A stretch of DNA of 64,000 bases from Anatilimnocola floriformis (lineage in GTDB: Bacteria; Planctomycetota; Planctomycetia; Pirellulales; Pirellulaceae), in contig NZ_JAMLFW010000001.1 of NCBI RefSeq assembly GCF_024256385.1, positions 1-64,000 of the forward strand. The letters run 5' to 3'. The translations under genes were made by a program, and so were the position numbers. Below the pieces are notes generated by a model that had not been told where the DNA came from, did not search any database, and saw nothing but the letters and a program-made list of their open reading frames with translations. Shown here piece by piece: positions 1-64,000 of this stretch. Numbering within the stretch: the first letter of the stretch is position 1; every line of letters starts with the position of its first letter.

Positions 1-32
1 AGGTCGATAGCGCTGCTAACCCCTCACCCCGG

Positions 33-57
33 CCCTCTCCCCGAGGCGGGGCGAGGG
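33..57. repeat. GC-rich stem-loop, terminator- or REP-like
   Basis: The arms at 33-43 (CCCTCTCCCCG) and 47-57 (CGGGGCGAGGG) pair with one mismatch around a 3-base loop. The left flank (CCCTCACCCCGGCC) is part of the same pyrimidine-rich block. No T-tract follows, so a dispersed intergenic repeat fits better than a classical terminator. The upstream gene lies outside the window. Confidence 0.5.
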
Positions 58-159
58 AGCGAAGCGTGCTGCGCACGTGCGATGTGGCGTGCGGCGTTTT
101 GATGATGTGTGATTGCATGTTGGCTTTCGTTTTCACTTCTTTTTGCGAGGAGTCATCTC

Positions 160-1182
160 ATGCCTGCCAAGTCGAAGAATCCGTTGCGCTCGATTGAGAT
201 GCGGGTGTCGCAGCGCGATCGGCAGATTTATCAAGCCGTGGTCATCGAGCAGCGGTTGCAGTCGGCGGTGGCGGCCGAGCATGGCATCAAGCAGCCGCGC
301 GTGAGTGCGATCGTCAGGCGGGTGCGGAAGTGGCGAGCGCTCCCCGCGCCGCCGGGCATGGAGCAGTTTTCGCGCGAGGAGCAGTTGCGGGTGGCGGCTC
401 GCGATCATCGCGATCGGCTCGCATTTTGGCATCAGCAGGCCGTGGTCGCGTGGCAGTCGTCGAAGCAGACGAAGCACAAAGTGAAAGTGCGAAAGGTGAA
501 GGGCGAGGAGGTCGAGGAGCGGACGGTGGAGGTGCGCGATGGCGATGATCGGCTGTTCAATGTTGGGTTGCTCGCCGCGGATAAGATCGTGCAGTTTGAG
601 GGCTTTGATCTGCGGGGCAACGTCGATGTGTCGAACAATGGGCGTGTGCCGGAGCCGCCGAAGATGGCCGACGAGGAGCTCTATCGCGGCGTAAAACGGA
701 AGGTGATGAGCGGCGACTTCGACACTCCCGGCGATGAAGGCGTGCCCGGCATGTGGCAGCAAGAAGCCGAGAAACGAAATGCCGAAGTGATCGCGGCGCA
801 GGCGGAAGTGACCGAAGAATTGCCGGTGAGCGCGCCGCTGCTCGCATGCGTGACGGCTGCGGTGGAAGAGGATAGCTCGAATCAGAAGTCGGCAGCCATC
901 GAGGACTCAAAGCTGAAGAGTTCCTCGGCAGAGTGCAATAAAGTGTTATGCAAGAACGAAGTAAAAACGTCGCAAGACAATCAGCAACCAGCGGTTACAT
1001 CGAAAGCAAAAACAGATCACCTGTTATATAACGCCCCGCCGGCAGAGGGGGCTCGCCAGCGGCCGCCGGCCCCGGTCAGCGCGCTGGTTCGGGGTTATTG
1101 CGTGCCGGTGCAGCATGTACCGGACGACGAACCGCCCGGCACCGGCGAATTCCGCTGGGCGAATCGGCCTCGTGGATCGTGA
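160..1182 (+). CDS. Hypothetical protein with N-terminal helix-turn-helix-like segment
   Basis: This is a 340-residue protein I do not recognise as a named family. ATG 160 is preferred over an in-frame start at 109 because GAGGAG lies 6 bases upstream of it. Residues about 10-55 (QRDRQIYQAV...VAAEHGIKQPRVSAIVRRVRKW) read like a helix-turn-helix of the kind found in small phage or transposon DNA-binding proteins. The middle is charged and helical (KHKVKVRKVKGEEVEERTVEV). The last third is Ser/Lys/Glu-rich and probably disordered. Base composition falls towards A/T around 890-1030, unlike the rest of the gene. DNA binding is inferred from the N-terminal segment only; the function is unknown. 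Confidence 0.7.
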   Translation: MPAKSKNPLRSIEMRVSQRDRQIYQAVVIEQRLQSAVAAEHGIKQPRVSAIVRRVRKWRALPAPPGMEQFSREEQLRVAARDHRDRLAFWHQQAVVAWQSSKQTKHKVKVRKVKGEEVEERTVEVRDGDDRLFNVGLLAADKIVQFEGFDLRGNVDVSNNGRVPEPPKMADEELYRGVKRKVMSGDFDTPGDEGVPGMWQQEAEKRNAEVIAAQAEVTEELPVSAPLLACVTAAVEEDSSNQKSAAIEDSKLKSSSAECNKVLCKNEVKTSQDNQQPAVTSKAKTDHLLYNAPPAEGARQRPPAPVSALVRGYCVPVQHVPDDEPPGTGEFRWANRPRGS

Positions 1183-1673
1183 TTGTGCTCATTGTCGTCG
1201 AATACTCCGTATTCGATGGTGGCGGTTGCAGGCAGTGGGCCGCTGGAATAAGCGTCAGCGAAATTCCAGCAAGTTCGGCGAGGGGAGTCTCGGCGGTTGT
1301 GTTGTTCCGCGATTGCGCTTCCTCGATACGACTCCACTTCCACGATCGCGCGCCAAAGCCGGAATTTCGCGGAGCTCATTCCTAGGCATGTTTTGAGTTC
1401 ACCTCAACCCACCGGATACGGAGTATCCGGCGACAATGATTCTGCGCATGTTGGCAATCGCCTCAAACGTCAACGTGCATCGTTTTGGCACGCCAGCTGC
1501 TTTTTCTTCCCGCGTGTTCGCGCTCTTCTGTCATTTTGACTGCGGAGCTCCGCAACGTGACGAACATGTCAGCTTTTTGTTTTTCGTCAAATATTCCGCA
1601 AGAACCGCCTGTTTTGGCGCAACGTACAAAATAGCTAAGGGACAACTTTCGAAACCTAGGAGGAAATTCAATC
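1183..1673. other. Intergenic region with two related palindromes
   Basis: No convincing gene is present; short ORFs here lack ribosome sites and family signatures. Two palindromes stand out: CGAATACTCCGTATTCG (1199-1215) and CCGGATACGGAGTATCCGG (1412-1430). Their cores, ATACTCCGTAT and ATACGGAGTAT, are reverse complements of each other. They could be binding sites upstream of the HtrA gene or a pair of dispersed hairpins. Confidence 0.5.
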
Positions 1674-3287
1674 ATGCAAACATCGGCTAATAATACGTTT
1701 TCCCGCTGGGCGATGGGCTCGGTGCTCACCATCGCGACGCTGACGTCGGCGGGCTATTTTCTTGAGTCAACACATCTGCTGTCGCCCAATCATGTGACAG
1801 CAGCCCCGGCAGCGCCGGTGGTAGCAACTCCCAAGGCTCGCGAAGATTTGTCGCATGCCAATTCGCTGTCGGAAGCGTTTCGTAACTCCTCGAACCGCGT
1901 CCTTCCAGCCGTCGTCGCGATTCAAAACATTCAACAGCCGAAGCTGGTGCAGCGCGAAATGCCGCGCAACATGCCCCGCGGTGGCGGCATGCGGCAAATG
2001 CCGCCGGGCATGGGCGAACTCGACCCGCTGCTGAAGCGATTCTTTGAAGGCATGCCGGAAGGTGAGTTCGATGGCCGCGGTGGCGAAGGCGCGCCGGGTC
2101 GACAAATGCCAGGACGCGAAAGCAGCGGCTCGGGCGTGATCATCGATCCTGCCGGTGTGATTCTCACGAACAATCACGTCGTCGCTGGCGGCGGCAAGTT
2201 GCGTGTGAAGTTGCATGACGGTCGCGAGTTCGATGCAGTAGATGTGAAGACCGATACAGGCACCGATCTCGCCGTGATCAAGATCAAAGCCAACGGCTCG
2301 CTGCCGTATGCCGCGCTGGGTGACAGCGATCAGATGCAGATTGGTGATTGGGTGCTCGCGCTCGGTCAGCCGTTTGGTCTGCAAGACACCGTGACTGCCG
2401 GCATCATCTCGGCGAAGGGCCGCGACATTGGCATCACGCGTCACAACGAGTTCCTGCAAACCGATGCTGCGATCAATCCGGGTAACAGTGGTGGCCCGCT
2501 CGTGAATCTGCAAGGCGAAGTCGTCGGCATTAATACCGCGATCAGCAGCAGCAGCGGCGGTTTTCAGGGGATCGGCTTTGCCGTACCTGTGAACGTTGCC
2601 AAGTGGGTCAGCTCGCAGTTGCTCAAGGATGGCTCGGTGCATCGCGCTTACCTGGGCGTCGGCATTCAAGCTGTTGACCAGACGCTAGCCGATCAATTGG
2701 GGCTCAGCACGTCGCAAGGCGCACTGATCACCGATGTGCAAAAGGATTCGCCGGCCGCGCAAGCGGGTGTGCAAGCGCAAGACGTGATCGTGGAATTTGC
2801 CGGCAAGCCGGTGAACAGCCCACGCTCGCTGCAAGCCGTTGTCGGTCGTGCCGATCTCGGCAGCAAGCAGCCGATGGTTGTGCTCCGCGATGGCAAACGG
2901 GTCACACTGCAGGTGAATATCAAGGAACAGCCGAAGGGCTACGGAGAGGTTGCCAAGTTCAATGAAGAAGAAGGCTCGGGCCCACGCAAGCCAGAGTCGT
3001 CGTCATTCGAAAACCTGGGCCTCGATGTCGCGCCGCTGACCGCTGATCTGGCGAAACAGCTGAGCGTGAAGGCTGACGCTGGCGTTGTTGTGACCGACGT
3101 CGAAAACGGCTCGGCTGCGGCGAACGCCGGTCTGCAGCAAGGCGATGTCATCGCGCAGGTCGGCCGCACGCCGGTCAAGAGTGTCGATGAATTCCGCGCT
3201 GCGGTGAAGAAGGCCGACCTCGATAAAGGCCTGATGTTGCTCGTGAAGAGCAGCGAAGGTTCGCGCTTCGTCGTCCTGAAGAACTAA
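1674..3287 (+). CDS. HtrA/DegP/DegQ-family periplasmic serine protease with two PDZ domains
   Basis: This is a 537-residue protease and chaperone of the Do/HtrA family, which degrades misfolded proteins in the cell envelope. The start has a strong site (AGGAGG, about 10 bases upstream). An N-terminal hydrophobic segment (residues 13-30) is a signal peptide or anchor. A Met/Gly/Arg-rich linker spans about 95-150. The trypsin-like domain has the full catalytic triad: His168 (TNNHVV), Asp198 (GTDLAV) and Ser272 (GNSGGP). Two PDZ domains follow at about 310-410 and 440-537, each with a Gly-Asp-Val-Ile-type carboxylate-binding region. It is a single gene followed by a strong terminator. The family is certain; DegP, DegQ and DegS cannot be told apart here. 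Confidence 0.95.
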   Translation: MQTSANNTFSRWAMGSVLTIATLTSAGYFLESTHLLSPNHVTAAPAAPVVATPKAREDLSHANSLSEAFRNSSNRVLPAVVAIQNIQQPKLVQREMPRNMPRGGGMRQMPPGMGELDPLLKRFFEGMPEGEFDGRGGEGAPGRQMPGRESSGSGVIIDPAGVILTNNHVVAGGGKLRVKLHDGREFDAVDVKTDTGTDLAVIKIKANGSLPYAALGDSDQMQIGDWVLALGQPFGLQDTVTAGIISAKGRDIGITRHNEFLQTDAAINPGNSGGPLVNLQGEVVGINTAISSSSGGFQGIGFAVPVNVAKWVSSQLLKDGSVHRAYLGVGIQAVDQTLADQLGLSTSQGALITDVQKDSPAAQAGVQAQDVIVEFAGKPVNSPRSLQAVVGRADLGSKQPMVVLRDGKRVTLQVNIKEQPKGYGEVAKFNEEEGSGPRKPESSSFENLGLDVAPLTADLAKQLSVKADAGVVVTDVENGSAAANAGLQQGDVIAQVGRTPVKSVDEFRAAVKKADLDKGLMLLVKSSEGSRFVVLKN

Positions 3288-3332
3288 GCAAGTTGGAGTG
3301 CCGCCTGCAGGCGGTCTTCCGACACCAACGAG

Positions 3333-3369
3333 AGTGGCGTGGAGGTTAAAAACTTCACGCCACTTTTTT
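3333..3369 (+). terminator. Rho-independent terminator after the htrA-like gene
   Basis: A perfect 9-bp stem (AGTGGCGTG at 3333-3341 and CACGCCACT at 3356-3364) is followed by six T residues. It lies 46 bases past the protease stop codon. The opposite gene ends at 3387, so it separates two convergent genes. Confidence 0.9.
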
Positions 3370-3386
3370 GCGCGGATGCAATCGAC

Positions 3387-4466
3387 TTACCAGTACGACG
3401 TATTTCCGGTCCACGGAAAGTAACTCGGTCGCTTGCCGCCAAAGCGGTATTCCACGCCCATCATCAGGCTGAAATTATTCATCGGATCGACGTGCGCTCC
3501 GCTGAAAGAAAGATTCGCGGTGGCATCGAAGCGAATGGTGAACCAGGGAGATTGATACATCTTCAAGCCGACGCCCAGCGGCATGGTGAGGACGGTATCG
3601 TCGATTCCCTGGCCTGCTTCGTTCATGTAACGGGCATTCATAAAGCCCAGGCCGGCGAGCAAGTAAGGCCGCCAGCGCGAATCGCCCCACGGGTAATGCA
3701 GCAGAGCCAGATCGACATAGTATTCGCGAGCTGGATCACTGATCGGCGTGCCGGCGACGTTGAACGTCTCCACGCGCGAATAAGCGTAGCGGGCTTCCCA
3801 GCCCCAGAAGTGATCGAAGTCGTGACCGAGCCGCAAGCCGACGATCGGCCCGCTATCGGAATAGACGTGATCCTCGAGTATGTCATCGGCGATCATGCCG
3901 CCAACAAACACGCCGACGTACCACGGCCGATTCAGCCAACTGGTGCCGGTGAGCGGATCGCCCCAACCGGTGTGTCGGCCGGCATCGTTCGGATCGTTGT
4001 GCGAAAACCACGGCTCGCGCGCCGGGTATGCCTGGCCATGATGATTGCCAAAACGGCCGCCGCCGTAGTGATCCATCGCGGGCGCATCGGCAGGCCAAGC
4101 CTGGTTAGGATCGCCCTCGATGTATTGCTCCGGCTGTGAACCAGGAATGGGCACACCCGGCGGCTGCTGCGGCTGCGTCTCCATCGGTGCCGCCCCCATT
4201 GGTGAAAGACGCAACGGCGTGGGCAGCGTTTCCTGCGCTTGGGTAGGTTTCACATTGGGATCGATGCGTGTGAGCGCGATCGACTCGGACGACGAGCGGA
4301 GCGGATTGGTCGGCGCGTTGGCCGTGCCGCTGCTGCCGACTTTGCGAATTGGGTTTTGTCCCCACGCTTCACTCGCTGAGCACAACGCTAGCGCGCAACA
4401 ACAGCCGATCGCCAGCAGGGCGAGGCGGTATGTCGGCCAGCGAAGGTGTGAGAAAAGTAATTGCAT
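3387..4466 (-). CDS. Outer-membrane beta-barrel protein
   Basis: This is a 359-residue secreted protein with a clear signal peptide (residues about 12-36, LALLAIGCCCALALCSAS then EAWGQ). Next comes a Pro/Gln-rich linker (about 40-150). The C-terminal half (about 175-359) alternates polar and aromatic residues as transmembrane beta-strands do (AWEARYAYSR, YYVDLALLHY, WRPYLLAGLGF, FSLMMGVEYRFGG). It ends in aromatic residues (NTSYW), as outer-membrane barrels usually do. It resembles the OmpA/OmpW-like small barrel proteins that are common in Planctomycetes. It is probably an outer-membrane porin or structural protein; the cargo is unknown. It converges with the htrA-like gene. Confidence 0.8.
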   Translation of the reverse strand: MQLLFSHLRWPTYRLALLAIGCCCALALCSASEAWGQNPIRKVGSSGTANAPTNPLRSSSESIALTRIDPNVKPTQAQETLPTPLRLSPMGAAPMETQPQQPPGVPIPGSQPEQYIEGDPNQAWPADAPAMDHYGGGRFGNHHGQAYPAREPWFSHNDPNDAGRHTGWGDPLTGTSWLNRPWYVGVFVGGMIADDILEDHVYSDSGPIVGLRLGHDFDHFWGWEARYAYSRVETFNVAGTPISDPAREYYVDLALLHYPWGDSRWRPYLLAGLGFMNARYMNEAGQGIDDTVLTMPLGVGLKMYQSPWFTIRFDATANLSFSGAHVDPMNNFSLMMGVEYRFGGKRPSYFPWTGNTSYW

Positions 4467-5178
4467 GAGCGCAGGGAATCGTGAGATTTTTTGGCGGCGG
4501 GATTGTGCTGATGCAGCCCCGCGGCGTCAAGGCGAAATTGGGCCGCTAGCAACCGATTCGGCCCGAAGAAATGACGTGCGCCGGGAATTGAGAGCCCGGC
4601 ATTAGAAGTTCGCAGGCAAGGAAGGTCCGCCGCGCGCAGCCACTCGTCTCTCCAGCGAGTGCTGCGCGCAGCGGCCTGAGCGGCCACTCGATTGATTCGT
4701 GCCGGGACCGCTTGAGGTCGATCCCGGTCAAAGATGACGCGTTGTCAACGCTATCGAGTTTGCCTCGCGGCTAGTTCCAACAACAACTACACCAGAGCAG
4801 CAAGACGCGGATCAGTTGCTCTTTAAAAGTCGGTTCCGCAGCGACGGCACGGGGCGGCACTGGCGACGGTGAAATCGCTTCGCGGGCCCGGCGGACGGTT
4901 GCGCTGAACTGGCTCGTAATTCGACTGACTCGCATCGGCTGTTTGTCGCTACTTAAACGTGTTTGAACTCACGCGTGCTGAAGTCGCACGACAGGCCTCT
5001 CTTGGCGAATCGCGTGCCAACGTTGAAACTGCGCCGAAAAGCGTGAATTTCGCGGAAATTCAGCAGCGCGCGGCGAGAAGGCAATGTGCTGGATCCCGTC
5101 GACCCAGCAAATGTGCGCGAGACCCAGCAGGAGTCATGGCCGAGCCGATGTTTGGTGGCTAGTGCGGCTTGCCGGGCA
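4467..5178. other. Long intergenic region without a recognisable gene
   Basis: Over 700 bases hold no ORF with a plausible start or family. A small hairpin (GCCGGG 4580-4585 with CCCGGC 4595-4600) and the promoter region of the minus-strand barrel gene are all I see. An unrecognised structured RNA cannot be excluded by eye. Confidence 0.4.
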
Positions 5179-5982
5179 CTAGCGGCCCAAGAGATGATCG
5201 GCGAACCGCCGGTCGAGATCGGGAAGCCGCCGACGCAGACGCCGGCTGAGCGGCTCTGGCTGTTGATTGGCGCGGAGCTCGGAGATGTAGTTGACGAGCT
5301 CTTCGTGAGCTTCGCGCGGGCCGTGCAGCATGAAGTGAACCCAGGCGAACGAGTCGCGATATTCGTCTCGACCGAGCTGTTCAAAATCGGTGATGGCTTC
5401 GAGCGTGGGGAGTGCTGGCGGCTCAGCCGTTTGCAGCAACCGGCGCAGGTCGGCGAGGTGCGGATTGTTCGACGAGCGATCGTTCTTGTGGACTTCGAAA
5501 TACTCGGCGAGTCCTTCGTCGAGCCACAGCGGCAAGCCGTTCACCACGGTGTGCAGCAGTGCGTGAGTCGCTTCGTGGCGGACATCGATTTCAAAATCGT
5601 CCCCCTTCGCGGCGAAAACCATCCCCGGCCCCTTCGACTTGATGAACAGGGCCCGGCGATAAGGAATGCGGGGAAAGTAGGTCTTCAGATAGTTTTGATA
5701 GGCTTCGCGATCATGAAACAGAAAGAGGTGCACCGACTCGCGCGAAGCCGGCAAACCGAGGATCTCGGTGAGGTCGCGCGAAAGATCGCCCAGCTGATTG
5801 AGGAGTAGTTCATCGCGGCCGAATTGAAAATCGGCATGGCAACGGAAGATGCCGATGGTCTTCTCGGCTGGCCAGCGCGACTCTTGCGCAGCGCCGCTGG
5901 CGGCAAGAATCAGTAGCAGCAGGAGTGCACCGCAGCTCGACGCCAGAGAAACTGCGCAGCGAATTGGAAGCAGTGATAGCAT
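5179..5982 (-). CDS. Secreted HExxH zinc metalloprotease (DUF1570 / peptidase MA-like)
   Basis: This is a 267-residue protein with an N-terminal signal peptide (hydrophobic residues about 15-30 ending ASGAAQ). The zinc-protease motif His136-Glu137-Ala-Thr-His140 is followed by WLDEGLAEYFE, which supplies the third zinc ligand (Glu156 or Glu160). This is the gluzincin arrangement seen in DUF1570 and peptidase-MA families. The N-terminal half (ESVHLFLFHDREAYQNYLK) matches the region that precedes the active site in these proteins. All expected catalytic residues are present. It probably acts outside the cytoplasm; the substrate is unknown. It stands alone, and downstream of its stop is the long empty region. 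Confidence 0.8.
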   Translation of the reverse strand: MLSLLPIRCAVSLASSCGALLLLLILAASGAAQESRWPAEKTIGIFRCHADFQFGRDELLLNQLGDLSRDLTEILGLPASRESVHLFLFHDREAYQNYLKTYFPRIPYRRALFIKSKGPGMVFAAKGDDFEIDVRHEATHALLHTVVNGLPLWLDEGLAEYFEVHKNDRSSNNPHLADLRRLLQTAEPPALPTLEAITDFEQLGRDEYRDSFAWVHFMLHGPREAHEELVNYISELRANQQPEPLSRRLRRRLPDLDRRFADHLLGR

Positions 5983-6109
5983 CGCGCAGGTTCGCCATCC
6001 ACAGAGAAGACCCGGCTGGGAAAGGGGTGGGAATGTACCGATGCGTTCGACAGCCGGTCAAGGCGAATCTGTGAAGATTGCTGGATGGCAGCAGGCGGCA
6101 GATCAGACT

Positions 6110-6320
6110 CCACCGAGCTTGCTCGGTGGTGAAACGATTTTGCACCAGACCGCATCCCCAGAGAGCGTTGCCCCCTCCGAGCTTGCTCGGTGGAGCACAT
6201 GATTGAAGCTGCGGCGAAATCACTCGCTCCACCGACCAGAGATCGGTGGGGGCGAAAGGCATACGGAATCGCCCTGCTAGTGCAAAATCACGGCTCCACC
6301 GAGCAAGCTCGGTGGGGGCC
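6110..6320. repeat. Cluster of four REP-like hairpins, family A
   Basis: Four related elements lie at 6110-6143 (+), 6170-6209 (+), 6214-6254 (-) and 6282-6320 (-). Each has a stem of the CCACCGAGC / GCTCGGTGG type around a 2-base centre; the third uses a different but compensated stem sequence. On the element strand the hairpin is usually followed by GGAGC, two or three variable bases, then (A/G)TGATT. Two copies point one way and two the other. The cluster fills the gap between divergent genes. Confidence 0.8.
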
Positions 6321-6397
6321 AAGCCACCAGCAGGTTCTCTCCTGCGACCTACACTTGCCCGTAGGTAAGCATCGCAGGCTCGTTCCTGGTTCCGATT

Positions 6398-7021
6398 ATG
6401 TCGACTGAAACAAATGCACCGACCGATCCCGGCTTGCTCGCGCGGCGAGTCTGGCTCGCGCCGATCTGCTTGTGCCTAGTGGCTGCCGTGCATTTGTATC
6501 GCGTGGCAACGGCTGGCCAAACGCCCTGGAAGGGCGGCAGCTTCGGCATGTTCTCGACGATCGACAGCGAAGGCGCCCGCTTCGTTCATGCCTACGTTCA
6601 AACCGCCGCGGGCCGAACGCCGGTGCAGATTCCGAACGACCTCGATAAAAAAGTCGCCGAACTCCGGGCCGCGCCGAATCAAGAACTCGCCGACGAAATC
6701 GCGCGGCGGCTCGCCAAACGCTACTGGTTCGACCCACAACTCCGGCAGGCACAACTGAACGAACAACTACGTCGGCAACCGGTCGATGTCCCCCTGACCG
6801 GCGAACGGCTGCGCGAAATGCGCCGCGGATCAGCCGTCACGAACGTCTCGCTGCCGACAACTGTGCTCGCCGCGACAAGCGACCCCGAATCGGCGGCGAC
6901 GATTCCGTTTGACTTGGTGCGGGTAGAAGTTTGGAAACAAACGATGAGCCCGGGCACGACGCGGCTCGTACCGCAGTTGCTGTTCTTCTCTTCGCTACCG
7001 ATCACGGAGAAGAGGCCATGA
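6398..7021 (+). CDS. Hypothetical single-pass membrane protein, partner of the next gene
   Basis: This is a 207-residue protein with one N-terminal membrane segment (about residues 19-35, VWLAPICLCLVAAVHLY). A soluble domain follows (PWKGGSFGMFSTIDSEGARFVHAY...) whose function I do not recognise. The helical middle (about 85-120) is rich in charged residues. Its stop overlaps the start of the following membrane protein by 4 bases (ATGA), which implies translational coupling and a shared function. The second gene has many membrane segments, so the pair probably forms an envelope complex. No catalytic motif is visible. Confidence 0.75.
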   Translation: MSTETNAPTDPGLLARRVWLAPICLCLVAAVHLYRVATAGQTPWKGGSFGMFSTIDSEGARFVHAYVQTAAGRTPVQIPNDLDKKVAELRAAPNQELADEIARRLAKRYWFDPQLRQAQLNEQLRRQPVDVPLTGERLREMRRGSAVTNVSLPTTVLAATSDPESAATIPFDLVRVEVWKQTMSPGTTRLVPQLLFFSSLPITEKRP

Positions 7022-7950
7022 TTGCCATTTCTCCGCCGAGCTGGCAAAAGTCAGCCGTTGAATCGCCGCCGACGCAACTGCCGCCGCGCTGGTTGCAGCT
7101 CGATCCGTTCGTGGTGCTGCCGCCGCTCACGCTGCTGCATCTGCTCGTCCACGCGCCACAGGCCTGGTATCTGCAGCTCTTGCTGTTGCCGTTGTTCGCG
7201 GCCGGGCTGGTGTTTCGCCGTTGGCTCAATACACCGGCATTCTGGTATCTGACGGCGGCGCTGCTGGGAACGACGATTTATCTCAACTGGGAATCGTCCG
7301 ACAATCACAAGTACCTGTTCGTCTATTGGTGCCTGGCCCTTTGCTCGACCTTCTCGATGCCGCGCAGCGATCAACCCGAAACGCTGCGCCGCAGCAGTGG
7401 GTTGCTGATCGCGCTCTGCATGCTGTTTGCCATGGCTTGGAAGGCCTGCACGCCGCAGTACCTCGACGATCGGTTCTTTACGTATGAACTGATCGCCGAC
7501 GAACGCTTCGCGCACTTCACTTCGTGGACGACTGGTCTGCCGTTGGAAACACTCGCTGCCAATCGCGAGCTGCGCGATCTGCAGCAGAGCTATCCTGCCG
7601 GCGTCACCGTTCCCACAGTCGAACTGTCGGGCGGCGGGCAAGTGAAGTTCCTCGCGCACTTTCTCACGTGGTGGACGGTGCTGATCGAAGGTTTGATCGG
7701 CGGATTGTATTTGTTGCCGTCGAATCGCTGGACGAACCGCGCGCGCAATTTGCTCCTCATTCTCTTTGCCGTAACGACCTACAGCGTCGCGCCGGTGCGC
7801 GGCTTCGGCTGGATGCTGATGCTACTCGGTCTGGCGCAATGCCCGCGCGACGAGTGGCGATACCGCTGGGGTTTTCTCGGCGGCATGCTCCTCATCCAAG
7901 CCTACATGCTGCCGCTTGGTCAGATTATTCAGATTGTGGGAAGAGGCTGA
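7018..7950 (+). CDS. Polytopic membrane protein, HTTM-like
   Basis: This is a 310-residue protein. ATG 7018 is chosen over an upstream in-frame ATG (6931) because it overlaps the stop of the previous gene as ATGA. I count about seven to eight hydrophobic segments (for example LLLLPLFAAGLVF, LIALCMLFAMAW, VLIEGLIGGLYLL, FGWMLMLLGLA). The overall look, many short helices with an extramembrane loop between residues about 140 and 215, recalls HTTM / vitamin K-dependent carboxylase-like membrane proteins. I cannot point to a diagnostic motif, so that name is only a suggestion. Confidence 0.75.
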   Translation: MIAISPPSWQKSAVESPPTQLPPRWLQLDPFVVLPPLTLLHLLVHAPQAWYLQLLLLPLFAAGLVFRRWLNTPAFWYLTAALLGTTIYLNWESSDNHKYLFVYWCLALCSTFSMPRSDQPETLRRSSGLLIALCMLFAMAWKACTPQYLDDRFFTYELIADERFAHFTSWTTGLPLETLAANRELRDLQQSYPAGVTVPTVELSGGGQVKFLAHFLTWWTVLIEGLIGGLYLLPSNRWTNRARNLLLILFAVTTYSVAPVRGFGWMLMLLGLAQCPRDEWRYRWGFLGGMLLIQAYMLPLGQIIQIVGRG

Positions 7951-8054
7951 GGTTATTTGATGTGGGCACGCAGGGGCTTCTTTGCATGAGGCGGGCTGCG
8001 AGCGATAATGCCGCTACCTCTCATTCGCCAACTTCCGCCTCTGGATGTCTTGCT

Positions 8055-8447
8055 ATGTTCCGCACCATTCTTGCGCTGTTCGTGTTTTTCTTCGTCACCG
8101 CTCCCCTCTTCGCTGAAGAAGCTCCCGAGAAGCCGCTCACGGTCGAAGAGGCGCTCGCCAAAGCCGGCAGCGATGTCTATGTCGAGTTGACGATTCAATC
8201 GGCCAAGAATCTGCTCGCCGATCGCGGCGCGGTTTACCTCGATAGCGAAAAGAACTTCCGCGATCCCAAGAACATCGCGATCACCATCACCAAAGCCGCC
8301 GCTGCCGATTTGAAGAAGACTGGCATCGAGGATCCCGCCGAGCACTTCAAGGGTAAGACCGTGCGCGTCCGCGGCAAGCTCAATCTCAAAGACAAGATCG
8401 CCCGCCTCGAGGTGAAAGAGGCGAAGCAGATCGAACTGGTGAAGTAA
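8055..8447 (+). CDS. Small secreted protein with OB-fold-like domain
   Basis: This is a 130-residue protein from ATG 8055. It has a classic signal peptide (FRTILALFVFFFVTAPLFA) cleaved before EEAPEKP. The mature part (VYVELTIQSAKNL...AVYLDSEKNF...NIAITIT...GKTVRVRGKLNLKDKIARLEVKEAKQIELV) has the strand pattern of small periplasmic OB-fold proteins. In particular, KTVRVRGKL followed by a short strand ending in an isoleucine is typical of that fold. The ligand is unknown. A long frame begins upstream at 7524, but its N-terminal part is a shadow of the preceding membrane gene. Confidence 0.75.
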   Translation: MFRTILALFVFFFVTAPLFAEEAPEKPLTVEEALAKAGSDVYVELTIQSAKNLLADRGAVYLDSEKNFRDPKNIAITITKAAAADLKKTGIEDPAEHFKGKTVRVRGKLNLKDKIARLEVKEAKQIELVK

Positions 8448-8638
8448 CTCCACTAGTGTTGAATGCATCCGGTTCAGCCGCCAGGCGCTAGCCTCCGGCT
8501 TCTTCCTGCTTGCTGATCCGTAGGTAGTGCTGATCGCTGCTGCGCGCTCTTGGTTTTCGGCCGATTCACTCAGGCACCTAGCTGGGGTATTTTGGTACCG
8601 CACTTCTTGTCTTGCGGCTCTCCTCAGCAGGCTTATCC

Positions 8639-11600
8639 ATGTATCGGAACCCGGCGGCACTCAGCGCGGACAGCATTGTGACGCTCGAAAAAATCCTCGA
8701 GCCGATGCGGAAACAAGATCGTGAAATTGCCGACCGCCTGATGAAGTACATCATCGATGGCGACGAAGAGTCCGTACTGAACAAGATGTGGGAAGCGGGC
8801 AAGGACCTGCGTTTGGGCGCGCTGGAGCAGTATGGTTTTCAAGCCGATCCTATTTCTTGGCAGACGTTTTTTCGTGACTTGACCAACTTTGATATCGAGC
8901 TATTTCAGCGGTTTATCAAGGTCTTCGAGGCTGCCGTTTGCAATGCACCAAAGGATCGCTTCTTGTTGCAAAAGTGGCTGGGAAACTCGCGCGGCTTGGA
9001 GGTGCTGCTACAAGAGGCAAATCGAATCACTGGGCAGTTCTACACCACCGACCGTAAGCCCGCGAATTTTCCCTTTCCGTTGATCGAACAGCTGCTGAAG
9101 GAAGCGGGCGCTGACATCGACAAGTATTTACACGGCATTTTTGAATTTGATGAGAAGCGACCCTGGGATTCTCAAGTCCGCAAGCAACTGCGTCTTGGTA
9201 TGCAAGGTCTCGGGCCCGTGCTGGCCGAGCGGCGGTCATTGGTCGTGCCCTATTTGCTGGAAGGACATGTCATATCGCGAGTGTCCGCCCTCGAAACGCT
9301 CATCGATGCTAACGTGCCGCTGGCGGTGTTTGTCGAAGAGTTGGCTACGTGCGCAACCGAGTCCTCGAAACAAGTTCGCGATGCCGCCTGGCCGGTGCTG
9401 CGGAAGGTCTCCGACGAAGCTCGGCCGCACGTCGAACGCTTGGCCCGCGAAGGTGATCGCAACCAGCGTGAGCACGCGATTCGTTTGTTAGGCCGTTTCT
9501 ACGGCGAGCAGACTTTGCCGCTGCTGCGCGAGTTGCTCGAAACCGAAAAATCGGCGCCGGTGCGCGAAGTGCTGCAAGCGGCACTCGGCGAAGTGAAGAC
9601 CGCAACGGCGGAGCCACTTGTGCTCGAAGTGCCGCCACTCCCGCCGCTAGATTTGCACGCGCCCGTCACACCTGCTCTCCGGCAAGCGATTGAAGCGATC
9701 GCTGGTGGCCACGAAAAGCAGCGCGCGATTCACAACGAGAAGTTCAATAACCCAGCTGCCAATCCGCACCTTCATCCCAATCATCGGCTCGAATCACTGC
9801 CGAAAGATTGGGTCGATGCTGTGTGCGCGATTCTGGCAGGCAAGCGAGAGCCTGCCGCGCAGTCGCACGGATACTTGCAGGAAGCTGGGCTCTACGGTGG
9901 ATACCTGAAAGGGGACATTACCGCTGCTCACCAGCGATTGTTGGAGAATCCCGATCTGCAACTGATTCAACTGGTTCGTTGGCTGGTGGTCATTCATGCG
10001 ATTCCGCTGAGCGGCCGAAAAGCTGTGGAATCGCAGGCGATTGATTCGATTGAAAAGTATCGCGCGACGCATTCACCGCCGATCACGCTGGCCGAACTCG
10101 GCGCCGCTGTGGAGGCGGTGGGAGCTGATAGCGGCAGCCTCCTGCAATTGTCCCTCTATGAATATTGGCAAGCCTTCGACTGGGAAGCCGAAGCCGTGTG
10201 GCCTTACCTGTATGCAAATCTGGCAGCTCTCGAACGTTCGTTCATTCCGGTGCAAACGACCGACTACCAGACGAGATACGAAAGTGAATGGCAGCGCGCC
10301 GGTGCATTTCGGTTGCTGCGCAAATTCCCCGTCGTGCCACCGGCCATCGTCGGCAAAGTGTGGGAACTCGCCATCAGCACAAACAAACACGAGCGACAAC
10401 AAGCGCAACCGATTGCAGCGAGACTTCCCGACTTGCAAGAGCGATTAGCCACGGCGCTCAGCAGCGGCAGCTTTCAAACACGACAAAATGCAGCCGAATG
10501 GATCGGGAGGTTGGGAGACAAGGTAGCAATCAAACCGCTCGTGGTCGCAGCCAAGAACGAGAAACAAGACGCCACGTTCGATACGATGTTGACCGCGCTC
10601 GAGCGACTTGGCGAATCGATCTCGCCGTTTCTCGATCGCGAAAAACTGCAAGCCGATGCGCAGAAGAATCTTGCGAAGGGCCTGCCGACAGCCCTCGTCT
10701 TTTTTCCCTTCGACACGCTGCCAGGAGTTCGCTGGCAAGATAGCGGCAAGCCAGTTCCGACGGAAACGCTCATCTGGCTGATTGTGCAGAGCTTCAAATT
10801 GAAGACGGCGGAGCCCGGCGCGCTCCTTAAGCGTTATTGCGAACTCTTTCGCAAGAATGACCGCGAGGAGTTCGGCAACTTTGTGCTGCAGGCCTGGCTT
10901 GGTCAGGATTTGAAACGTGGGTTGACCGATGACGAAGCCCGTGCAAAAGCCAAGAAGAATGCGCCGCAGCAATGGCAGTATTATCAGCACAGCATCCAGT
11001 GGTATCAGAACAACAAGCAGCCCATTCCTGCGGGCTTTCCGCAGAGTCAGTCGGCACTCGAAGATCAGCTCTTTGCACAATATCAACGCGAGGTCGGCTC
11101 CGCCGTTGCGGAGAAAGGCATGCTCGCCGTGGCCGGCGCTTGCTGTGGCGATGCTGCCGTCGGGCCGGTGCAGCGGTATTTGAAAGAGTGGTATGGCTAT
11201 CGCGCGGCGCAGTGCAAGGCGCTCATCGCCATGCTCTCCGGCGTCGATCGGCCGCTGGCGATTCAATACATTCTCTCGATTTCGAATCGCTTTCGCACGA
11301 AAGGAATTCGCGAAGAGGCCGAGAAATACATTCAGCTGCTCGCCGAGCGCAAGGGCTGGTCGCTCGATGAACTGGCCGATCGGACGATGCCGACGTGCGG
11401 ACTCGATGACGAAGGAAAACTCGAGCTCGACTTCGGCCCGCGCAAGTTTCTGCTGCGCGTGAATGCCGATTTGGAGCTGACCGTTTACGACGCCGAAGGG
11501 AAGGCGTTGAAAAAACTCCCCGATCCGCGCAAAGATGACGACGCTGAACTCGCGAAGGCCGCGAAGAAAACCTACTCGGTGGCCAAGACCGAAGTGAAAA

Positions 11601-12355
11601 AGCTATTTGGCCTGACGCAGACGCGGTTATATGAAGCGATGTGTACCGAGCGAACTTGGCCGCTTGCCGATTGGGAGTTGTATCTGCATCAGCATCCACT
11701 CGTGCGGTTTCTAGTGCAGAGACTCGTGTGGGCGGTGCTCGTTGATGGCGAGGTGGTGCAGACTTTTCGGCCGCTCGATGACGGCTCGTTTACGGACTTC
11801 GAAGACAATCCCGTCACCCCGCCCGCTGGTAGCTCGATTCGCGTCGCGCATGCCTGCAACGTGTCGCCGGAGACCACGCAGGCTTGGGCACAACACCTTT
11901 CCGATTACGATGTCACGCCGTTATTTGCGCAGTTCGCTCGCGCTCCGTATGAGTTGCCGGCAGCGAAACAAAAGACGACGAGCGCCGACGATTTCCAAGG
12001 ACATCTCGTCGAAGCCTTCAAGCTCCGCGGCTTGGCGACGAAATTCGGCTACACCCGCGGTCAGGCCGAGGATGGCGGTTGGTTCTACAGCTATTCGAAA
12101 GCATTTCCCGGCCTGGGCATCGAAGTGCTACTAAGCTTCAGCGGGAACGGCTTACCGGAAGAGAACCGCACCGTCGCACTCACAACGATGAGCTTCGCAA
12201 GAAAATCGCCGGGTCGCGACAGCGGTTACAACCGCGCTGGCAATCTCCAACTCAAGGACGTTCCCAGCGTGCTGCTTGCCGAATGCCTCGGCGACATGAA
12301 GACAATCGCCGCGGCGGGAAGCGGTTTCGATGCCGAGTGGGAGAAGCGGCTGTAG
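8639..12355 (+). CDS. DUF4132 / MolR-like large protein with HEAT-like repeats
   Basis: This is a protein of 1,238 residues. ATG 8639 is preferred to a TTG nine codons upstream. The first ~350 residues contain helical HEAT-like repeats (RDAAWPVLRKVSDEARPHVERLA; HAIRLLGRFYGEQTLPLLRELLE). More repeats follow near residues 590-680. The C-terminal ~350 residues carry the DUF4132 features: a stretch like KKTYSVAKTEVKKLFGLTQTRLYEAMCTERTW, then LVWAVLVDGEVVQTFRPLDDGSFTD and VRVAHA-like strands. E. coli YehI and the former MolR protein belong to this family, whose role is poorly known. It forms a single-gene unit facing the halogenase-like gene. Confidence 0.8.
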   Translation: MYRNPAALSADSIVTLEKILEPMRKQDREIADRLMKYIIDGDEESVLNKMWEAGKDLRLGALEQYGFQADPISWQTFFRDLTNFDIELFQRFIKVFEAAVCNAPKDRFLLQKWLGNSRGLEVLLQEANRITGQFYTTDRKPANFPFPLIEQLLKEAGADIDKYLHGIFEFDEKRPWDSQVRKQLRLGMQGLGPVLAERRSLVVPYLLEGHVISRVSALETLIDANVPLAVFVEELATCATESSKQVRDAAWPVLRKVSDEARPHVERLAREGDRNQREHAIRLLGRFYGEQTLPLLRELLETEKSAPVREVLQAALGEVKTATAEPLVLEVPPLPPLDLHAPVTPALRQAIEAIAGGHEKQRAIHNEKFNNPAANPHLHPNHRLESLPKDWVDAVCAILAGKREPAAQSHGYLQEAGLYGGYLKGDITAAHQRLLENPDLQLIQLVRWLVVIHAIPLSGRKAVESQAIDSIEKYRATHSPPITLAELGAAVEAVGADSGSLLQLSLYEYWQAFDWEAEAVWPYLYANLAALERSFIPVQTTDYQTRYESEWQRAGAFRLLRKFPVVPPAIVGKVWELAISTNKHERQQAQPIAARLPDLQERLATALSSGSFQTRQNAAEWIGRLGDKVAIKPLVVAAKNEKQDATFDTMLTALERLGESISPFLDREKLQADAQKNLAKGLPTALVFFPFDTLPGVRWQDSGKPVPTETLIWLIVQSFKLKTAEPGALLKRYCELFRKNDREEFGNFVLQAWLGQDLKRGLTDDEARAKAKKNAPQQWQYYQHSIQWYQNNKQPIPAGFPQSQSALEDQLFAQYQREVGSAVAEKGMLAVAGACCGDAAVGPVQRYLKEWYGYRAAQCKALIAMLSGVDRPLAIQYILSISNRFRTKGIREEAEKYIQLLAERKGWSLDELADRTMPTCGLDDEGKLELDFGPRKFLLRVNADLELTVYDAEGKALKKLPDPRKDDDAELAKAAKKTYSVAKTEVKKLFGLTQTRLYEAMCTERTWPLADWELYLHQHPLVRFLVQRLVWAVLVDGEVVQTFRPLDDGSFTDFEDNPVTPPAGSSIRVAHACNVSPETTQAWAQHLSDYDVTPLFAQFARAPYELPAAKQKTTSADDFQGHLVEAFKLRGLATKFGYTRGQAEDGGWFYSYSKAFPGLGIEVLLSFSGNGLPEENRTVALTTMSFARKSPGRDSGYNRAGNLQLKDVPSVLLAECLGDMKTIAAAGSGFDAEWEKRL

Positions 12356-12366
12356 CCCCGCCCACG

Positions 12367-13662
12367 CTACTGCGCGGCAGCCGTCGCTTTCGCTGCCGCT
12401 GCAGCAGCCATCTCGGCGCGGATTTCATTCATCGGCTCGATCACATCGTCAACCTTGTCATCGAACAGATCGCCAATCAAGAGATCCGTAAGGTGTCCCT
12501 TCAAGTTGGGATGCTTCTTCACGAACCGGCCGAAGCTAAAGCCGTCGTAGTATTCGCAGACGAGACGCTTCATGCGGTTCATGCCAGTGATGAAATCGGG
12601 GCCCCATTTGCCGAGTTGCGCAGCCGATGTGTCGCCTTTGCTCAAACCTTCGGCCACGGCATCGCCGCAGACCGAACCCGAACGGAGCGCGAGGAGCACG
12701 CCGGACGAGTAGAGCGGATCGAGGAAGCCAAAGGCATCGCCCACCAGCGCCCAGCCATCGCCGGCGACTTGCGTCGAGCGATAGGTGTATTCCTTGGCCG
12801 CTCGCATCGGCGCGACTTGTTTGGCATTGGTGAGTCGCGGCTGCAGGCCGGGGCAGCGGGCGACTTCTTCGTTGTAAATGTCTTGCAGATCTTTCGACGC
12901 GCGGTTCTGAAAAAGATACGAGTGCTCGGCAACGACGCCGATGCTGACAATGTTGTTGTGCAGCGGGATGTACCAGAACCAACCCTTCTTACCTTCCGTT
13001 TGCATCACGTGCGTGGCGCCTTCGTCGCGGCCTGTGTCGCGATAGGCATTTTCCCAGTAGCTCCAAACGGCGGCTTTTTTCAGATCGTTGTCCCACACTC
13101 GCAGCCCAAGTTTCCCGAGCAGCAGCGAGCTTTGACCGCTGGCATCGACGACGACCTTGGCTCGCACTTCGCGCTGCTGGCCGTTTTCATCTTCCACCTT
13201 CACGCCGACCGCGCGAGTTCCTTCGAACAGCACATCGAGCACGCGCACCCCTTCATGCACCTGCACGCCATGTTCGGCGGCATTGCGGAGCATCATCAGG
13301 TCGAACTCGCTCCGCAGCACTTGCCAGGTTTGCGAGCACTCGTGCGGCTTGTTGTCGTGAAAGTAGAACGGCTCCGACAGACGGCCTTTGTCGGTGACAA
13401 ATTGCACGCTGAACTTTTTGACGAAGTGGCTTCCCTTCATCTTGTCGAGCATGTTGAGCCGCTTGAGGACCCAATACGTTTCGGGAATCAAGGATTCGCC
13501 GATGTGGAACCGCGGAAAGCGCTCGCGCTCGAACAGCTGCACCTTGTGACCGTGCTGCGCGATGATCGTGGAGACCGTTGCACCGGCGGGACCGCCGCCG
13601 ATCACAACGACATCGGTGGTTTCGACAGCAGGGTTTTCGGCAGGCGATGAAGAAGTGGTCAT
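12367..13662 (-). CDS. Flavin-dependent halogenase-like FAD oxidoreductase
   Basis: This is a 431-residue protein starting at ATG 13662, with AGGA 9-12 bases upstream. It has the FAD-binding GGGPAG (22-27) and the halogenase-type segment FPRFHIGESL (49-58). It also has the two motifs used to separate halogenases from other monooxygenases: GWFWYIP (227-233, matching GWxWxIP) and FLDPLYSSG (313-321, matching FxxPxxSxG). Lys82 or Lys83 (HFVKKF) lies where the catalytic lysine of variant B halogenases falls. The second FAD motif (GWALVGDAFGF) is present. Proteins of this type also include uncharacterised tryptophan-halogenase-like oxidoreductases, and no carrier protein, PKS or NRPS gene is nearby. 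Halogenation is therefore likely from motifs but unproven. The substrate is unknown. Confidence 0.85.
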   Translation of the reverse strand: MTTSSSPAENPAVETTDVVVIGGGPAGATVSTIIAQHGHKVQLFERERFPRFHIGESLIPETYWVLKRLNMLDKMKGSHFVKKFSVQFVTDKGRLSEPFYFHDNKPHECSQTWQVLRSEFDLMMLRNAAEHGVQVHEGVRVLDVLFEGTRAVGVKVEDENGQQREVRAKVVVDASGQSSLLLGKLGLRVWDNDLKKAAVWSYWENAYRDTGRDEGATHVMQTEGKKGWFWYIPLHNNIVSIGVVAEHSYLFQNRASKDLQDIYNEEVARCPGLQPRLTNAKQVAPMRAAKEYTYRSTQVAGDGWALVGDAFGFLDPLYSSGVLLALRSGSVCGDAVAEGLSKGDTSAAQLGKWGPDFITGMNRMKRLVCEYYDGFSFGRFVKKHPNLKGHLTDLLIGDLFDDKVDDVIEPMNEIRAEMAAAAAAKATAAAQ

Positions 13663-14003
13663 CAGCAAAATCCTGTGGAGAGAAGGGTTCCCAGGCAGGT
13701 CAATTGCACAATAGTTGTTTCAACAAGTGTCGTCAAGAGCTGAGGTCTGAATGCCTCGTAGCTGTGCGTTTTTCAGCGCGAGGGCGACAAACTGTCGGCG
13801 CGGGACGCAAGCAATGACCAGAAATGGCACCGCATGGTGGGGCCGGTGTTCAACTGAGATTGAAAACGAAAAATTCAGCGCGGTATTAAAATCGCTTTCG
13901 CTTTACGAATGAGTTATCGTGAGATCACCACCGCGATCGAGTTGCATTTGGGAAGAGGCGATGGTTCCCTGCCAACTTTCGACCTGCATGCGGAAGGCGT
14001 CCC
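13663..14003. other. Divergent intergenic region
   Basis: About 340 bases separate the halogenase-like gene (minus) and the SpoIIAA-like gene (plus), so both promoters must lie here. I see no strong hairpin or repeat. Short ORFs in it look like noise. Confidence 0.4.
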
Positions 14004-14426
14004 ATGTCGCACGATGTGCGGGTAATTGCCGCGACTGATTTTTTGCCGACAACTGTCGAAGGCAACATTGTCTTTGAGAGCAGCGACCAATTCCTGCGGC
14101 AAATCGCCGTGGCTTGCGATCAGCACGATCAGCACCACGTGCTGTTCGATGCTACGAAGCTCCCCGAAAAGAGCTTATCGGTGATCGAGCTCTATCAACT
14201 GGGAAGCGGCCTGCAGCAATACGGCTTTGGAGCAACGCATCGCATTGCAATTGTCTGCAGCCCCGGCGAAAGTGCGCAGCGGGGAAAGTTCTTTGAGCTG
14301 GTCGCCGTCAATCGCGGCGCAAACGTGCGATCGTTCGATAAGGTCGAAGAAGCCTGGACCTGGCTGGGTGAAGCTACGCCGCCAGGAAATCCAACGAACA
14401 CAAACGCGCGGGCTTCGGCTTGCTGA
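14004..14426 (+). CDS. STAS/SpoIIAA-like small protein
   Basis: This is a 140-residue soluble protein from ATG 14004, with GGAAGG about 9 bases upstream. Its layout matches SpoIIAA-like proteins: an early aspartate-containing strand (HHVLFDATKLPEKSLSVIELYQLG), a central strand (THRIAIVCSP), then RGKFFELVAVNRGANVRSF and a final helix with the terminal motif EEAWTWLGE. Members of that fold often bind small ligands or take part in signalling. The last 15 residues (TPPGNPTNTNARASAC) are probably disordered. No partner gene is adjacent. The fold assignment is moderate; the function is not known. Confidence 0.65.
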   Translation: MSHDVRVIAATDFLPTTVEGNIVFESSDQFLRQIAVACDQHDQHHVLFDATKLPEKSLSVIELYQLGSGLQQYGFGATHRIAIVCSPGESAQRGKFFELVAVNRGANVRSFDKVEEAWTWLGEATPPGNPTNTNARASAC

Positions 14427-14432
14427 GCGTGT

Positions 14433-15152
14433 TTACTTCGACTTCCGCAAGAAGGCGATGATCTCTTCGTTCGTCTTGAACTTGCCGAGCATCGACTTGC
14501 CTCCCCCGCCAGCAGCAGGAGCTTCGGCGACTGGTTCGGGCTCTGGTTCCGGTTCTGGAGCAGGCGGCGGCGGGGCTGGAGCGGGCTTGGCTGCCGCAGG
14601 AGCCGGGGCGGCAGCGGCCGGAGCTTTGCCGCGAGCGGCGGCCAGAATTTCGGCGGGGCTGAGTTTTTTGGCTTCGGCTGGCTTGGTTTCAGTAGGTTTG
14701 GCTTCGGCGGCCGGGGCAGCCGGTTTGGCACCGCGGGCGGCGGCCAGGATATCGGCAGCACTCATTTTGCCGGCCGGCTTGGGAGCTTCGGCGGCGGGAG
14801 CGGCCGCTTTCGCACCACCCTTGGCGGCAGCCAGAATTTCGGCGGCCGACTTGGCAGCGGGCTTTGCGGGGGCAGCCTTCTCGGCGGCAGGAGCAGCCGC
14901 GGCGGGCTTCTTTTCGGCCTTCTCAGCCTTCGGCAACGGAGCGTCGACAACCTTCAAAAAGGCCGGATCGATGTCGTACCAGCCGATGTTGTTATGGCCA
15001 TCGAACTGCACCAGGGCCCGGCCGCTGAAATTGACCGTCTTCACCATGCCAGTCAGCCCGTTGAACCTTTTGAGCTCCGGACGATTGGCATCGACGACCA
15101 CGTATTTGTCGGTCAACTGCTTCTGAAGACTGAGGATATTGTCGAAGACCAT
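14433..15152 (-). CDS. Ala/Pro/Lys-rich protein with SH3-like N-terminus and repeated AEILAAARG motifs
   Basis: This is a 239-residue protein. I use ATG 15152 because the folded part begins there; an upstream in-frame ATG (15224) adds a poor extension. Residues about 10-65 (KYVVVDANRPELKRF...GMVKTVNFSGRALVQFDG...GWYDIDPAFLKVVD) look like a small beta-barrel (SH3-like) domain. The long Ala/Pro/Lys/Glu linker contains three copies of a short helix: SAAEILAAAKG, SAADILAAARG and SPAEILAAARG. An acidic run follows (EPEPEPEPVA), and the last 20 residues form a short folded tail (LGKFKTNEEIIAFLRKS). The repeats suggest a multivalent linear binding motif. I do not recognise a named family. Confidence 0.7.
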   Translation of the reverse strand: MVFDNILSLQKQLTDKYVVVDANRPELKRFNGLTGMVKTVNFSGRALVQFDGHNNIGWYDIDPAFLKVVDAPLPKAEKAEKKPAAAAPAAEKAAPAKPAAKSAAEILAAAKGGAKAAAPAAEAPKPAGKMSAADILAAARGAKPAAPAAEAKPTETKPAEAKKLSPAEILAAARGKAPAAAAPAPAAAKPAPAPPPPAPEPEPEPEPVAEAPAAGGGGKSMLGKFKTNEEIIAFLRKSK

Positions 15153-15385
15153 AGCCCTGACGACCGGTGAAAGATGTTGCCGTGGAAAGCGGCATATTCT
15201 CCCGTCCACGGCCGGAAAAGGCAAGGTGCCAGGAAGGGGCTGGGAGCTAGGAACTGGGACCTGGGGAAAGAAATCGCGTTAGGGATAGCATTGGGTTGGG
15301 AGCTTAAGAAGGCGTAATAGAAACAGAGAGGGGCGGGAATGCATTTTCCCAGCCCCAGTTCCTTGTCCCCAGCCCCCACCTCCAC

Positions 15386-15907
15386 CTAATCGCCCGCGAT
15401 GCTTCCCGACGCCAAGCCCTTGATCATCACAACGAGGCCGATGATGAACAGCACGGGCGGATAGAAGAAAATGAAGCCAGCGGCCAGACCACCGAAGAAC
15501 CACACGACGGAAATTGCCATCAGCGCTAGACCGCCGAGGATGCTGCTGTCCCAGAACTGCCCCTTGGCCGGTTCGGGCCGATAGGCGGAGTAGGGCGTGA
15601 CCGATGTCGGCGAGGCATACGGACTGGCGATGGTCGATTGCTGATACGCGGCTGGCGCCAGAGTGTATTCCGATTCTGGCTGTTGATAGGCCGGACCGGA
15701 GGGTGCAAAGGCATTGCCGAAATCGAGCGGCGAAGGCTGATAGGCCGGAGCTGCTTGAACTGCTTCGGCTTCGAAGACTTGCTCGAGCAGAAACACCGAA
15801 TTGCAAGCCGGGCAGCGCCCCTGCTTCCCCAGCGAAACTGCCGGGACGAGCAACCGCTTATCGCACTGGGGGCAAACGACTGGAACTTTTTCACCTGCTG
15901 TCGACAT
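15386..15907 (-). CDS. Zinc-ribbon membrane protein
   Basis: This is a 173-residue protein. The N-terminus has a two-knuckle zinc ribbon (CPQC at 12-15 and CPAC at 32-35). A Pro/Tyr/Gln-rich linker covers about 50-115. Two closely spaced membrane helices follow (ILGGLALMAISVVWFFGGLAAGF and PPVLFIIGLVVMIKGLASG). This layout, ribbon, disordered linker and helical hairpin, is common in Planctomycetes and recalls TM2-type small membrane proteins. The role is unknown. It is a single gene between the Ala-rich gene and the amidohydrolase. Confidence 0.7.
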   Translation of the reverse strand: MSTAGEKVPVVCPQCDKRLLVPAVSLGKQGRCPACNSVFLLEQVFEAEAVQAAPAYQPSPLDFGNAFAPSGPAYQQPESEYTLAPAAYQQSTIASPYASPTSVTPYSAYRPEPAKGQFWDSSILGGLALMAISVVWFFGGLAAGFIFFYPPVLFIIGLVVMIKGLASGSIAGD

Positions 15908-15999
15908 GGCAATATCCTCTGGCTGACAAAAGCACTCGCGACCTCAACCGCGTGGCTCAAGTATAAAGAGCCGCGCGGCAATTCGCCAAACTTTTGCTC

Positions 16000-17190
16000 T
16001 CATTTCATAGTCCGCGCCGCCTGTTCATATTTCTCACGCAGGCCCGGCAAAATTCGGAGCGCATTTTCAAAATAAATCTTGCGCAGCACCTCATCTGGCA
16101 GATGCATGCCATAAATCTGCCAAAAGCCTTGCGGTGGAAATTCTTTTTCCGAATAGGGAAAGTATTCGTCCTCGGTTTCCAGGAACCTCCAGTAAAGTTT
16201 CAGGCGTTCTTCGGGCCAGGGGCCATCGGTGCCAAGCAGCACGCGGTCTTGATATTTAATGAGAAACTTCCGCGCGCTGTGCGGCTGCCGGCCGAGCTCG
16301 GCGATTCGCGAAGCTAGCTCCACATTCAGATTTGGATAACGCTCGAGCACGGCTGCAATCGCCGGCAGATTCTCAGCCTGGCCGTCCATATGAGCGCCGA
16401 AAAAGATCGTCTTCGGATGTCGCTCGACGACGCGATGAAAGGCCGCGAGCAATTCTTCGTGCTTGGGAAATTGCGGCCCATAAAAACTCCACTCGGGCCG
16501 ACGATGGAGCTCTTCCCAGCGTTCGTTTTTCTCGTCGATCGGCTGAAAGAAGGCCAGCGGATCGGCAACATGAATTAGCACGGGGAATTTCAATTCCGCG
16601 CAGGCTTGCCAGATGGGATCAAACCGCTGGTCATCGATTTTCAAGAGCGAGCCATCAGTGTTTTTATATTCGAGGCCGAAGCCTTTGAAGATTTTCAGGC
16701 CAAGGCAGCCACGTTCTTTGGCATCCTTCAAGGAAATGGCCATCCGCCGCGGAAAGTCAGGTCGATTGCAGTCCCAGGTTGCTGGCTCACCCGCTTTGCC
16801 GGTTCCCTGCCAGTCGAGATTGGCGAACATCGCGAAACGGCTGGGGTATTTCGTGAGTAAGTACTTCGCATGCTCATCGATGTTTTCACCGAGTTGGCCG
16901 TCGAGGCTCACGCAGACGGCGATTCGTTGACGATCCATTACTTTCACGAATTCGTCGAGTTGCTCCGGCGAATGCTTGAGGCGAATGCGAAAGTGCGAGT
17001 GAACGTCGATGGCAGGAAACTTGGCGCCGTGCAGCACCGTGGGCTGAACCTGCAAGGTCGTTTGTGGCCGAAAATTTTCCAGCAGCAGCTGTCTGCCATC
17101 ACGGCCATCGAGCGGCGGATCTTGGGCGAATATGGCAATCGCTTGTAACAAAAGTGCTACCGCGATCGACATGAGAATGATTCGTGCGCG
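16000..17190 (-). CDS. Secreted amidohydrolase (amidohydro_2, TIM-barrel metal hydrolase)
   Basis: This is a 396-residue protein. ATG 17190 is preferred over ATG 17208 because GGAG lies 9 bases upstream and the signal peptide (ILMSIAVALLLQAIAIFAQ) begins directly after it. The first metal motif appears as FPAIDVHSHFRIRL (the usual DxHxH). Later come FPVLIHVADP (conserved His), PKTIFFGAHMDGQAENL and VLLGTDGPWPEERL, whose Asp is the usual catalytic aspartate. This matches the amidohydrolase-2 family (decarboxylases and lactonases such as ACMSD-like enzymes). The signal peptide implies periplasmic action; the substrate cannot be read from the sequence. Confidence 0.85.
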   Translation of the reverse strand, partial: RARIILMSIAVALLLQAIAIFAQDPPLDGRDGRQLLLENFRPQTTLQVQPTVLHGAKFPAIDVHSHFRIRLKHSPEQLDEFVKVMDRQRIAVCVSLDGQLGENIDEHAKYLLTKYPSRFAMFANLDWQGTGKAGEPATWDCNRPDFPRRMAISLKDAKERGCLGLKIFKGFGLEYKNTDGSLLKIDDQRFDPIWQACAELKFPVLIHVADPLAFFQPIDEKNERWEELHRRPEWSFYGPQFPKHEELLAAFHRVVERHPKTIFFGAHMDGQAENLPAIAAVLERYPNLNVELASRIAELGRQPHSARKFLIKYQDRVLLGTDGPWPEERLKLYWRFLETEDEYFPYSEKEFPPQGFWQIYGMHLPDEVLRKIYFENALRILPGLREKYEQAARTMK

Positions 17191-17247
17191 CATTTCAACA
17201 AACTCCATCCGGTCGAAGATTCGTCAATCTGTTACGATAATCCATTC

Positions 17248-19470
17248 ATGAGTGCCGACGTAACCGAGCAACAATCCGACGACGACCGGCAGCGCTCACG
17301 CGACTTGAGCCTGCGGAGCACGCAGCCACCGACGCAAGCCCCCGGCTACGAAGCCCAACGGCTGCTTGGCACCGGCGCGTATGGCGAAGTCTGGGTCGGC
17401 CGCGATCTGAACACCGGCCGGCAAGTGGCCATCAAGTTTTATGCCCACCGCCGGAGCGTCGATTGGTCGCTACTATCGCGCGAGGTCGAGAAACTCGTGT
17501 TCCTCTCGGCCGATCGCTACGTCGTGCAGTTGCTCGACGTCGGCTGGGACGCCGATCCGCCGTACTACGTGATGGAGTACATCGAGAACGGCTCGCTCGA
17601 TGAAATGCTCCGCCGCCAAGGCACACTGTCGATCACCGACGCCGTCGATCTGTGGAAAGATATCTGCCTCGGTCTGGCACATGCGCACGGCAAGGGCGTG
17701 CTGCATTGCGATCTCAAGCCGGCCAATATTTTGCTCGATAGCGACAACCGGCCGCGGCTCGCCGATTTCGGACAATCCCGATTGTCGCATGAGCAGCGCC
17801 CCGCGCTCGGCACGCTGTTTTACATGGCGCCCGAACAGGCCGATCTGCAGGCGGTGCCCGATGTCCGCTGGGACGTCTACGCCCTCGGCTCGATTTTGTA
17901 CTGCCTGCTCATCGGTCTGCCGCCGCATCGCAACGACGATTCGGTCACGCACATCGATACGGCTGGCGACCTGGCCGATCGTCTGGCTCGTTATCGCAAG
18001 CTAATTGTCACGGCGCCGTTGCCCAGCGAGCATCGCCGCGTGAGCGGCATGGACCGCGCGCTGGCCGATATTATCGATCGCTGTCTGGCTCCGCATCCGG
18101 CCGATCGCTTCGCGAACGTGCAAGAAGTGCTCGACGCGCTGAATGCTCGCGAGCAGGCCCGTTCGCGGCGGCCGATGCTCGTCCTCGGTTTTGCCGGGCC
18201 GGTGCTACTGCTCTCGGCGATGCTCTTTTTTGGCTTCCGCGGTTACGAGCAAGCGCTCCGTGAAACGGCCAATGTTGCGCAGCAAGCCGCGGTCGACAAC
18301 AACACCTTCGCAGCGCAACTCGCAGCGGAAAAAGTGACGGTGAAGATCGCCAACTTTTTTGATCTCTGTCGCCAGGAGGCAGGCCGCGCGGAATTGGATG
18401 AATTTCTGAAACCGCTGAAGGATTTGAACTCACTCGCAACGCTCAATCGTTCGCTCTCAACCGACAACGAAATCACCGTGGCGCGAGCGGAGTTTGTCAA
18501 CGATCCACGGCGGGCCGCGCTCAATAGCTATCTCGATCGCCGATTGCAAAAATACAAATCCGCCGCGGCCAAGGATCCGCGAGCGCCGAAGTTCTCGAGC
18601 ATTTTTGTCGTCGATCGTTTCGGCACTCAGCTGGGCGTAGTGTTTGACGAAGACGCGGTGGCGAGCAATATCGGCCGCAATGTGGCGCACCGTTCCTATT
18701 TCAGCGGCATCCCGGAAGTGCCCGAATTTCCACGGGCCACGGTCAACCCGCGGCATATTGAACAGACGCATTTGTCGAATGTGTTTCAAAGCTCTTCAAC
18801 CCGCCGCTGGAAGGTCGCCATCAGTTCGCCGCTGTGGAGTGACAAAGAAGAGTTCATGGGGGTGTTTGTTCTCACCGTGAACCTTAGCGATTTTGAATTG
18901 ATCGGCTCGACGGCCTCTGCCGATCGCTTTCCGGTGCTGGTCGACGGCCGGCATGGAGAGTCGGCAGGAACGATCGTGCATCACCCGCTGTACGAGGAAC
19001 TGCAGGCCACTTCGAGCAAGCTGCCGAAAGAGTTCTTTGAGAAACGCGTCCCCGCCGAAGTGCTCAACGGTTCGAATTTGAAAGACAACGACGGCGGTAA
19101 CTACCAGGATCCACTCGGCGAGCATCCGCTGGGAGCCGACCAATACAATCGCCCCTGGATTGCCGTTGCCGCACCGGTGAAGTTGCCTGATGCTTCGCAA
19201 GCGGAGACGGGCCTAGTGGTGCTGATGCAGGAAGATTACCGCCGTGTGATCGCGCCGGTGCAGCAACTCGGCCGACGATTGCTCCGCGAAGGCTTGATCG
19301 CCCTCGCAGCCGTGATCGCGCTCAGCATCGGCCTGTGGTGGTTCGTGATCCGGCTGTTTCGCGAACCGAAAAAAGAGATTCGCGTGACGGCGCTGAATAC
19401 ATCGCAATCAACGCCTCAGCAGGATGCACCAACCCTGGCCCAAACAATCAAAGCCCGCAAAAAGGGCTGA
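17248..19470 (+). CDS. Receptor Ser/Thr protein kinase with extracytoplasmic Cache-like sensor
   Basis: This 740-residue protein has an N-terminal kinase domain: G-loop GTGAYGEV at 41-48, Lys63 (VAIKF), catalytic Asp155 and DFG at 173-175. The catalytic loop reads HCDLKPAN, with Cys in place of the usual Arg, so it may not need activation-loop phosphorylation. A first membrane helix lies at about 310-330 and a second at about 680-701. The 345 residues between them form an extracytoplasmic domain resembling a double Cache sensor (FVVDRFGTQLGVVFDED...VAHRSYFSG...WKVAISSPLW...GVFVLTVNLSDF). It probably senses a small ligand and signals to the cytoplasm. Its stop is 2 bases from the convergent next gene. 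Confidence 0.9.
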   Translation: MSADVTEQQSDDDRQRSRDLSLRSTQPPTQAPGYEAQRLLGTGAYGEVWVGRDLNTGRQVAIKFYAHRRSVDWSLLSREVEKLVFLSADRYVVQLLDVGWDADPPYYVMEYIENGSLDEMLRRQGTLSITDAVDLWKDICLGLAHAHGKGVLHCDLKPANILLDSDNRPRLADFGQSRLSHEQRPALGTLFYMAPEQADLQAVPDVRWDVYALGSILYCLLIGLPPHRNDDSVTHIDTAGDLADRLARYRKLIVTAPLPSEHRRVSGMDRALADIIDRCLAPHPADRFANVQEVLDALNAREQARSRRPMLVLGFAGPVLLLSAMLFFGFRGYEQALRETANVAQQAAVDNNTFAAQLAAEKVTVKIANFFDLCRQEAGRAELDEFLKPLKDLNSLATLNRSLSTDNEITVARAEFVNDPRRAALNSYLDRRLQKYKSAAAKDPRAPKFSSIFVVDRFGTQLGVVFDEDAVASNIGRNVAHRSYFSGIPEVPEFPRATVNPRHIEQTHLSNVFQSSSTRRWKVAISSPLWSDKEEFMGVFVLTVNLSDFELIGSTASADRFPVLVDGRHGESAGTIVHHPLYEELQATSSKLPKEFFEKRVPAEVLNGSNLKDNDGGNYQDPLGEHPLGADQYNRPWIAVAAPVKLPDASQAETGLVVLMQEDYRRVIAPVQQLGRRLLREGLIALAAVIALSIGLWWFVIRLFREPKKEIRVTALNTSQSTPQQDAPTLAQTIKARKKG

Positions 19471-19472
19471 CC

Positions 19473-20273
19473 TTACGTCTCGTCGATCACCGGATTCGTC
19501 AGCTGGCCGATCTTTTCGATCTCGACGGTGATCTTGTCGCCGTGCTTGAGAAAAACCTTAGGATCGCGGGCCACACCCACGCCGTGCGGCGTGCCGGTCA
19601 TGATCACCGTGCCCGGCAACAGCGTGGTGCTGCCGCTGAGAAACTCGATCAGCGTCGGCACGTCGAAGATCATGTCACTGGTCGACCAATCCTGCATCGT
19701 TTCGCCATTGAGCACCGTCTTGATCTGCAGCGCATTAGGATTCGGGATTTCATCCTTCAGTACCAGCACTGGCCCGAGCGGTCCAAACGTGTCGAAGGTC
19801 TTGCCACGGCACCACTGCGAACCGCCGAAGTCTTTTTGCCAGTCGCGAGCGCTCACGTCGTTGCCGCAGGTGTAACCGAGCACGTAGTCGAGCGCGTCGG
19901 CCTTCGATACGTTCTTGCATTTCTTGCCGATGACGACAGCGAGTTCGCATTCATAATCGACCTGCGTGCTGAGCAACTTCCGCGGCAGAACGATGGGATC
20001 GCCGGGGTTCTGCGCCGCGCCGGGAGATTTCATGAACAGCACCGGAAACTTCGGAATCGGCGCCTTTCCTTCCTCGGCATGCTTACGATAGTTGAGGCCG
20101 ATGCAGAGAAAGGCCCGCGGATCGACCGGCGCCAGCAACTTCGCCACATCGGCCTGCTGATCGGTTACTTTGAAATCGCCGAAGATGCAGCCGTCGATTT
20201 TGAAATCGCCCTTGTCGGTGCGGGCTGCGTGATGCGTGGAACCTTGCGAATCGGCGTAGCGGATAAGTTTCAT
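19473..20273 (-). CDS. Fumarylacetoacetate hydrolase family protein
   Basis: This is a 266-residue enzyme, with ATG 20273 chosen because family members begin MKLIRY. It shows the FAH fold landmarks: IGLNYRKHAEE, then DYECELAVVIGKK with metal-binding Glu residues, then DYVLGYTCGNDVSARDWQ and GPVLV. Close relatives are FAHD1-type acylpyruvases, oxaloacetate decarboxylases and 2-hydroxyhepta-2,4-diene-1,7-dioate isomerases. They act on 1,3-diketo-acids with Mg or Mn. No aromatic-degradation operon surrounds it, so the exact reaction is not set by context. The gene converges with the sensor kinase. Confidence 0.9.
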   Translation of the reverse strand: MKLIRYADSQGSTHHAARTDKGDFKIDGCIFGDFKVTDQQADVAKLLAPVDPRAFLCIGLNYRKHAEEGKAPIPKFPVLFMKSPGAAQNPGDPIVLPRKLLSTQVDYECELAVVIGKKCKNVSKADALDYVLGYTCGNDVSARDWQKDFGGSQWCRGKTFDTFGPLGPVLVLKDEIPNPNALQIKTVLNGETMQDWSTSDMIFDVPTLIEFLSGSTTLLPGTVIMTGTPHGVGVARDPKVFLKHGDKITVEIEKIGQLTNPVIDET

Positions 20274-20417
20274 GGCGGGTGTGCGTGAAGAGTTCGTGTG
20301 TCGGAAGAACACGAATTGTAGCGCACCGCCTCAGGACGGACCATTGGTCCGTCTAGGACTGCTATTGAACGAATTGGGCGAACACCCGCTTCGGCACCAT
20401 CCTAAGAAGAAATATCC

Positions 20418-21593
20418 ATGACCGAGAAAATACCCACAGCCGCGAATCGTCTCGCATCGCTCGATGCCTTTCGCGGCTTCATCATGTTCTTGATGGCGAG
20501 TGCTGGTTTTGGCATTGGTGGTGTGGCGGCGAAGTTGCCCGAGAGCATTTGGGCCACGATCGCGCCGCAGGTCGACCATGTTCCTTGGGTTGGCTGCGTG
20601 CTGTGGGATTTGATTCAACCAGCCTTCATGTTCATGGTGGGCGTGGCCGCGGCCTATTCGACGGCGAACCGGTTGAAGAAAGGGGATTCGCTCGCGCTGG
20701 TGCTGTGGCATGCAGCCGTGCGGTCTGTCGCGCTCGTGCTGCTCGGAGTGCTGCTGGCTTCGAATTCGCGCGAGGACAAGCAAACGGTTTGGCTGTTTAC
20801 GAACGTCCTCGCGCAGATCGGCATTGGTTATTTCTTCGTCGTGTTGCTTTCTTGGACGAATGCGAAAGTGCAGGCCGCTGCGATTGCGGCGATTCTCGTT
20901 GGCTACTGGCTGTTCTTTGCCGTGTGGACGCCCTCGACGTTGCCGACAGGGGCCGACACTAGTTGGATCAAGTCGACGGAATATCTCAGCGGCTTTTTTG
21001 CTCACTGGAATCCGCATACCAATGCGGCCGCCGATTTCGACGTGTGGTTTTTGAATCTCTTTCCGCGCAGTTCGCCGTATGTGCTGACGCGCGGCGGTTA
21101 TCAAACACTGAATTTCGTCCCTTCGCTGGCCACGATGCTCATGGGACTGATGACTGGCGAGATGCTGCGACGCGAAGGTCGACCGGAAGTGAAACTTTGC
21201 ACGCTGCTGATCGCTGGTGCGATTTGCTTGCTCGTCGGTTGGCTGGCAGGTTTGACCGTTTGTCCGCTGGTGAAACGGATTTGGACGCCCAGTTGGACCC
21301 TCTTCAGTGGCGGCTGGGTGCTGCTGATGCTCGCCGCGTTTTATGCGGTGATCGACGTCGGCGGCTGGAAGGCCTGGTCGGTACCATTCACGGTGATCGG
21401 CATGAACTCGATCTTCGTTTACCTCGGCTTTCAGCTCAGCAGCGGCTGGATTCGCGATACGGCTGCAAGGCACTTGGGGCAAGAACTTTATACGGGCGAT
21501 TACGCGACCATGGCCCAGCGGACGACAGTTTTGGTCGTTTTATGGCTGTTGGCGACATGGTTGTATCGGCAACGGGTCTTTTTGCGGCTGTGA
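20418..21593 (+). CDS. HGSNAT/DUF5009-like polytopic membrane acyltransferase
   Basis: This is a 391-residue membrane protein starting at ATG 20418. The first segment, RLASLDAFRGFIMFLMASAGF, is the hallmark opening of the heparan-alpha-glucosaminide N-acetyltransferase / DUF5009 family. About ten membrane helices follow, with a long loop at about 175-225 (WNPHTNAAADFDVWFLNLFPRSSPY). WNPHTNAA is a typical conserved loop that includes a histidine likely to take part in acyl transfer across the membrane. Members acetylate glycans from cytoplasmic acetyl-CoA; the acceptor is unknown. It is followed by a membrane gene and a DJ-1 gene in the same direction. Confidence 0.85.
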   Translation: MTEKIPTAANRLASLDAFRGFIMFLMASAGFGIGGVAAKLPESIWATIAPQVDHVPWVGCVLWDLIQPAFMFMVGVAAAYSTANRLKKGDSLALVLWHAAVRSVALVLLGVLLASNSREDKQTVWLFTNVLAQIGIGYFFVVLLSWTNAKVQAAAIAAILVGYWLFFAVWTPSTLPTGADTSWIKSTEYLSGFFAHWNPHTNAAADFDVWFLNLFPRSSPYVLTRGGYQTLNFVPSLATMLMGLMTGEMLRREGRPEVKLCTLLIAGAICLLVGWLAGLTVCPLVKRIWTPSWTLFSGGWVLLMLAAFYAVIDVGGWKAWSVPFTVIGMNSIFVYLGFQLSSGWIRDTAARHLGQELYTGDYATMAQRTTVLVVLWLLATWLYRQRVFLRL

Positions 21594-21701
21594 GGTGTCC
21601 AGGCCTTACGCCCAGAAATACGGGCGGCTGTAAGAAGTGTCCAGTCCGCCGGTAAGACCAGCAAAGGCCAATACAACTCACCGTCAAAAAGGATCACTGC
21701 C

Positions 21702-22196
21702 ATGACCGCCTACGTCACCACCGTCCTGGTTGCTCACGTCGCTGTTAGCCTGGTCGCTCTCGCCCTGGGATTCGTCGTGACTGCCGGTTTTCTGCGAGGT
21801 CATTCGCTCGACCGCTGGAATGCCTGGTTTCTGGGAACGACCATTGTCACTAGCCTGAGCGGCTACCTGTTTCCCGTCGATCGCGTTCTGCCGTCGCATA
21901 TCCTGGGTGTGATCTCGCTTGTGGTGCTCGCGGTCGCAGTCGACGCTCGCTTTCGTCACTCATTGGCCGGTTGGTGGAGGCCCACGTATGTCGCCTCGGC
22001 GATGGCGGCCTTTTATCTCAACTTCTTCGTCCTCGTGGTGCAGGCCTTCTTGAAAGTCCCCACGCTGCACGCTTTGGCCCCGACGCAAGCTGAGTTGCCG
22101 TTCGCCCTGACGCAGCTTTTGGTCCTCGTGGCCTTTGCAACGGTCGGCACGTTGGCCACACTGCGGTTCCGGCCCACGCAAACAGTTACCGCCTAA
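21702..22196 (+). CDS. Small integral membrane protein, unknown
   Basis: This is a 164-residue protein from ATG 21702, with AGGA about 9 bases upstream. It has four to five membrane helices (for example VAVSLVALALGFVVTAGF, ILGVISLVVLAVAV, AFYLNFFVLVVQAF and LTQLLVLVAFATVGTLATL). No diagnostic motif is visible; in length and helix number it resembles small DUF2306-like membrane proteins. The DJ-1/PfpI gene starts 15 bases after its stop, so the two are probably co-transcribed. Confidence 0.75.
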   Translation: MTAYVTTVLVAHVAVSLVALALGFVVTAGFLRGHSLDRWNAWFLGTTIVTSLSGYLFPVDRVLPSHILGVISLVVLAVAVDARFRHSLAGWWRPTYVASAMAAFYLNFFVLVVQAFLKVPTLHALAPTQAELPFALTQLLVLVAFATVGTLATLRFRPTQTVTA

Positions 22197-22211
22197 TTCA
22201 GAAAGCAAACC

Positions 22212-22739
22212 ATGAGCGATCAGCCTCTCCGCGGGCGAAAGATTCTCACCCTTGTTGGCGACATCTACGAAGACCTCGAGCTCTGGTATCCCAAACTGCG
22301 AATGGTCGAAGCCGGAGCCGAAGTGGTCGTTGCCGGCGAAAAAGCCGGAGTAAAGTACGCCGGCAAGCACAGCTATCCGTGTTCTTCCGATGCCGCCTAC
22401 GCTGATCTCAAAGCGGCGGATTTTGCTGGGCTGATTGTTCCTGGTGGTTTCATGCCGGACAAACTGCGACGTGATCCGGTTCTCTTGCAACTCGTCCGCG
22501 ATTTTGACCAGCAGAAAAAGTTGATCGCCGCGATCTGCCACGGCGGCTGGATTCCGATTTCGGCCGGCGTGTATCGTGGCGTGCAGGTGACGGGCTCGCC
22601 GGGCATCAAGGACGATCTAGTAAACGCCGGCGCGATTTGGAAGGACGCCGCCGTCGTCATCGACCGCCACTTCGTCAGCAGCCGCAAGCCCGATGACCTG
22701 CCGGATTTCTGCCGCGGCTGTCTGCAAGTACTCGGTTAA
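22212..22739 (+). CDS. DJ-1/PfpI family protein
   Basis: This is a 175-residue protein of the DJ-1/PfpI/ThiJ fold. The nucleophile elbow is AAICHGG with Cys109 followed by His110. Glu20 (GDIYEDLE) sits where the conserved acidic partner falls. GLIVPGGFMPDKLRRDP is the usual oxyanion and substrate-site loop. Family members work as proteases, glyoxalases or deglycases, or stress proteins. The residues are those of the PfpI/YhbO branch. It is likely co-transcribed with the membrane protein just upstream and is followed by a long inverted repeat. Confidence 0.9.
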   Translation: MSDQPLRGRKILTLVGDIYEDLELWYPKLRMVEAGAEVVVAGEKAGVKYAGKHSYPCSSDAAYADLKAADFAGLIVPGGFMPDKLRRDPVLLQLVRDFDQQKKLIAAICHGGWIPISAGVYRGVQVTGSPGIKDDLVNAGAIWKDAAVVIDRHFVSSRKPDDLPDFCRGCLQVLG

Positions 22740-22748
22740 GAAATAGGT

Positions 22749-22810
22749 AGCCCGTAGCGTTAGCGAGGGCATCCGCTAGAGGCGATTCTCCCTCGCTAAC
22801 GCTACGGGCT
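22749..22810. repeat. Perfect 21-bp inverted repeat with 20-base loop
   Basis: The arms at 22749-22769 and 22790-22810 (AGCCCGTAGCGTTAGCGAGGG and its complement) pair perfectly. They lie between two plus-strand genes. There is no T-tract, so a mobile REP/MITE-like element seems likelier than an intrinsic terminator, though it could still stop or stabilise transcripts. The right arm ends 17 bases before the next start codon and could affect its translation. Confidence 0.85.
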
Positions 22811-22826
22811 TCCTGGAGGCAAGCAC

Positions 22827-23309
22827 ATGTTCACCGGCCCCGAAATCGTCGCCATCCTCACCGAACTCGGCTTCACGCACGTGATTTGGGTTCCCGACAC
22901 AACGCTGGGACCATGGGAAGAAGCTCTCGAGTCTTCTAAGAAGTTGCAGCTCGTGCGCGTCTGCCGCGAGGGCGAAGCCTGGCCCCTCGCGGCGGGTTTG
23001 CTCCTCGGCGGCAAGATGCCACTCGTCGTGATGCAGACCACCGGCTTGTACGAATCGGGCGATGCGCTGCGTAATGTTCTTTACGATCTGAAGCTACCAG
23101 TCTTTGCGCTCATCGGCGTACGCAACGCGCTCGTGCCGGAATCGACCGATTCGGCGAAGGCGTTTGCCCTTCTGATCGTGAAAGCCTGGCAGCTGAATGA
23201 TGTGTGGATCACTTGCGAAGCAGATAAGCCCAAGTTCGCTGAGCATGTCCGCCAATGCCGCGCCGACAACACTGCCGGCGTGATCATGTTGGCCGAAGGA
23301 GCACCGTAA
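22827..23309 (+). CDS. Thiamine-diphosphate enzyme, N-terminal (Pyr) subunit, sulfopyruvate decarboxylase alpha-like
   Basis: This is a 160-residue protein equal to the pyrimidine-binding domain of ThDP decarboxylases. It reads IVAILTELGFTHVIWVPDTTLGPWEEAL, then VRVCREGEAWPLAAGLLLGG, in which Glu50 is the probable cofactor-activating glutamate. Then come PLVVMQTTGLYESGDALRN and VFALIGVRN. It lacks the second cofactor domain, which is encoded by the next gene one base after its stop. Split enzymes of this form include sulfopyruvate decarboxylase (ComD/ComE) and some phosphonopyruvate decarboxylases. No other coenzyme M or phosphonate gene is adjacent, so the true substrate is open. Confidence 0.85.
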   Translation: MFTGPEIVAILTELGFTHVIWVPDTTLGPWEEALESSKKLQLVRVCREGEAWPLAAGLLLGGKMPLVVMQTTGLYESGDALRNVLYDLKLPVFALIGVRNALVPESTDSAKAFALLIVKAWQLNDVWITCEADKPKFAEHVRQCRADNTAGVIMLAEGAP

Positions 23310-23310
23310 C

Positions 23311-23907
23311 ATGAGTGACGAACAACCCTTGATGCCGGTGGTCGATGCGCTGCAAACCATCATCAACCACCTGTCGGATGACTGGATCGTCGTCACCAAC
23401 CAAGGCTCTGCCCGCACCTGGCCGAAGCTGGTGCAGCGGCCCCTCGATTTGCATTACAACCCATCGACGATGGGAGGCGCCGTGCCGCTCGCGTTGGGTT
23501 TGGCGCTCGCGCAGCCCAAGCGCGAGGTGTTGTGCATCACCGGCGATGGCGCGTTGCTGATGAACTTGGGTTCGCTGGTCACCGTTGGCGCGGCAAATCC
23601 TCCCAACTTGACCGTCGTCGTGCTCGAGAATGGCATTTACGAAGTGACTGGCGGCCAGCAAACGCCGGGGCCTGCAGCGCTAGTCCAGTTCGGCAAGATC
23701 GCCGAGAGCACTGGCTTTGAAACGATTGCCGAGTATCACGAACTCCGCGATTGGCAACGAGAGGCGCGCGGATTCCTGCTGGGGACCACCGGCCCGCGGT
23801 TCGCCTGCCTCGCCGTCGATGTAACACCGCCCGAATATCTGAAACATCCCACGCCACCGGTGGGCCAACAGCTCGCGCGCTTTCGTGCCGCCATCCGCGG
23901 CGATTGA
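23311..23907 (+). CDS. Thiamine-diphosphate enzyme, C-terminal (PP) subunit, sulfopyruvate decarboxylase beta-like
   Basis: This is a 198-residue protein carrying the diphosphate/magnesium-binding domain. The cofactor motif is Gly78-Asp79-Gly80 followed 26 residues later by Asn107 (LENGIY), the usual GDG-x(25-30)-N pattern. STMGGAVPLALGLALAQPKREVLCITGDGA is the common lead-in, seen here as separate conserved stretches. It starts one base after the stop of the partner gene and should form a heteromeric enzyme with it. Likely substrates are 2-oxo acids such as sulfopyruvate or phosphonopyruvate; neither is proved by context. Confidence 0.85.
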   Translation: MSDEQPLMPVVDALQTIINHLSDDWIVVTNQGSARTWPKLVQRPLDLHYNPSTMGGAVPLALGLALAQPKREVLCITGDGALLMNLGSLVTVGAANPPNLTVVVLENGIYEVTGGQQTPGPAALVQFGKIAESTGFETIAEYHELRDWQREARGFLLGTTGPRFACLAVDVTPPEYLKHPTPPVGQQLARFRAAIRGD

Positions 23908-23993
23908 AAGATTGACCCTCTATCCCGACGCGGTGATAATATCACGCGAATTGGTGGGTGCTCACCGATGTGTTCGCGGAGAACGAGGCAGTC

Positions 23994-26834
23994 ATGTCGG
24001 AAACGTTTGATCCCTATTACACCTGGCTCGGCATTCCTCCCGAAGAGCAGCCCGCGAACCACTATCGGCTGCTCGGCCTGCGGACGTTTGAGCCGAATGC
24101 CGACGTCATCTCGAACGCCGCTGATCAGCGGATGGCGCATTTGAAGACGTTGCAAACGGGCAAGCATTCAGCTGCGAGCCAAATGCTCCTCAACGAAGTC
24201 TCGAACGCGGCCGCTTGCTTGCTGACGGACAAGAAAGCGGCCTACGACGCCGCCCTTCACCAGCAGCAACAAGCCAGCGCTCCATTGCTGCAACCGGTTG
24301 CACCCGAAACGCCAGCCTTTGTCGCCGTCGCACCGCTCGGAGCCAATCGCCGCGGCGGTGCCAAGCCAGCTAAGGCATCTCCGTTTGCGAATCTGAATCT
24401 TCCGGTCGTTGCCGCAGCCGCAAGCGCTATCTTGGTTCTGGCCCTTGGCTTGATCATTCCTGCTCTTTCGAAAAAGCCCCCGACCGTTATCGCGCAACCT
24501 GCTGACGAAGACTCACAGCCCAGCGAACCGCCGGTTGAAAAGCCAATTGAAAAACCAATCGAGAAGCCCACAGAAAAACCGGTCGAATCGCCGGTCGTCA
24601 AACCGCCACCGGTAATCGTTGGTCCACCGTCACCAATGCCTCCACCCGTGGTCGTTCCACCAACCATTCCTCCAGCCGAACCCTCGAAAACCACTCCGGA
24701 GCCCACACCTCCGCCCACCGAGATCCCTTCACAACCGACCGATCCCGAACCCGAACCGGTTGCGGAAGAAAGTCCGAAACTTGCGATCCCGGACGAAGAG
24801 GCCATCACGGCTGCTCGAGCCGAAGTTCTGACCATGCACGGCGTGGAAGCCAAGGCCGCCACCAATCCCGATCTGAAAAAGTCACTTGCTCGCAAGATGC
24901 ACACGGAAGCCGCCACGGTCAAAGACCCTGCCGTCCGTTATCTGCTGTACGACAACGCTCGCAAGTTATTCGTCGGCGCCGGCGAAGTCCGCGCCGCTCA
25001 AGAAGCTGCGAAGGACATGGACAACGCGTATCGTTTCGACGATGCCGCGTACCGCGATTTGCTGGTCGCCACATTTACGGGCTTGTCCGATGCCCCGCTT
25101 CGGGAGCAGCATCGCCAGGATCTGGAAGACGATCTGGCCGTCGCGACCGATACGTATCTGCGCGACCTCGCCATCGAGCATGCCGATCAATGCTCGCTGC
25201 TGCGGTTGAAAGTCGTGGCCCGCTTGAACGATTTAGACCTGAAGAAGGCGGCCGGCGAGCAGCGAACCGTCGTGACGAAGCTCAAGAATGAATACTACGA
25301 ATACAAACGGGCCCTCACCACGTTGGAGACAATGCCCGAGAGTCTCGCCGCGAACTTGAGCGTCGGCAAGTATCTGTGCGGAATTGCCGGCGATTGGAAG
25401 GAAGGGCGGAAGTATTTGGCCGCGAGTGTCGTAGCATTGAAAACTGCCATCGACGCAGACCAATTGGCGGAAGAGGCGCCATACGCAGACGAGCCAGGCT
25501 TCGTCGCCGGCAATGAATGGTATGAGTTTTCCGTATCAAACAAGAGTAACGATTCCGAGTTGGTTAACATCGCCAAGCTGCGCGCGAAACACTGGTATTT
25601 GAATTCACGCGAAGGGTTGAGCGACGACAATCGCCGCTTGGCATCGAACCGGTTGCTGGACCTCGCCGACGTGCAGCCGCAGTTCGCGGTGGGCTCCGCT
25701 GCCGGTCTTGCGCCGACAAAGTCCATCTCGTCGGCAAAGGTCGGCGGCATGTATGGCCGCTTGCTCATTAACTCTCGAACGCAAGATGTTGTTCTGAATT
25801 ACTCGCCAGGAACCAACATCTTGCCCAAGCATCGTGATGTCTTGATTCCCGATCGCCTTCCGAACCAGAGAATACAAATCGTGCTGGAAGGATTTCTCGA
25901 AGTCAGAGCAGATGGCAAGTATGTCGTTCATCTGGACGGTGGACCGCCGACGGGGGGCGTGAACACGGTCTACATCGACAACCAGCGCTGGAAGGTGGGC
26001 CTAAATGGCAACAATTCCGATTCCCATACAGTCACGCTTACCAAAGGGGTTCACTCCATACGTTTCGAAATGGAGGGAGCGATCGGCGGCAAGTTTTCCG
26101 TCCGATTGCCCAAGGGCGCGCCCATAGGTCTGCAGGAGCCGTCCATTTACAGCATCAACAGCGACGTGATTGCGCTTCGCAAAGCAGCTTCGAAATCGTT
26201 CACGCTCGGCTCGTCGAATGCCACGATCGTTTCCAACCAATCGCAGCTGGCGGGTGGTACGCAAAAAGGACCGCAACCTGGGCGGGGATCCAATGAAAAC
26301 CCGACCGCTAAACTTTCCGCGGGCATAGACGCCGTAAAAGTCATTCCTGGCAGCATCTCCGGCGGCGGCGTGAATCTGCTGGACGGCTGGGAGTTCAAGA
26401 CGTCCAGCGCGATCATCGTCACCCACCTGGGAATTCTCGATTTGGCCAGCGATGGCCTGACCGCTGCGCATGAAGTTGCCATTTGGGATTTGGAAGACAA
26501 GACCAAGCCGCTCGCCCTGGAAATCATTCCTGAGGGCGAGAGAGCGCCATTGGCCGGCAACATCCGCATCGTTCCAACTCCCCGCGTCGAGCTCAAGGCG
26601 GACCACCACTACGCGATCGTGGCGCACTTCCCGGCTGGATCTTCCGACAGCACTGTCAGCCTCGGGAATCGCGCTGGTCTCACAATCGAATACAGTCCTC
26701 ACATCGAACCCATTGGCCGACGCTACTCGTTCCCTCACCAAGCCATGGCCTTCCCCGACAAACTCGGTGAGGGAGGCGATCATGCAACGATCGGCCCGAC
26801 TTTTAGGTACGAATTGCCGAAAGCCGGAAAATAG
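23994..26834 (+). CDS. Membrane-anchored protein with J-like N-terminus, PA14-like and DUF4082-like domains
   Basis: This is a protein of 946 residues, from ATG 23994 with GGAG about 15 and GAGG about 7 bases upstream. The N-terminus (YYTWLGIPPEEQPANHYRLLGL) is a planctomycete hallmark that resembles a J-domain. One membrane helix follows (about 140-162). Then comes a Pro/Lys/Glu repeat (EKPIEKPIEKPTEKPVESP) extending to about 260. A helical region lies at about 265-570. A PA14-like sugar-binding domain lies at about 600-710 (FLEVRADGKYVVHLDGG, TVTLTKGVHSIRFEME). A DUF4082-like beta-domain (LDGWEFKTSSAIIVTHLGILD) closes it. It is probably an envelope or stalk-like scaffold protein. The cytochrome-like gene begins 44 bases later and may be co-transcribed. 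Confidence 0.8.
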   Translation: MSETFDPYYTWLGIPPEEQPANHYRLLGLRTFEPNADVISNAADQRMAHLKTLQTGKHSAASQMLLNEVSNAAACLLTDKKAAYDAALHQQQQASAPLLQPVAPETPAFVAVAPLGANRRGGAKPAKASPFANLNLPVVAAAASAILVLALGLIIPALSKKPPTVIAQPADEDSQPSEPPVEKPIEKPIEKPTEKPVESPVVKPPPVIVGPPSPMPPPVVVPPTIPPAEPSKTTPEPTPPPTEIPSQPTDPEPEPVAEESPKLAIPDEEAITAARAEVLTMHGVEAKAATNPDLKKSLARKMHTEAATVKDPAVRYLLYDNARKLFVGAGEVRAAQEAAKDMDNAYRFDDAAYRDLLVATFTGLSDAPLREQHRQDLEDDLAVATDTYLRDLAIEHADQCSLLRLKVVARLNDLDLKKAAGEQRTVVTKLKNEYYEYKRALTTLETMPESLAANLSVGKYLCGIAGDWKEGRKYLAASVVALKTAIDADQLAEEAPYADEPGFVAGNEWYEFSVSNKSNDSELVNIAKLRAKHWYLNSREGLSDDNRRLASNRLLDLADVQPQFAVGSAAGLAPTKSISSAKVGGMYGRLLINSRTQDVVLNYSPGTNILPKHRDVLIPDRLPNQRIQIVLEGFLEVRADGKYVVHLDGGPPTGGVNTVYIDNQRWKVGLNGNNSDSHTVTLTKGVHSIRFEMEGAIGGKFSVRLPKGAPIGLQEPSIYSINSDVIALRKAASKSFTLGSSNATIVSNQSQLAGGTQKGPQPGRGSNENPTAKLSAGIDAVKVIPGSISGGGVNLLDGWEFKTSSAIIVTHLGILDLASDGLTAAHEVAIWDLEDKTKPLALEIIPEGERAPLAGNIRIVPTPRVELKADHHYAIVAHFPAGSSDSTVSLGNRAGLTIEYSPHIEPIGRRYSFPHQAMAFPDKLGEGGDHATIGPTFRYELPKAGK

Positions 26835-26878
26835 AAACCGCTTGACGAATGCGCCTGCCGCAATTGATAGTTCAACGT

Positions 26879-29800
26879 ATGAAAGACTCTCCTTTCCTAC
26901 GGCTGGCTCTTTGTTGCGGTGCACTTCTCTGCGCTGCGACGTCGCGCGCCGAAGAACTCCCTCCGCCAGCCGCCCGGCAGATTGATTTCGTCAAAGACGT
27001 CCAACCGATCCTGACGGCCAACTGCGTGAAGTGTCACGGGCCGCTGCTGCAGGAAGGGGAATATCGCGTTGATGTGCGCGAGATCGCGCTCACCAAAGGC
27101 GCTGCCTACGCGCCGAACATCATTCCGAAAAAAAGTGCCGAGAGCCCGCTGATTCAGTTCGTCGCCGGCCAGGTCGACGGCATGCTGATGCCAGCCAAGG
27201 GCGCGACACTGACCCGCGAACAAATCGGCGTGTTGCGGGCCTGGATCGATCAAGGCGCGAACTGGCCCGATTCGGCGGCGGGAAAGGTCGAGGACAAACT
27301 CGCCTGGTGGTCGCTGCAGCCGTTAAAGTCAGTACCGCTGCCGATGATCGTGGCCGCCAATCCGCTCGACACCTTCATTCGCGCAAAGCTTGCCGAGGAA
27401 AAGCTCCAGCCTTCGCCGCGGGCTGATCGGCGAGTGCTCATTCGCCGTTTGTATTTCGACCTCATCGGCTTGCCGCCCGCGCCGGCAGAGATTGATTCGT
27501 TTCTCACGAACCCCGCGCCGGATGCCTACGAACAACTCGTCGATCGCTTGCTGGCGTCGCCGCAGCATGGCGAGCGCTGGGCTCGTTACTGGATCGATAC
27601 GGCCCACTTCGCCGAAACGCATGGTCACGATCAAGATCGCATTCGCGAAAACGCTTGGCCGTATCGCGACTATTTGATTGCAGCTTTCAATCGCGACAAA
27701 CCGTATGGCCAGTTTGTGCGCGAGCAACTTGCCGGCGACGTGCTCGCTGCCGCCGATCCGCAGGCCACGGTCGCGCTCGGTTTTCTCGCGGCGGGGCCTT
27801 GGGACGAGAGCTCGCTTCGCGACATTCGCGAAGACACGCTCGATCGGCAAATCGCCCGCTACCTCGATCGCGACGACATGCTGGCCAGCGTGCTGAACAA
27901 TTTCTGCAGCCTGACCGTGCAGTGTGCCCGTTGTCACGATCACAAGTTCGATCCGATTCCACAAACGGACTACTACGCGCTGCAAGCAATCTTCGCCGGA
28001 GTAGAACGGGCCAATCGCACCTTCGATGCCGATCCCGCCGTTGCTCACAGACGACTGAAACTCAAAGAATACGAAGCAAAACTAACGAAACTCGATGCGC
28101 AGACGCGCGAAGAGTTGCTCAGCGAGCCAATTCAAACGCAAGTTGCAGCCTGGGAACGCGCCGTAGGCGAAAAACCACTGGCGTGGGAAGTGTGGAGCTC
28201 GGCCACGCTCGCCACGGCCGAAGGTTCACAACTGGCGAAGCAAGACGACGGTTCGTATCTCGCGTCGGGATCACGGCCAGAAAAAGAAACGTACACATTC
28301 ACTGGTTCGACGCCGCTGCGCGAGATCACGGCCGTTCGTTTGGAAGTGCTCGCCCACAACAGCCTGCCGCAGCAAGGACCAGGCCGACAGGACAACGGCA
28401 ATTTGCATTTGTCGGAGATCGAGATCTTTCTCGGCGACAATAAAACGCCGCTGCCAATCGCGCGTGCCGTGGCTGACTTCGATCAAGATGGCTGGGGAGT
28501 CGCGCGGGCCATTGATGGCAATCCCGCTACCGCTTGGGGCATCTATCCGCAGGTCGGCAAGAATCACGAAGCCGTCTTCGAATTGAAAGAGCCGCTGAAA
28601 ATCGCCGCCGATCAAACGCTGGTGGTGGTGCTCAAGCAACTCCACGGTGGCGGTCATTTGATCGGCAGGCCGCGACTATCGCTGACGAGCGCGAAGAATC
28701 CGTTGCGACTCAACCCGCTGCCACTGGAAGTTGCGAAAATCATCGCCATCCCAGTCACCGATCGCACACCTGCGCAGCGGCTCGAGATTGCTCTCTATCA
28801 ACAGCGCGAGCAACTGCGAATCGATCGCGAAGCATTGCCGAAGGCCAGCCTGGTTTACGCCGCCGCAGCCGACTTTACGCCCGATGGCAACTTGCGGCCG
28901 CCACCAGGGCCGCGGCCCATTCATGTGCTGAAGCGAGGTGAAATCACCAAGCCGGGCGAAGAAATCTTCCCCGGCGCGCTCTCTTGTTTGAAGCAGCTCC
29001 CCGCCAGATTCGAGTTGCAGGGCGCGACGCAGGAAAGTGCTCGTCGCGCTGCTCTCGCGGACTGGGTAACTCATCGCAACAATCCGCTCACGTGGCGATC
29101 GATCGTCAATCGCATCTGGCAACAGCACTTCGGCCGTGGCATTGTCAGCACGCCGAATGACTTCGGCCGGATGGGATCGCTGCCGACGCAACCGGAGTTG
29201 CTCGATTGGCTCGCGCTGCGACTGCGCGATTCCGATCAATCGCTGAAAGGCCTGCATCGATTGATCGTCACCAGCGAAACTTATCAACAAACATCGCAAG
29301 CCCAGCAGACGATTTCTGGACCGCGCAACGATCAAGCAGCAACGCGTGATGCCGACAATCAATGGCTGTGGCGAATGCAGCGGTCGCGACTCGATGCCGA
29401 ATGCATTCGCGATGCCGTGCTGACCATCTCAGGCCGTCTCGATCAGCGCATGCGCGGTCCCAGCGATCGGCAGTTCGATCTCAAGCCGGGCCGTCACGTG
29501 ACGCCGATCATCGACTACGGCCAGTTCGATCTCGATGGCCCAAAGGCGAGTCGGCGGAGCGTTTATCGTTTTCTGTTTCGCACGCTCCCCGATCCTTTCA
29601 TGGAAGCGCTCGATTGCCCGGCCGGCGATCAGATCATGCCGACCCGCACCAACAGCGTGACCGTGCAGCAATCGCTGGCGATGTGGAACGACGCTTTCAT
29701 TCTGCGCCAGGCCGAACATTTTGCGATGCGACTGGAACGTGCAGCGCCAAACACCGGCGAGCGTGTGCAACTGGCCACCCGCCTCGCGCTCGGCCGCAAA

Positions 29801-29908
29801 CCCACCGCGTCAGAGCAAACGCAATTCGCGGCCTACGCCGACAAATACGGCTTGGCTAACTTTTGCCGGCTGCTGTTCAATGCGAATGAATTTGTCTTCA
29901 TCGAATAA
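26879..29908 (+). CDS. PSCyt1 / DUF1549 / DUF1553 (PSD1) planctomycete cytochrome-like protein
   Basis: This is a protein of 1,009 residues; ATG 26879 begins the signal peptide ([16 protein letters not shown]). The PSCyt1 domain follows with a c-type heme motif Cys49-x-x-Cys52-His53 (NCVKCHGP). The PSCyt2/DUF1549 domain covers about 165-370 ([18 protein letters not shown]...[20 protein letters not shown]). A discoidin-like insertion lies at about 470-605. The PSD1/DUF1553 domain is C-terminal ([24 protein letters not shown] as its typical entry). These proteins are very abundant in Planctomycetes and are thought to act with sulfatases or glycan degradation. The usual downstream DUF1501 partner is absent here. 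Confidence 0.9.
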
Positions 29909-29929
29909 CGACCTTCTGAGGCGAAGAGC

Positions 29930-30916
29930 ATGTTCCGAAACGTGATGGCTGCGATGTTTCTGGCGGTACTCTCCAGTGTTGCCTGGAGTGCTGATAAACC
30001 AGTGAAGGTCTTCATTCTCGCCGGCCAATCGAACATGGAAGGGCACGGCATGATCGCTGCCGATGCCAAACGCAACGGCGGCCAGGGAAGCCTCGAGTTC
30101 GTTGTAAAGGAGCCGAGCACGGCGGCGAAGTTTGGTCATCTCGTCGACAAGAGCGGCAAATGGAATGTGCGCTCGGACGTCTGGATTTCGTATCTCGAGC
30201 GGAGCGGGCCGCTGACCGCTGGGTTCGGCGTGAAGCCGGATCGCATTGGCCCGGAGCTTGGCTTTGGTTGGGTGATCGGCAACGCGTTCGATGAACCGGT
30301 GCTGCTCATCAAATGTGCCTGGGGCGGTAAGAGCCTGGCCGTTGATTTTCGCCCACCCAGCGCCGGCAAGATTCCGTACTCGCAAGGTGAAAAGCAGGAC
30401 GCCGCCCTCGCCGCCGATCCGGCGATGGTCGGCAAATACTATCGCGAGATCCTGCGACTGACCAAAGAGACGCTGCCGAAAGTGAAGGAGCTCGTGCCGG
30501 GCTCGGATGGCAGCTACGAACTCGTCGGCTTCGGCTGGCATCAAGGTTGGAACGATCGGATCAACGACAAATTCAACGCCGAGTATGAAAGCAACATGGC
30601 CCATTTCATTCGCGACATGCGCAAGGATCTGGGCCGCCCCGGTTTACCGTTTGTAATTGCCGAAAGCGGCATGAATGGCCCGACGGAGACACATCCGCGA
30701 GCGTTGTCGCTGATGAAAGCTCAAGCCGCCGTCGCCAAACATCCTGAGTTTGTCGGCAACGTCGGCTTTGTGCCGACGCAGGCCTTCTGGCGCGATGCGG
30801 ACAAGTCGCCCAGCAATCAGGGCTATCACTGGAACACCAACGCCGAAACGTATTATTTAATCGGCGAAGGGATGGGGCAGGCGATGAAGCAGCTCTGCGG
30901 CAAGCAGGCCAAATGA
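29930..30916 (+). CDS. Sialate-O-acetylesterase-like (SASA, CE6-type) esterase
   Basis: This is a 328-residue secreted protein with signal peptide VMAAMFLAVLSSVAWSAD. It has the SASA (formerly DUF303) active-site motif ILAGQSNMEG with nucleophile Ser34. It also has GFGWHQGWND, which matches the usual WHQGxxD histidine/aspartate block. CE6 esterases remove acetyl groups from carbohydrates. The gene starts 21 bases after the cytochrome-like gene and very likely shares its transcript, so the pair is plausibly involved in breaking down acetylated glycans. The length is normal for the family. Confidence 0.85.
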   Translation: MFRNVMAAMFLAVLSSVAWSADKPVKVFILAGQSNMEGHGMIAADAKRNGGQGSLEFVVKEPSTAAKFGHLVDKSGKWNVRSDVWISYLERSGPLTAGFGVKPDRIGPELGFGWVIGNAFDEPVLLIKCAWGGKSLAVDFRPPSAGKIPYSQGEKQDAALAADPAMVGKYYREILRLTKETLPKVKELVPGSDGSYELVGFGWHQGWNDRINDKFNAEYESNMAHFIRDMRKDLGRPGLPFVIAESGMNGPTETHPRALSLMKAQAAVAKHPEFVGNVGFVPTQAFWRDADKSPSNQGYHWNTNAETYYLIGEGMGQAMKQLCGKQAK

Positions 30917-30917
30917 T

Positions 30918-31250
30918 TTACGATTTCGACGCCAGGAAAGTCATCTTCCGCGCCTGACCTGCGGCGCCAATGACGCGCAGCAGGCTCCGTTTGATCTCAT
31001 GCTCGCTGTTGCGAGCTTCGGCCACCGCAGCCAGTTCATTGGCGGGATTCGCCAGCGCGTCGCAATGGAGCGAGCGCGCCAGATCGGCGAGTTGCTGACT
31101 CTGGCGGGTGACTTCCTGCCAGTCGCGACGATCAGCCGCCGCGACAAGAGGCTCCAGCCAGCCAGGCAGCGAGTTCAGCGCGTTGAGCACGCGCGCGTTG
31201 TTGCTGGCCAGCTTTTGATTGACGTTTCCGAAGTCGCGCGGTGAAAGCAT
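30918..31250 (-). CDS. Small helical protein, unknown
   Basis: This is a 110-residue protein. I use ATG 31250 because the upstream extension to 31352 would translate the repeat element. The sequence is mostly helical and charged (LPGWLEPLVAAADRRDWQEVTRQSQQLADLARSLHCDALANPANELAAVAEARNS). It could be a histidine phosphotransfer-like four-helix protein, but no strong motif (such as HxxKG) is visible, so that is only a possibility. It ends 2 bases from the convergent esterase gene. Confidence 0.6.
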   Translation of the reverse strand: MLSPRDFGNVNQKLASNNARVLNALNSLPGWLEPLVAAADRRDWQEVTRQSQQLADLARSLHCDALANPANELAAVAEARNSEHEIKRSLLRVIGAAGQARKMTFLASKS

Positions 31251-31253
31251 GGG

Positions 31254-31375
31254 AAACGCAGAATGAAGAAGGCAGAATGCAGAATGAAAATGCGGAAACC
31301 AAATGTCAGAGGAGCAGCGAGAGGCAGATTTTGTTCTGCCTCCATTCTGCATTCTTCGTTCTGACTTCTGCGTTT
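31254..31375. repeat. MITE-like palindromic element filling an intergenic gap
   Basis: The 33-base arms at 31254-31286 and 31343-31375 match at 28 of 33 positions as inverted repeats. They consist of tandem GCAGAATGCAGAATG-type units. Inside them sits a perfect 8-bp hairpin, GAGGCAGA (31321-31328) with TCTGCCTC (31335-31342). The element almost exactly fills the gap between two minus-strand genes. Confidence 0.85.
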
Positions 31376-31377
31376 GA

Positions 31378-31716
31378 CTACGCGGCCAATCGTCGCGCAG
31401 CTGGGCGAGCCCGGCGGGCTTGTTCCATTTGCTGCAGAATGGCCGTGACCAGCGAGTCCATGGCAGCGTTGATCAACTTGCTGCGAAGCCTTTGGACGCC
31501 GGAACCTTCTTGTGCGATGAGTTTGTCGGCCTCTTGAGTGACGACGGCAGCCGCCCGAGCGCGGATGTAACCGCGGGCCTCGTGAGCGTCGAGCGTCATC
31601 AGGCGTTCGCACACGCGCTGATAAGTTGCAAGTCGGCTGCGCCCGGCGATGCGTTCGGCCAGGTGAGCGACTTTATCGGTAACAAGCCAATCGACCATCC
31701 ATTGTGTCAGACCCAT
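31378..31716 (-). CDS. Small helical protein, unknown
   Basis: This is a 112-residue protein from ATG 31716 (an alternative start lies at 31722). It is almost all helix (TQWMVDWLVTDKVAHLAERIAGRSRLATYQRVCERL; GVQRLRSKLINAAMDSLVTAILQQMEQARRARPAARR) and its C-terminus is very basic. No named domain is recognised. The gene lies upstream of the repeat and the 110-residue gene on the same strand, so the three could share a transcript. Confidence 0.6.
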   Translation of the reverse strand: MGLTQWMVDWLVTDKVAHLAERIAGRSRLATYQRVCERLMTLDAHEARGYIRARAAAVVTQEADKLIAQEGSGVQRLRSKLINAAMDSLVTAILQQMEQARRARPAARRLAA

Positions 31717-32153
31717 AACCACAATCCTTCCAAGCTAGGGGAGCTCTGGCGGCCAAGCGACGTTCGCCACGACGGGCCAGGCTCTAGTGAAATCCGTGCC
31801 TTGGTTGAAATCGAGTTTCGCGTGCCAGCAACTTGATGCAGTAGCCGAGTACGCCGGTTTGGTCTGGTTGGCGAATCTGGTGCTACGACTCGTTGGCGGG
31901 TGCTAGCGAGCCAGCGATCGCAGGGACTGCGGGGTTTTGGAGGTCTGGGAAGACCCTGTGATCATGGAATCGACGAAAATGCAAACAGAGCTAATCCAAG
32001 GCGGGCAGAAATCCGATACAAACCATGCCTCGGTACGCATCGTCGCGTTCCTTGCAACTGACCAAGTCGCCGCAGCCGGCAACCCTGCCCCAGCTCGCGC
32101 CCCTTGACCAGTCCGCAAGGTTTCCCTTACGCTCAGGTGCAGACAGAGTACAT
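31717..32153. other. Intergenic region left of the tRNA
   Basis: This 437-base stretch of host DNA holds no convincing gene. The only long frame through it (minus strand, ending at 31903) is the read-through extension of the element integrase described below. The tRNA promoter should be at its right end. Confidence 0.4.
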
Positions 32154-33057
32154 GGCGCTGTAGCCAAGTGGCTAAGGCAGCGGATTGCAAATCCGCCATC
32201 GTGAGTTCGACTCTCACCAGCGCCTCTTCATTATTCCCGTGACAGTTGACGACAGGCGGTGACAAGTACCGCTCAGATATAGCCTTAGAGTTCACGGGCT
32301 CTAAGCTATCTGGAAACTGGCAGTTCGTGTCAAATGTGACAACCTGTGCCAGGAAATGCCCCTCTGAGACACACTCTTGTGTCAAATTTTGTGTCAAAAG
32401 CGCGGGCAGCGCTGGCAACTTCTCAACAGCCGCTGCGCCGTCGTTTTCTTCAATTTTCGCGTAAGTATCCAGCGTCAGCGTAATGCTCGAATGCCGCGCG
32501 AGCGTCTGAGCAACCTTCGCCGGGACGCCAGCCCGCGCCAGGCCGGAAATGAATGTGTTGCGCAGGGCATGGAAGTCCAGCACTTTGCCCGCAGCATCGA
32601 CATCAGAAAGGCCGGCGGCGTGCAGATCGGCCCTGAGCATTGCTGCGGCGTGGTTCGACCAGCTTCCTGGCCAGAGAAGCCCTTCGCGACCGGGAAGCCA
32701 AGCCCGCAGGATCGCGACAAGATCGCGGCGCAGGGGCTGGCGATCATTCTCCCGCCGTTTGCTGTGGGCGGCCTTAACCGCCACCGCTGCCGCTTCAAGA
32801 TCGAAGGATTCAGGCAGCAGGCTTTTGAGTTCGGATGCTCGCAGGCCGGTGCTAACCGCGACGAGATAGAGCATCACCCTATCTTCGCCGGACAGGCAGC
32901 GATAAACAGGCGCGGTGAGAGTGGCTTCAATCAGCTTGGCGAAGTCGTCCGCGCTGCACGGCCGGCGCTCGCGGGCTTCATCGGTTTCGGCATTCAATGG
33001 CGAGAAATGCGCCATCGGGTTTACTTCGGCGCGGCCGTCAGTCACCAGCCAGGCCAT
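31903..33057 (-). CDS. Tyrosine recombinase/integrase, N-terminally truncated, reading through attL into host DNA
   Basis: The catalytic domain is complete: Arg73 (TGLRASE), His163-x-x-Arg166 (HALRNTF), His189 (LARHSS) and nucleophile Tyr199 (LDTYAKI). The protein begins inside what should be the core-binding domain. Sequence just upstream is still integrase-like in the same frame (KTSNYYARDFKSF) but is closed by a stop near 33145 and has no ATG, so the N-terminal domain is missing. Past residue about 275 the frame crosses the attL core (RVELTMADLQS) and antisense tRNA, then host DNA to 31903. That last part is not native sequence. Recombinase activity is doubtful without the N-terminal domain. 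Confidence 0.8.
   Translation of the reverse strand: MAWLVTDGRAEVNPMAHFSPLNAETDEARERRPCSADDFAKLIEATLTAPVYRCLSGEDRVMLYLVAVSTGLRASELKSLLPESFDLEAAAVAVKAAHSKRRENDRQPLRRDLVAILRAWLPGREGLLWPGSWSNHAAAMLRADLHAAGLSDVDAAGKVLDFHALRNTFISGLARAGVPAKVAQTLARHSSITLTLDTYAKIEENDGAAAVEKLPALPALLTQNLTQECVSEGHFLAQVVTFDTNCQFPDSLEPVNSKAISERYLSPPVVNCHGNNEEALVRVELTMADLQSAALATWLQRHVLCLHLSVRETLRTGQGARAGAGLPAAATWSVARNATMRTEAWFVSDFCPPWISSVCIFVDSMITGSSQTSKTPQSLRSLAR
32104..32133 (+). promoter_or_regulatory. Possible tRNA-Cys promoter
   Basis: TTGACC (32104-32109) and TACGCT (32128-32133) are spaced 18 bases apart, 20 bases before the tRNA. The -10 hexamer is a poor match to consensus. Confidence 0.35.
32154..32225 (+). tRNA. 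tRNA-Cys (GCA anticodon)
   Basis: The cloverleaf closes fully. The acceptor stem GGCGCTG pairs with CAGCGCC, and the discriminator base is T, as in most tRNA-Cys. The anticodon stem GCGGA/TCCGC encloses TTGCAAA with anticodon GCA. The T-stem GTGAG/CTCAC encloses TTCGACT. CCA is not encoded. The 3' part of the gene is the left attachment core of an integrated element. Confidence 0.97.
32183..32228. repeat. attL core, 46-bp direct repeat
   Basis: This copy covers the tRNA anticodon-loop-to-3'-end part and 3 extra bases. It is identical to 45332-45377 at all 46 positions; the bases just outside differ. It is oriented so that the tRNA remains whole. Confidence 0.95.
32328..32397. promoter_or_regulatory. 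Candidate integrase arm sites, left side
   Basis: GTGTCAAAT (32328-32336) and GTGTCAAATTTTGTGTCAA (32379-32397) lie within 170 bases of the core. The 19-mer occurs again, identically, near the right core. Repeated short sites flanking a core are typical of arm-type binding sites of tyrosine integrases. They lie inside the integrase coding frame. Confidence 0.6.
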
Positions 33058-33327
33058 GAACGACTTGAAGTCGCGAGCGTAATAGTTGCTCGTCTTGATT
33101 CCGAAGGCCTTGTCAAACGGTTTTGAGATTCTTGGGTTTTACGGCAGATCGGGCGGAAAATTCGGAAGTCTTGGACTTTTCCGGGAAGTCGGTTGCCTCA
33201 GTTGTTCCGATTTCAATCATACCGCAAGCGGCAACGATTCCGCGTCCTAGTCGGCCTAAAGTTGAGGTGCGATTAGCTGCACCCGATAAGAACTTTGCGG
33301 GCATCAAATAACCTTGGGAGAAACTCA

Positions 33328-33522
33328 ATGAGCATGTACAAACTTAACTCTCCTGAACAGCAAAAGCGGTTGGACGAACTTTCGAGGGAACCAATTCCCG
33401 CACCGGGCGTTGGAGTTCGCACGATAGAAGAAAAACTTGCGGGCTTGTCGGCTGATTCGCCACTTCGGCCGGGGCTTGAAAAAATGTTGGCCGACTTGAA
33501 GGCCAAAGGTAAAAAGGCGTGA
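33328..33522 (+). CDS. Small hypothetical protein of the integrated element
   Basis: This is a 64-residue protein from ATG 33328, with GGGAG about 9 bases upstream. It is hydrophilic and helical (SPEQQKRLDELSREP; TIEEKLAGLSADSPLRPGLEKMLADLKAKGKKA). It lies upstream of the broken end of the integrase, on the opposite strand. No family is recognised. Confidence 0.6.
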   Translation: MSMYKLNSPEQQKRLDELSREPIPAPGVGVRTIEEKLAGLSADSPLRPGLEKMLADLKAKGKKA

Positions 33523-33537
33523 ATCGCGCTGTTAACG

Positions 33538-33570
33538 AAAAAAACCCGTAGCCGCCGAAGCGACCACGGG
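33538..33570 (-). terminator. Rho-independent terminator after the tape measure gene
   Basis: On the minus strand an imperfect stem of about 11 bp (CCCGTGGTCGC and GCGGCTACGGG) closes on a TTCG tetraloop and is followed by seven T residues. It lies directly after the stop of the tape measure gene at 33578. Confidence 0.85.
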
Positions 33571-33577
33571 CTAGTTG

Positions 33578-36352
33578 TTATCGCGCTGTTCCTCGCCGGA
33601 GTTCCCGGCGAATGTGGGCCATTACTTCGCGGGCGGTGGCTTTTGAATCGCCCTCGCCATGCAAATTCAGGTTAATGTCGCCGTTCAGGTTCGTTGTCGA
33701 ACCGGCCGCCATGGGGCGCGGAGCGATTCCCGCGTTCACCTGCTGAAACTGTGGGAAGAACTTCGCCGCCGATCGCGCGTTCACAACGAACTCGCCCGGC
33801 GTGAGCATCGCAGAGACTGTGTCGGTCCCCTGCGGCGCTTGGCCGCCGGCCGCGAGTGCCAGCCCGCCAGCCGCTTTGCTCACCGGTGCCTGGCCGCCGA
33901 TCCCGGCCGCGGCGCTGGCCGCTGCCTGATAAGAGGCCGCGGTCGCAGCTGCCGACTTCGCGATTGAATCTGCGGCCGATTGCGTGCTCTGCAGGGTGCT
34001 GCCGAGCGACGCAGCCGCGGTGCTTGTCGACTGCATCGCGGAAGACATCGTCACGGCCGGCGCTGCGGCCTGCAAAATCTTCTGCAACGGGGCGAGCTTG
34101 GCTTCCAGTTCAGGAATGTTGCCGATGGTGCTTTGGACTCGCTGAATCTCTTGGAACGTTCCGAGGGCCTCATCCAGGGCGTTCAGCGTGGAAGCAAAGG
34201 CGAACTTGCCCGCCTTCGGAGTGAAGAACCCATCACCCGCGAGGGCCTGCGATCCGAGCTTGTTACGCGCTTCGATGACTTTGGCGAGTTCCTCTTCAGT
34301 GAACTTCCCCGCGTCGCGCAGCCGCTGCAGTTCCGCAAACACGCCCGCGAACTGCTGGCGCAAATCCTCGCCCTCGCCGCCGCCGATCACCGCCCGGGAC
34401 GTTTTCAGCCGTTCCAAGGTCTGGAATAGCGAGTCCAGATTGCCGCGCAGCCGATCCGCTCCGGCCTGGCCGCTTAACGCCGTGTCAATCTGCGCCTTCA
34501 GTTCCGCGGCCTTCTTCTGCGCGTCGATCAGCCCCCGGCTGACTTGGTCCGGGTTGGTCAATTCGCGGCCGAGCACCTTCCCGAGCGCCGCTTCATCGAC
34601 CTTGGTCCCCGCCTTGAACTTGTCGAAAGCTGCTTTCTTCTCTTCTGCCGTCTTGGCGTTCGCCACGTCCTGCAGATAGGCCGCGTTCAGCTTCTGGTTG
34701 ACCTGCAGCGCTGCTTGAACCCTCGCCTCATTCGTTTTATTGAATGCGTCGCGCTGCGAGGCGAGCTTGCCTTGAAAGTCCTGAAGAAACGTTTTGTCTT
34801 CAGCCTTCAGTTTGTTCAAGTCTCGGAACAGCGCTTCCATGCGTTTACTTTCAACTGCGTTACCGACTGCCTGGCCGATTCCGGCCGCAATCGGCACGAG
34901 CGCCAGGCCGTTCAAGCCTTTCGACAAGAGGCCTAGCTGCGAGTTCGCGGCCGTAATGCTCAGGCGCAGCGTCACGAAGCCGGCAGTGATCCCCGCGAGG
35001 GCCGGCAGCACCTGTTTCGTTGTGGCGATTATGTTTTCAGCACCGCCCGCGAACTTGAAGAACTTATCGGCGGTGTCTAGGGTTGCTTGCCCTAGGTTCA
35101 CTGTCATTTCGTTCCGCAGCTTATTCAGCGCCGCCGTGACGCGCTCAGCATCGGTATCCGTTGCCGCGAGAAACTTCTCTCGGTTGAACTCGCGGCCCGC
35201 GTTCGTCATCTCGTTGATATTCCGAGTCAGTTCGCCAAGGTCGTCGGAGGTCAGCGAGGTAGCGCCCGATAGTCCGCGGATATTCGGGAACAACTTCGCC
35301 ATTTGTTCGGCGCTGCCGCCGGTGCTCGCGGACAATTCCTTCAGCACGCCAGAGAGGCCGAGCGTCTTGATTGCCAATTCACTGGAAGAGAACCCCATTT
35401 CAGCGAGTTGTTTTTCCATCGTCTCGCTAGGCTTCTGCAGCGCTGACAGAATCGCACGCAGTTGCGTTAGTGCTTCGCTGGTTTTCGTACCGCGAACCGA
35501 GATTGCCGCGAGTGCGCCGCCGGTTTCTTCCAAAGAAACTCCGAGGTCGCTTGCGATGGTATCGATACGACCGAAGCTGTTGGCCAACTCGCTGGCGTTA
35601 ATCCGTCCGCGATCAATCGTAGCAAAGAAAATGCTGCTGACTTTGTCGGTATCATCGACCGATAAATTGAACCCGCGCAACGCTGCCGAGAGTAAATCGA
35701 CAGAGTCTTTCAAGCTCGAATTCGTTGCTTTTGCAAATCGCGCAGCCTCAGCCGTAAAGGTCAACGACTGCTGAAAATCTCCGACTTGATTCGAGAGTGC
35801 GTTGTAGGTTGCTTCGGTCGCCTGCAGTAGCGGGATATTGAATTCGTCCGACAGCTTGCGAACGGATACGGCGATTTCGTCAAACTTCGCGCCGTCCGCA
35901 ATCGTGGTTGTCAGCGCGACTTGCTTCTGGAAATCGATTGCCGATTTCGCGGTATCCTGCAGAGCGTTTCGGAGTTGCGACAGTGCGCGAATAATCGCCT
36001 GCGTGTAAACGATGCGCGACAGCAAGCCGAGTGACGTAGTAAGCCGCTCAGTGTGCTGCACGGCCTGCGGTACGTTCTGGTTAAACGCCTGCGCGGCCGC
36101 GCCCAATTGCTGCTGCGTGCTGGTGCCGAATTGCTGCGTGGCTTTGGTCGCATTGCCTAGACTCGTCTGCACTGATGAAGCCATGCCGCTCGCGGCCGTG
36201 GCAAAGTTCTTTGCCGTGTTATTGAATTGCCCGATGGTTTGGCCGAGATTGGCAAAGCTCTGCTGCAGTTTGTTCAAGCCGCTGTCGAGGGCCGCAATTG
36301 CCGCCAGGGCATTCGAGGCATCGAAGCCCATCCGCTGTACGATTTCAGTCAT
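33578..36352 (-). CDS. Phage tail tape measure protein (TP901 / PhageMin_Tail family)
   Basis: This 924-residue protein sets tail length in siphovirus- or myovirus-type tails and is ejected with the DNA. A helical coiled-coil start precedes the conserved block at about 110-330 (TAKSAIDFQKQVALTTTIAD; NSSLKDSVDLLSAALRGFNLSVDDTDKVSS; GVSLEETGGALAAIS; TKTSEALTQLRAILSAL). A hydrophobic segment lies near 445-500. A long helical region runs to about 800. The C-terminus has the usual GTDTVSAMLTPGEFVVNARSA block. At the rule of thumb of 1.5 angstrom per residue it would fit a tail of roughly 140 nm. It has its own terminator at the end, and a hairpin terminator just upstream. Confidence 0.93.
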   Translation of the reverse strand: MTEIVQRMGFDASNALAAIAALDSGLNKLQQSFANLGQTIGQFNNTAKNFATAASGMASSVQTSLGNATKATQQFGTSTQQQLGAAAQAFNQNVPQAVQHTERLTTSLGLLSRIVYTQAIIRALSQLRNALQDTAKSAIDFQKQVALTTTIADGAKFDEIAVSVRKLSDEFNIPLLQATEATYNALSNQVGDFQQSLTFTAEAARFAKATNSSLKDSVDLLSAALRGFNLSVDDTDKVSSIFFATIDRGRINASELANSFGRIDTIASDLGVSLEETGGALAAISVRGTKTSEALTQLRAILSALQKPSETMEKQLAEMGFSSSELAIKTLGLSGVLKELSASTGGSAEQMAKLFPNIRGLSGATSLTSDDLGELTRNINEMTNAGREFNREKFLAATDTDAERVTAALNKLRNEMTVNLGQATLDTADKFFKFAGGAENIIATTKQVLPALAGITAGFVTLRLSITAANSQLGLLSKGLNGLALVPIAAGIGQAVGNAVESKRMEALFRDLNKLKAEDKTFLQDFQGKLASQRDAFNKTNEARVQAALQVNQKLNAAYLQDVANAKTAEEKKAAFDKFKAGTKVDEAALGKVLGRELTNPDQVSRGLIDAQKKAAELKAQIDTALSGQAGADRLRGNLDSLFQTLERLKTSRAVIGGGEGEDLRQQFAGVFAELQRLRDAGKFTEEELAKVIEARNKLGSQALAGDGFFTPKAGKFAFASTLNALDEALGTFQEIQRVQSTIGNIPELEAKLAPLQKILQAAAPAVTMSSAMQSTSTAAASLGSTLQSTQSAADSIAKSAAATAASYQAAASAAAGIGGQAPVSKAAGGLALAAGGQAPQGTDTVSAMLTPGEFVVNARSAAKFFPQFQQVNAGIAPRPMAAGSTTNLNGDINLNLHGEGDSKATAREVMAHIRRELRRGTAR

Positions 36353-36372
36353 TGTTCGATTCCAAGAAACGA

Positions 36373-36397
36373 AAAAGCCCCAGCGAATGCCGGGGCC
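36373..36397 (-). terminator. Terminator-like hairpin upstream of the tape measure gene
   Basis: On the minus strand, GCCCCGGCATTCGCTGGGGC forms a hairpin and is followed by TTTTTCG. It separates the two chaperone-position genes from the tape measure gene and would reduce read-through. Confidence 0.75.
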
Positions 36398-36426
36398 AGT
36401 GGTTGTTTAAGTTGTGGGAGAGGGCG

Positions 36427-36630
36427 CTAGGCTGCTTTCAGCAGTTCGACAGCGCACACGGTGGCCGTGTGATAGAGCCACGGCCGAACCTGATGATGGT
36501 CAGTTATCGTGACCGACTTCAGCCGCTCGTATGCTCGCTGCGTTGCCAGTTCGGCGAGTATCTGATTGCCCTTGAAGTAACGCATGGCCAAGTAATCTTG
36601 GATGCCTGCGGCAAGGTGTTCTGCGTTCAT
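36427..36630 (-). CDS. Small tail-region protein, second gene in tail-chaperone position
   Basis: This is a 67-residue protein from ATG 36630. It overlaps the stop of the upstream 160-residue gene by 4 bases (ATGA), so translation is coupled. It is helical (LAAGIQDYLAMRYFKGNQILAELATQRAYERLK). Two small overlapping genes just before the tape measure gene usually encode tail assembly chaperones (gpG/gpGT type). No slippery frameshift site is visible at the junction, so here they would be separate proteins. The role is inferred from position only. Confidence 0.65.
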   Translation of the reverse strand: MNAEHLAAGIQDYLAMRYFKGNQILAELATQRAYERLKSVTITDHHQVRPWLYHTATVCAVELLKAA

Positions 36631-37109
36631 GCCACCACCTTCAGTTGAGGGCGGAACATTTCATCGCACAGCGTCAGCAGTTGTTCATCGTCCGCAGTGA
36701 GATATTGCCAGATTTCCAAGTTATCCAGCGCTGCGGCGCACGCTTGAAACTTGGGAGTCTCCCAAATCTCGCTGTACTCGCCCGGATCGCTCCCGCAGTT
36801 CATCGCCGCGAACTGCCGCCAGTAGCGGGCCGGGATGCGGTGCGAGCACAATACATCCTGCAACTGTTGTCGGCCGATGATTTCGACAACCGCGCGAATC
36901 AATGCAATCTGCGGCGATGGGGCGAACGCCCGCGGATTTAATCGCAGGGCGGTTAGAGCGTCCGAGACGATCCGCGGGGAACTGCCGTCAAAATCGGTAA
37001 GCCAATCGGCGATACCGGTGAGCATTTGCTCGCAGGATCGCACGAATTCGGAATACCGACGCTCGTTGCCAGTCGCTAAGAAAGAGTAGAAAACATCGTC
37101 AGAAGTCAT
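36627..37109 (-). CDS. Tail-region protein, first gene in tail-chaperone position
   Basis: This is a 160-residue protein from ATG 37109, with GGAGA about 7 bases upstream. It is mainly helical (YSEFVRSCEQMLTGIADWL; IALIRAVVEIIGRQQLQDVLC; KFQACAAALDNLEIWQYL). The first residues (MTSDDVFYSFLATG) and the size agree with a phage tail assembly chaperone, and it is coupled to the next gene by ATGA. A good promoter lies just upstream. It matches no named family that I can see. Confidence 0.65.
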   Translation of the reverse strand: MTSDDVFYSFLATGNERRYSEFVRSCEQMLTGIADWLTDFDGSSPRIVSDALTALRLNPRAFAPSPQIALIRAVVEIIGRQQLQDVLCSHRIPARYWRQFAAMNCGSDPGEYSEIWETPKFQACAAALDNLEIWQYLTADDEQLLTLCDEMFRPQLKVVA

Positions 37110-37150
37110 TTGTTGTCTCCGGCCAAGGTGCGAATCAAGTTGGTACTTGA

Positions 37151-37178
37151 AACATACCCGCAATTAGGCCGAAGTCAA
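37151..37178 (-). promoter_or_regulatory. Probable sigma-70 promoter for the tail-chaperone pair
   Basis: On the minus strand TTGACT (37178-37173) and TATGTT (37156-37151) are spaced 16 bases apart. They lie about 40 bases upstream of the start of the 160-residue gene. Another TTGACA lies a little further upstream. Confidence 0.5.
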
Positions 37179-37245
37179 ATTATTTTGTCGCCGTAACTGC
37201 TTTTGTCAAAGCAACTTACACCAGCTTTGACAGCTTCGCCGCCAC

Positions 37246-38097
37246 TTATTCCACGTGCCAGTGGAGCAGCCGCAGAAGACTATCAAAATTGCCGCTTCCT
37301 GCCTGATAGTTGCTAATCCCAATTCCAATTTGATCGGGCGCACCTAGTGCGGTGCGCGAGTGTTGGAGCAGTTGCACCCACTCGACTCCATCAGGGCTAA
37401 TGGAATACGTCAGGTTCGCACCGTCATCACGCACGCGAAGCCAATGAACCGTCTGGGAATAGACTGGGTTGGTCACGACGATGCGAGACGTTCCTGAGAA
37501 TGTTGTCTCGTCGGTCCAATCATTTGCTAAAAACCGAAACGGTGTGGTTGAGTTTGTGTTGAACGACAAGTCGTGAAACTTGCCGCTAGAACTCTGCCGC
37601 AGAATCAAACCGGCAACTGGATTGCCGGCGTTCCCTTCGAGGTCGCGGACGGCCAGCAATCGAAAACCGGCAATAACGCTATACGGCGGGGTAGGAGCGG
37701 AAACGTAGGCGATGCGCCAGTTCGTGCTGCTGCTGCGAGGCGCTCGCAGGCAGACGGTCCCGTTGTGATCGGTAAGAGTCGCGCCGCCTTGGTTGATCCA
37801 CGAGAAATCAGCAGCGGTAATCGCTGAAAATCCGTCAGCCGCGATCAACTGATAGAGCGTCGGCGGTTTGATTTCATAAACCCTCGTGCCTCCGACGTGG
37901 CTGGCTGCCGATGTTCCTTCCGCCCCGCGAATTACGGTAAGCGTGTCACCGCTACGATTCGTGCATAGGAGGAACTCGCTGCCGATCCGCAGACGACCCC
38001 GCGGCGGCCCCGGAATGCTGTCCACTGTGATCGTCGTTTGCGTGTCGTCGATGTCTTCAGCCAACCGGGTGGCTGCGTTAATGATTTGTCCGCTCAT
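37246..38097 (-). CDS. Lectin-like tail-associated protein
   Basis: This is a 283-residue protein. The N-terminal ~75 residues (ATRLAEDIDDTQTTITVDSIPG, then IGSEFLLCTNRSGDTLTVIRGAEGTSAASH) form a small beta-domain often found at the start of phage tail fibre or structural proteins. The remaining ~200 residues are rich in beta-strand and end with SISPDGVEWVQLLQHSRTALGAPDQIGIGISN. That resembles the concanavalin A-like fold (DUF1349/LamG type) that binds sugars. In the tail module it is a good candidate for a distal tail or receptor-binding protein. This is inference from fold and position. Confidence 0.65.
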   Translation of the reverse strand: MSGQIINAATRLAEDIDDTQTTITVDSIPGPPRGRLRIGSEFLLCTNRSGDTLTVIRGAEGTSAASHVGGTRVYEIKPPTLYQLIAADGFSAITAADFSWINQGGATLTDHNGTVCLRAPRSSSTNWRIAYVSAPTPPYSVIAGFRLLAVRDLEGNAGNPVAGLILRQSSSGKFHDLSFNTNSTTPFRFLANDWTDETTFSGTSRIVVTNPVYSQTVHWLRVRDDGANLTYSISPDGVEWVQLLQHSRTALGAPDQIGIGISNYQAGSGNFDSLLRLLHWHVE

Positions 38098-38121
38098 GTT
38101 CTGATTCCCGTGTTAGAAGGG

Positions 38122-38457
38122 CTATGTCCAGTCGAGGAAGGCAGCCGGACCATCGAACCCAGCTACAAGCAAAACGAGATCACCGCAGCGAAGCTCGCCA
38201 TTGACAAGACGCAACGTGAAACCCTCAGGCATCGGCTGCCAACCCACGCTAAGTAACTGGCCGCCAGAGCCTCTCGGATAAACCGAGACTCCGATACTTG
38301 CGGCCGGTCCTTGGAACTTGGCTTCTCGAACTTGTTCAAGTTGGGCGGTTTCAGCATGATCGAACAACAGCGATCCGTTGCAATAAACAGCGGACCCGTT
38401 GCGGGTGAACTCGGCTTGCTCAGGGATTGCAAAAACAACAGCATGCAAATCGATCAT
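38122..38457 (-). CDS. Tail-module protein, unknown
   Basis: This is a 111-residue protein from ATG 38457, with AGGA about 10 bases upstream and only 4 bases after the stop of the preceding gene. It looks beta-rich (HAVVFAIPEQAEFTRNGSAVYCNGSLLFDHAETAQLEQ). It ends 24 bases before the lectin-like gene and must share its transcript. No family is recognised. It may be a small structural tail protein. Confidence 0.6.
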   Translation of the reverse strand: MIDLHAVVFAIPEQAEFTRNGSAVYCNGSLLFDHAETAQLEQVREAKFQGPAASIGVSVYPRGSGGQLLSVGWQPMPEGFTLRLVNGELRCGDLVLLVAGFDGPAAFLDWT

Positions 38458-38461
38458 CGAT

Positions 38462-38971
38462 CTAAAATCCTGGCGTGTGGTATGCACCGCCCCAGCGTTC
38501 CACCGAACTCTGCAGCGGGCGAATTCCAAGCAATATAAAATGACTGTCCCAGCGTTTTTTCAGTTCTGCCGCTTCTTTGCGCCAACGGTTTTGCAAGAGT
38601 CCGAGCGGGCCACCCTTCGGCATGCCGAATTGCGTGGGTGCTTCTGTAAGCGGTTCGCCTGCAATGAAGCTCGCAGGCGTCGCCAGGTTGTCGCTTTCGG
38701 TGTCGGGGTCGATTCCATCAACGCCATCAACGCCGGCAACGCTCAGATAAGCAACCCGATGAAGACGGCGGCAGAAAGCTTGATCGATTTTCACCGCCGC
38801 GAACGCAACAACGTGCTGATATGGTCCGGCGCAGTTGCGGCCTAACTGATTCGGCACTCGCGAGTTGTCAGTAACTAGCCCGACGCGAATGAAGGGCAAC
38901 TGCTTTAGCGCTTCATCCAGCCAAACAATGTGGGTCTCAGCGGCGTAGACCGCGGAAGGATAAATAAGCAC
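38462..38971 (-). CDS. Tail-module protein, unknown
   Basis: This is a 169-residue protein that probably starts with GTG at 38971 (AGG about 9 bases upstream). It overlaps the upstream gene by 35 bases. The sequence mixes strands and helices (VYAAETHIVWLDEALKQLPFIRVGLVTDN; GVDGVDGIDPDTESDN). No motif is recognised. Only the context, a tightly packed tail operon, suggests a structural or assembly role. Confidence 0.55.
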   Translation of the reverse strand: MLIYPSAVYAAETHIVWLDEALKQLPFIRVGLVTDNSRVPNQLGRNCAGPYQHVVAFAAVKIDQAFCRRLHRVAYLSVAGVDGVDGIDPDTESDNLATPASFIAGEPLTEAPTQFGMPKGGPLGLLQNRWRKEAAELKKRWDSHFILLGIRPLQSSVERWGGAYHTPGF

Positions 38972-39386
38972 GTTTGATGCCTCGCCAGAAGAGAGTTAGA
39001 GCGCGTCGCCAGGACTGCCAGCGCTTACGCTTGCGGTCTCGGATTTGATCCCATGCCCGCGCCGAAGCTCGGTGAATCCAGCGGCGATAACCGAGCGGGT
39101 GAGGTTTGTTTTGCGGCAGCTTTAGACTATCCCAGTTCGATGACGGCTTGTTCGGCCGCAACGAACTTGGATCAACGCAACGCCCGCCACCGTCCCGCGG
39201 CGGCACGCCGTCGCAATCGGTGGGCATGAGATACCACAGCCGAATGATTCCGAGCGTCGGCGCACTATGCGCCACCACCACCGAGCCTTTCGGCCCGATG
39301 GGGAGAGGCCCACGGATAGTTTGCTCTCGCACGTATCGCAGAGACCGGGCGAAGGGGTGAACCCAAATGATGTCGGTTTCATTCAT
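38937..39386 (-). CDS. Element protein with basic tryptophan-rich C-terminus
   Basis: This is a 149-residue protein whose ATG overlaps the stop of the preceding gene as ATGA. The first 55 residues look like beta-strands (GPLPIGPKGSVVVAHSAPTLGIIRLWYL). The C-terminus is highly basic and aromatic (RARAWDQIRDRKRKRWQSWRRALTLFW as short stretches). It may interact with nucleic acid or membrane. No family is recognised; it is part of the tail operon. Confidence 0.55.
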   Translation of the reverse strand: MNETDIIWVHPFARSLRYVREQTIRGPLPIGPKGSVVVAHSAPTLGIIRLWYLMPTDCDGVPPRDGGGRCVDPSSLRPNKPSSNWDSLKLPQNKPHPLGYRRWIHRASARAWDQIRDRKRKRWQSWRRALTLFWRGIKRAYLSFRGLRR

Positions 39387-40123
39387 GCTTGTGCGGCCTC
39401 GCCTTCAGGAGCTTCAGGCGTTGCCGCCACTTCCTCGGCGAGAGCTTCACGCGCGGCCGTCATCTCGGCAGCGAGCGCTTCGGACTTCTCATCCAAGGCC
39501 GCAGCTTTCGCCTGTAAAAACTCGTTTCGAGTTTTCTCAAAGGCGTCATTTTCCTGCCAGAACTTGGCGAAGTCGCCGGTGCGCTGCAGTGCGGTGAGAC
39601 GGGCGCGAGCATCTTCAACCCACGCATTCGGAATTCCGTGATTCGTTTCAAGCCGAACAACCCACGTTGCAGCACGACTCAGAGCCGTTTGAACCTCGCT
39701 GCTGGTCATCAACGCTTCGTGAACCTTGGCAGCTACACGCTTTGCGTCGAGTTCGTCAGCGAGTTTGTGGAAGTGGTCGATACGTCCCTGGATGCGTTGC
39801 TTGTCGTATCGCGGAGCGTGCGCCAATTCGTTCTCAGTCATTGCGGCGTAATCGCGGAAATGGTTGCGATCTGCGTCGGGTTCACCGCTGCGCACGATGC
39901 GATCTGTGCGTTCGTCAACAACCCCATTGACATGCTCACGCTTTGAAAGCACTCGCCCCGCGCGGGCGTTGTTGGCAGCCATCACGGCGTTCGCCTCGGC
40001 TTCCATCTTGGCGAGCGCCTCGCGCTTCGATTTGCCGTCCCGGTCTCTGGTGAACGGGTATTCGCGCTTCGTGATTGCCGACTTGAATACGCCGCCGGTT
40101 GAATGCTCGGTTAGGGAGTGCAT
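39383..40123 (-). CDS. Helical coiled-coil protein of the tail operon
   Basis: This is a 246-residue, highly charged, almost entirely helical protein (REALAKMEAEANAVMAANNARAG; NEFLQAKAAALDEKSEALAAEMTAAREALAEEVAA). Its C-terminus is Ala/Glu/Pro-rich. In size and composition it is like phage scaffold or head-tail accessory proteins, but no capsid gene follows. Its start overlaps the small 53-residue gene before it by 13 bases. Function unknown. Confidence 0.6.
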   Translation of the reverse strand: MHSLTEHSTGGVFKSAITKREYPFTRDRDGKSKREALAKMEAEANAVMAANNARAGRVLSKREHVNGVVDERTDRIVRSGEPDADRNHFRDYAAMTENELAHAPRYDKQRIQGRIDHFHKLADELDAKRVAAKVHEALMTSSEVQTALSRAATWVVRLETNHGIPNAWVEDARARLTALQRTGDFAKFWQENDAFEKTRNEFLQAKAAALDEKSEALAAEMTAAREALAEEVAATPEAPEGEAAQA

Positions 40124-40272
40124 TTCTTCTCTTCTTGTTTCGCGCCGACTTTGGTCGGCAGTGGTGTGGGGAGGGTTGCAGGCTTCTGTGCCAGATTCTG
40201 AGCGATGCGCGTTTGTGCTTCGGCGATCCTTAGCGAGGTTAGTCGCTCGCGATCTCGTCTTTCTTTACGCAT
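40111..40272 (-). CDS. Very small basic protein upstream of the coiled-coil gene
   Basis: A 53-residue frame runs from ATG 40272 to a TAA ending at 40111 and overlaps the next gene's start by 13 bases. The sequence is strongly basic and helical at first (MRKERRDRERLTSLRIAEAQ), then Pro/Thr/Lys-rich. Tight packing in the operon supports it; the ribosome site (AGGG about 10 bases upstream) is only fair. It is too short to assign. Confidence 0.45.
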   Translation of the reverse strand: MRKERRDRERLTSLRIAEAQTRIAQNLAQKPATLPTPLPTKVGAKQEEKKCTP

Positions 40273-40302
40273 GGGGGAAGCCCTAAAAAGGAGCAGCGGG
40301 AC

Positions 40303-40662
40303 TTAGGCGAATTCGAGGTGGCGTCGGTAGGGATTCAGGCGCTGGGAAAGAACAGTCCTGTAGTGGCAGGGTGGCAACGCCGCCAACACTGTATTGACCG
40401 TCTCGTAGGTATCTTCAAAATCAGCGCCCGCAGGCCCGATGAGCGTGTCGAGCGCTGAGATACTATCTGCGAGCCCCGCGGTTCCACTGCCCTGAAGAGC
40501 TACGAGCAGATCGCGGACCGCTGCCGCCTGTGCGATAAGGTCTTGGCGGGATTCATCGGCGACTGCCATCGCAGTGAGTACACAATACAAGTCACTCGAT
40601 TGCTGCTGGTCAAAGGGAATGCCGATTCTGTTAAGCAAACGTCGGAAACAATTGATGAACAT
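40303..40662 (-). CDS. Small helical element protein
   Basis: This is a 119-residue protein from ATG 40662, with GGAG about 9 bases upstream. It is helical (SSDLYCVLTAMAVADESRQDLIAQAAAVRDLLVALQ) and ends in an Arg-rich segment. It seems to be the first gene of the tail-side operon, after the stem-loop region. No family is recognised. Confidence 0.6.
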   Translation of the reverse strand: MFINCFRRLLNRIGIPFDQQQSSDLYCVLTAMAVADESRQDLIAQAAAVRDLLVALQGSGTAGLADSISALDTLIGPAGADFEDTYETVNTVLAALPPCHYRTVLSQRLNPYRRHLEFA

Positions 40663-40787
40663 TTCAAAATCTCCAAAGGGGTGAAAGAAAAAGGCAGCAG
40701 GGAGTCAAAAAACCTGCCAGGTAGTTGTGACTTCGACCTGCCGCCCCGGTGCCCGCGGCCGGCGACTGCTCGGCGGCGGTGATTCGC

Positions 40788-40929
40788 GGGGACCGGCCAG
40801 TGAAAGAACAAGCTGGCCGGTCCCCCGTCCAGCGCCGACGTTGCCGGCGCTGCGACGCTCTTTATCAAAGGGACCGGCCGGCCCATTCTCAAAGCCGGTC
40901 CCCGGCGCAGCGGGGTCAAACGCTGCGCC
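40788..40929. repeat. Three tandem strong stem-loops
   Basis: Stem 1 is 40788-40800 with 40813-40825 (13 perfect pairs). Stem 2 is 40870-40878 with 40894-40902 and uses the same core GGGACCGGC. Stem 3 is 40904-40912 with 40921-40929 (9 perfect pairs). They fill the gap between two minus-strand genes. They could act as terminators, RNA stabilisers or protein-binding sites. Confidence 0.75.
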
Positions 40930-40941
40930 TTGCAAAGATAG

Positions 40942-41193
40942 TTAAGAGAACTCTTCTTGTATTTGTTCGATTGCGTTGGCGAAGGTGAACGGCGCGGGCG
41001 GCGGCGTGGGTTCGTCCGAGTCCTCGGCGAGGGCTTCGAGGTTCTTCGCTAATGAGACGTAGACGCTCGGTTCGTGGTGCAAGCCTCGCAGGCCAAATTT
41101 ATGGAAACGCTCGACCACGCAATCTTCGCACTGTGAATCGAGATCGTAGGAGCCGACGACAGGGCCGCCGCACGACAGGCAGAGGTTAGGCAT
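40942..41193 (-). CDS. Small zinc-ribbon protein
   Basis: This is an 83-residue protein. The first 30 residues carry two Cys pairs (CLSCGG, then SQCEDC) that should bind one zinc. The rest is helical and acidic (KNLEALAEDSDEPTPPPAP). The start at ATG 41193 overlaps the upstream gene by 8 bases. It is probably a regulator or nucleic-acid-binding accessory of the element. Confidence 0.6.
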   Translation of the reverse strand: MPNLCLSCGGPVVGSYDLDSQCEDCVVERFHKFGLRGLHHEPSVYVSLAKNLEALAEDSDEPTPPPAPFTFANAIEQIQEEFS

Positions 41194-41455
41194 TCGAAAG
41201 CTCCAAGGCCCCGTCGATGACTTTCCAGATTCGATCTGCGAGTGCAAGGCCGGTGATGTGATCGGCGCGATCATATTCGCCGATGCCGTAGCCGCCCTGC
41301 TGTAATTCGGCGACAACCCTCGCCCGGTTCCAACGTTTGGCTTCATCCGCGGGTAGGCTACTTCGAAACGCTTGGACGAACTCCGAGAGGGGAACAAGGT
41401 TGAAGCTCGCCGCGCGGCACCGGCGAGCAACGAAATGACTCAAAACTAAGCTCAT
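41186..41455 (-). CDS. Small winged-helix-like protein
   Basis: This is an 89-residue protein from ATG 41455. The central stretch (VPLSEFVQAFRSSLPADEAKRWNRARVVAELQQGGYGIG) looks like the winged-helix tail of phage primase/D5-type proteins. The C-terminal part of the gene transcribed away at 41627 has a similar spacing of Phe, Trp/Arg and Leu residues. It may be DNA-binding. It is the first gene leftward from a symmetrical operator-like site. Confidence 0.55.
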   Translation of the reverse strand: MSLVLSHFVARRCRAASFNLVPLSEFVQAFRSSLPADEAKRWNRARVVAELQQGGYGIGEYDRADHITGLALADRIWKVIDGALELSNA

Positions 41456-41539
41456 GGCGGCCTCGCAGAGACGCGGTGGAAGTGCGCTAAGAATAGGCGC
41501 GAATAATCTGTCCCCTTACTCATACCCGGAAATGCCGTG

Positions 41540-41596
41540 CGGTTTTCAGAACACGCGGCGAAGAAAGCGGAGAAATCTTGGAGATTCTGAAAACCG
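41540..41596. promoter_or_regulatory. Operator-like inverted repeat between divergent genes
   Basis: A perfect 12-bp inverted repeat, CGGTTTTCAGAA (41540-41551) and TTCTGAAAACCG (41585-41596), is separated by 33 bases. It sits in the divergent gap of the 89-residue gene and the 144-residue gene. It is a likely binding site for an element regulator. Confidence 0.65.
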
Positions 41597-41626
41597 TTTG
41601 CCACTTTCTGACGTGGTATCTTCACC

Positions 41627-42061
41627 ATGAAAACAATCGAAGCAATCGACGACAACGGCCAGGCATGCCACCGCTTCAAGAGCATCCGCGACGCTGTTCG
41701 CGAGGGCGTGGCCACTTCTGAAAAACTCCTACGCGATGCGCTCAAAGGCCGCCAGAAACGCCACGCCGGCTTCCGTTGGCGATATGCCGGTGACCGGGCG
41801 CTACCACCGATCCGGCCCGCAGTCGATGGAGGTCACCGCGTGTTGTTGTACATAAAGATGAGCTGCGACCCGCGGGGCGAGATGAAGTGGGCCGACTTCG
41901 CGAGTCGCTTCGCTAAATGGGTGGAAGGCAACTTCATACGAGAGACCGTGGACCGAGAACGACTCCTTGAACTGGTGCAGACCCAGTTCACAATCCGACA
42001 AATTCCAGGCGGGCCGAAAGTCATTGAAGGCTTGCAGTGGAAAGCGGGCGTGCGGTTTTAG
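41627..42061 (+). CDS. NUMOD1-like helix-turn-helix protein with winged-helix-like C-terminus
   Basis: This is a 144-residue protein from ATG 41627. Residues about 10-55 (FKSIRDAVREGVATSEKLLRDALKGRQKRHAGFRWRYAG) match the NUMOD1 pattern, a DNA-binding module usually linked to homing endonucleases. No nuclease domain follows. Residues about 85-140 (MKWADFASRFAKWVEGNFIRETVDRERLLELVQTQFTI) resemble a winged-helix segment, like the diverging gene. It may control replication or gene expression of the element. The domain calls are by eye. Confidence 0.6.
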   Translation: MKTIEAIDDNGQACHRFKSIRDAVREGVATSEKLLRDALKGRQKRHAGFRWRYAGDRALPPIRPAVDGGHRVLLYIKMSCDPRGEMKWADFASRFAKWVEGNFIRETVDRERLLELVQTQFTIRQIPGGPKVIEGLQWKAGVRF

Positions 42062-42119
42062 CTCAGAAGCCGTGCGATTCCATCCACCGACGCTCGGCGA
42101 TGGCCCGTAGGCAACGAGT

Positions 42120-42517
42120 AGCGACGCGTTGTCGCGTTAAAAGAAGTGGCATTTCAGCTAGTTTTCCGGCAGGTGAGTCGGAACACCAAAGCGACTGCGA
42201 ATCGCTGCTGCGAGGCCGGACGGGGCCTAGGATTTGATTCTGGCCGCTGGTGCCAGGACACTGGATTCCTGCGGGTTAGTAACGTAGTAACCAAACCCAG
42301 TAACTAGTAACGTTTTTCGACGGGCCGACATTTACTCCTATATTCGGTTGATACTTATATCTCTATTGGAGTCAAAATGGAGGTTACTACGTTACTAATT
42401 ACTATAATCGTTATAAAGCACTTATTTGAAACGACTTAGTGGCAGTAACGCAAAAAAACAGAAGTTACTACGTTACTGGAAGTCGCACGGGAAACCGACA
42501 CGCGGCAACGCGTCGCT
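42120..42517. promoter_or_regulatory. AT-rich iteron region bounded by an 18-bp inverted repeat
   Basis: AGCGACGCGTTGTCGCGT (42120-42137) recurs inverted at 42500-42517 with one mismatch. Between them the motif AGTAACGTAGTAAC occurs at 42278-42291, as a variant at 42299-42312, and inverted at 42383-42396 and 42464-42477; a half site lies at 42443. The region is visibly richer in A/T than its neighbours and has no gene. It is a candidate replication origin, partition site or control region. Confidence 0.65.
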
Positions 42518-42622
42518 GTTTTTACAACTAACGACCGAACTCGCGAGTCCGCCGCGGTGCTCACGGTTACAATTAGTCACCCGCCTCGCGCGTTAAACCA
42601 AAATATGCGCGTGACAACCCGC

Positions 42623-43300
42623 TTAGACGCGCCCGGCCAGGCGATGCACCGCGGTCGCGGTGTATGGCATGCCGCGTTGAGTGACCCTGCCGGCAGCGTT
42701 GAGTTCGTTCGCGATTGCCGCGAGCGCGACCCCAGCCGCTCGCCGCTCCAAGATCGTCGGCAGAACGCCCGCGTAATAGCTCGCTGCATTCGCTGACGTG
42801 GCCGCAGCGCCCTTCGCCCGGGCTTCATCGCTCAGATTACGGCATGCTGGATTCGAGGCTCCCAAAAGCGTTCCGCGGGCCTTGGCGGCCTGCAATGCGT
42901 CCTTGGTGCGAGCACTGATCTTGCGGGCCTCCTCCTCCGCTACGGCCGCTTCGATGTGCAACCGGAAAGGATCGGCCCCGGGCCGATCCGCACAATCGAA
43001 CGGCACACCGGATTCCATCAGGCCGCTGACGAAGTGCACGTTACGGGCGAGGCGGTCGAGCTTCGCCACAACCAACGTGGCCTTGGCCCTCTTGGCGTGC
43101 GCCAAGGCTACCCGCAACTGCGGCCGATCCGAGCGTTTCCCCGTTTCAACCTCGACATATTCGGCGATAATCTCGCCACCTACTTGCTGAGCGTACGCAG
43201 CAGCAGCGGCCCGCTGAGCTTCCAACCCAAGGCCTGAAGCACCTTGTTTCGCGGTGCTGACTCGATAGTAAGCGATGAGTTTCCGTGTTGTTCGTTTCAT
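42623..43300 (-). CDS. Serine recombinase of the resolvase/invertase type
   Basis: This is a 225-residue protein. The catalytic serine is Ser15 (YYRVSTAKQ). LVVAKLDRLARN carries the conserved Arg residues. Further motifs are EAAVAEEEARKISARTKDAL and a C-terminal helix-turn-helix (AGVALAAIANELNAAGRVTQRGMPYTATAVHRLAGR). This is the normal structure of small resolvase/invertase proteins. It might resolve multimers of the excised element or invert a segment. An inverted repeat lies directly at its start. Confidence 0.9.
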   Translation of the reverse strand: MKRTTRKLIAYYRVSTAKQGASGLGLEAQRAAAAAYAQQVGGEIIAEYVEVETGKRSDRPQLRVALAHAKRAKATLVVAKLDRLARNVHFVSGLMESGVPFDCADRPGADPFRLHIEAAVAEEEARKISARTKDALQAAKARGTLLGASNPACRNLSDEARAKGAAATSANAASYYAGVLPTILERRAAGVALAAIANELNAAGRVTQRGMPYTATAVHRLAGRV

Positions 43301-43349
43301 ATTGCAACTTTACATTGCTTCAACGAACAATCAAGCAATGTAATGCAAT
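43301..43349. promoter_or_regulatory. Inverted repeat at the resolvase start
   Basis: ATTGCAACTTTACATTGCTT (43301-43320) and AAGCAATGTAATGCAAT (43333-43349) pair imperfectly, the first arm having three extra bases. The repeat touches the start codon, so it may be an autoregulatory or crossover site of the resolvase. Beyond it, to 43688, I see no gene. Confidence 0.5.
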
Positions 43350-43688
43350 AATTCGATAACTGCTAGTTAGTTATGTATCGATTGTGCAGGAGTATTGCAG
43401 CCAGAATCGGAGCGACCGGAAGCGAGGTGCAAGGGGTGGGGTTAAAAGTGCGGCATGATACAACCGTTACAACCGCGCCAGACCGCCAGCCCTCCACGCG
43501 GTGTCGGCCTTTCGAAAATAGTCGCTGCCGCGTCAAAGCGGACCGCAGGAATCTCGCCGCCGGCCGCGAGCAGCGTTGAAAAATTGCGCCGGGAATTTTC
43601 AATCGTATGGCTGCCGCGGCGAGTGTAGCGTTTCCCGCGACTGTAATTGGCTGCCGCACGCCATACCATTGCTGAAAGGAGTTTTGCA

Positions 43689-43991
43689 ATGCAAAGTCAA
43701 GTCTACAGCAACCCTGATTTCCAGGCCGAATCACCACCACAGCGATACGCTTGGCGAAAGCCGTCGAATCTGCCCGAGCGAGTCGAGTTGATCGACCGGG
43801 TCACGTCGCAAGTTGTCGCTGTCGTCGAGCATGTGGGGCGGGATTGGCAATGGCGAAGGAATACTTCGCAGCTAGTGCATGGGGCACCGCCCTCAGAAGG
43901 TATGCAGACATCGCTGGAAGATGCGAAGCAAGCAGTTCTTAATGGGCTACCCGATGCGCCCGCCGAGATTCAAGTAAGAAAGCCCCGCTAA
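43689..43991 (+). CDS. Small hypothetical protein of the element
   Basis: This is a 100-residue protein from ATG 43689, with GGAG 7 bases upstream. It appears soluble and mixed alpha/beta (RVELIDRVTSQVVAVVEHVGRDWQW, then LEDAKQAVLNGL). It is followed by a clear terminator at 44085. No family is recognised. Confidence 0.6.
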   Translation: MQSQVYSNPDFQAESPPQRYAWRKPSNLPERVELIDRVTSQVVAVVEHVGRDWQWRRNTSQLVHGAPPSEGMQTSLEDAKQAVLNGLPDAPAEIQVRKPR

Positions 43992-44084
43992 CTTGCTCCA
44001 CGAATGGAACCGCCATACAATCCGTTGCTTATACGGCGCGTTCGTATGCCAAACCCTGCAGCCGGTCTGCAGGTGAATTATCTG

Positions 44085-44115
44085 AATCCCGGCAGTTTTC
44101 TGCCGGGATTCTTTT
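44085..44115 (+). terminator. Rho-independent terminator
   Basis: A perfect 11-bp stem (AATCCCGGCAG and CTGCCGGGATT) with a TTTT loop is followed by CTTTTTG. It ends the transcript of the 100-residue gene. Confidence 0.9.
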
Positions 44116-44217
44116 TGCGCTGCCGATGAAAATTGAATGCCTGGCTACGTCGTCAAGAGGCAAACCCTCTTGTAGCAGGCGGCGTAGTCGGGCATTTTTG
44201 CGCTGCAAGAAACAAGG

Positions 44218-44238
44218 ACGGCCGCAGAGTGCGGCCGT
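44218..44238 (-). terminator. Hairpin downstream of the 161-residue gene
   Basis: ACGGCCGCAGAGTGCGGCCGT forms a 9-bp stem. On the minus strand it is followed by CCTTGTTTCTTG. It lies 34 bases after the stop of the gene at 44272, so it probably acts as a weak terminator. Confidence 0.55.
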
Positions 44239-44271
44239 TGAAGAGACTCAGGCGGGCGTGAGTCAGGCGGG

Positions 44272-44757
44272 TTATGCGGTTATCGCTTCGACAAACGAAA
44301 GCAGAAACTCGACGCTTGGCTTCTCGGCCACGCCGATTGAGTTCCAGAACCGAGTTGCGTCGCCGGGAATGTCGCCTTGTCTGTTGTCAGGGTTTCCCGC
44401 GAGGTACACCATTTCCCAAGGTGAAATTCTCTGTGTTTCATACTGCGGGAAAATCGCTGGGTTGAGAAGGGCGAAGAATCGCTTGTCTTGAAAGTAACCG
44501 GGATACATTTCCCGACACTTGGCAGCCGCTTTGGCCGCTGCTTGTTCCAAACTCACTGGCTGGCTCGTCTCTTGAATTAGGACGCAAAAATCCTCTTCAG
44601 GAATTGACCTCCGGTTGGAGATGTAAGACTGCAAAATGCCTTGCAGCACGAGAAACTCCCCGAGCGTCCAGTGACGGCCATCGACGGGCGTTAAGGGGAG
44701 GCCGGCCTCAATTTCTTGTTTGAACTTCCGACAAACTTCGGCAGAAAAAATCGACAT
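44272..44757 (-). CDS. Hypothetical element protein
   Basis: This is a 161-residue protein from ATG 44757, with GAGGAA about 10 bases upstream. It is mostly helical and acidic (SAEVCRKFKQEIEAGLPL; EDFCVLIQETSQPVSLEQAAAKAAAKCREMYP). No motif points to a function. It follows the 79-residue gene on the same strand, separated from it by a strong hairpin. Confidence 0.6.
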   Translation of the reverse strand: MSIFSAEVCRKFKQEIEAGLPLTPVDGRHWTLGEFLVLQGILQSYISNRRSIPEEDFCVLIQETSQPVSLEQAAAKAAAKCREMYPGYFQDKRFFALLNPAIFPQYETQRISPWEMVYLAGNPDNRQGDIPGDATRFWNSIGVAEKPSVEFLLSFVEAITA

Positions 44758-44795
44758 CAACTTGTTTCCTCATGGGGTGAACGTGAAAGAAGGAA

Positions 44796-44834
44796 GCCCG
44801 GCGGCCAGCGATGTCACGAAACTGGCCGCCGGGC
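44796..44834 (-). terminator. Strong GC hairpin between two element genes
   Basis: GCCCGGCGGCCAG (44796-44808) pairs perfectly with CTGGCCGCCGGGC (44822-44834). On the minus strand it is followed by the T-rich TTCCTTCTTTC. It lies after the stop of the 79-residue gene. Confidence 0.7.
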
Positions 44835-44847
44835 ACTAGGAGAACGG

Positions 44848-45087
44848 TTAGGCATCCAGGCAGAGATTCGCCTGGATGCGAATTTGCACCAGCGGGCGCT
44901 CTTCGAGAGGACTATGGAGAAGTCCCGCCTTCAAGTCGCGAAGGAAACCACCAAGATTGTCGAGCGAAGCAAACGCCGCCCGCTGTGTGGTGGAATTCCC
45001 GTCGCCGAGTTCGAAAAACTCGGTTTCGACGGTGTACACAATCAAGTCATTCTGCGGTTGAGCTTTCGCTCGCTTCTTCTTGGCCAT
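44848..45087 (-). CDS. Small basic-start hypothetical protein
   Basis: This is a 79-residue protein from ATG 45087, with AGGAG about 8 bases upstream. It begins with a lysine-rich tail (MAKKKRAKAQ), followed by an alternating strand region (DLIVYTVETEFFELGDG) and a helix. No family is recognised. It is the element gene closest to the right end. Confidence 0.6.
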   Translation of the reverse strand: MAKKKRAKAQPQNDLIVYTVETEFFELGDGNSTTQRAAFASLDNLGGFLRDLKAGLLHSPLEERPLVQIRIQANLCLDA

Positions 45088-45262
45088 TGTTGCCTCTCCT
45101 AGTAGTATTTGCCTTGGCACTTCCAAGGGCATGAGAGCTACACACCGCAGAGTGCGCGGAGCGGTTTTGGGAATTGCTCAGATTTCTAAGAGGGCGAGCA
45201 TCGCCCGGCGGACCGCCGCCGGCAGATGCGGCCAGGCCGCTACAATCCGCGCCAGATCACTA

Positions 45263-45281
45263 GTGTCAAATTTTGTGTCAA
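45263..45281. promoter_or_regulatory. Candidate integrase arm site, right side
   Basis: GTGTCAAATTTTGTGTCAA is identical to 32379-32397. It lies 50 bases inside the right core. In the excised circle the two copies would flank the core in the same orientation. Confidence 0.6.
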
Positions 45282-45331
45282 CGGCGGGTGAAATTGTGCT
45301 CTTTCCCGGCGAAAACTGTGCATTGTTGCCA

Positions 45332-45377
45332 GATTGCAAATCCGCCATCGTGAGTTCGACTCTCACCAGCGCCTCTT
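45332..45377. repeat. attR core, 46-bp direct repeat
   Basis: This is the 3' fragment of tRNA-Cys, identical to 32183-32228. It lacks the acceptor 5' strand and D-arm, so it is not a second tRNA gene. Confidence 0.95.
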
Positions 45378-45627
45378 ACTTAACGCTATTCACACTGCCA
45401 GTTTGCGGCGATTGCTGCATGCTGGCAGTTGGCGTTTCTTGATCGGTGGCACCCAAAGAGGCACCCACGGCGTGCTTCTCTGCTTCCCATAGAACGGCCG
45501 CTGTTCTGATGTTCGCTGTTCATCGAAGGCTTGGGTGCCGAATTGCGTTTGTCTAACACGGCCAATCGGGCGACGAATTCGGCGTATCGAACCGATGGAT
45601 GCAATTTGAGTTCATGCCCAAAGATGC

Positions 45628-46383
45628 TTAGCGGGAATCACTGCCGATGAGTTGGAGGAGCGTTCGTAGTTCAGCCTCGATTTCGGAAGCGTCGTCCAGA
45701 GTCGCGGCGACTTCGATGCGCAGGAGTTCGCCGTAGCGGCGGCGCATGCGGTGGATGGACATGGCAATGGCGGCGGAACTGAGCTTCAGGCGGCGGCCTA
45801 TTTCGGCGCGAGGAATGGCGTCACCCTGGTGGGTTAAGTGGGGTTCAAGAAGTTGAAATAGTTCCCGCTTGCCGGCCAGTTCATAATCGTTTGACAGTTG
45901 TTCCTTGACGCGGGCCAGAAGCGATTCAACCCAGCTGCGCTCGAAGAGAACTTCGGGCGTTTCTTCATGCGCCGGTTCGCGGTCGTAGCGAGTCTGGAAC
46001 TCGGCAGCGGAGAGGGACAATGTCACAATGTTCCCGCCCCGACGAATCGTGGCCGCAGCGCGACGTTGGTTGGCCATGAAATTCTTGAACGAGGCCAACA
46101 AGAACGAACGGAAACGTCCCTTTTCTGGAGTCACCGTTTCCAGCGCGTCGCTGCTCAGCAACTGAGCAAAGAAACCCTGCGTCAGATCGAGGGCATCGTG
46201 GTCTGAATTTCCCTGCCGCCGGCAAAAGGCGTAGAGCGGATACCAGTATTTTTGGAACAAATCAGCGAGAGCTTGGTTCGCTCCTTCTTTTGCCGAAGTG
46301 CCGGCGCGCAGCACGATGCTCCAGTGAGTCGTAGCAAATGCCTTCCGCTGCGGCTGCTCCGCGGAAAACGCCGACAGTCTCAT
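45628..46383 (-). CDS. ECF-type RNA polymerase sigma factor, planctomycete kinase-linked group
   Basis: This is a 251-residue protein from ATG 46383; the long upstream extension is not native. Region 2 shows LFQKYWYPLYAFCRRQGNSDHDALDLTQGFFAQLL and GRFRSFLLASFKNFMANQRRAA. Region 4 is RAEIGRRLKLSSAAIAMSIHRMRRRYGELLR. The QGFFAQLL and GRFRSFLL strings are typical of planctomycete ECF factors encoded beside Ser/Thr kinases. It is transcribed divergently from such a kinase (gap of 170 bases), so the kinase may control it by phosphorylation. No anti-sigma gene is adjacent. Confidence 0.9.
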   Translation of the reverse strand: MRLSAFSAEQPQRKAFATTHWSIVLRAGTSAKEGANQALADLFQKYWYPLYAFCRRQGNSDHDALDLTQGFFAQLLSSDALETVTPEKGRFRSFLLASFKNFMANQRRAAATIRRGGNIVTLSLSAAEFQTRYDREPAHEETPEVLFERSWVESLLARVKEQLSNDYELAGKRELFQLLEPHLTHQGDAIPRAEIGRRLKLSSAAIAMSIHRMRRRYGELLRIEVAATLDDASEIEAELRTLLQLIGSDSR

Positions 46384-46553
46384 AAAATCCCCAGGACGCT
46401 TTGTGGTGCGGGCCGCAGTCACCGTTAAGTTGCGAGCAAAACGGGTTTGATACTCTCTCCAGTTCCGTATGGCAGCGGCAGGCGGCACTGGAGACATTGG
46501 CCCAATTATACTACACGCCCTGCAGCGCAGATCGCTATTTGTCTCGGCAGGAA

Positions 46554-49500
46554 ATGATGAATTCGTCAGTATTTGCAGCTTGTCCGACGTGCGGCCGATC
46601 ACTGAGCGGTAAGGGACAGGGAAGCTGCGCGTATTGCCTGCTGCAACTGGGGCTGGAGCGTTCCGCTGTCCTGCCAACCTCGGGAGGAAGTTCGGCTAAC
46701 GCCGAATTTTCGGCAACTGGTCAGCGGTTTCTGCAGCAAGGTGTGTTGCCGCGGTTTGGCGATTACGAACTCGAGGAAGAAATTGCCCGCGGCGGCATGG
46801 GTGTGGTGTATCGCGCTCGGCAGCGCAGTTTGAATCGTACCGTGGCCATCAAGATGATCCTGGCCGGGCAATTGGCGAGTCCCGAATCGGTGCAACGATT
46901 CCGCCTCGAAGCCGAGGCCGCCGCGCGGTTGCATCATCCGGGCATCGTACCGATCTACGAAATCGGTGAGCACGAGACGCAGCACTTCTTCAGCATGAAG
47001 TTGATTGAAGGGGTGAGCCTGGCTGCCTGCATCGAAGAATTCCGTCTGCCGAAAACTGGGGCAGCGGCCGATCTGCGCGAGCAACAAGTTTGCCTTGCGG
47101 AACTTGTGGCTGCAGTGGCGCGAGCACTGGAGTTTGCGCATCAGCGCGGCGTGCTGCATCGCGATCTCAAGCCGTCGAACATCTTGATCGATGAGCAAGG
47201 CGAACCGCACCTTACCGACTTCGGCTTGGCGAAACTCACTGGTCGCGAAGCCAGCGGCCTTACATTGTCCGCTGCAGTTTTGGGAACGCCCGGCTATCTC
47301 GCGCCGGAGCAAGCGGCCGGCCGAATGGATGAAGTGACGACGGCAGCGGATGTGTATGGTTTGGGAGCAATTCTCTATGAGTTGCTCGCCGGGCGCCCAC
47401 CGTTTGTCGCCGAGACTGCCATGGAAACGATGCTGCTCGCGATCGCAGGCAATCCAGCGCCATCGCGACAACACAATCTAGCCGTGCATCGCGATTTGGA
47501 AACAATCGCGCAGCGCTGTTTGGAAAAGGAGCCCAGTCGGCGATATGCGACGGCTGCGCAAGTGGCGGATGAATTGGAACGCTTCATTCGCGGCGAGCCG
47601 ATCCTGGCGCGACCCGTGGGGAGAGTGGAACTCGTCGCGCGGTGGTGTGTCCGCAACCCAGGCTTGAGTTCGCTCGCCGCAGCGCTGCTGCTAGCCATTT
47701 TCATCGGCAGCGGCGTGGCATTTTGGCAATGGGGACGCGCGGAGCGAGCCCGCGCGACGCTGAGCGAAAATGTTGCTCATCTCGAATGGAATGCGATCGA
47801 CACCATGCTGGAGCATGGTCAGTCGTCCCGCGGCTTGGCCAAGGTTGCCGCGCTCGTGCGCGAGAATCCCAACGACTGGAAAGCCGCGATGTTCGCGATG
47901 TCAGTGCTGGAGCAGCGGCGTTTTCCGGTTCCTGCCGCGCCGCAGCTTCGGCATCCGGAGGGAGGAGAGTTGACGGTCGCTAGGCTCAGTCCAGCAGGCG
48001 ATCGCATTGCGACCGCGAGTTACGATTCCACCGCGCGACTCTGGGATGCGGCGACGGGCAAAGAAGTGTTGCCTCCGTTGCAGCACGGCGGTTCGGTACT
48101 GTGGGCCGAATTCAGTCCGAACGGCAAGCTGCTGGCCACTTGCGCGAGTGACAAAACAGTCCGACTTTGGGATGTGAACACCGGCGCGATCGTGGGCGAA
48201 CCCACAACGTGCGAGAGCACGCCGACTCGCATCGCCTTCAGCCCCAACGGAGAGCATCTGCTGGTCGTTGCTGGACAAGCGATATCGCTGCTGGAAACAA
48301 CTCGCGGCCAGCGAACACTTGGTCCCTTGACGCACGAGGTCCCGATTTCCGCTGCGAAGTTTGTCGCTGGGGGAACGACGATTTTCACCATGCAGCGCGG
48401 CAAGATGCCGCGCGCGCAAACTTGGAATGTGACCACGGGAGAAATGATTTCAACCGTTGATCTGACAGCCGTGATTGCGGCCGATTTGTCGGAGGATCAA
48501 AAGCAGATTGCGTGCGTCGAAAACAATGGCAGCGGTTGGATCGCGAGTTTTCCGGATTTGCAAGAACGACGGCAGCTACCCGCTTCCGAATTGGGGCGTT
48601 TGTTGCAGTTGAAGTTCGGCGTCACTGGGCAGACGCTGGCTGCCATCGGGCACAATCATTGGACGCAAGTGATCGACGTGCATTCGGGGCTGCCCACGAC
48701 GCGTGAACTCGCGCACGACTATCTGGTCAACGGCGTGGCGTTGTTTTTCAACGATCAGCGGCTGCTGAGTTGGAGCGATGACGCTTGTGCCTATGTATGG
48801 GACGTGACCGGCAACCGGCCATGGTGCGAACCGATGCGACATCGTCATCGCGTCCAGCAGGCGGAAGTAGGAACCGTCAAAGAACAAGAGGTTTTTCTCA
48901 CGACGTCCTCACATCTCAAATCGCGCACGGAGAGTACGAAGACCGGTTCTGCCCAACTGTGGCGCGTGCTCGGCGGCCGAAATCCGAGCGATCGATTGTT
49001 GGGAGTAGATTTGCCGACCGGGCATGACGGACATGGAATAAGCCCCGATGGGAAGTGGATTGCGCTGGGGAATACATCGCAAGAAGTGCGCGTGATCGAC
49101 GCGAAAAGTGGCGAGCTCGTTTGCGCACCACTCAAGGTCCAGGGCGGGCCGTGGTGCGTGATGTTTACTCCGAATGGCAAACGCTTGATCGTGGCCACTT
49201 CGCAGGGAGAAGTTTCGCTCTGGTCGCTGCCCGACGGTAAACGGCTGTTTGATCCCGTGAAGATCGCCGGAGTGATTCAGCCGGCGGATATTTCCGCCGA
49301 TGGGCGAATCTTTGCGACGGGTTCGACCGATCATCTCGTGCGAGTTTGGAGTTCGGAAACCGGGCAGATCATCCACGAAATGCGACATGGCGCTGAAACC
49401 AATGCCGTGGCCTTTTCGCCCGATGGTCGGTGGCTCGCGAGCGCGGGTGAAGATCGCCGGGTGAAATTATGGAACACGGCGACCGGCAAACTCGAGCGCG

Positions 49501-50204
49501 AATTGATCGGCCATCAGAATGAAGTGATGGCCGTGCAATTCAGTCCCGACGGCCAGCGCGTGGCTTCGGCGAGTCTCGACTTCACCGCGCGATTGTGGGA
49601 TGCCACGACGGGCGCCGAACAAGCGGTCCTCACGCACCAAGGCGAAGTGATTGATGTCGCCTTTCATCCCTCGGGAGACTTCGTCGCCACGGCTTCGCGC
49701 GATCGGACTGCCGTCATCTGGAACGCCCACACGGGGCAACCTTACTCGCGCGCCCTGATCCATGGCCAGGCAGTTCGCAACTTGCGTTTCAGCCCCGACG
49801 GCGAGCAGCTGCTGACGCTCGACTTCCGCGGCCTGCGGTTGTGGGACGTTCACACGTGTCATCCACTGACTGTTCATCTGCCGCGCATCATGTGCGGCGG
49901 CACCGGCTTTCAAACCAACAGCGGCCGGCCGACCTTCTTCCCCGCTGGCACGGCTGCCATCATCGGCATGGATGCAGTCGAAGCCCGCGAGTGGCACTTC
50001 TCCAAGCCCCCCGCCGGGGCCCCAACTTGGTTTCCCGCGTTCCTGGAAGCAGTCGCCGGCCAACGCTTCACAGCAGGATCGGAACACTCCGAGCTTGTCC
50101 CCTCCGAGGCCTTCCTGCAGCTCGAAATGCAGCTGCGAGACTCGACGGACCAGGATTTCTACACCCAATGGGCTCGCCGCTGGCTGACCACTCTGCCGCA
50201 GTGA
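46554..50204 (+). CDS. Ser/Thr protein kinase with membrane helix and WD40 repeats
   Basis: This is a 1,216-residue protein starting at ATG 46554 (or the ATG directly after it). A short zinc ribbon comes first (CPTC...CAYC, about 9-32). The kinase domain starts near 68 with the glycine loop IARGGMGVVYRARQ and VAIKM. The catalytic loop HRDLKPSNIL is near 201, followed by DFGLAKL and GTPGYLAPEQA. A membrane helix lies at about 369-391. The rest (about 470-1,105) is a WD40 propeller region, with repeats such as DSTARLWDAATG, DKTVRLWDVNTG, DRRVKLWNTATG, DFTARLWDATTG and DRTAVIWNAHTG. The architecture is typical of Planctomycetes and probably links extracytoplasmic signals to the adjacent sigma factor. 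Confidence 0.93.
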   Translation: MMNSSVFAACPTCGRSLSGKGQGSCAYCLLQLGLERSAVLPTSGGSSANAEFSATGQRFLQQGVLPRFGDYELEEEIARGGMGVVYRARQRSLNRTVAIKMILAGQLASPESVQRFRLEAEAAARLHHPGIVPIYEIGEHETQHFFSMKLIEGVSLAACIEEFRLPKTGAAADLREQQVCLAELVAAVARALEFAHQRGVLHRDLKPSNILIDEQGEPHLTDFGLAKLTGREASGLTLSAAVLGTPGYLAPEQAAGRMDEVTTAADVYGLGAILYELLAGRPPFVAETAMETMLLAIAGNPAPSRQHNLAVHRDLETIAQRCLEKEPSRRYATAAQVADELERFIRGEPILARPVGRVELVARWCVRNPGLSSLAAALLLAIFIGSGVAFWQWGRAERARATLSENVAHLEWNAIDTMLEHGQSSRGLAKVAALVRENPNDWKAAMFAMSVLEQRRFPVPAAPQLRHPEGGELTVARLSPAGDRIATASYDSTARLWDAATGKEVLPPLQHGGSVLWAEFSPNGKLLATCASDKTVRLWDVNTGAIVGEPTTCESTPTRIAFSPNGEHLLVVAGQAISLLETTRGQRTLGPLTHEVPISAAKFVAGGTTIFTMQRGKMPRAQTWNVTTGEMISTVDLTAVIAADLSEDQKQIACVENNGSGWIASFPDLQERRQLPASELGRLLQLKFGVTGQTLAAIGHNHWTQVIDVHSGLPTTRELAHDYLVNGVALFFNDQRLLSWSDDACAYVWDVTGNRPWCEPMRHRHRVQQAEVGTVKEQEVFLTTSSHLKSRTESTKTGSAQLWRVLGGRNPSDRLLGVDLPTGHDGHGISPDGKWIALGNTSQEVRVIDAKSGELVCAPLKVQGGPWCVMFTPNGKRLIVATSQGEVSLWSLPDGKRLFDPVKIAGVIQPADISADGRIFATGSTDHLVRVWSSETGQIIHEMRHGAETNAVAFSPDGRWLASAGEDRRVKLWNTATGKLERELIGHQNEVMAVQFSPDGQRVASASLDFTARLWDATTGAEQAVLTHQGEVIDVAFHPSGDFVATASRDRTAVIWNAHTGQPYSRALIHGQAVRNLRFSPDGEQLLTLDFRGLRLWDVHTCHPLTVHLPRIMCGGTGFQTNSGRPTFFPAGTAAIIGMDAVEAREWHFSKPPAGAPTWFPAFLEAVAGQRFTAGSEHSELVPSEAFLQLEMQLRDSTDQDFYTQWARRWLTTLPQ

Positions 50205-50511
50205 TCGGGTCGCAACATAATAGGTAGTATTTCTGGGTGGGGGAAATGCGAGTTTGCCGAGAGATGCGCGCATTTCTGCTCGCGATTAATGGATGCCACC
50301 CGCAAGGAGTGGCACTGAACTTACGTTAATTTCCAGTTGCACGCGTTATGTTTCGCCCGCAACCGGTTTCTAAGGGTTAGGCAAATCTCAACGGGCTGGG
50401 ATTACTTCGCCCACCCATTTGCCAGTTCGTAAGTTGCAATTAGTATCCGGTGTTCTTATCGGCAGCAGGATCGACATCGAAGCACTCACCAGAAAGCAAG
50501 CGCGTGTTGCC
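50205..50511. other. Intergenic region
   Basis: No gene, repeat or strong hairpin is seen. If the TIGR03032 protein begins at the earliest TTG (50419), the last ~90 bases are coding. Confidence 0.35.
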
Positions 50512-51624
50512 TTGACCACTCATTCCCTCGAGCCGACTCCAGCTCCGTCGCTGCGGAGCGTCCATACCGAGAACGCACCGCGGCTGCTTGAGCAGCTGGG
50601 CATCTCGCTGGCCGTGACGACTTATCAGGCCAATCGCCTGGTGTTGATGCGGGCGGATGAGGGAAAGCTCAACACGCACTTTCGCGAGTTTCGTCAGCCG
50701 ATGGGTTTGGCGCTCGACGGGGACCGGCTGGCCATTGGGACTGGGCTAGAGGTTTGGGAGTACGACAACGTGCGGGCGGTAGCCGAGCGTTTGACTCCGG
50801 CGGGGAAGCACGACGCTTGTTTTGTGCCGCGCTGCAGTCATACGACGGGCCATGTGCAGATTCATGAGATGGGTTGGGGACGAACTGCCGCGGCCGAGCC
50901 CGAGCTGTGGTTTGTGAACACGCGGTTCTCGTGCCTCTGCACGCTCGATCGACTCCACTCCTTCGTGCCGCGCTGGCAACCTCCTTTTATCACCGCGCTG
51001 ACACCTGACGATCGTTGCCATTTGAATGGCATGTGCTTGGTCGATGGCCGACCTGCCTTTGTGACCGCACTGGGTGAGACCGACACGGCTGCCGGCTGGC
51101 GGGCGAACAAGCGCGACGGCGGCGTGCTGATTGAAGTGGAAACCGGCGAGGTCTTGCTGCGCGGTTTGTCGATGCCGCATTCGCCGCGGTGGCACAACGG
51201 CCGGCTGTGGGTGCTCGACTCGGGCAACGGTGGCTTGGGTTATGTCGATCCGCACACGCGGCGCTATGAGCGCGTCGCGGAGTTGCCGGGCTTCACGCGC
51301 GGGCTCGACTTTGTCGGCAACCTGGCATTTGTCGGTTTGTCGCAAGTCCGCGAGAGCGCGGTCTTCAGCGGCATTCCGATCGCCGATCGACCCGTGAGCG
51401 AGCGCCGCTGCGGGGTGTGGGTTGTCGATCTGAATACCGGTGAGACAGTCGCTTATTTGCAGTTCGAAGATGCACTGCAAGAGATATTCGCCGTGCAAGT
51501 GCTGCACGGCATTCGCTATCCCGACTTGGTGAATGACGACCTGAAGCGGATCGCTGATTCGTTTGTGTTGCCGGATCAAGCGCTAGGGCGAGTTCCCGCG
51601 GAACTCCGTTCACGTGCTTCGTGA
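50512..51624 (+). CDS. TIGR03032 / DUF4915 family protein
   Basis: This is a 370-residue protein if it starts at TTG 50512. There is no in-frame ATG early on, and other TTG codons lie at 50419 and 50434. None has a clear ribosome site, so the start is uncertain. The body matches TIGR03032: SVHTENAPRLLEQLGISLAVTTYQANRLVLMRAD, LNTHFREFRQPMGLAL, LWFVNTRFSCLCTLD, LNGMCLVDGRPAFVTALGETD, GLSMPHSPRWHNGRLWVLDSGNG and FEDALQEIFAVQVL. These proteins form beta-propeller-like folds of unknown function. It stands alone. Confidence 0.85.
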   Translation: MTTHSLEPTPAPSLRSVHTENAPRLLEQLGISLAVTTYQANRLVLMRADEGKLNTHFREFRQPMGLALDGDRLAIGTGLEVWEYDNVRAVAERLTPAGKHDACFVPRCSHTTGHVQIHEMGWGRTAAAEPELWFVNTRFSCLCTLDRLHSFVPRWQPPFITALTPDDRCHLNGMCLVDGRPAFVTALGETDTAAGWRANKRDGGVLIEVETGEVLLRGLSMPHSPRWHNGRLWVLDSGNGGLGYVDPHTRRYERVAELPGFTRGLDFVGNLAFVGLSQVRESAVFSGIPIADRPVSERRCGVWVVDLNTGETVAYLQFEDALQEIFAVQVLHGIRYPDLVNDDLKRIADSFVLPDQALGRVPAELRSRAS

Positions 51625-51667
51625 ATCTGCTCAGAAAGGATTGGCAATGAATCAACCTCCTTATTTC

Positions 51668-51889
51668 GCGACCGCTGGGCTTGTCCCAGCGGAGCGCTCA
51701 CTGGATTGCTACCCAATGACAAAGCGGCGCCGGCGACCACCGGCCTTGTGCCGGTGGGGCCATCACTGCACGGCTACTTAGCCGGTCAGTGAGCGCTCCA
51801 CGGGGACGAGCCCCGTGGTCGCGGATGTTCGGGCATTCATTGCTGTAGCTGGCCAGTGATCGCCCCACCGGCACAAGGCCGGTGGTCGC
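51668..51889. repeat. Cluster of four REP-like hairpins, family B
   Basis: Copies are at 51668-51704 (+), 51733-51768 (+), 51787-51822 (-) and 51854-51889 (-). The consensus is GCGACC overlapping an 8-base stem with loop CTTGT (CTCGT in one), the complementary stem, then GG(A/G)GC, two variable bases and TCACTG. The stem bases vary, but pairing is kept. The cluster fills the gap before the giant gene. Confidence 0.85.
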
Positions 51890-51989
51890 AGCGAATTGCA
51901 ATTCGCGATCAATCAAATCGAGTTTTTAATCAACGACCTGTTCGAAATGCCTGTGAGTTTGCGTTTCTTCAATGATTAGGGTGGACAAG

Positions 51990-54900
51990 ATGGCTGGTTG
52001 GTTTTCGCATTGGTTCTCGCAGGCATCGAAGCAAAACAAACGGCGTGCGCGGCGGTTGCGAGGCGCAGCAGAGAGAAACGCGCGGCGTTTTTTGCCGCTG
52101 GCCGAAGGACTCGAAGATCGCCGGCTGATGGCGGTCTATTCCGTCACCAGTTTGGCGAGCTCGGGAGGCTCGGTGACCGTTCTGGGGCACGCCGGCACGC
52201 TGAGCGACCCTTATCTCGCGACGAGTTTGTCCGCAGCCATCGCAGATGCCAATGCATCAACCGCTGCCGACACGATTGTCTTTGACTCGAGTTTAACGGC
52301 GGCCGGGCCAGCGACGATAACGCTCAACACCGTCGGAGATACGACTGCCGGGCCCAGCGCGTTTGGCATCACATCCCCGATCACGATTCAAGGGTCGACG
52401 ACCAATAACGGCATTACGCTCAGCGGCAACAACGATAAGCGTTTGTTCTACGTCTCGTCTGCCGGCAGTTTGACGTTGAATGCGCTGACGCTCAGCAATG
52501 GCCGAGCGCAAGGGGGCACAGGTGGCGGTGGTGGAGCGGGGCTGGGCGGCGCTATTTTCAATCAAGGGACGTTGAACCTGGTGCAAAGCACCCTCAGTGG
52601 CAACCTGGCGCAGGGTGGAGACGGCGGCAGCAGCAGCAATGGGGGCGGCGGCATGGGTTTGGGCACCACGAGTAGCGTTGGCGGTGGGCCGAATGGCGGC
52701 GGCTATCCAGTCGTTGCCGGCGGTTTCGCCAGTGGTGGCGGCTTCGGTTCTCTGGTCGCGGGCGGTGCCGGCGGATTTGGTGGTGGCGGCGGAGGTGCGG
52801 GCAGTTACGCTGGCGGCAACGGCGGATTCGGCGGCGGCGGTGGCCGCGGAAATAGCGTAGGTAACGGCGGCTTTGGCGGTTCCTCCGCAGCCGGCAACGC
52901 TCTCGGCGGTGGTGGCGGTGGGATGGGGGGCGCGATTTTCAACGCGGCCGGAACCGTCAGTATCACCAATAGCACCCTGGCGCAGAATTCCGCGATTGGA
53001 GGGGCCGGACCTAATGGCGGAATCAACGGTTCGGCCTTCGGCGGAGCGATTTTCAACCTCAACGGTACTCTCAATCTGCGCAACTCCACACTGGCGGCCA
53101 ATACGCTTGACGGCGGTCCCATTGCCGCTACACGCACACCCGGCGTGAAACTAGGGGGCGCGGTCTTTACGCTGGGACTCGATAATGTTTACGTGAGCGG
53201 CACGCACACTGGTGCGACGATCGGCATGGCCAGTGGCGCTGTTGTTACGAGTTTCAACACGATTTTTGCCAACAGCGTTGGCGGCAGCGATTTCTTCAAC
53301 AACAACAGCACGTTCAGCGGCTCCAACAACCTCGGCACGCAAACGTCGGGGCTGCCAAGCGGCGTGAGCACGACCACAACAGCCGCACTGAAACTTGGAG
53401 CGTTGCAGAAAAATGGGGGACCGACGGCAACCATGGCACTCGGTGCCGGAAGCGTTGCCATCGGCCTGGGGATCGATACGACGCAGGCGCCTTACAGCCT
53501 GACGACCGATCAGCGCGGCGGTCTCTACAGTCGCAAAGTCGACGGCACGGTCGATCTCGGCGCGGTTGAGTTCCTCACCGACTTCACCGATCTCGGTGCG
53601 CTCGGGCTGCCAGGCGTCAACACAGGGACGCCGACGGTTGCCTGGGGAGATTACGACAACGATGGTTTGCTGGACGTTGCCTTGATTGGCTACAACGGCG
53701 ATTTTCTCGCGAAGATCTTTCGCAACACCGGCAACGGTAGCTTTGTGGATATCGGCGCCTCGCTCATTCCCATCATCAACGGCTCTGTCTCTTGGGCCGA
53801 CTACGATAACGACGGTCGCCTCGATCTTTTGATCACGGGCCGTACGAGATCAAATGCGTCTGTTGCCCACTTGTATCACAACGACGGCGGCGGAGCATTC
53901 TCTCCGGTGAATTCAGGCTTGGTGGGGAATCGCTACGGATCCGCGGCGTGGGGAGACTACGACAACGACGGCAGACTGGACGTGGCCATTCAGGGGAGAG
54001 TTGCAGATAACACCACCATCTCCCGCATCTATCGCAACAACGGCAACGGGACGTTCTCGGATATCAATGCAGGACTTCAGGCGAGTGCTTACGGCTCGTT
54101 CACCTGGGGAGACTACGACAACGATGGCGACAGCGACTTGCTGGCCACTGGCAATCAGAACGGCACCTTTACGATCCGGCTTTATCAGAACCGTGGGAAT
54201 GGCGCGTTTGTCAACATTCCAGTCGCAATTCAGGGCGTCTATCGAGGGGACGCTGCGTGGGGCGATTTCGACAACGATGGCGATCTCGACATCGTTCTGA
54301 CCGGCAGATCCAACATTGGCGCGATCGCTCGGGTCTATCGCAATGAGGGGGGCGGTAGTTTCTCCGACATCAATGCCGGTCTGCCTGGTCTCGATTATGC
54401 TTCCATTGCCTGGGGCGATTTCGATAACGATGGCGATCTCGACCTGGTAATGACAGGTCGCAATTCGAGCCTTCAATTGCAAGCCAGTGTTTACAGCAAT
54501 CTGAGCGGCGCTTTTACGCTCACTTCCAGCCTGACCGGCATGTCTTACGGGACGGTGACGCCCGCCGATTTCGACAATGACGGCGACCTCGACATCCTGC
54601 AGGTGGGCCGGGTTGGTGGCGCCAGCGATGCGATCGCCAAAATCTATCGGAACAATACCGTGGTTACCGACACGGCCCCCGTGGCGCCGACAGGTCCGCA
54701 ATCGACCGTCAACTCGACGACCTCGGCGACGCTCTCGTGGGCTGCGACCACGGATGCGAAAACGCCGGCGACAGGTCTGTCGTATAACTTGCGCGTCGGC
54801 ACGACTCCCGGCGGGAGCGATGTCTACTCATCGATGGCCGATGCAACAACCGGTGTGCGGCGGATTGCCGCGCGCGGGCCGATCCAAGGGACGAGTTACA

Positions 54901-57900
54901 CGCTGAACGGTTTGACTTCGGGCGCGACGTATTACTGGTCAGTGCAAGCCGTCGACACCGCGCTGAAAGGTGGCGCGTGGAGCAGCGAAAGATCCTTCAG
55001 CCTCGTCGTCCCCGAGATTGATGTGCGCGGCAACAGCGTCTCCATCGTCGACGGCGACACAACCCCGTCGACCACAGACTCGACCGACTTCGGCAACACC
55101 GTGGCCGGCGGCACGATCGTGCGCACGTTCACGATTGCCAACACCGGCAGCGCCGCGCTGAATCTCACCGGCACGCCGAAGGTGTCGATCAGCGGCGCGA
55201 ATGCAGGCGACTTCACCGTCATCACGCCGCCAGACGCGACCGTCAGTCCGGGTGGCAGCACGACATTCAAGATCGCGTTCACTCCGAGTGCAAATAGCCT
55301 GCGCACGGCGACGGTGACCATCGCCAACGACGATCCCAATGAAGGGACCTATGACTTCGCCATTCAGGGGACAGGCCTCGCTGCGGGCTTGGTTGTGTAT
55401 GTGGATTACTCGGCGGAGTCGCATACGCTGCGCGTGTTTGGGCGTGACTTGGGCGACCAATTGGCCATCGCCACCACTGCGAACAACACCGTCCAGATCT
55501 CTGCCAATTCCACGATCACGCTCACCGGCGACGCGGTTGCCAATCCAAACTTCACCGGCGGCGGCTCCACGCTTGTGACGATCAACACGGCGGCTGCCAA
55601 TGCGCCGGCTGACACGCTCAAAGTATTCGCCCTGGACGGCGACGATGTGTTGAACTTCGGTCTCGGTAGTACAAGCACCGGTGTCGGCAGCGTAGCGCTC
55701 GATCTGGGAGCCGGCGCTGGCGACGTGGTGGATATCGGCACCACGAATATCACCGGTGATTTAACTAGCACCGGCGGCTCGGTGGCTGTGCTCGTGGACG
55801 CTTCGATTGCCACGCATGGCGGTGCGATCAACTTGACCGGTCTCGGGATCAACGTGCCGAGCAGGCGTCTGGGGATCAGCGTTCGCAGCGGCGCGACGCT
55901 CGATGCCGGCGGCGGCAACATCACGCTGACAGGGACAGCGTTTCCCGCGGCTAGCTACAGCAACTATGGAGTAGATGTGAATGGCGGGACCGTGAAGACC
56001 ACCGGTACGGGCCAGGTCACGATCACGGGCACCGGTGGGAACGGCAGCGCGGGGAACAATTTTGGCGTGAATCTTCGCGTCGCCGCGAAGGTGAGCGCCG
56101 GTGATGGCGGAATTCGAATCATTGGCAACGGCGGCGGAACTGCTTCGACTGAAATGGGTGTGCACATCGCCACTGGCTCGCTGGTGGCTGCGACAGGGAG
56201 CGGCGCCGTTTACGTGGAGGGAACCGGCAGCGCAAACGGCACTACTCAGAACTACGGCGTGATGGTGAGCGATAGCGGCACTAAGGTTTCCGCGGAGAAT
56301 GGTCTGGTCACCATCACCGGAACTGCCAACAACGGCGCCGCACCAAGTGGTAATAACTCCACCAACCGCGGCGTGGTCATTATGGCCAGCGCTCAGGTGA
56401 CCGCGGGCAACGGCGGCGTGAACATCACGGGCACTGGCGGGGGCGCGTCGACGATCGAAGACGGCGTGGCCGTCCTTTCGGGCGCTACCGTATCGGCAAC
56501 GCTCAGCGGAGCAGTGACCATCACGGGCACCGGGGCAGCCTTTGGATTTCGCAATTATGGCGTGCGCGTTGAAGGAACCGGCACGAAGGTCAGCACCGAG
56601 TCTGGCTTGCTCACCTTCAAGGGATACGGCGGCGGCAGCAGCTCTACCTCCGTACCCAACTCTTACAATCACGGCGTGACGATTGGTAACGACGGCCAGG
56701 TGACGACGGTCGATGGTGGGATCACGATCACCGGCACCGGCGGTGGACGGAGTTCGAATGAGCGCGGCGTACAAATCTTCGGCGCTGGACTTGTTTCGGC
56801 CACCGGCAGCGGCGCCGTTTCCATTTCCGGCACCGGCAGCGCAACTTCCACTTACAATTCTCCTGGTGTGTTGATCAGTGACACCGATACGAAGGTGAGC
56901 ACTCAAACGGGATTGCTGACAATCACCGGCACGGGTGGCGGAACGAATCCAAGTGGCGCCACCAACAATAACGTTGGTGTGAAGATCGACCTCGGTGCTC
57001 AGACGACGGCTGGCGCCGGCGGCATTTCGATGAACGGCACTGGCAAGGGAACGGGAAGTGCCGATCACGGCGTGATGATTACGGGCGGATCGCTCGTGCA
57101 GACAACTTCCACCGGCAACATCAACATCCAAGGGACAGGCGCGGGGAGCAGCAGCAGTTCCGGAGTGTTCATCAGCGGGAGCCGGCTCATCGCCGCGGAC
57201 GGTGCAGTCACCATGACCGGTACGGCGGGGAGTGGCAGTGGAACGCAGAACCAAGGTGTGTCGCTGTTCAATGCGATCGTGACTTCCAGCGGAGCAGTTT
57301 CGATTGCTGGCACGGGTGGAGCGAGCTCTTCTGGTAGTTCTAACGACGGTGTGCTCATCCAAGCCACGGCGATTACATCGACTGTCGCCTCGGCGAACGC
57401 GCCGATCATCACGGGGACGAACGGTGCGGGGAGCAACTCCGTTCGCTTCGTCACCACTGCGACGCCCAACACGCTGAATCTGACGCTGGGCCTGGCTCCC
57501 TCAGCGGGGACGCAACTGGGCATTATTCACGTGAATGGCAATGGCATCAGCGGCACGTTTGGCAACATTGCCGATAACTCGACGGTGACACTTCCCTACA
57601 ACAGCGTGAACAACCTCTTCTACTCCGACTACACCAGCGGCGCGAACGGCAAGGACTTCACGCTGACGGTGAATGCGGCGCCGACGATCAACAGCTCAAT
57701 AGTCGCGATTGCCCCGACCACGGAAGATGCAATCTCGGCGGTGGCGGGTGTTTCCTCGATGCTGGGCTTATTGAACTACTCCGATACGGCGGTGGCGGGC
57801 CTCTCTGGTATTGCCGTAATCAGCAGCACTGGCAACGGCGACTGGCAATACACGACCGACGGAAACACCTGGACGTCGTTTGGAACGACGACGACCGCGC

Positions 57901-60900
57901 AGTCGCTGCTGCTGAGCAGCGGCTCACAAGTTCGCTATGTGCCTGACCAGATCAATGGCGAAGATCCGAGCTTTACGTTCCGCGGGTGGGATCAGACATC
58001 AGGGGTACCATCGGCCTATTCGCTGCCCAGCCGTGCGAATACGACCGCAACCGGTGGCTCCACAGCTTTTTCGGTGCAGTCGGCCAATTTTCGAGTCAGC
58101 GTGACCTCGATCAATGATGCTCCGACGGCGACCATCATGCCGACGAGCTACAGCGTGGGTGAACAAACAACGTTGAACTTGAAAAACAACGGCCTGGCGG
58201 TGGCCGACGTCGATGCCTTCGGTGGCAGCGTCACGGTGACGTTGTCGGTGACGGAAGGAACACTCACTGCCTCGGCTGGTATGAGTGAGGCAACTGTTTC
58301 GGATAGCGGAACAGGAAGTATCACGATCAAGGGAACCATCGCTCAGATCAACGCACTGCTGAGTTCCGACAGCACGAGCACGCTTAGTTACTTCAACAGC
58401 TCCGACGCGCCGAACCCAGCCGTCACGCTCACTCTGTCGATCAACGACGAGGGGAACACCGGCGGCAGTGCGTTGACTGGCAGCGATACGGCGACGATCA
58501 ATATTGCTGCCCAGAACGATGCGCCGACGGCGACGATCGCCTGGAGTAGCGTCGATGTGAATGAAAATTTCACATACGACTTGAAGAATAATGGCTTGTC
58601 GGTGGGCGATGTCGATGCGGGGAGCAATGCCGTCACGGTGACGTTGACTGTTACCGACGGAATTTTGAACGTCACGGCGGGAGGCAGTGGCGCGATGGTT
58701 TCGGGCAGCGGCACGGCCAGCGTGACAATCGTCGGGACAATCGCGAAGATCAATGCGTTGCTCAACACCGATGCGACGAGCACCGTTGTCCACGTCAACA
58801 ACAACGACGCCCCAAGCAGTCACACGACATTGACGCTGGCGATCGACGACGGTGGCAACACAGGGACCGGCGACTCGCTTAGTGCCAGCGACACGGCGAC
58901 GTTCAACATCTCGGCAGTGAACGATCCGCCGACAGCAACGATCACACCGTCGACTTACAACGCGTCGGAACAGACCATTTTGAATTTGAAGAACAGCGGC
59001 CTGACCGTCAGCGATCCCGACGCCGGCAGCGGCAGCATGACGGTGACACTCACGGTCACCGAAGGAACACTCTCGTCAACTGCCGGCACGAGTGGGGCGA
59101 CTATTTCGGATAGCGGAACAGGGAGTGTCACGATCAAGGGCACGATCGCCCAGATCAACGCGCTGCTGAATAGCGACGGCACGAGCACGCTCAGCTACTT
59201 CAACAATCTGGACGCGCCGAGCCCAGCCGTTACGCTCACTTTGTCGATTAATGACAACGGCAATACCGGCGGCGATGCGCTGACGGGCAGCGACACGGCG
59301 ACGATCAACATTGCCGCGCAGAACGATCCGCCAACCTTGAATCCTGCCGGCCCGATTTCACTTCCCGAATTCACCAGTAATGGCACCACGGTCGTATCGC
59401 TTTCGGCGAGCGATCCCGACGGCACGACATCCTTCAACTGGTCGATCGTGGATGGAGACACCGACGGCGCTTTCTCCATCAGCAATACTGGCGTCATTGC
59501 CGTTTCCAATAGCAGCGCGCTGGTCTTCGCCACCAATCCGACGTTCAACCTGCGGGTGCAAGTCAGCGATGGCGAATTGAGCGATACCAAGATCATCGTC
59601 ATCAACCTGACCGAAGTCGATAAATTCGACTTCGGCGATGCGCCGGCCAGCTACGGGATTGCTCAGCACCTGGCCATCAACGGCGGAGTGAAGTTGGGTG
59701 CGCTGCGTGATACAGAAAATGCTTCGCAGTTCAGCGCGAATGCTACCGGCGACGACACGAACGGCGTGGATGATGAAGATGGCGTGACGTTCGGCTCGAC
59801 AACATTGGTGCCGAGGTTCAATTCGACGATCACCATCAATGCCAGCGCGGCGGGTGTTGTGGATGCTTGGATCGATTTTAATCGCAACAACATCTTCGAT
59901 TCGAATGAACGGGTTGCCAGCGGCTTGAACGTTGCTTCAGGCTTGAACACGCTAATCGTGACAGTTCCCGATAGTGCGGTCGCAGGAACGACTTTCGCAC
60001 GCTTCCGCATCAGTTCGACGAGCGTTAGCTCTCCGACTGGTCTCGCCAACAGTGGCGAAGTGGAAGACTACCAACTCACGATTCAACCGCTCGCGCCAGG
60101 TTCTGCACAGGTCATCGATGATCCGGAGAATCCCGGCCCATCGAATCCTGATGTGCTTGTCATCAATGGCCGTGACAATGTGAACGACGCGATCGTCGTG
60201 CGCACGACTGCCACAGGTGTGGTGACGGTCTACATCGCGCCGAATCTTGCTGTCGGCAATTTCCAACTCGCTTCATTTGGTCGAATCGTCATTTACGGCG
60301 GCTCGGGCAATGATTCGATCGTCGTCGAATCGACAGCAGCCAAGCCGATCACCAAAGCCACCACCATCTATGGCGACGCGGGCAATGATACGATCTCGGG
60401 CGGCAGCGGTCCCGATACGATCATCGGTGGCGATGGCGCCGATACAATGGCTGGCAATGCCGGCAACGATATTTTCATCGGTGGAGCCGGCAACGATAAC
60501 ATCGTCGGCGGTGCTGACTTTGATCGGATCATCGAGCAGCCGGGCGCGGCGATCATCACCGCGACGAACCTGCGGTTGGGATTGTTCGCCGATACTTACA
60601 GCCAAATTGAGCAAATCGAGTTGACCGGCACGACTGGTGCTGACAATCTCGTCTTTAGCAATGTGACCGCCAATGTGCTGATCAACGGCCAAGGTGGCAA
60701 CGATACGCTGATGTACATCGGCGACGGCAACTTCGTGCTGACCGATGCTCTGCTGACGCGCACTGCCGGAACGGCCGTTTCGACGGTGACCATGGCTGGC
60801 ATTACTGAAGCAACGCTGACTGGTGGTGCGACCAACAACAAGTTCACCGTCACCGGCTGGTCTCGGCCGCTGACCGTGAATGGGGCGGGTGGCACCGATA

Positions 60901-61772
60901 CGATCGAAGCCGCCGGCAGCGACAACTTCACGCTCACGCCCACGCTATTGCAGCGAACCGGCAAACCAAGCATCAATCTCAGTGCCGTCGAAGATGCAGT
61001 CCTCACGTCGACGACGGGCGCGGTCGATAGCAAATTCACCATCGACAATTGGCTGGGCACAGCCAACCTGGCTGCCGGCGCTGGCACCGACACGCTCACG
61101 GTGATCGACAACGGCTCGTCGACGACGTTGAGCAATACGAGCGTCACGCGGACGGGACGGGGAACGATCACGCACAACGGATTTGAAGCCGCCGAACTCA
61201 TCGGCGGCGCCGCGGCGAACACCATGAACGCCTCGACGTTCAGCGGCAAGTTGCTGATCGACGGCCAAGGTGGCAACGACACGTTGACGAGCGGGGCCGG
61301 CACGGCCATCGTGCTTGGTGGTGAAGGAAACGATACGCTCGCGGCCGGCAGCGGCCCGGCAGTGCTCGTCGGCGGCAACGGCAATGACACGCTCAAGGTC
61401 ACTGGCGTCCCCACGGCAGGAGTAAATGCCGGTCACGCGATCCTGATCGGCGGCGCGGGAGTCGACAACCTGACCGGCGGCCTCGGCCAGGACCTGCTCA
61501 TCGATAGCTCGACCGACTTCGATCTGCAGATCGCCGAGCTCGCCAATCTGCTCGCCCACTGGACTATCAATGCTCCGTACGCAACGCGGTCAGTTCAACT
61601 GGCGTCGGATCTCGATGGCCAACTCAACCCCGACGGCGTTGTTGATACGCTGACCGGCGGCAGCACAGCTCTCGATTTGTTTTTCGCCAATCTGACTGGT
61701 TCGGTTTTGACGAAAGATAAACTACCGGATCTGAACAAACCTGGGACTGAGATTGCGAAAAACAACATTTGA
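51990..61772 (+). CDS. Giant multidomain surface protein
   Basis: This protein has about 3,260 residues. ATG 51990 is preferred (AGGGTGG about 5 bases upstream); another ATG lies at 51972. The N-terminus is Arg-rich and ends in LEDRRLMA, the planctomycete N-terminal export motif. In order: polymorphic right-handed beta-helix with long Gly-rich stretches (about 165-320), seven FG-GAP/VCBS calcium repeats of the DYDNDGxxD type (about 550-890), fibronectin III-like (about 900-1,005), choice-of-anchor D domain (about 1,008-1,130), long beta-helix with TITGTG repeats (about 1,270-1,830), three near-identical cadherin/Ig-like repeats (about 2,037-2,447), GEVED domain (about 2,544-2,700) and RTX GGxGxDxx calcium repeats (about 2,790-2,850 and 3,090-3,140). 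It is a cell-surface adhesin or extracellular matrix protein. Confidence 0.9.
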   Translation: MAGWFSHWFSQASKQNKRRARRLRGAAERNARRFLPLAEGLEDRRLMAVYSVTSLASSGGSVTVLGHAGTLSDPYLATSLSAAIADANASTAADTIVFDSSLTAAGPATITLNTVGDTTAGPSAFGITSPITIQGSTTNNGITLSGNNDKRLFYVSSAGSLTLNALTLSNGRAQGGTGGGGGAGLGGAIFNQGTLNLVQSTLSGNLAQGGDGGSSSNGGGGMGLGTTSSVGGGPNGGGYPVVAGGFASGGGFGSLVAGGAGGFGGGGGGAGSYAGGNGGFGGGGGRGNSVGNGGFGGSSAAGNALGGGGGGMGGAIFNAAGTVSITNSTLAQNSAIGGAGPNGGINGSAFGGAIFNLNGTLNLRNSTLAANTLDGGPIAATRTPGVKLGGAVFTLGLDNVYVSGTHTGATIGMASGAVVTSFNTIFANSVGGSDFFNNNSTFSGSNNLGTQTSGLPSGVSTTTTAALKLGALQKNGGPTATMALGAGSVAIGLGIDTTQAPYSLTTDQRGGLYSRKVDGTVDLGAVEFLTDFTDLGALGLPGVNTGTPTVAWGDYDNDGLLDVALIGYNGDFLAKIFRNTGNGSFVDIGASLIPIINGSVSWADYDNDGRLDLLITGRTRSNASVAHLYHNDGGGAFSPVNSGLVGNRYGSAAWGDYDNDGRLDVAIQGRVADNTTISRIYRNNGNGTFSDINAGLQASAYGSFTWGDYDNDGDSDLLATGNQNGTFTIRLYQNRGNGAFVNIPVAIQGVYRGDAAWGDFDNDGDLDIVLTGRSNIGAIARVYRNEGGGSFSDINAGLPGLDYASIAWGDFDNDGDLDLVMTGRNSSLQLQASVYSNLSGAFTLTSSLTGMSYGTVTPADFDNDGDLDILQVGRVGGASDAIAKIYRNNTVVTDTAPVAPTGPQSTVNSTTSATLSWAATTDAKTPATGLSYNLRVGTTPGGSDVYSSMADATTGVRRIAARGPIQGTSYTLNGLTSGATYYWSVQAVDTALKGGAWSSERSFSLVVPEIDVRGNSVSIVDGDTTPSTTDSTDFGNTVAGGTIVRTFTIANTGSAALNLTGTPKVSISGANAGDFTVITPPDATVSPGGSTTFKIAFTPSANSLRTATVTIANDDPNEGTYDFAIQGTGLAAGLVVYVDYSAESHTLRVFGRDLGDQLAIATTANNTVQISANSTITLTGDAVANPNFTGGGSTLVTINTAAANAPADTLKVFALDGDDVLNFGLGSTSTGVGSVALDLGAGAGDVVDIGTTNITGDLTSTGGSVAVLVDASIATHGGAINLTGLGINVPSRRLGISVRSGATLDAGGGNITLTGTAFPAASYSNYGVDVNGGTVKTTGTGQVTITGTGGNGSAGNNFGVNLRVAAKVSAGDGGIRIIGNGGGTASTEMGVHIATGSLVAATGSGAVYVEGTGSANGTTQNYGVMVSDSGTKVSAENGLVTITGTANNGAAPSGNNSTNRGVVIMASAQVTAGNGGVNITGTGGGASTIEDGVAVLSGATVSATLSGAVTITGTGAAFGFRNYGVRVEGTGTKVSTESGLLTFKGYGGGSSSTSVPNSYNHGVTIGNDGQVTTVDGGITITGTGGGRSSNERGVQIFGAGLVSATGSGAVSISGTGSATSTYNSPGVLISDTDTKVSTQTGLLTITGTGGGTNPSGATNNNVGVKIDLGAQTTAGAGGISMNGTGKGTGSADHGVMITGGSLVQTTSTGNINIQGTGAGSSSSSGVFISGSRLIAADGAVTMTGTAGSGSGTQNQGVSLFNAIVTSSGAVSIAGTGGASSSGSSNDGVLIQATAITSTVASANAPIITGTNGAGSNSVRFVTTATPNTLNLTLGLAPSAGTQLGIIHVNGNGISGTFGNIADNSTVTLPYNSVNNLFYSDYTSGANGKDFTLTVNAAPTINSSIVAIAPTTEDAISAVAGVSSMLGLLNYSDTAVAGLSGIAVISSTGNGDWQYTTDGNTWTSFGTTTTAQSLLLSSGSQVRYVPDQINGEDPSFTFRGWDQTSGVPSAYSLPSRANTTATGGSTAFSVQSANFRVSVTSINDAPTATIMPTSYSVGEQTTLNLKNNGLAVADVDAFGGSVTVTLSVTEGTLTASAGMSEATVSDSGTGSITIKGTIAQINALLSSDSTSTLSYFNSSDAPNPAVTLTLSINDEGNTGGSALTGSDTATINIAAQNDAPTATIAWSSVDVNENFTYDLKNNGLSVGDVDAGSNAVTVTLTVTDGILNVTAGGSGAMVSGSGTASVTIVGTIAKINALLNTDATSTVVHVNNNDAPSSHTTLTLAIDDGGNTGTGDSLSASDTATFNISAVNDPPTATITPSTYNASEQTILNLKNSGLTVSDPDAGSGSMTVTLTVTEGTLSSTAGTSGATISDSGTGSVTIKGTIAQINALLNSDGTSTLSYFNNLDAPSPAVTLTLSINDNGNTGGDALTGSDTATINIAAQNDPPTLNPAGPISLPEFTSNGTTVVSLSASDPDGTTSFNWSIVDGDTDGAFSISNTGVIAVSNSSALVFATNPTFNLRVQVSDGELSDTKIIVINLTEVDKFDFGDAPASYGIAQHLAINGGVKLGALRDTENASQFSANATGDDTNGVDDEDGVTFGSTTLVPRFNSTITINASAAGVVDAWIDFNRNNIFDSNERVASGLNVASGLNTLIVTVPDSAVAGTTFARFRISSTSVSSPTGLANSGEVEDYQLTIQPLAPGSAQVIDDPENPGPSNPDVLVINGRDNVNDAIVVRTTATGVVTVYIAPNLAVGNFQLASFGRIVIYGGSGNDSIVVESTAAKPITKATTIYGDAGNDTISGGSGPDTIIGGDGADTMAGNAGNDIFIGGAGNDNIVGGADFDRIIEQPGAAIITATNLRLGLFADTYSQIEQIELTGTTGADNLVFSNVTANVLINGQGGNDTLMYIGDGNFVLTDALLTRTAGTAVSTVTMAGITEATLTGGATNNKFTVTGWSRPLTVNGAGGTDTIEAAGSDNFTLTPTLLQRTGKPSINLSAVEDAVLTSTTGAVDSKFTIDNWLGTANLAAGAGTDTLTVIDNGSSTTLSNTSVTRTGRGTITHNGFEAAELIGGAAANTMNASTFSGKLLIDGQGGNDTLTSGAGTAIVLGGEGNDTLAAGSGPAVLVGGNGNDTLKVTGVPTAGVNAGHAILIGGAGVDNLTGGLGQDLLIDSSTDFDLQIAELANLLAHWTINAPYATRSVQLASDLDGQLNPDGVVDTLTGGSTALDLFFANLTGSVLTKDKLPDLNKPGTEIAKNNI

Positions 61773-61895
61773 CGCATCGTCGATCAACTGACCGCTGGTG
61801 ACTTCACCGAGTCTCGGATAGCGGCGGGATTCAGCGACATCCAGATCGCGCTTCGGCGTATGTCTGTGTGGCGGCTACGTGGTCCAGAATCTCTC

Positions 61896-61940
61896 AAAAA
61901 ACAGGCCGAACGTGATTGATTGCGTTTGGCCTGTTTTGTT
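61896..61940. terminator. Bidirectional rho-independent terminator
   Basis: AAAAACAGGCC (61896-61907 area) pairs with GGCCTGTTTT (61928-61937). There is a T-run on the plus strand and an A-run on the other side, so it can serve both the giant gene and the convergent hemerythrin gene. Confidence 0.85.
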
Positions 61941-61960
61941 TCTTGTTCGTTTCTGCTGGG

Positions 61961-62530
61961 CTATGCGTGCTGTTTTCGCTTGGCCACCTTCTTCGGGGCT
62001 TTTCGTTTCGCCGCTTGAGCGGGCGAGTCTCCCTGGCCACGGCTGGCGCGGACCATGCGTTCTTCACCGACAGCGGGAACGCCGTTTTGCAGTAGTTGCT
62101 CTTTGCGGTGCATCATTTTTTCGGCCAGTGCGGCGAAGTCGACCTTCACGCCTTTGGCCTTCGGCAGCATTTCGTTTTCTTCTTCCTTGATGTGATGGCG
62201 GATGTTTTCGGCGAGCACCGTAAACTTGGCGTCGAAGTGGCTTTCGGAGCCGTCCATCGCGTCGAGTTCGGCGATCAGCAATTTCGCCACGTGATGCTCC
62301 TCGTCGGCTTCGTTCATGATCTCTTTGCCGATCGGCTTGCGCACGGCAGGGTAGAAGATTTCTTCTTCGATGGCAGCGTGAACTTTGAGTTCGGTAAGTA
62401 CCTCGCGCACGATCTTACGCTTGGCCGGGCGAGTCTTCGCGGTTTCGAATTGAGCGAAGAGTTTCTTCACGCGGTCGTGATCGTCTTTGAGCATCGATAC
62501 GGCGGGATTGGCTTGGAGGAACTCAAACAT
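61961..62530 (-). CDS. Hemerythrin HHE-domain protein with basic tail
   Basis: This is a 189-residue protein. The first ~140 residues form a four-helix hemerythrin domain with iron-ligand residues in order: His18 (LKDDHDRVK), LKVHAAIEEEIFYP, EADEEHHVAKLL and ENIRHHIKEEENEMLP. Such proteins bind di-iron and oxygen or nitric oxide, or protect against oxidative stress. The last ~25 residues (QAAKRKAPKKVAKRKQHA) are Lys/Ala/Pro-rich, like a histone-type DNA-binding tail. It is a single gene. Confidence 0.9.
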   Translation of the reverse strand: MFEFLQANPAVSMLKDDHDRVKKLFAQFETAKTRPAKRKIVREVLTELKVHAAIEEEIFYPAVRKPIGKEIMNEADEEHHVAKLLIAELDAMDGSESHFDAKFTVLAENIRHHIKEEENEMLPKAKGVKVDFAALAEKMMHRKEQLLQNGVPAVGEERMVRASRGQGDSPAQAAKRKAPKKVAKRKQHA

Positions 62531-62837
62531 GCGGCGGTCTCCGGCTAGTTGGTTGTTTTTTGATTCGCAATTGAATCGCGATAGCGTGCCTTAGCGAAAG
62601 CAACTTGCATGCCCGCTCATGAAGCGTCGCGGGCAGACGCATTGGGTTGCAAACTGACCACTGCCACGACAGGTTGAACGCGTGCCGAGGGAAAACTACG
62701 GCAGCGAGCCATCGGCGAAATGGTTGTCAGTTATGGCGTTAGCTCGACTGGCGCACGGATCGCGCGATCGGCCCGCAAATTGCGGATCTGTGGCTGATCC
62801 TCCTGCCACCAATCAACAGAAATCAACGGAGGAAGAG
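62531..62837. other. Divergent intergenic region
   Basis: This holds the promoters of the hemerythrin gene (minus) and the secreted Gly-rich protein gene (plus). The long frame upstream of 62838 is not supported by a ribosome site. No hairpin or repeat stands out. Confidence 0.35.
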
Positions 62838-63704
62838 ATGCGGTGTTCATCAATAAAGGCTGCTTGCGGATTGCTCATCATGGCCGCCGCCGCTGCGGCT
62901 CAGGACGCGGGACCCGGTCCAAGCGGGGATGCGACAAGCAAGCAATACGACGTCGTCGTCGTTCGCGCAGGTAGTTTGAGCCAAGGAGTGTTGGTCTTCA
63001 CGCGGGCCGGCGACAACTCGGGCGTTCCGACCGACGGCAATGACATTGATGAGAGCCTGCCGACGACGAACGACGCTTCGGCCGATGGGACCAACCCGGT
63101 CGCGAGCGGCGACTTCGGCAATGTCGGTAATCCGAATGGCGCGACAGGCAATACCGCGGGCAACACGTCGGGCTCCGTGAATCAGAACATGACGACGACT
63201 CCCGCGACGGGAACTACGAATACCACAGGTACTGCGACTGCGACCGGCGAGGCGGCGGCTGCCCAGCCCGCAAGTTACTGGACCACTGCCCGGGCCAATG
63301 GCCAAGTTGCGTCGCAAACAAATGACGCCAACTCCGCCGATTACTGGACAACAGCGCGGGCTCGCGGCGAGGGAAATGCCGATGTCTCGGTTGGTGCCGC
63401 CAATGGCAATGGAAGTGGCCAGGCGCCTTCGTCAGTGCTGACGACCGGCGGATTCATGGCCGATTTTGCCGACGAGACTTCGATGGGAACTTGGTATTCG
63501 ATCAACTTGGGCGGCTTTGCCTTATGGTATGCGACCAGCGAGTCGACCGAATCGCCGGTGAGCTACGTGGGCTATTCGACGGCGGAAACGATCTTCGGAT
63601 ACACCGCCGCCGGCACTGGCGGGATGATGGAAACGATGTTTGCCGGCAGTTTCTTCATGGGAACCGCTACGGATGACGTAGATCCGGCGAGCGACACGCA
63701 GTAA
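62838..63704 (+). CDS. Secreted Gly/Asn/Thr-rich low-complexity protein
   Basis: This is a 288-residue protein from ATG 62838 (GGAGG upstream at about 62828), with signal peptide CSSIKAACGLLIMAAAAAAQ. The next ~140 residues are rich in Gly, Asn, Thr and Ala (GDFGNVGNPNGATGNTAGNTSG; TTTPATGTTNTTGTATATG) and probably disordered. A duplicated motif, YWTTARANG and YWTTARARG, lies at about 145-180. The C-terminal ~80 residues (WYSINLGGFALWYATSEST; SYVGYSTAETIFGYT) look compact. No family is recognised. It may be a cell-wall or matrix protein. Confidence 0.7.
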   Translation: MRCSSIKAACGLLIMAAAAAAQDAGPGPSGDATSKQYDVVVVRAGSLSQGVLVFTRAGDNSGVPTDGNDIDESLPTTNDASADGTNPVASGDFGNVGNPNGATGNTAGNTSGSVNQNMTTTPATGTTNTTGTATATGEAAAAQPASYWTTARANGQVASQTNDANSADYWTTARARGEGNADVSVGAANGNGSGQAPSSVLTTGGFMADFADETSMGTWYSINLGGFALWYATSESTESPVSYVGYSTAETIFGYTAAGTGGMMETMFAGSFFMGTATDDVDPASDTQ

Positions 63705-63857
63705 GTCTTTTCTGGCAAATGGCTTGCGTTGGGAGCTGCGGTTTTTCCGGTTTTGCCGAGCTGTCTGATTTCGCCCTTGAAACAGGGCGAAGAGCCTCTT
63801 GTGGAAAACGGCTGCGACCTGTAGATTACGCGTTTCCCCCAATCGGATCGAGATCGG

Positions 63858-63880
63858 CTGCGACGTTGTTTTCGTCGCAG
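63858..63880 (+). promoter_or_regulatory. Hairpin in the leader of the L13 gene
   Basis: CTGCGACG (63858-63865) pairs perfectly with CGTCGCAG (63873-63880). It ends 18 bases before the GTG start. Ribosomal protein operons are often controlled through leader structures of this kind; control here is only a possibility. Confidence 0.4.
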
Positions 63881-63898
63881 CGCACCTGGAGAGACGTC

Positions 63899-64000
63899 GT
63901 GGCTGGCACGCATTACGGCACTAAGACCTACATCGCCAAACCGGGCGAAATCGCTGAAAAATGGTGGCTCGTCGACGCTGCCGACAAGACCGTGGGTCGC
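63899..64000 (+). CDS. rplM: Ribosomal protein L13, N-terminal part
   Basis: The frame opens with GTG at 63899 (GGAG about 9 bases upstream) and runs to the window edge, 34 codons. It reads THYGTKTYIAKPGEIAEKWW, then LVDAADKTVGR. This matches the start of bacterial uL13, where an N-terminal tail precedes the conserved W-(Y/W)-(V/L)-VDA-x-x-K-x-(V/L)-GR block. uL13 is an early assembly protein of the large ribosomal subunit. The S9 gene (rpsI) would be expected next, outside the window. Confidence 0.85.
   Translation, partial: MAGTHYGTKTYIAKPGEIAEKWWLVDAADKTVGR

Follow-up and report, generated by a model that had tools for sequence, protein, structure and literature searches.

The element in the window and its attachment cores

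The window, a stretch of 64,000 nucleotides from a contig of Anatilimnocola floriformis, contains a 13.1-kb element bounded by an exact 46-bp direct repeat (32183-32228 = 45332-45377). This repeat, the attachment (att) core, is the 3' part of a tRNA-Cys gene and is crossed antisense by the reading frame of a minus-strand integrase. The following features were located at and between the two ends:

31903-32182, minus strand: host-encoded C-terminal extension of the hybrid integrase frame past the core, stop codon at 31903-31905
32154-32226, plus strand: tRNA-Cys(gca) gene, the integration target, whole at this junction (ARAGORN)
32183-32228: att core, integrase-end copy (exact 46-bp direct repeat)
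32229-33057, minus strand: integrase body remnant, tyrosine recombinase catalytic domain and linker (PF00589, E 8.4e-16)
33578-36352, minus strand: tail tape-measure gene of the 13.1-kb element (PF10145; PHROG 991)
42623-43300, minus strand: serine resolvase/invertase within the tyrosine-integrase element (PF00239; PHROG 125)
45178-45331, minus strand: native integrase tail, in frame behind the far-end core, stop codon TGA at 45178-45180
45332-45377: att core, far-end copy (exact 46-bp direct repeat)

A tail-fibre-like gene is also encoded and, judged from the part of its ORFs that was searched, the element looks like a degraded prophage.

The integrase remnant of the window

The minus-strand integrase frame runs from ATG 33057 through the core to 31903 without a stop (384 aa), reading antisense tRNA and then host DNA past the core, while the far-end core is entered in the same frame, which continues to TGA 45178. 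Both readings of the initial annotation were confirmed, and its arithmetic was right: body and tail joined give 342 aa and a stop, that is 343 codons, with the junction serine kept either way. The tail comprises 50 residues past the junction codon, and its hairpin motif region lies at 45181-45264. The PF00589 match of the window ORF (58.7 bits against a gathering score of 27.1) covers residues 41-203, entirely ahead of the core; nothing besides PF00589 was found in this ORF among Pfam families at E up to 0.01, and the tail matched no Pfam family at E up to 1.

These 343 codons had been taken for an intact integrase, which they are not, as the N-terminal domain is gone along with some of the core-binding domain. 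Upstream of the point equivalent to 33057, most of the complete homologues have about 130-200 more residues before a stop. The closest homologue, L007, shares 55% identity across the body; similarity of the window to it starts only at 33111, and the window frame is shut 27 codons above 33057, so that the integrase of the window is 5'-truncated. When the L007 N-terminus was compared with the window's genome, three paralogue N-termini were recovered (24-35% identity); in the window itself only its last 19 residues were matched. ATG 33057 is thus not the native start, and about 125 N-terminal codons relative to L007 are missing, a stretch that takes in the N-terminal domain and some of the core-binding domain. 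A complete protein with both domains is encoded by many homologues and not by the window copy which, being 5'-truncated, is probably dead. A deletion or rearrangement breakpoint lies near 33111-33126. The stretch above the integrase remnant, 33112-33500, showed no match to any of the homologous N-termini with which it was compared.

The open frame at the far end might be a product of chance with no biological meaning and, in the window alone, its 51 codons are not extreme, compared with 30 and 17 codons in the other frames and 93 on the host side. The window's own tail frame therefore proves little, and the case against chance rests on related elements.

The integrase frame across the core in related elements

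Among 196 genomes, which comprise the window's own and those of its relatives, at least 105 had matches to the integrase body at E up to 1e-8; up to 12 candidates were scored per genome, so that 105 is a lower bound. Scans for close relatives with the window body as the only query found none in genome contigs or viral contigs, and isolate phages and plasmids yielded only integrases with less than 60% identity and less than 80% query coverage. A first alignment (A1) proved too diverse for a pattern scan and gave way to two tighter subsets, A2 and A3.

The frame analysis covered 26 elements, namely the window and the upstream DNA of 25 homologues, and the core of each was defined as the longest exact repeat joining the 3' part of the integrase gene with the far end. 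In 15 of them, from 11 genomes, the 3' part of the integrase frame was linked to the far end by an exact repeat of 15-62 bp (merely 15 bp in G116). Within the DNA fetched, no in-frame core was found in the other 11, of which seven had less than about 21 kb and four about 45-58 kb upstream of the integrase; these were excluded from the frame statistics. Behind the far-end copy, the integrase frame stays open in every one of the 15 elements in which such a core was found, over 51-162 codons (median 67), compared with medians of 13 and 17 codons in the other frames; the integrase frame was the longest of the three in 15 of 15 cases (Wilcoxon p = 6e-5). On the host side, the integrase frame continues past the core for a median of 7 codons in the same 15 elements (p = 0.004) and exceeds the tail in two, the window (93 vs 51) and G000_4.23M (96 vs 52).

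The earlier proposal that attP lies inside the integrase gene is supported by the exact core repeat and by the related elements, as is the claim that nothing but the excised circle would encode the native C-terminus. The expectation that homologues carry the tail in frame was borne out by the 15 elements with an in-frame core and by four uninterrupted body-tail ORFs (see below). It did not extend to every homologue, given the 11 of 26 elements lacking such a core and 36 of 112 classified loci with neither read-through nor a W-motif tail. The window holds an integrated, degraded member of a widespread group of planctomycete elements with attP inside their own tyrosine integrase gene. The sequence shows that integration parts the tail from the integrase body and puts a host-encoded end in its place, and precise excision would rejoin the two.

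In G000:C1, at about 5892070-5923953 (L002, L003, L181, L182), two related integrases, separated by about 31 kb, seem to form a tandem at a site of the tmRNA type, the order being deduced from coordinates. Here one core has two roles: it stands at the 3' end of the L003 integrase and marks the far end of the adjoining element, and behind it the two-motif tail of that adjoining element is read in the frame of its neighbour. The arrangement in G119:C7 resembles this tandem.

Uninterrupted body-tail frames and classes of loci

Among 84 further loci (4 + 13 from viral contigs and 67 from genome contigs), four carry the body and a W-motif tail (defined below) in a single unbroken ORF: L101, which is an IMG/VR contig; L113, which starts at a contig edge; L169, with the C-terminal part of the body only; and L178. 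PF00589 also scored above its gathering score in L178, L101 and L113. ARAGORN called no tRNA or tmRNA in the available DNA of the four, as expected of attP. A T-arm pattern lies between body and tail in three of them (L113, L169 and L178); none was found there in L101 by the pattern used.

A broader classification covered 112 loci, 7 known duplicates having been removed and a few near-identical ones being left. In 45 of these, the integrase frame reads through, antisense, into a called tRNA (13) or tmRNA (32), and 19 more show an in-frame antisense T-arm pattern without a called RNA gene. The rest consist of the four body-tail ORFs, the 36 loci with neither read-through nor W-motif tail, and 8 that were unusable.

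Conservation and predicted structure of the tail

A hairpin motif, W-x-x-L-P-x-x-(V/I)-(R/K), is present in the tails of 7 of the 15 split elements and doubled in two. Variants occur in G124, with S before R, and in G119_C6, with L-S instead of L-P in one of two copies. The other eight tails have no W-x-x-L-P and differ in sequence, so that one common function cannot be assumed for them.

With no more than 42 candidates scored per genome, a profile built from 13 tail segments had matches of E up to 1e-4 in at least 83 of the 196 genomes. In the window's own genome it found two places below E = 0.4, both of them far ends and both training sequences. From 29 loci recovered by the tail search, 6 were training sequences, which left 23 outside the training set. 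At 18 of these 23, a T-arm pattern, antisense or sense, lies 60-340 bp upstream of the tail, compared with 7.1% of 606 random positions. At L197, L200, L203 and L222 the tail stands behind a called tRNA or tmRNA gene that shares its strand, so that some elements of this kind appear to cross the RNA gene in sense and both orientations occur.

For 30 W-motif tails of 26 codons each, training ones included, pN was lower than pS in 433 of 435 pairs (means 0.40 vs 0.71), a comparison in which pN is biased downward because the tails were chosen by protein similarity. When the tails were shifted by one or two bases, this held for 238 and 17 of the 435 pairs, respectively. The W-motif tails thus appear to be conserved at the protein level. 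With the frame statistics of all 15 elements, the four body-tail ORFs, the proximity of T-arms and this protein-level conservation set against it, a chance frame is hardly credible and was rejected for the family.

The tail was further examined in a structural model of L178 (15-sequence alignment, mean pLDDT 67, pTM 0.43). Its domains are well modelled up to about residue 310, the first of them, at the N-terminus, being made up of one helix and three strands (block pLDDT 78-88). Residues 342-497 have pLDDT below 50, and the model ends in a helical hairpin (helices 500-508 and 515-537) with pLDDT of only about 60. The integrase tail is probably a tethered helical hairpin following a disordered linker.

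These properties bear on two further explanations. According to the first, the tail would be a destabilising or inhibitory tag, leaving the enzyme of the circle short-lived and the shorter prophage form stable. The model for this is the repressor of mycobacteriophage BPs, from which integration reportedly takes off a C-terminal stretch of 33 residues with an ssrA-like degradation tag (PMC4557955). The occurrence of hairpins with a conserved W-x-x-L-P core in 7 of 15 tails, and the fact that no ssrA-like ending was noticed by eye among the listed tails, render a tag distinctly unlikely. In the second, the tail would serve the circle in some other way, such as partner binding, replication or copy control, and its loss would be without effect on recombination. 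Primase/helicase/Rep-like ORFs, seen by eye in some small elements, would fit such a role, whereas the W-motif tails are tied to the integrase and to the T-arms of tRNA/tmRNA genes (18 of 23 loci), so that we regard this, too, as a rather improbable account.

Putative arm-type repeats around the core

In each of the 15 elements, the 350 bp preceding the core were searched for the longest direct repeat that they share with the tail side, and its length was compared with that in 40 shuffles (two-base blocks). Repeats shared across the core lie at -124 to -184 and +45 to +83 bp from it in all 15 elements; in 11 the shared repeat was longer than in all 40 shuffles, and in 4 it was not. In the window the following copies were found:

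32327-32333, minus strand: extra single TTGACAC, -105 from the core
32379-32397, minus strand: putative arm-type repeat TTGACACAAAATTTGACAC, two TTGACAC 12 bp apart, in linker-coding DNA, -169 from the core
45263-45281, minus strand: second copy of the 19-bp repeat TTGACACAAAATTTGACAC, in tail-coding DNA, +50 from the core

The 19-bp repeat is translated as LTQNLT in the linker and, in another frame, as DTKFDT in the tail, which argues that DNA rather than peptide is kept there. Among the body-tail loci that bear a T-arm, the repeat is clear in L113 (22 bp) and marginal in L178 (12 bp), and L169 has none above the shuffles. The repeats flanking the core look like arm-type integrase sites and, as they stand on both sides of it, the integrase ORF appears to contain the entire attP. 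A predicted N-terminal domain together with arm-like repeats flanking the core recalls the bivalent integrases of the lambda type. In lambda, however, attP lies outside the int coding region, and in the planctomycete elements it appears to lie within the int ORF.

Proposed mechanism and comparison with known systems

From the N-terminus, the integrase ORF would comprise an N-terminal, probably arm-binding domain, a core-binding domain, a catalytic domain and linker DNA with arm-type repeats, followed by the core, DNA with the same putative repeats, the tail, often a conserved helical hairpin, and the stop. The core would come from the 3' part of a tRNA or tmRNA gene, which the integrase frame usually reads in antisense. 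That these integrase genes hold their own attP and lose their tail through integration is, on the evidence of the reading frames, highly probable.

The tailed integrase, made from incoming or excised circles, would be the integration-competent form, and the tail-less chromosomal hybrid would have altered activity or stability. The reaction would in this way rewrite its own enzyme, favouring the integrated state, and the hybrid, perhaps with an accessory factor, would excise on induction. Since the catalytic domain is left whole, the hybrid may still act, and the tails, kept open in frame though unusable while integrated, suggest repeated excised phases. A directionality switch of this kind, with the tailed form integrating and the tail-less form altered, is tentative when taken by itself; architecture and switch weighed together seem slightly favoured. 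The most far-reaching reading, to which we assign a probability of roughly 0.4, is that of a widespread bacterial integrase class with a complete attP (core and both arms) and a tail, often a conserved hairpin, in the int ORF, in which the swap of C-termini at every integration would be a built-in directionality control.

Recombination sites inside integrase genes have precedents among the archaeal integrases of SSV1, pTN3 and pT26-2, in which attP lies within the int ORF and the gene is split on integration; the review describing them calls recombinases that disrupt their own gene exclusive to Archaea (PMC8371274). The planctomycete enzymes share with these suicidal (type I, SSV-type) integrases a recombination site inside the gene that is split by integration. 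They might accordingly be bacterial counterparts, with a tail needed for any activity, a dead hybrid, and an exit dependent on a related integrase supplied in trans. Such an interpretation draws on the archaeal parallel (PMC8371274) and on the neighbouring related elements in the window's own genome and in G119, which could supply the integrase. It is nevertheless unlikely, as the PF00589 match lies fully before the core, unlike in SSV, in which the catalytic domain belongs to the Int(C) piece that is cut off; in the planctomycete integrases catalysis stays with the body and the tail alone is lost. The far-end tails are moreover open in 15 of 15 split elements, which suggests regular excision. 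Phage_integr_3 (PF16795) was not listed for L178, L101 or L113 at E up to 1, a search in which weak matches may be filtered out.

The Burkholderia P2-like phage AP3 has an integrase whose last 33 nt are replaced by 15 nt of tRNA-Arg (PMC5247547). It is likewise a bacterial tRNA-targeting integrase with its 3' end swapped on integration. As far as the consulted text of that report goes, AP3 loses about 11 residues, compared with planctomycete tails of 51-162 codons that often form a conserved hairpin, and neither arm sites in the ORF nor a conserved tail are described for it, whereas the planctomycete attP is apparently all inside the ORF. The integrase of phiCTX is similar to that of AP3. In the consulted parts of the literature on int/attP overlap (PMC4111918, PMC6035254, PMC2951348), with subscription journals mostly outside the scope, no bacterial swap of an integrase 3' end besides AP3 was found. 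The comparison with BPs drawn in the initial annotation is apt: according to the same report (PMC4557955), attP there lies inside a regulatory ORF and the C-terminus of the protein is cut off by integration, in a repressor gene rather than, as here, an integrase gene. The principle of attP within an integrase gene is thus already known, and what stands out in planctomycetes is the length of the tail, the putative arms inside the ORF and the wide spread.

With several tRNA genes and tmRNA as targets, numerous bacterial elements here detach a conserved portion of the integrase that they encode, and the planctomycete enzymes present a naturally occurring, testable example of a reaction that reprograms its own catalyst. 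An attP inside the gene may also account for the odd C-termini, read from 'antisense tRNA', of integrase ORFs in planctomycetes. The combination of tail and T-arm offers a way to map the ends of elements in a phylum that has received little study.

Some elements of this type are very small, namely those of G029 (5.8 kb), G116 (6.9 kb), G072 (7.7 kb) and G012 (9.5 kb). Inspection by eye showed primase/helicase/Rep-like ORFs and no obvious virion genes in them, and they are possibly integrative plasmids or satellites.
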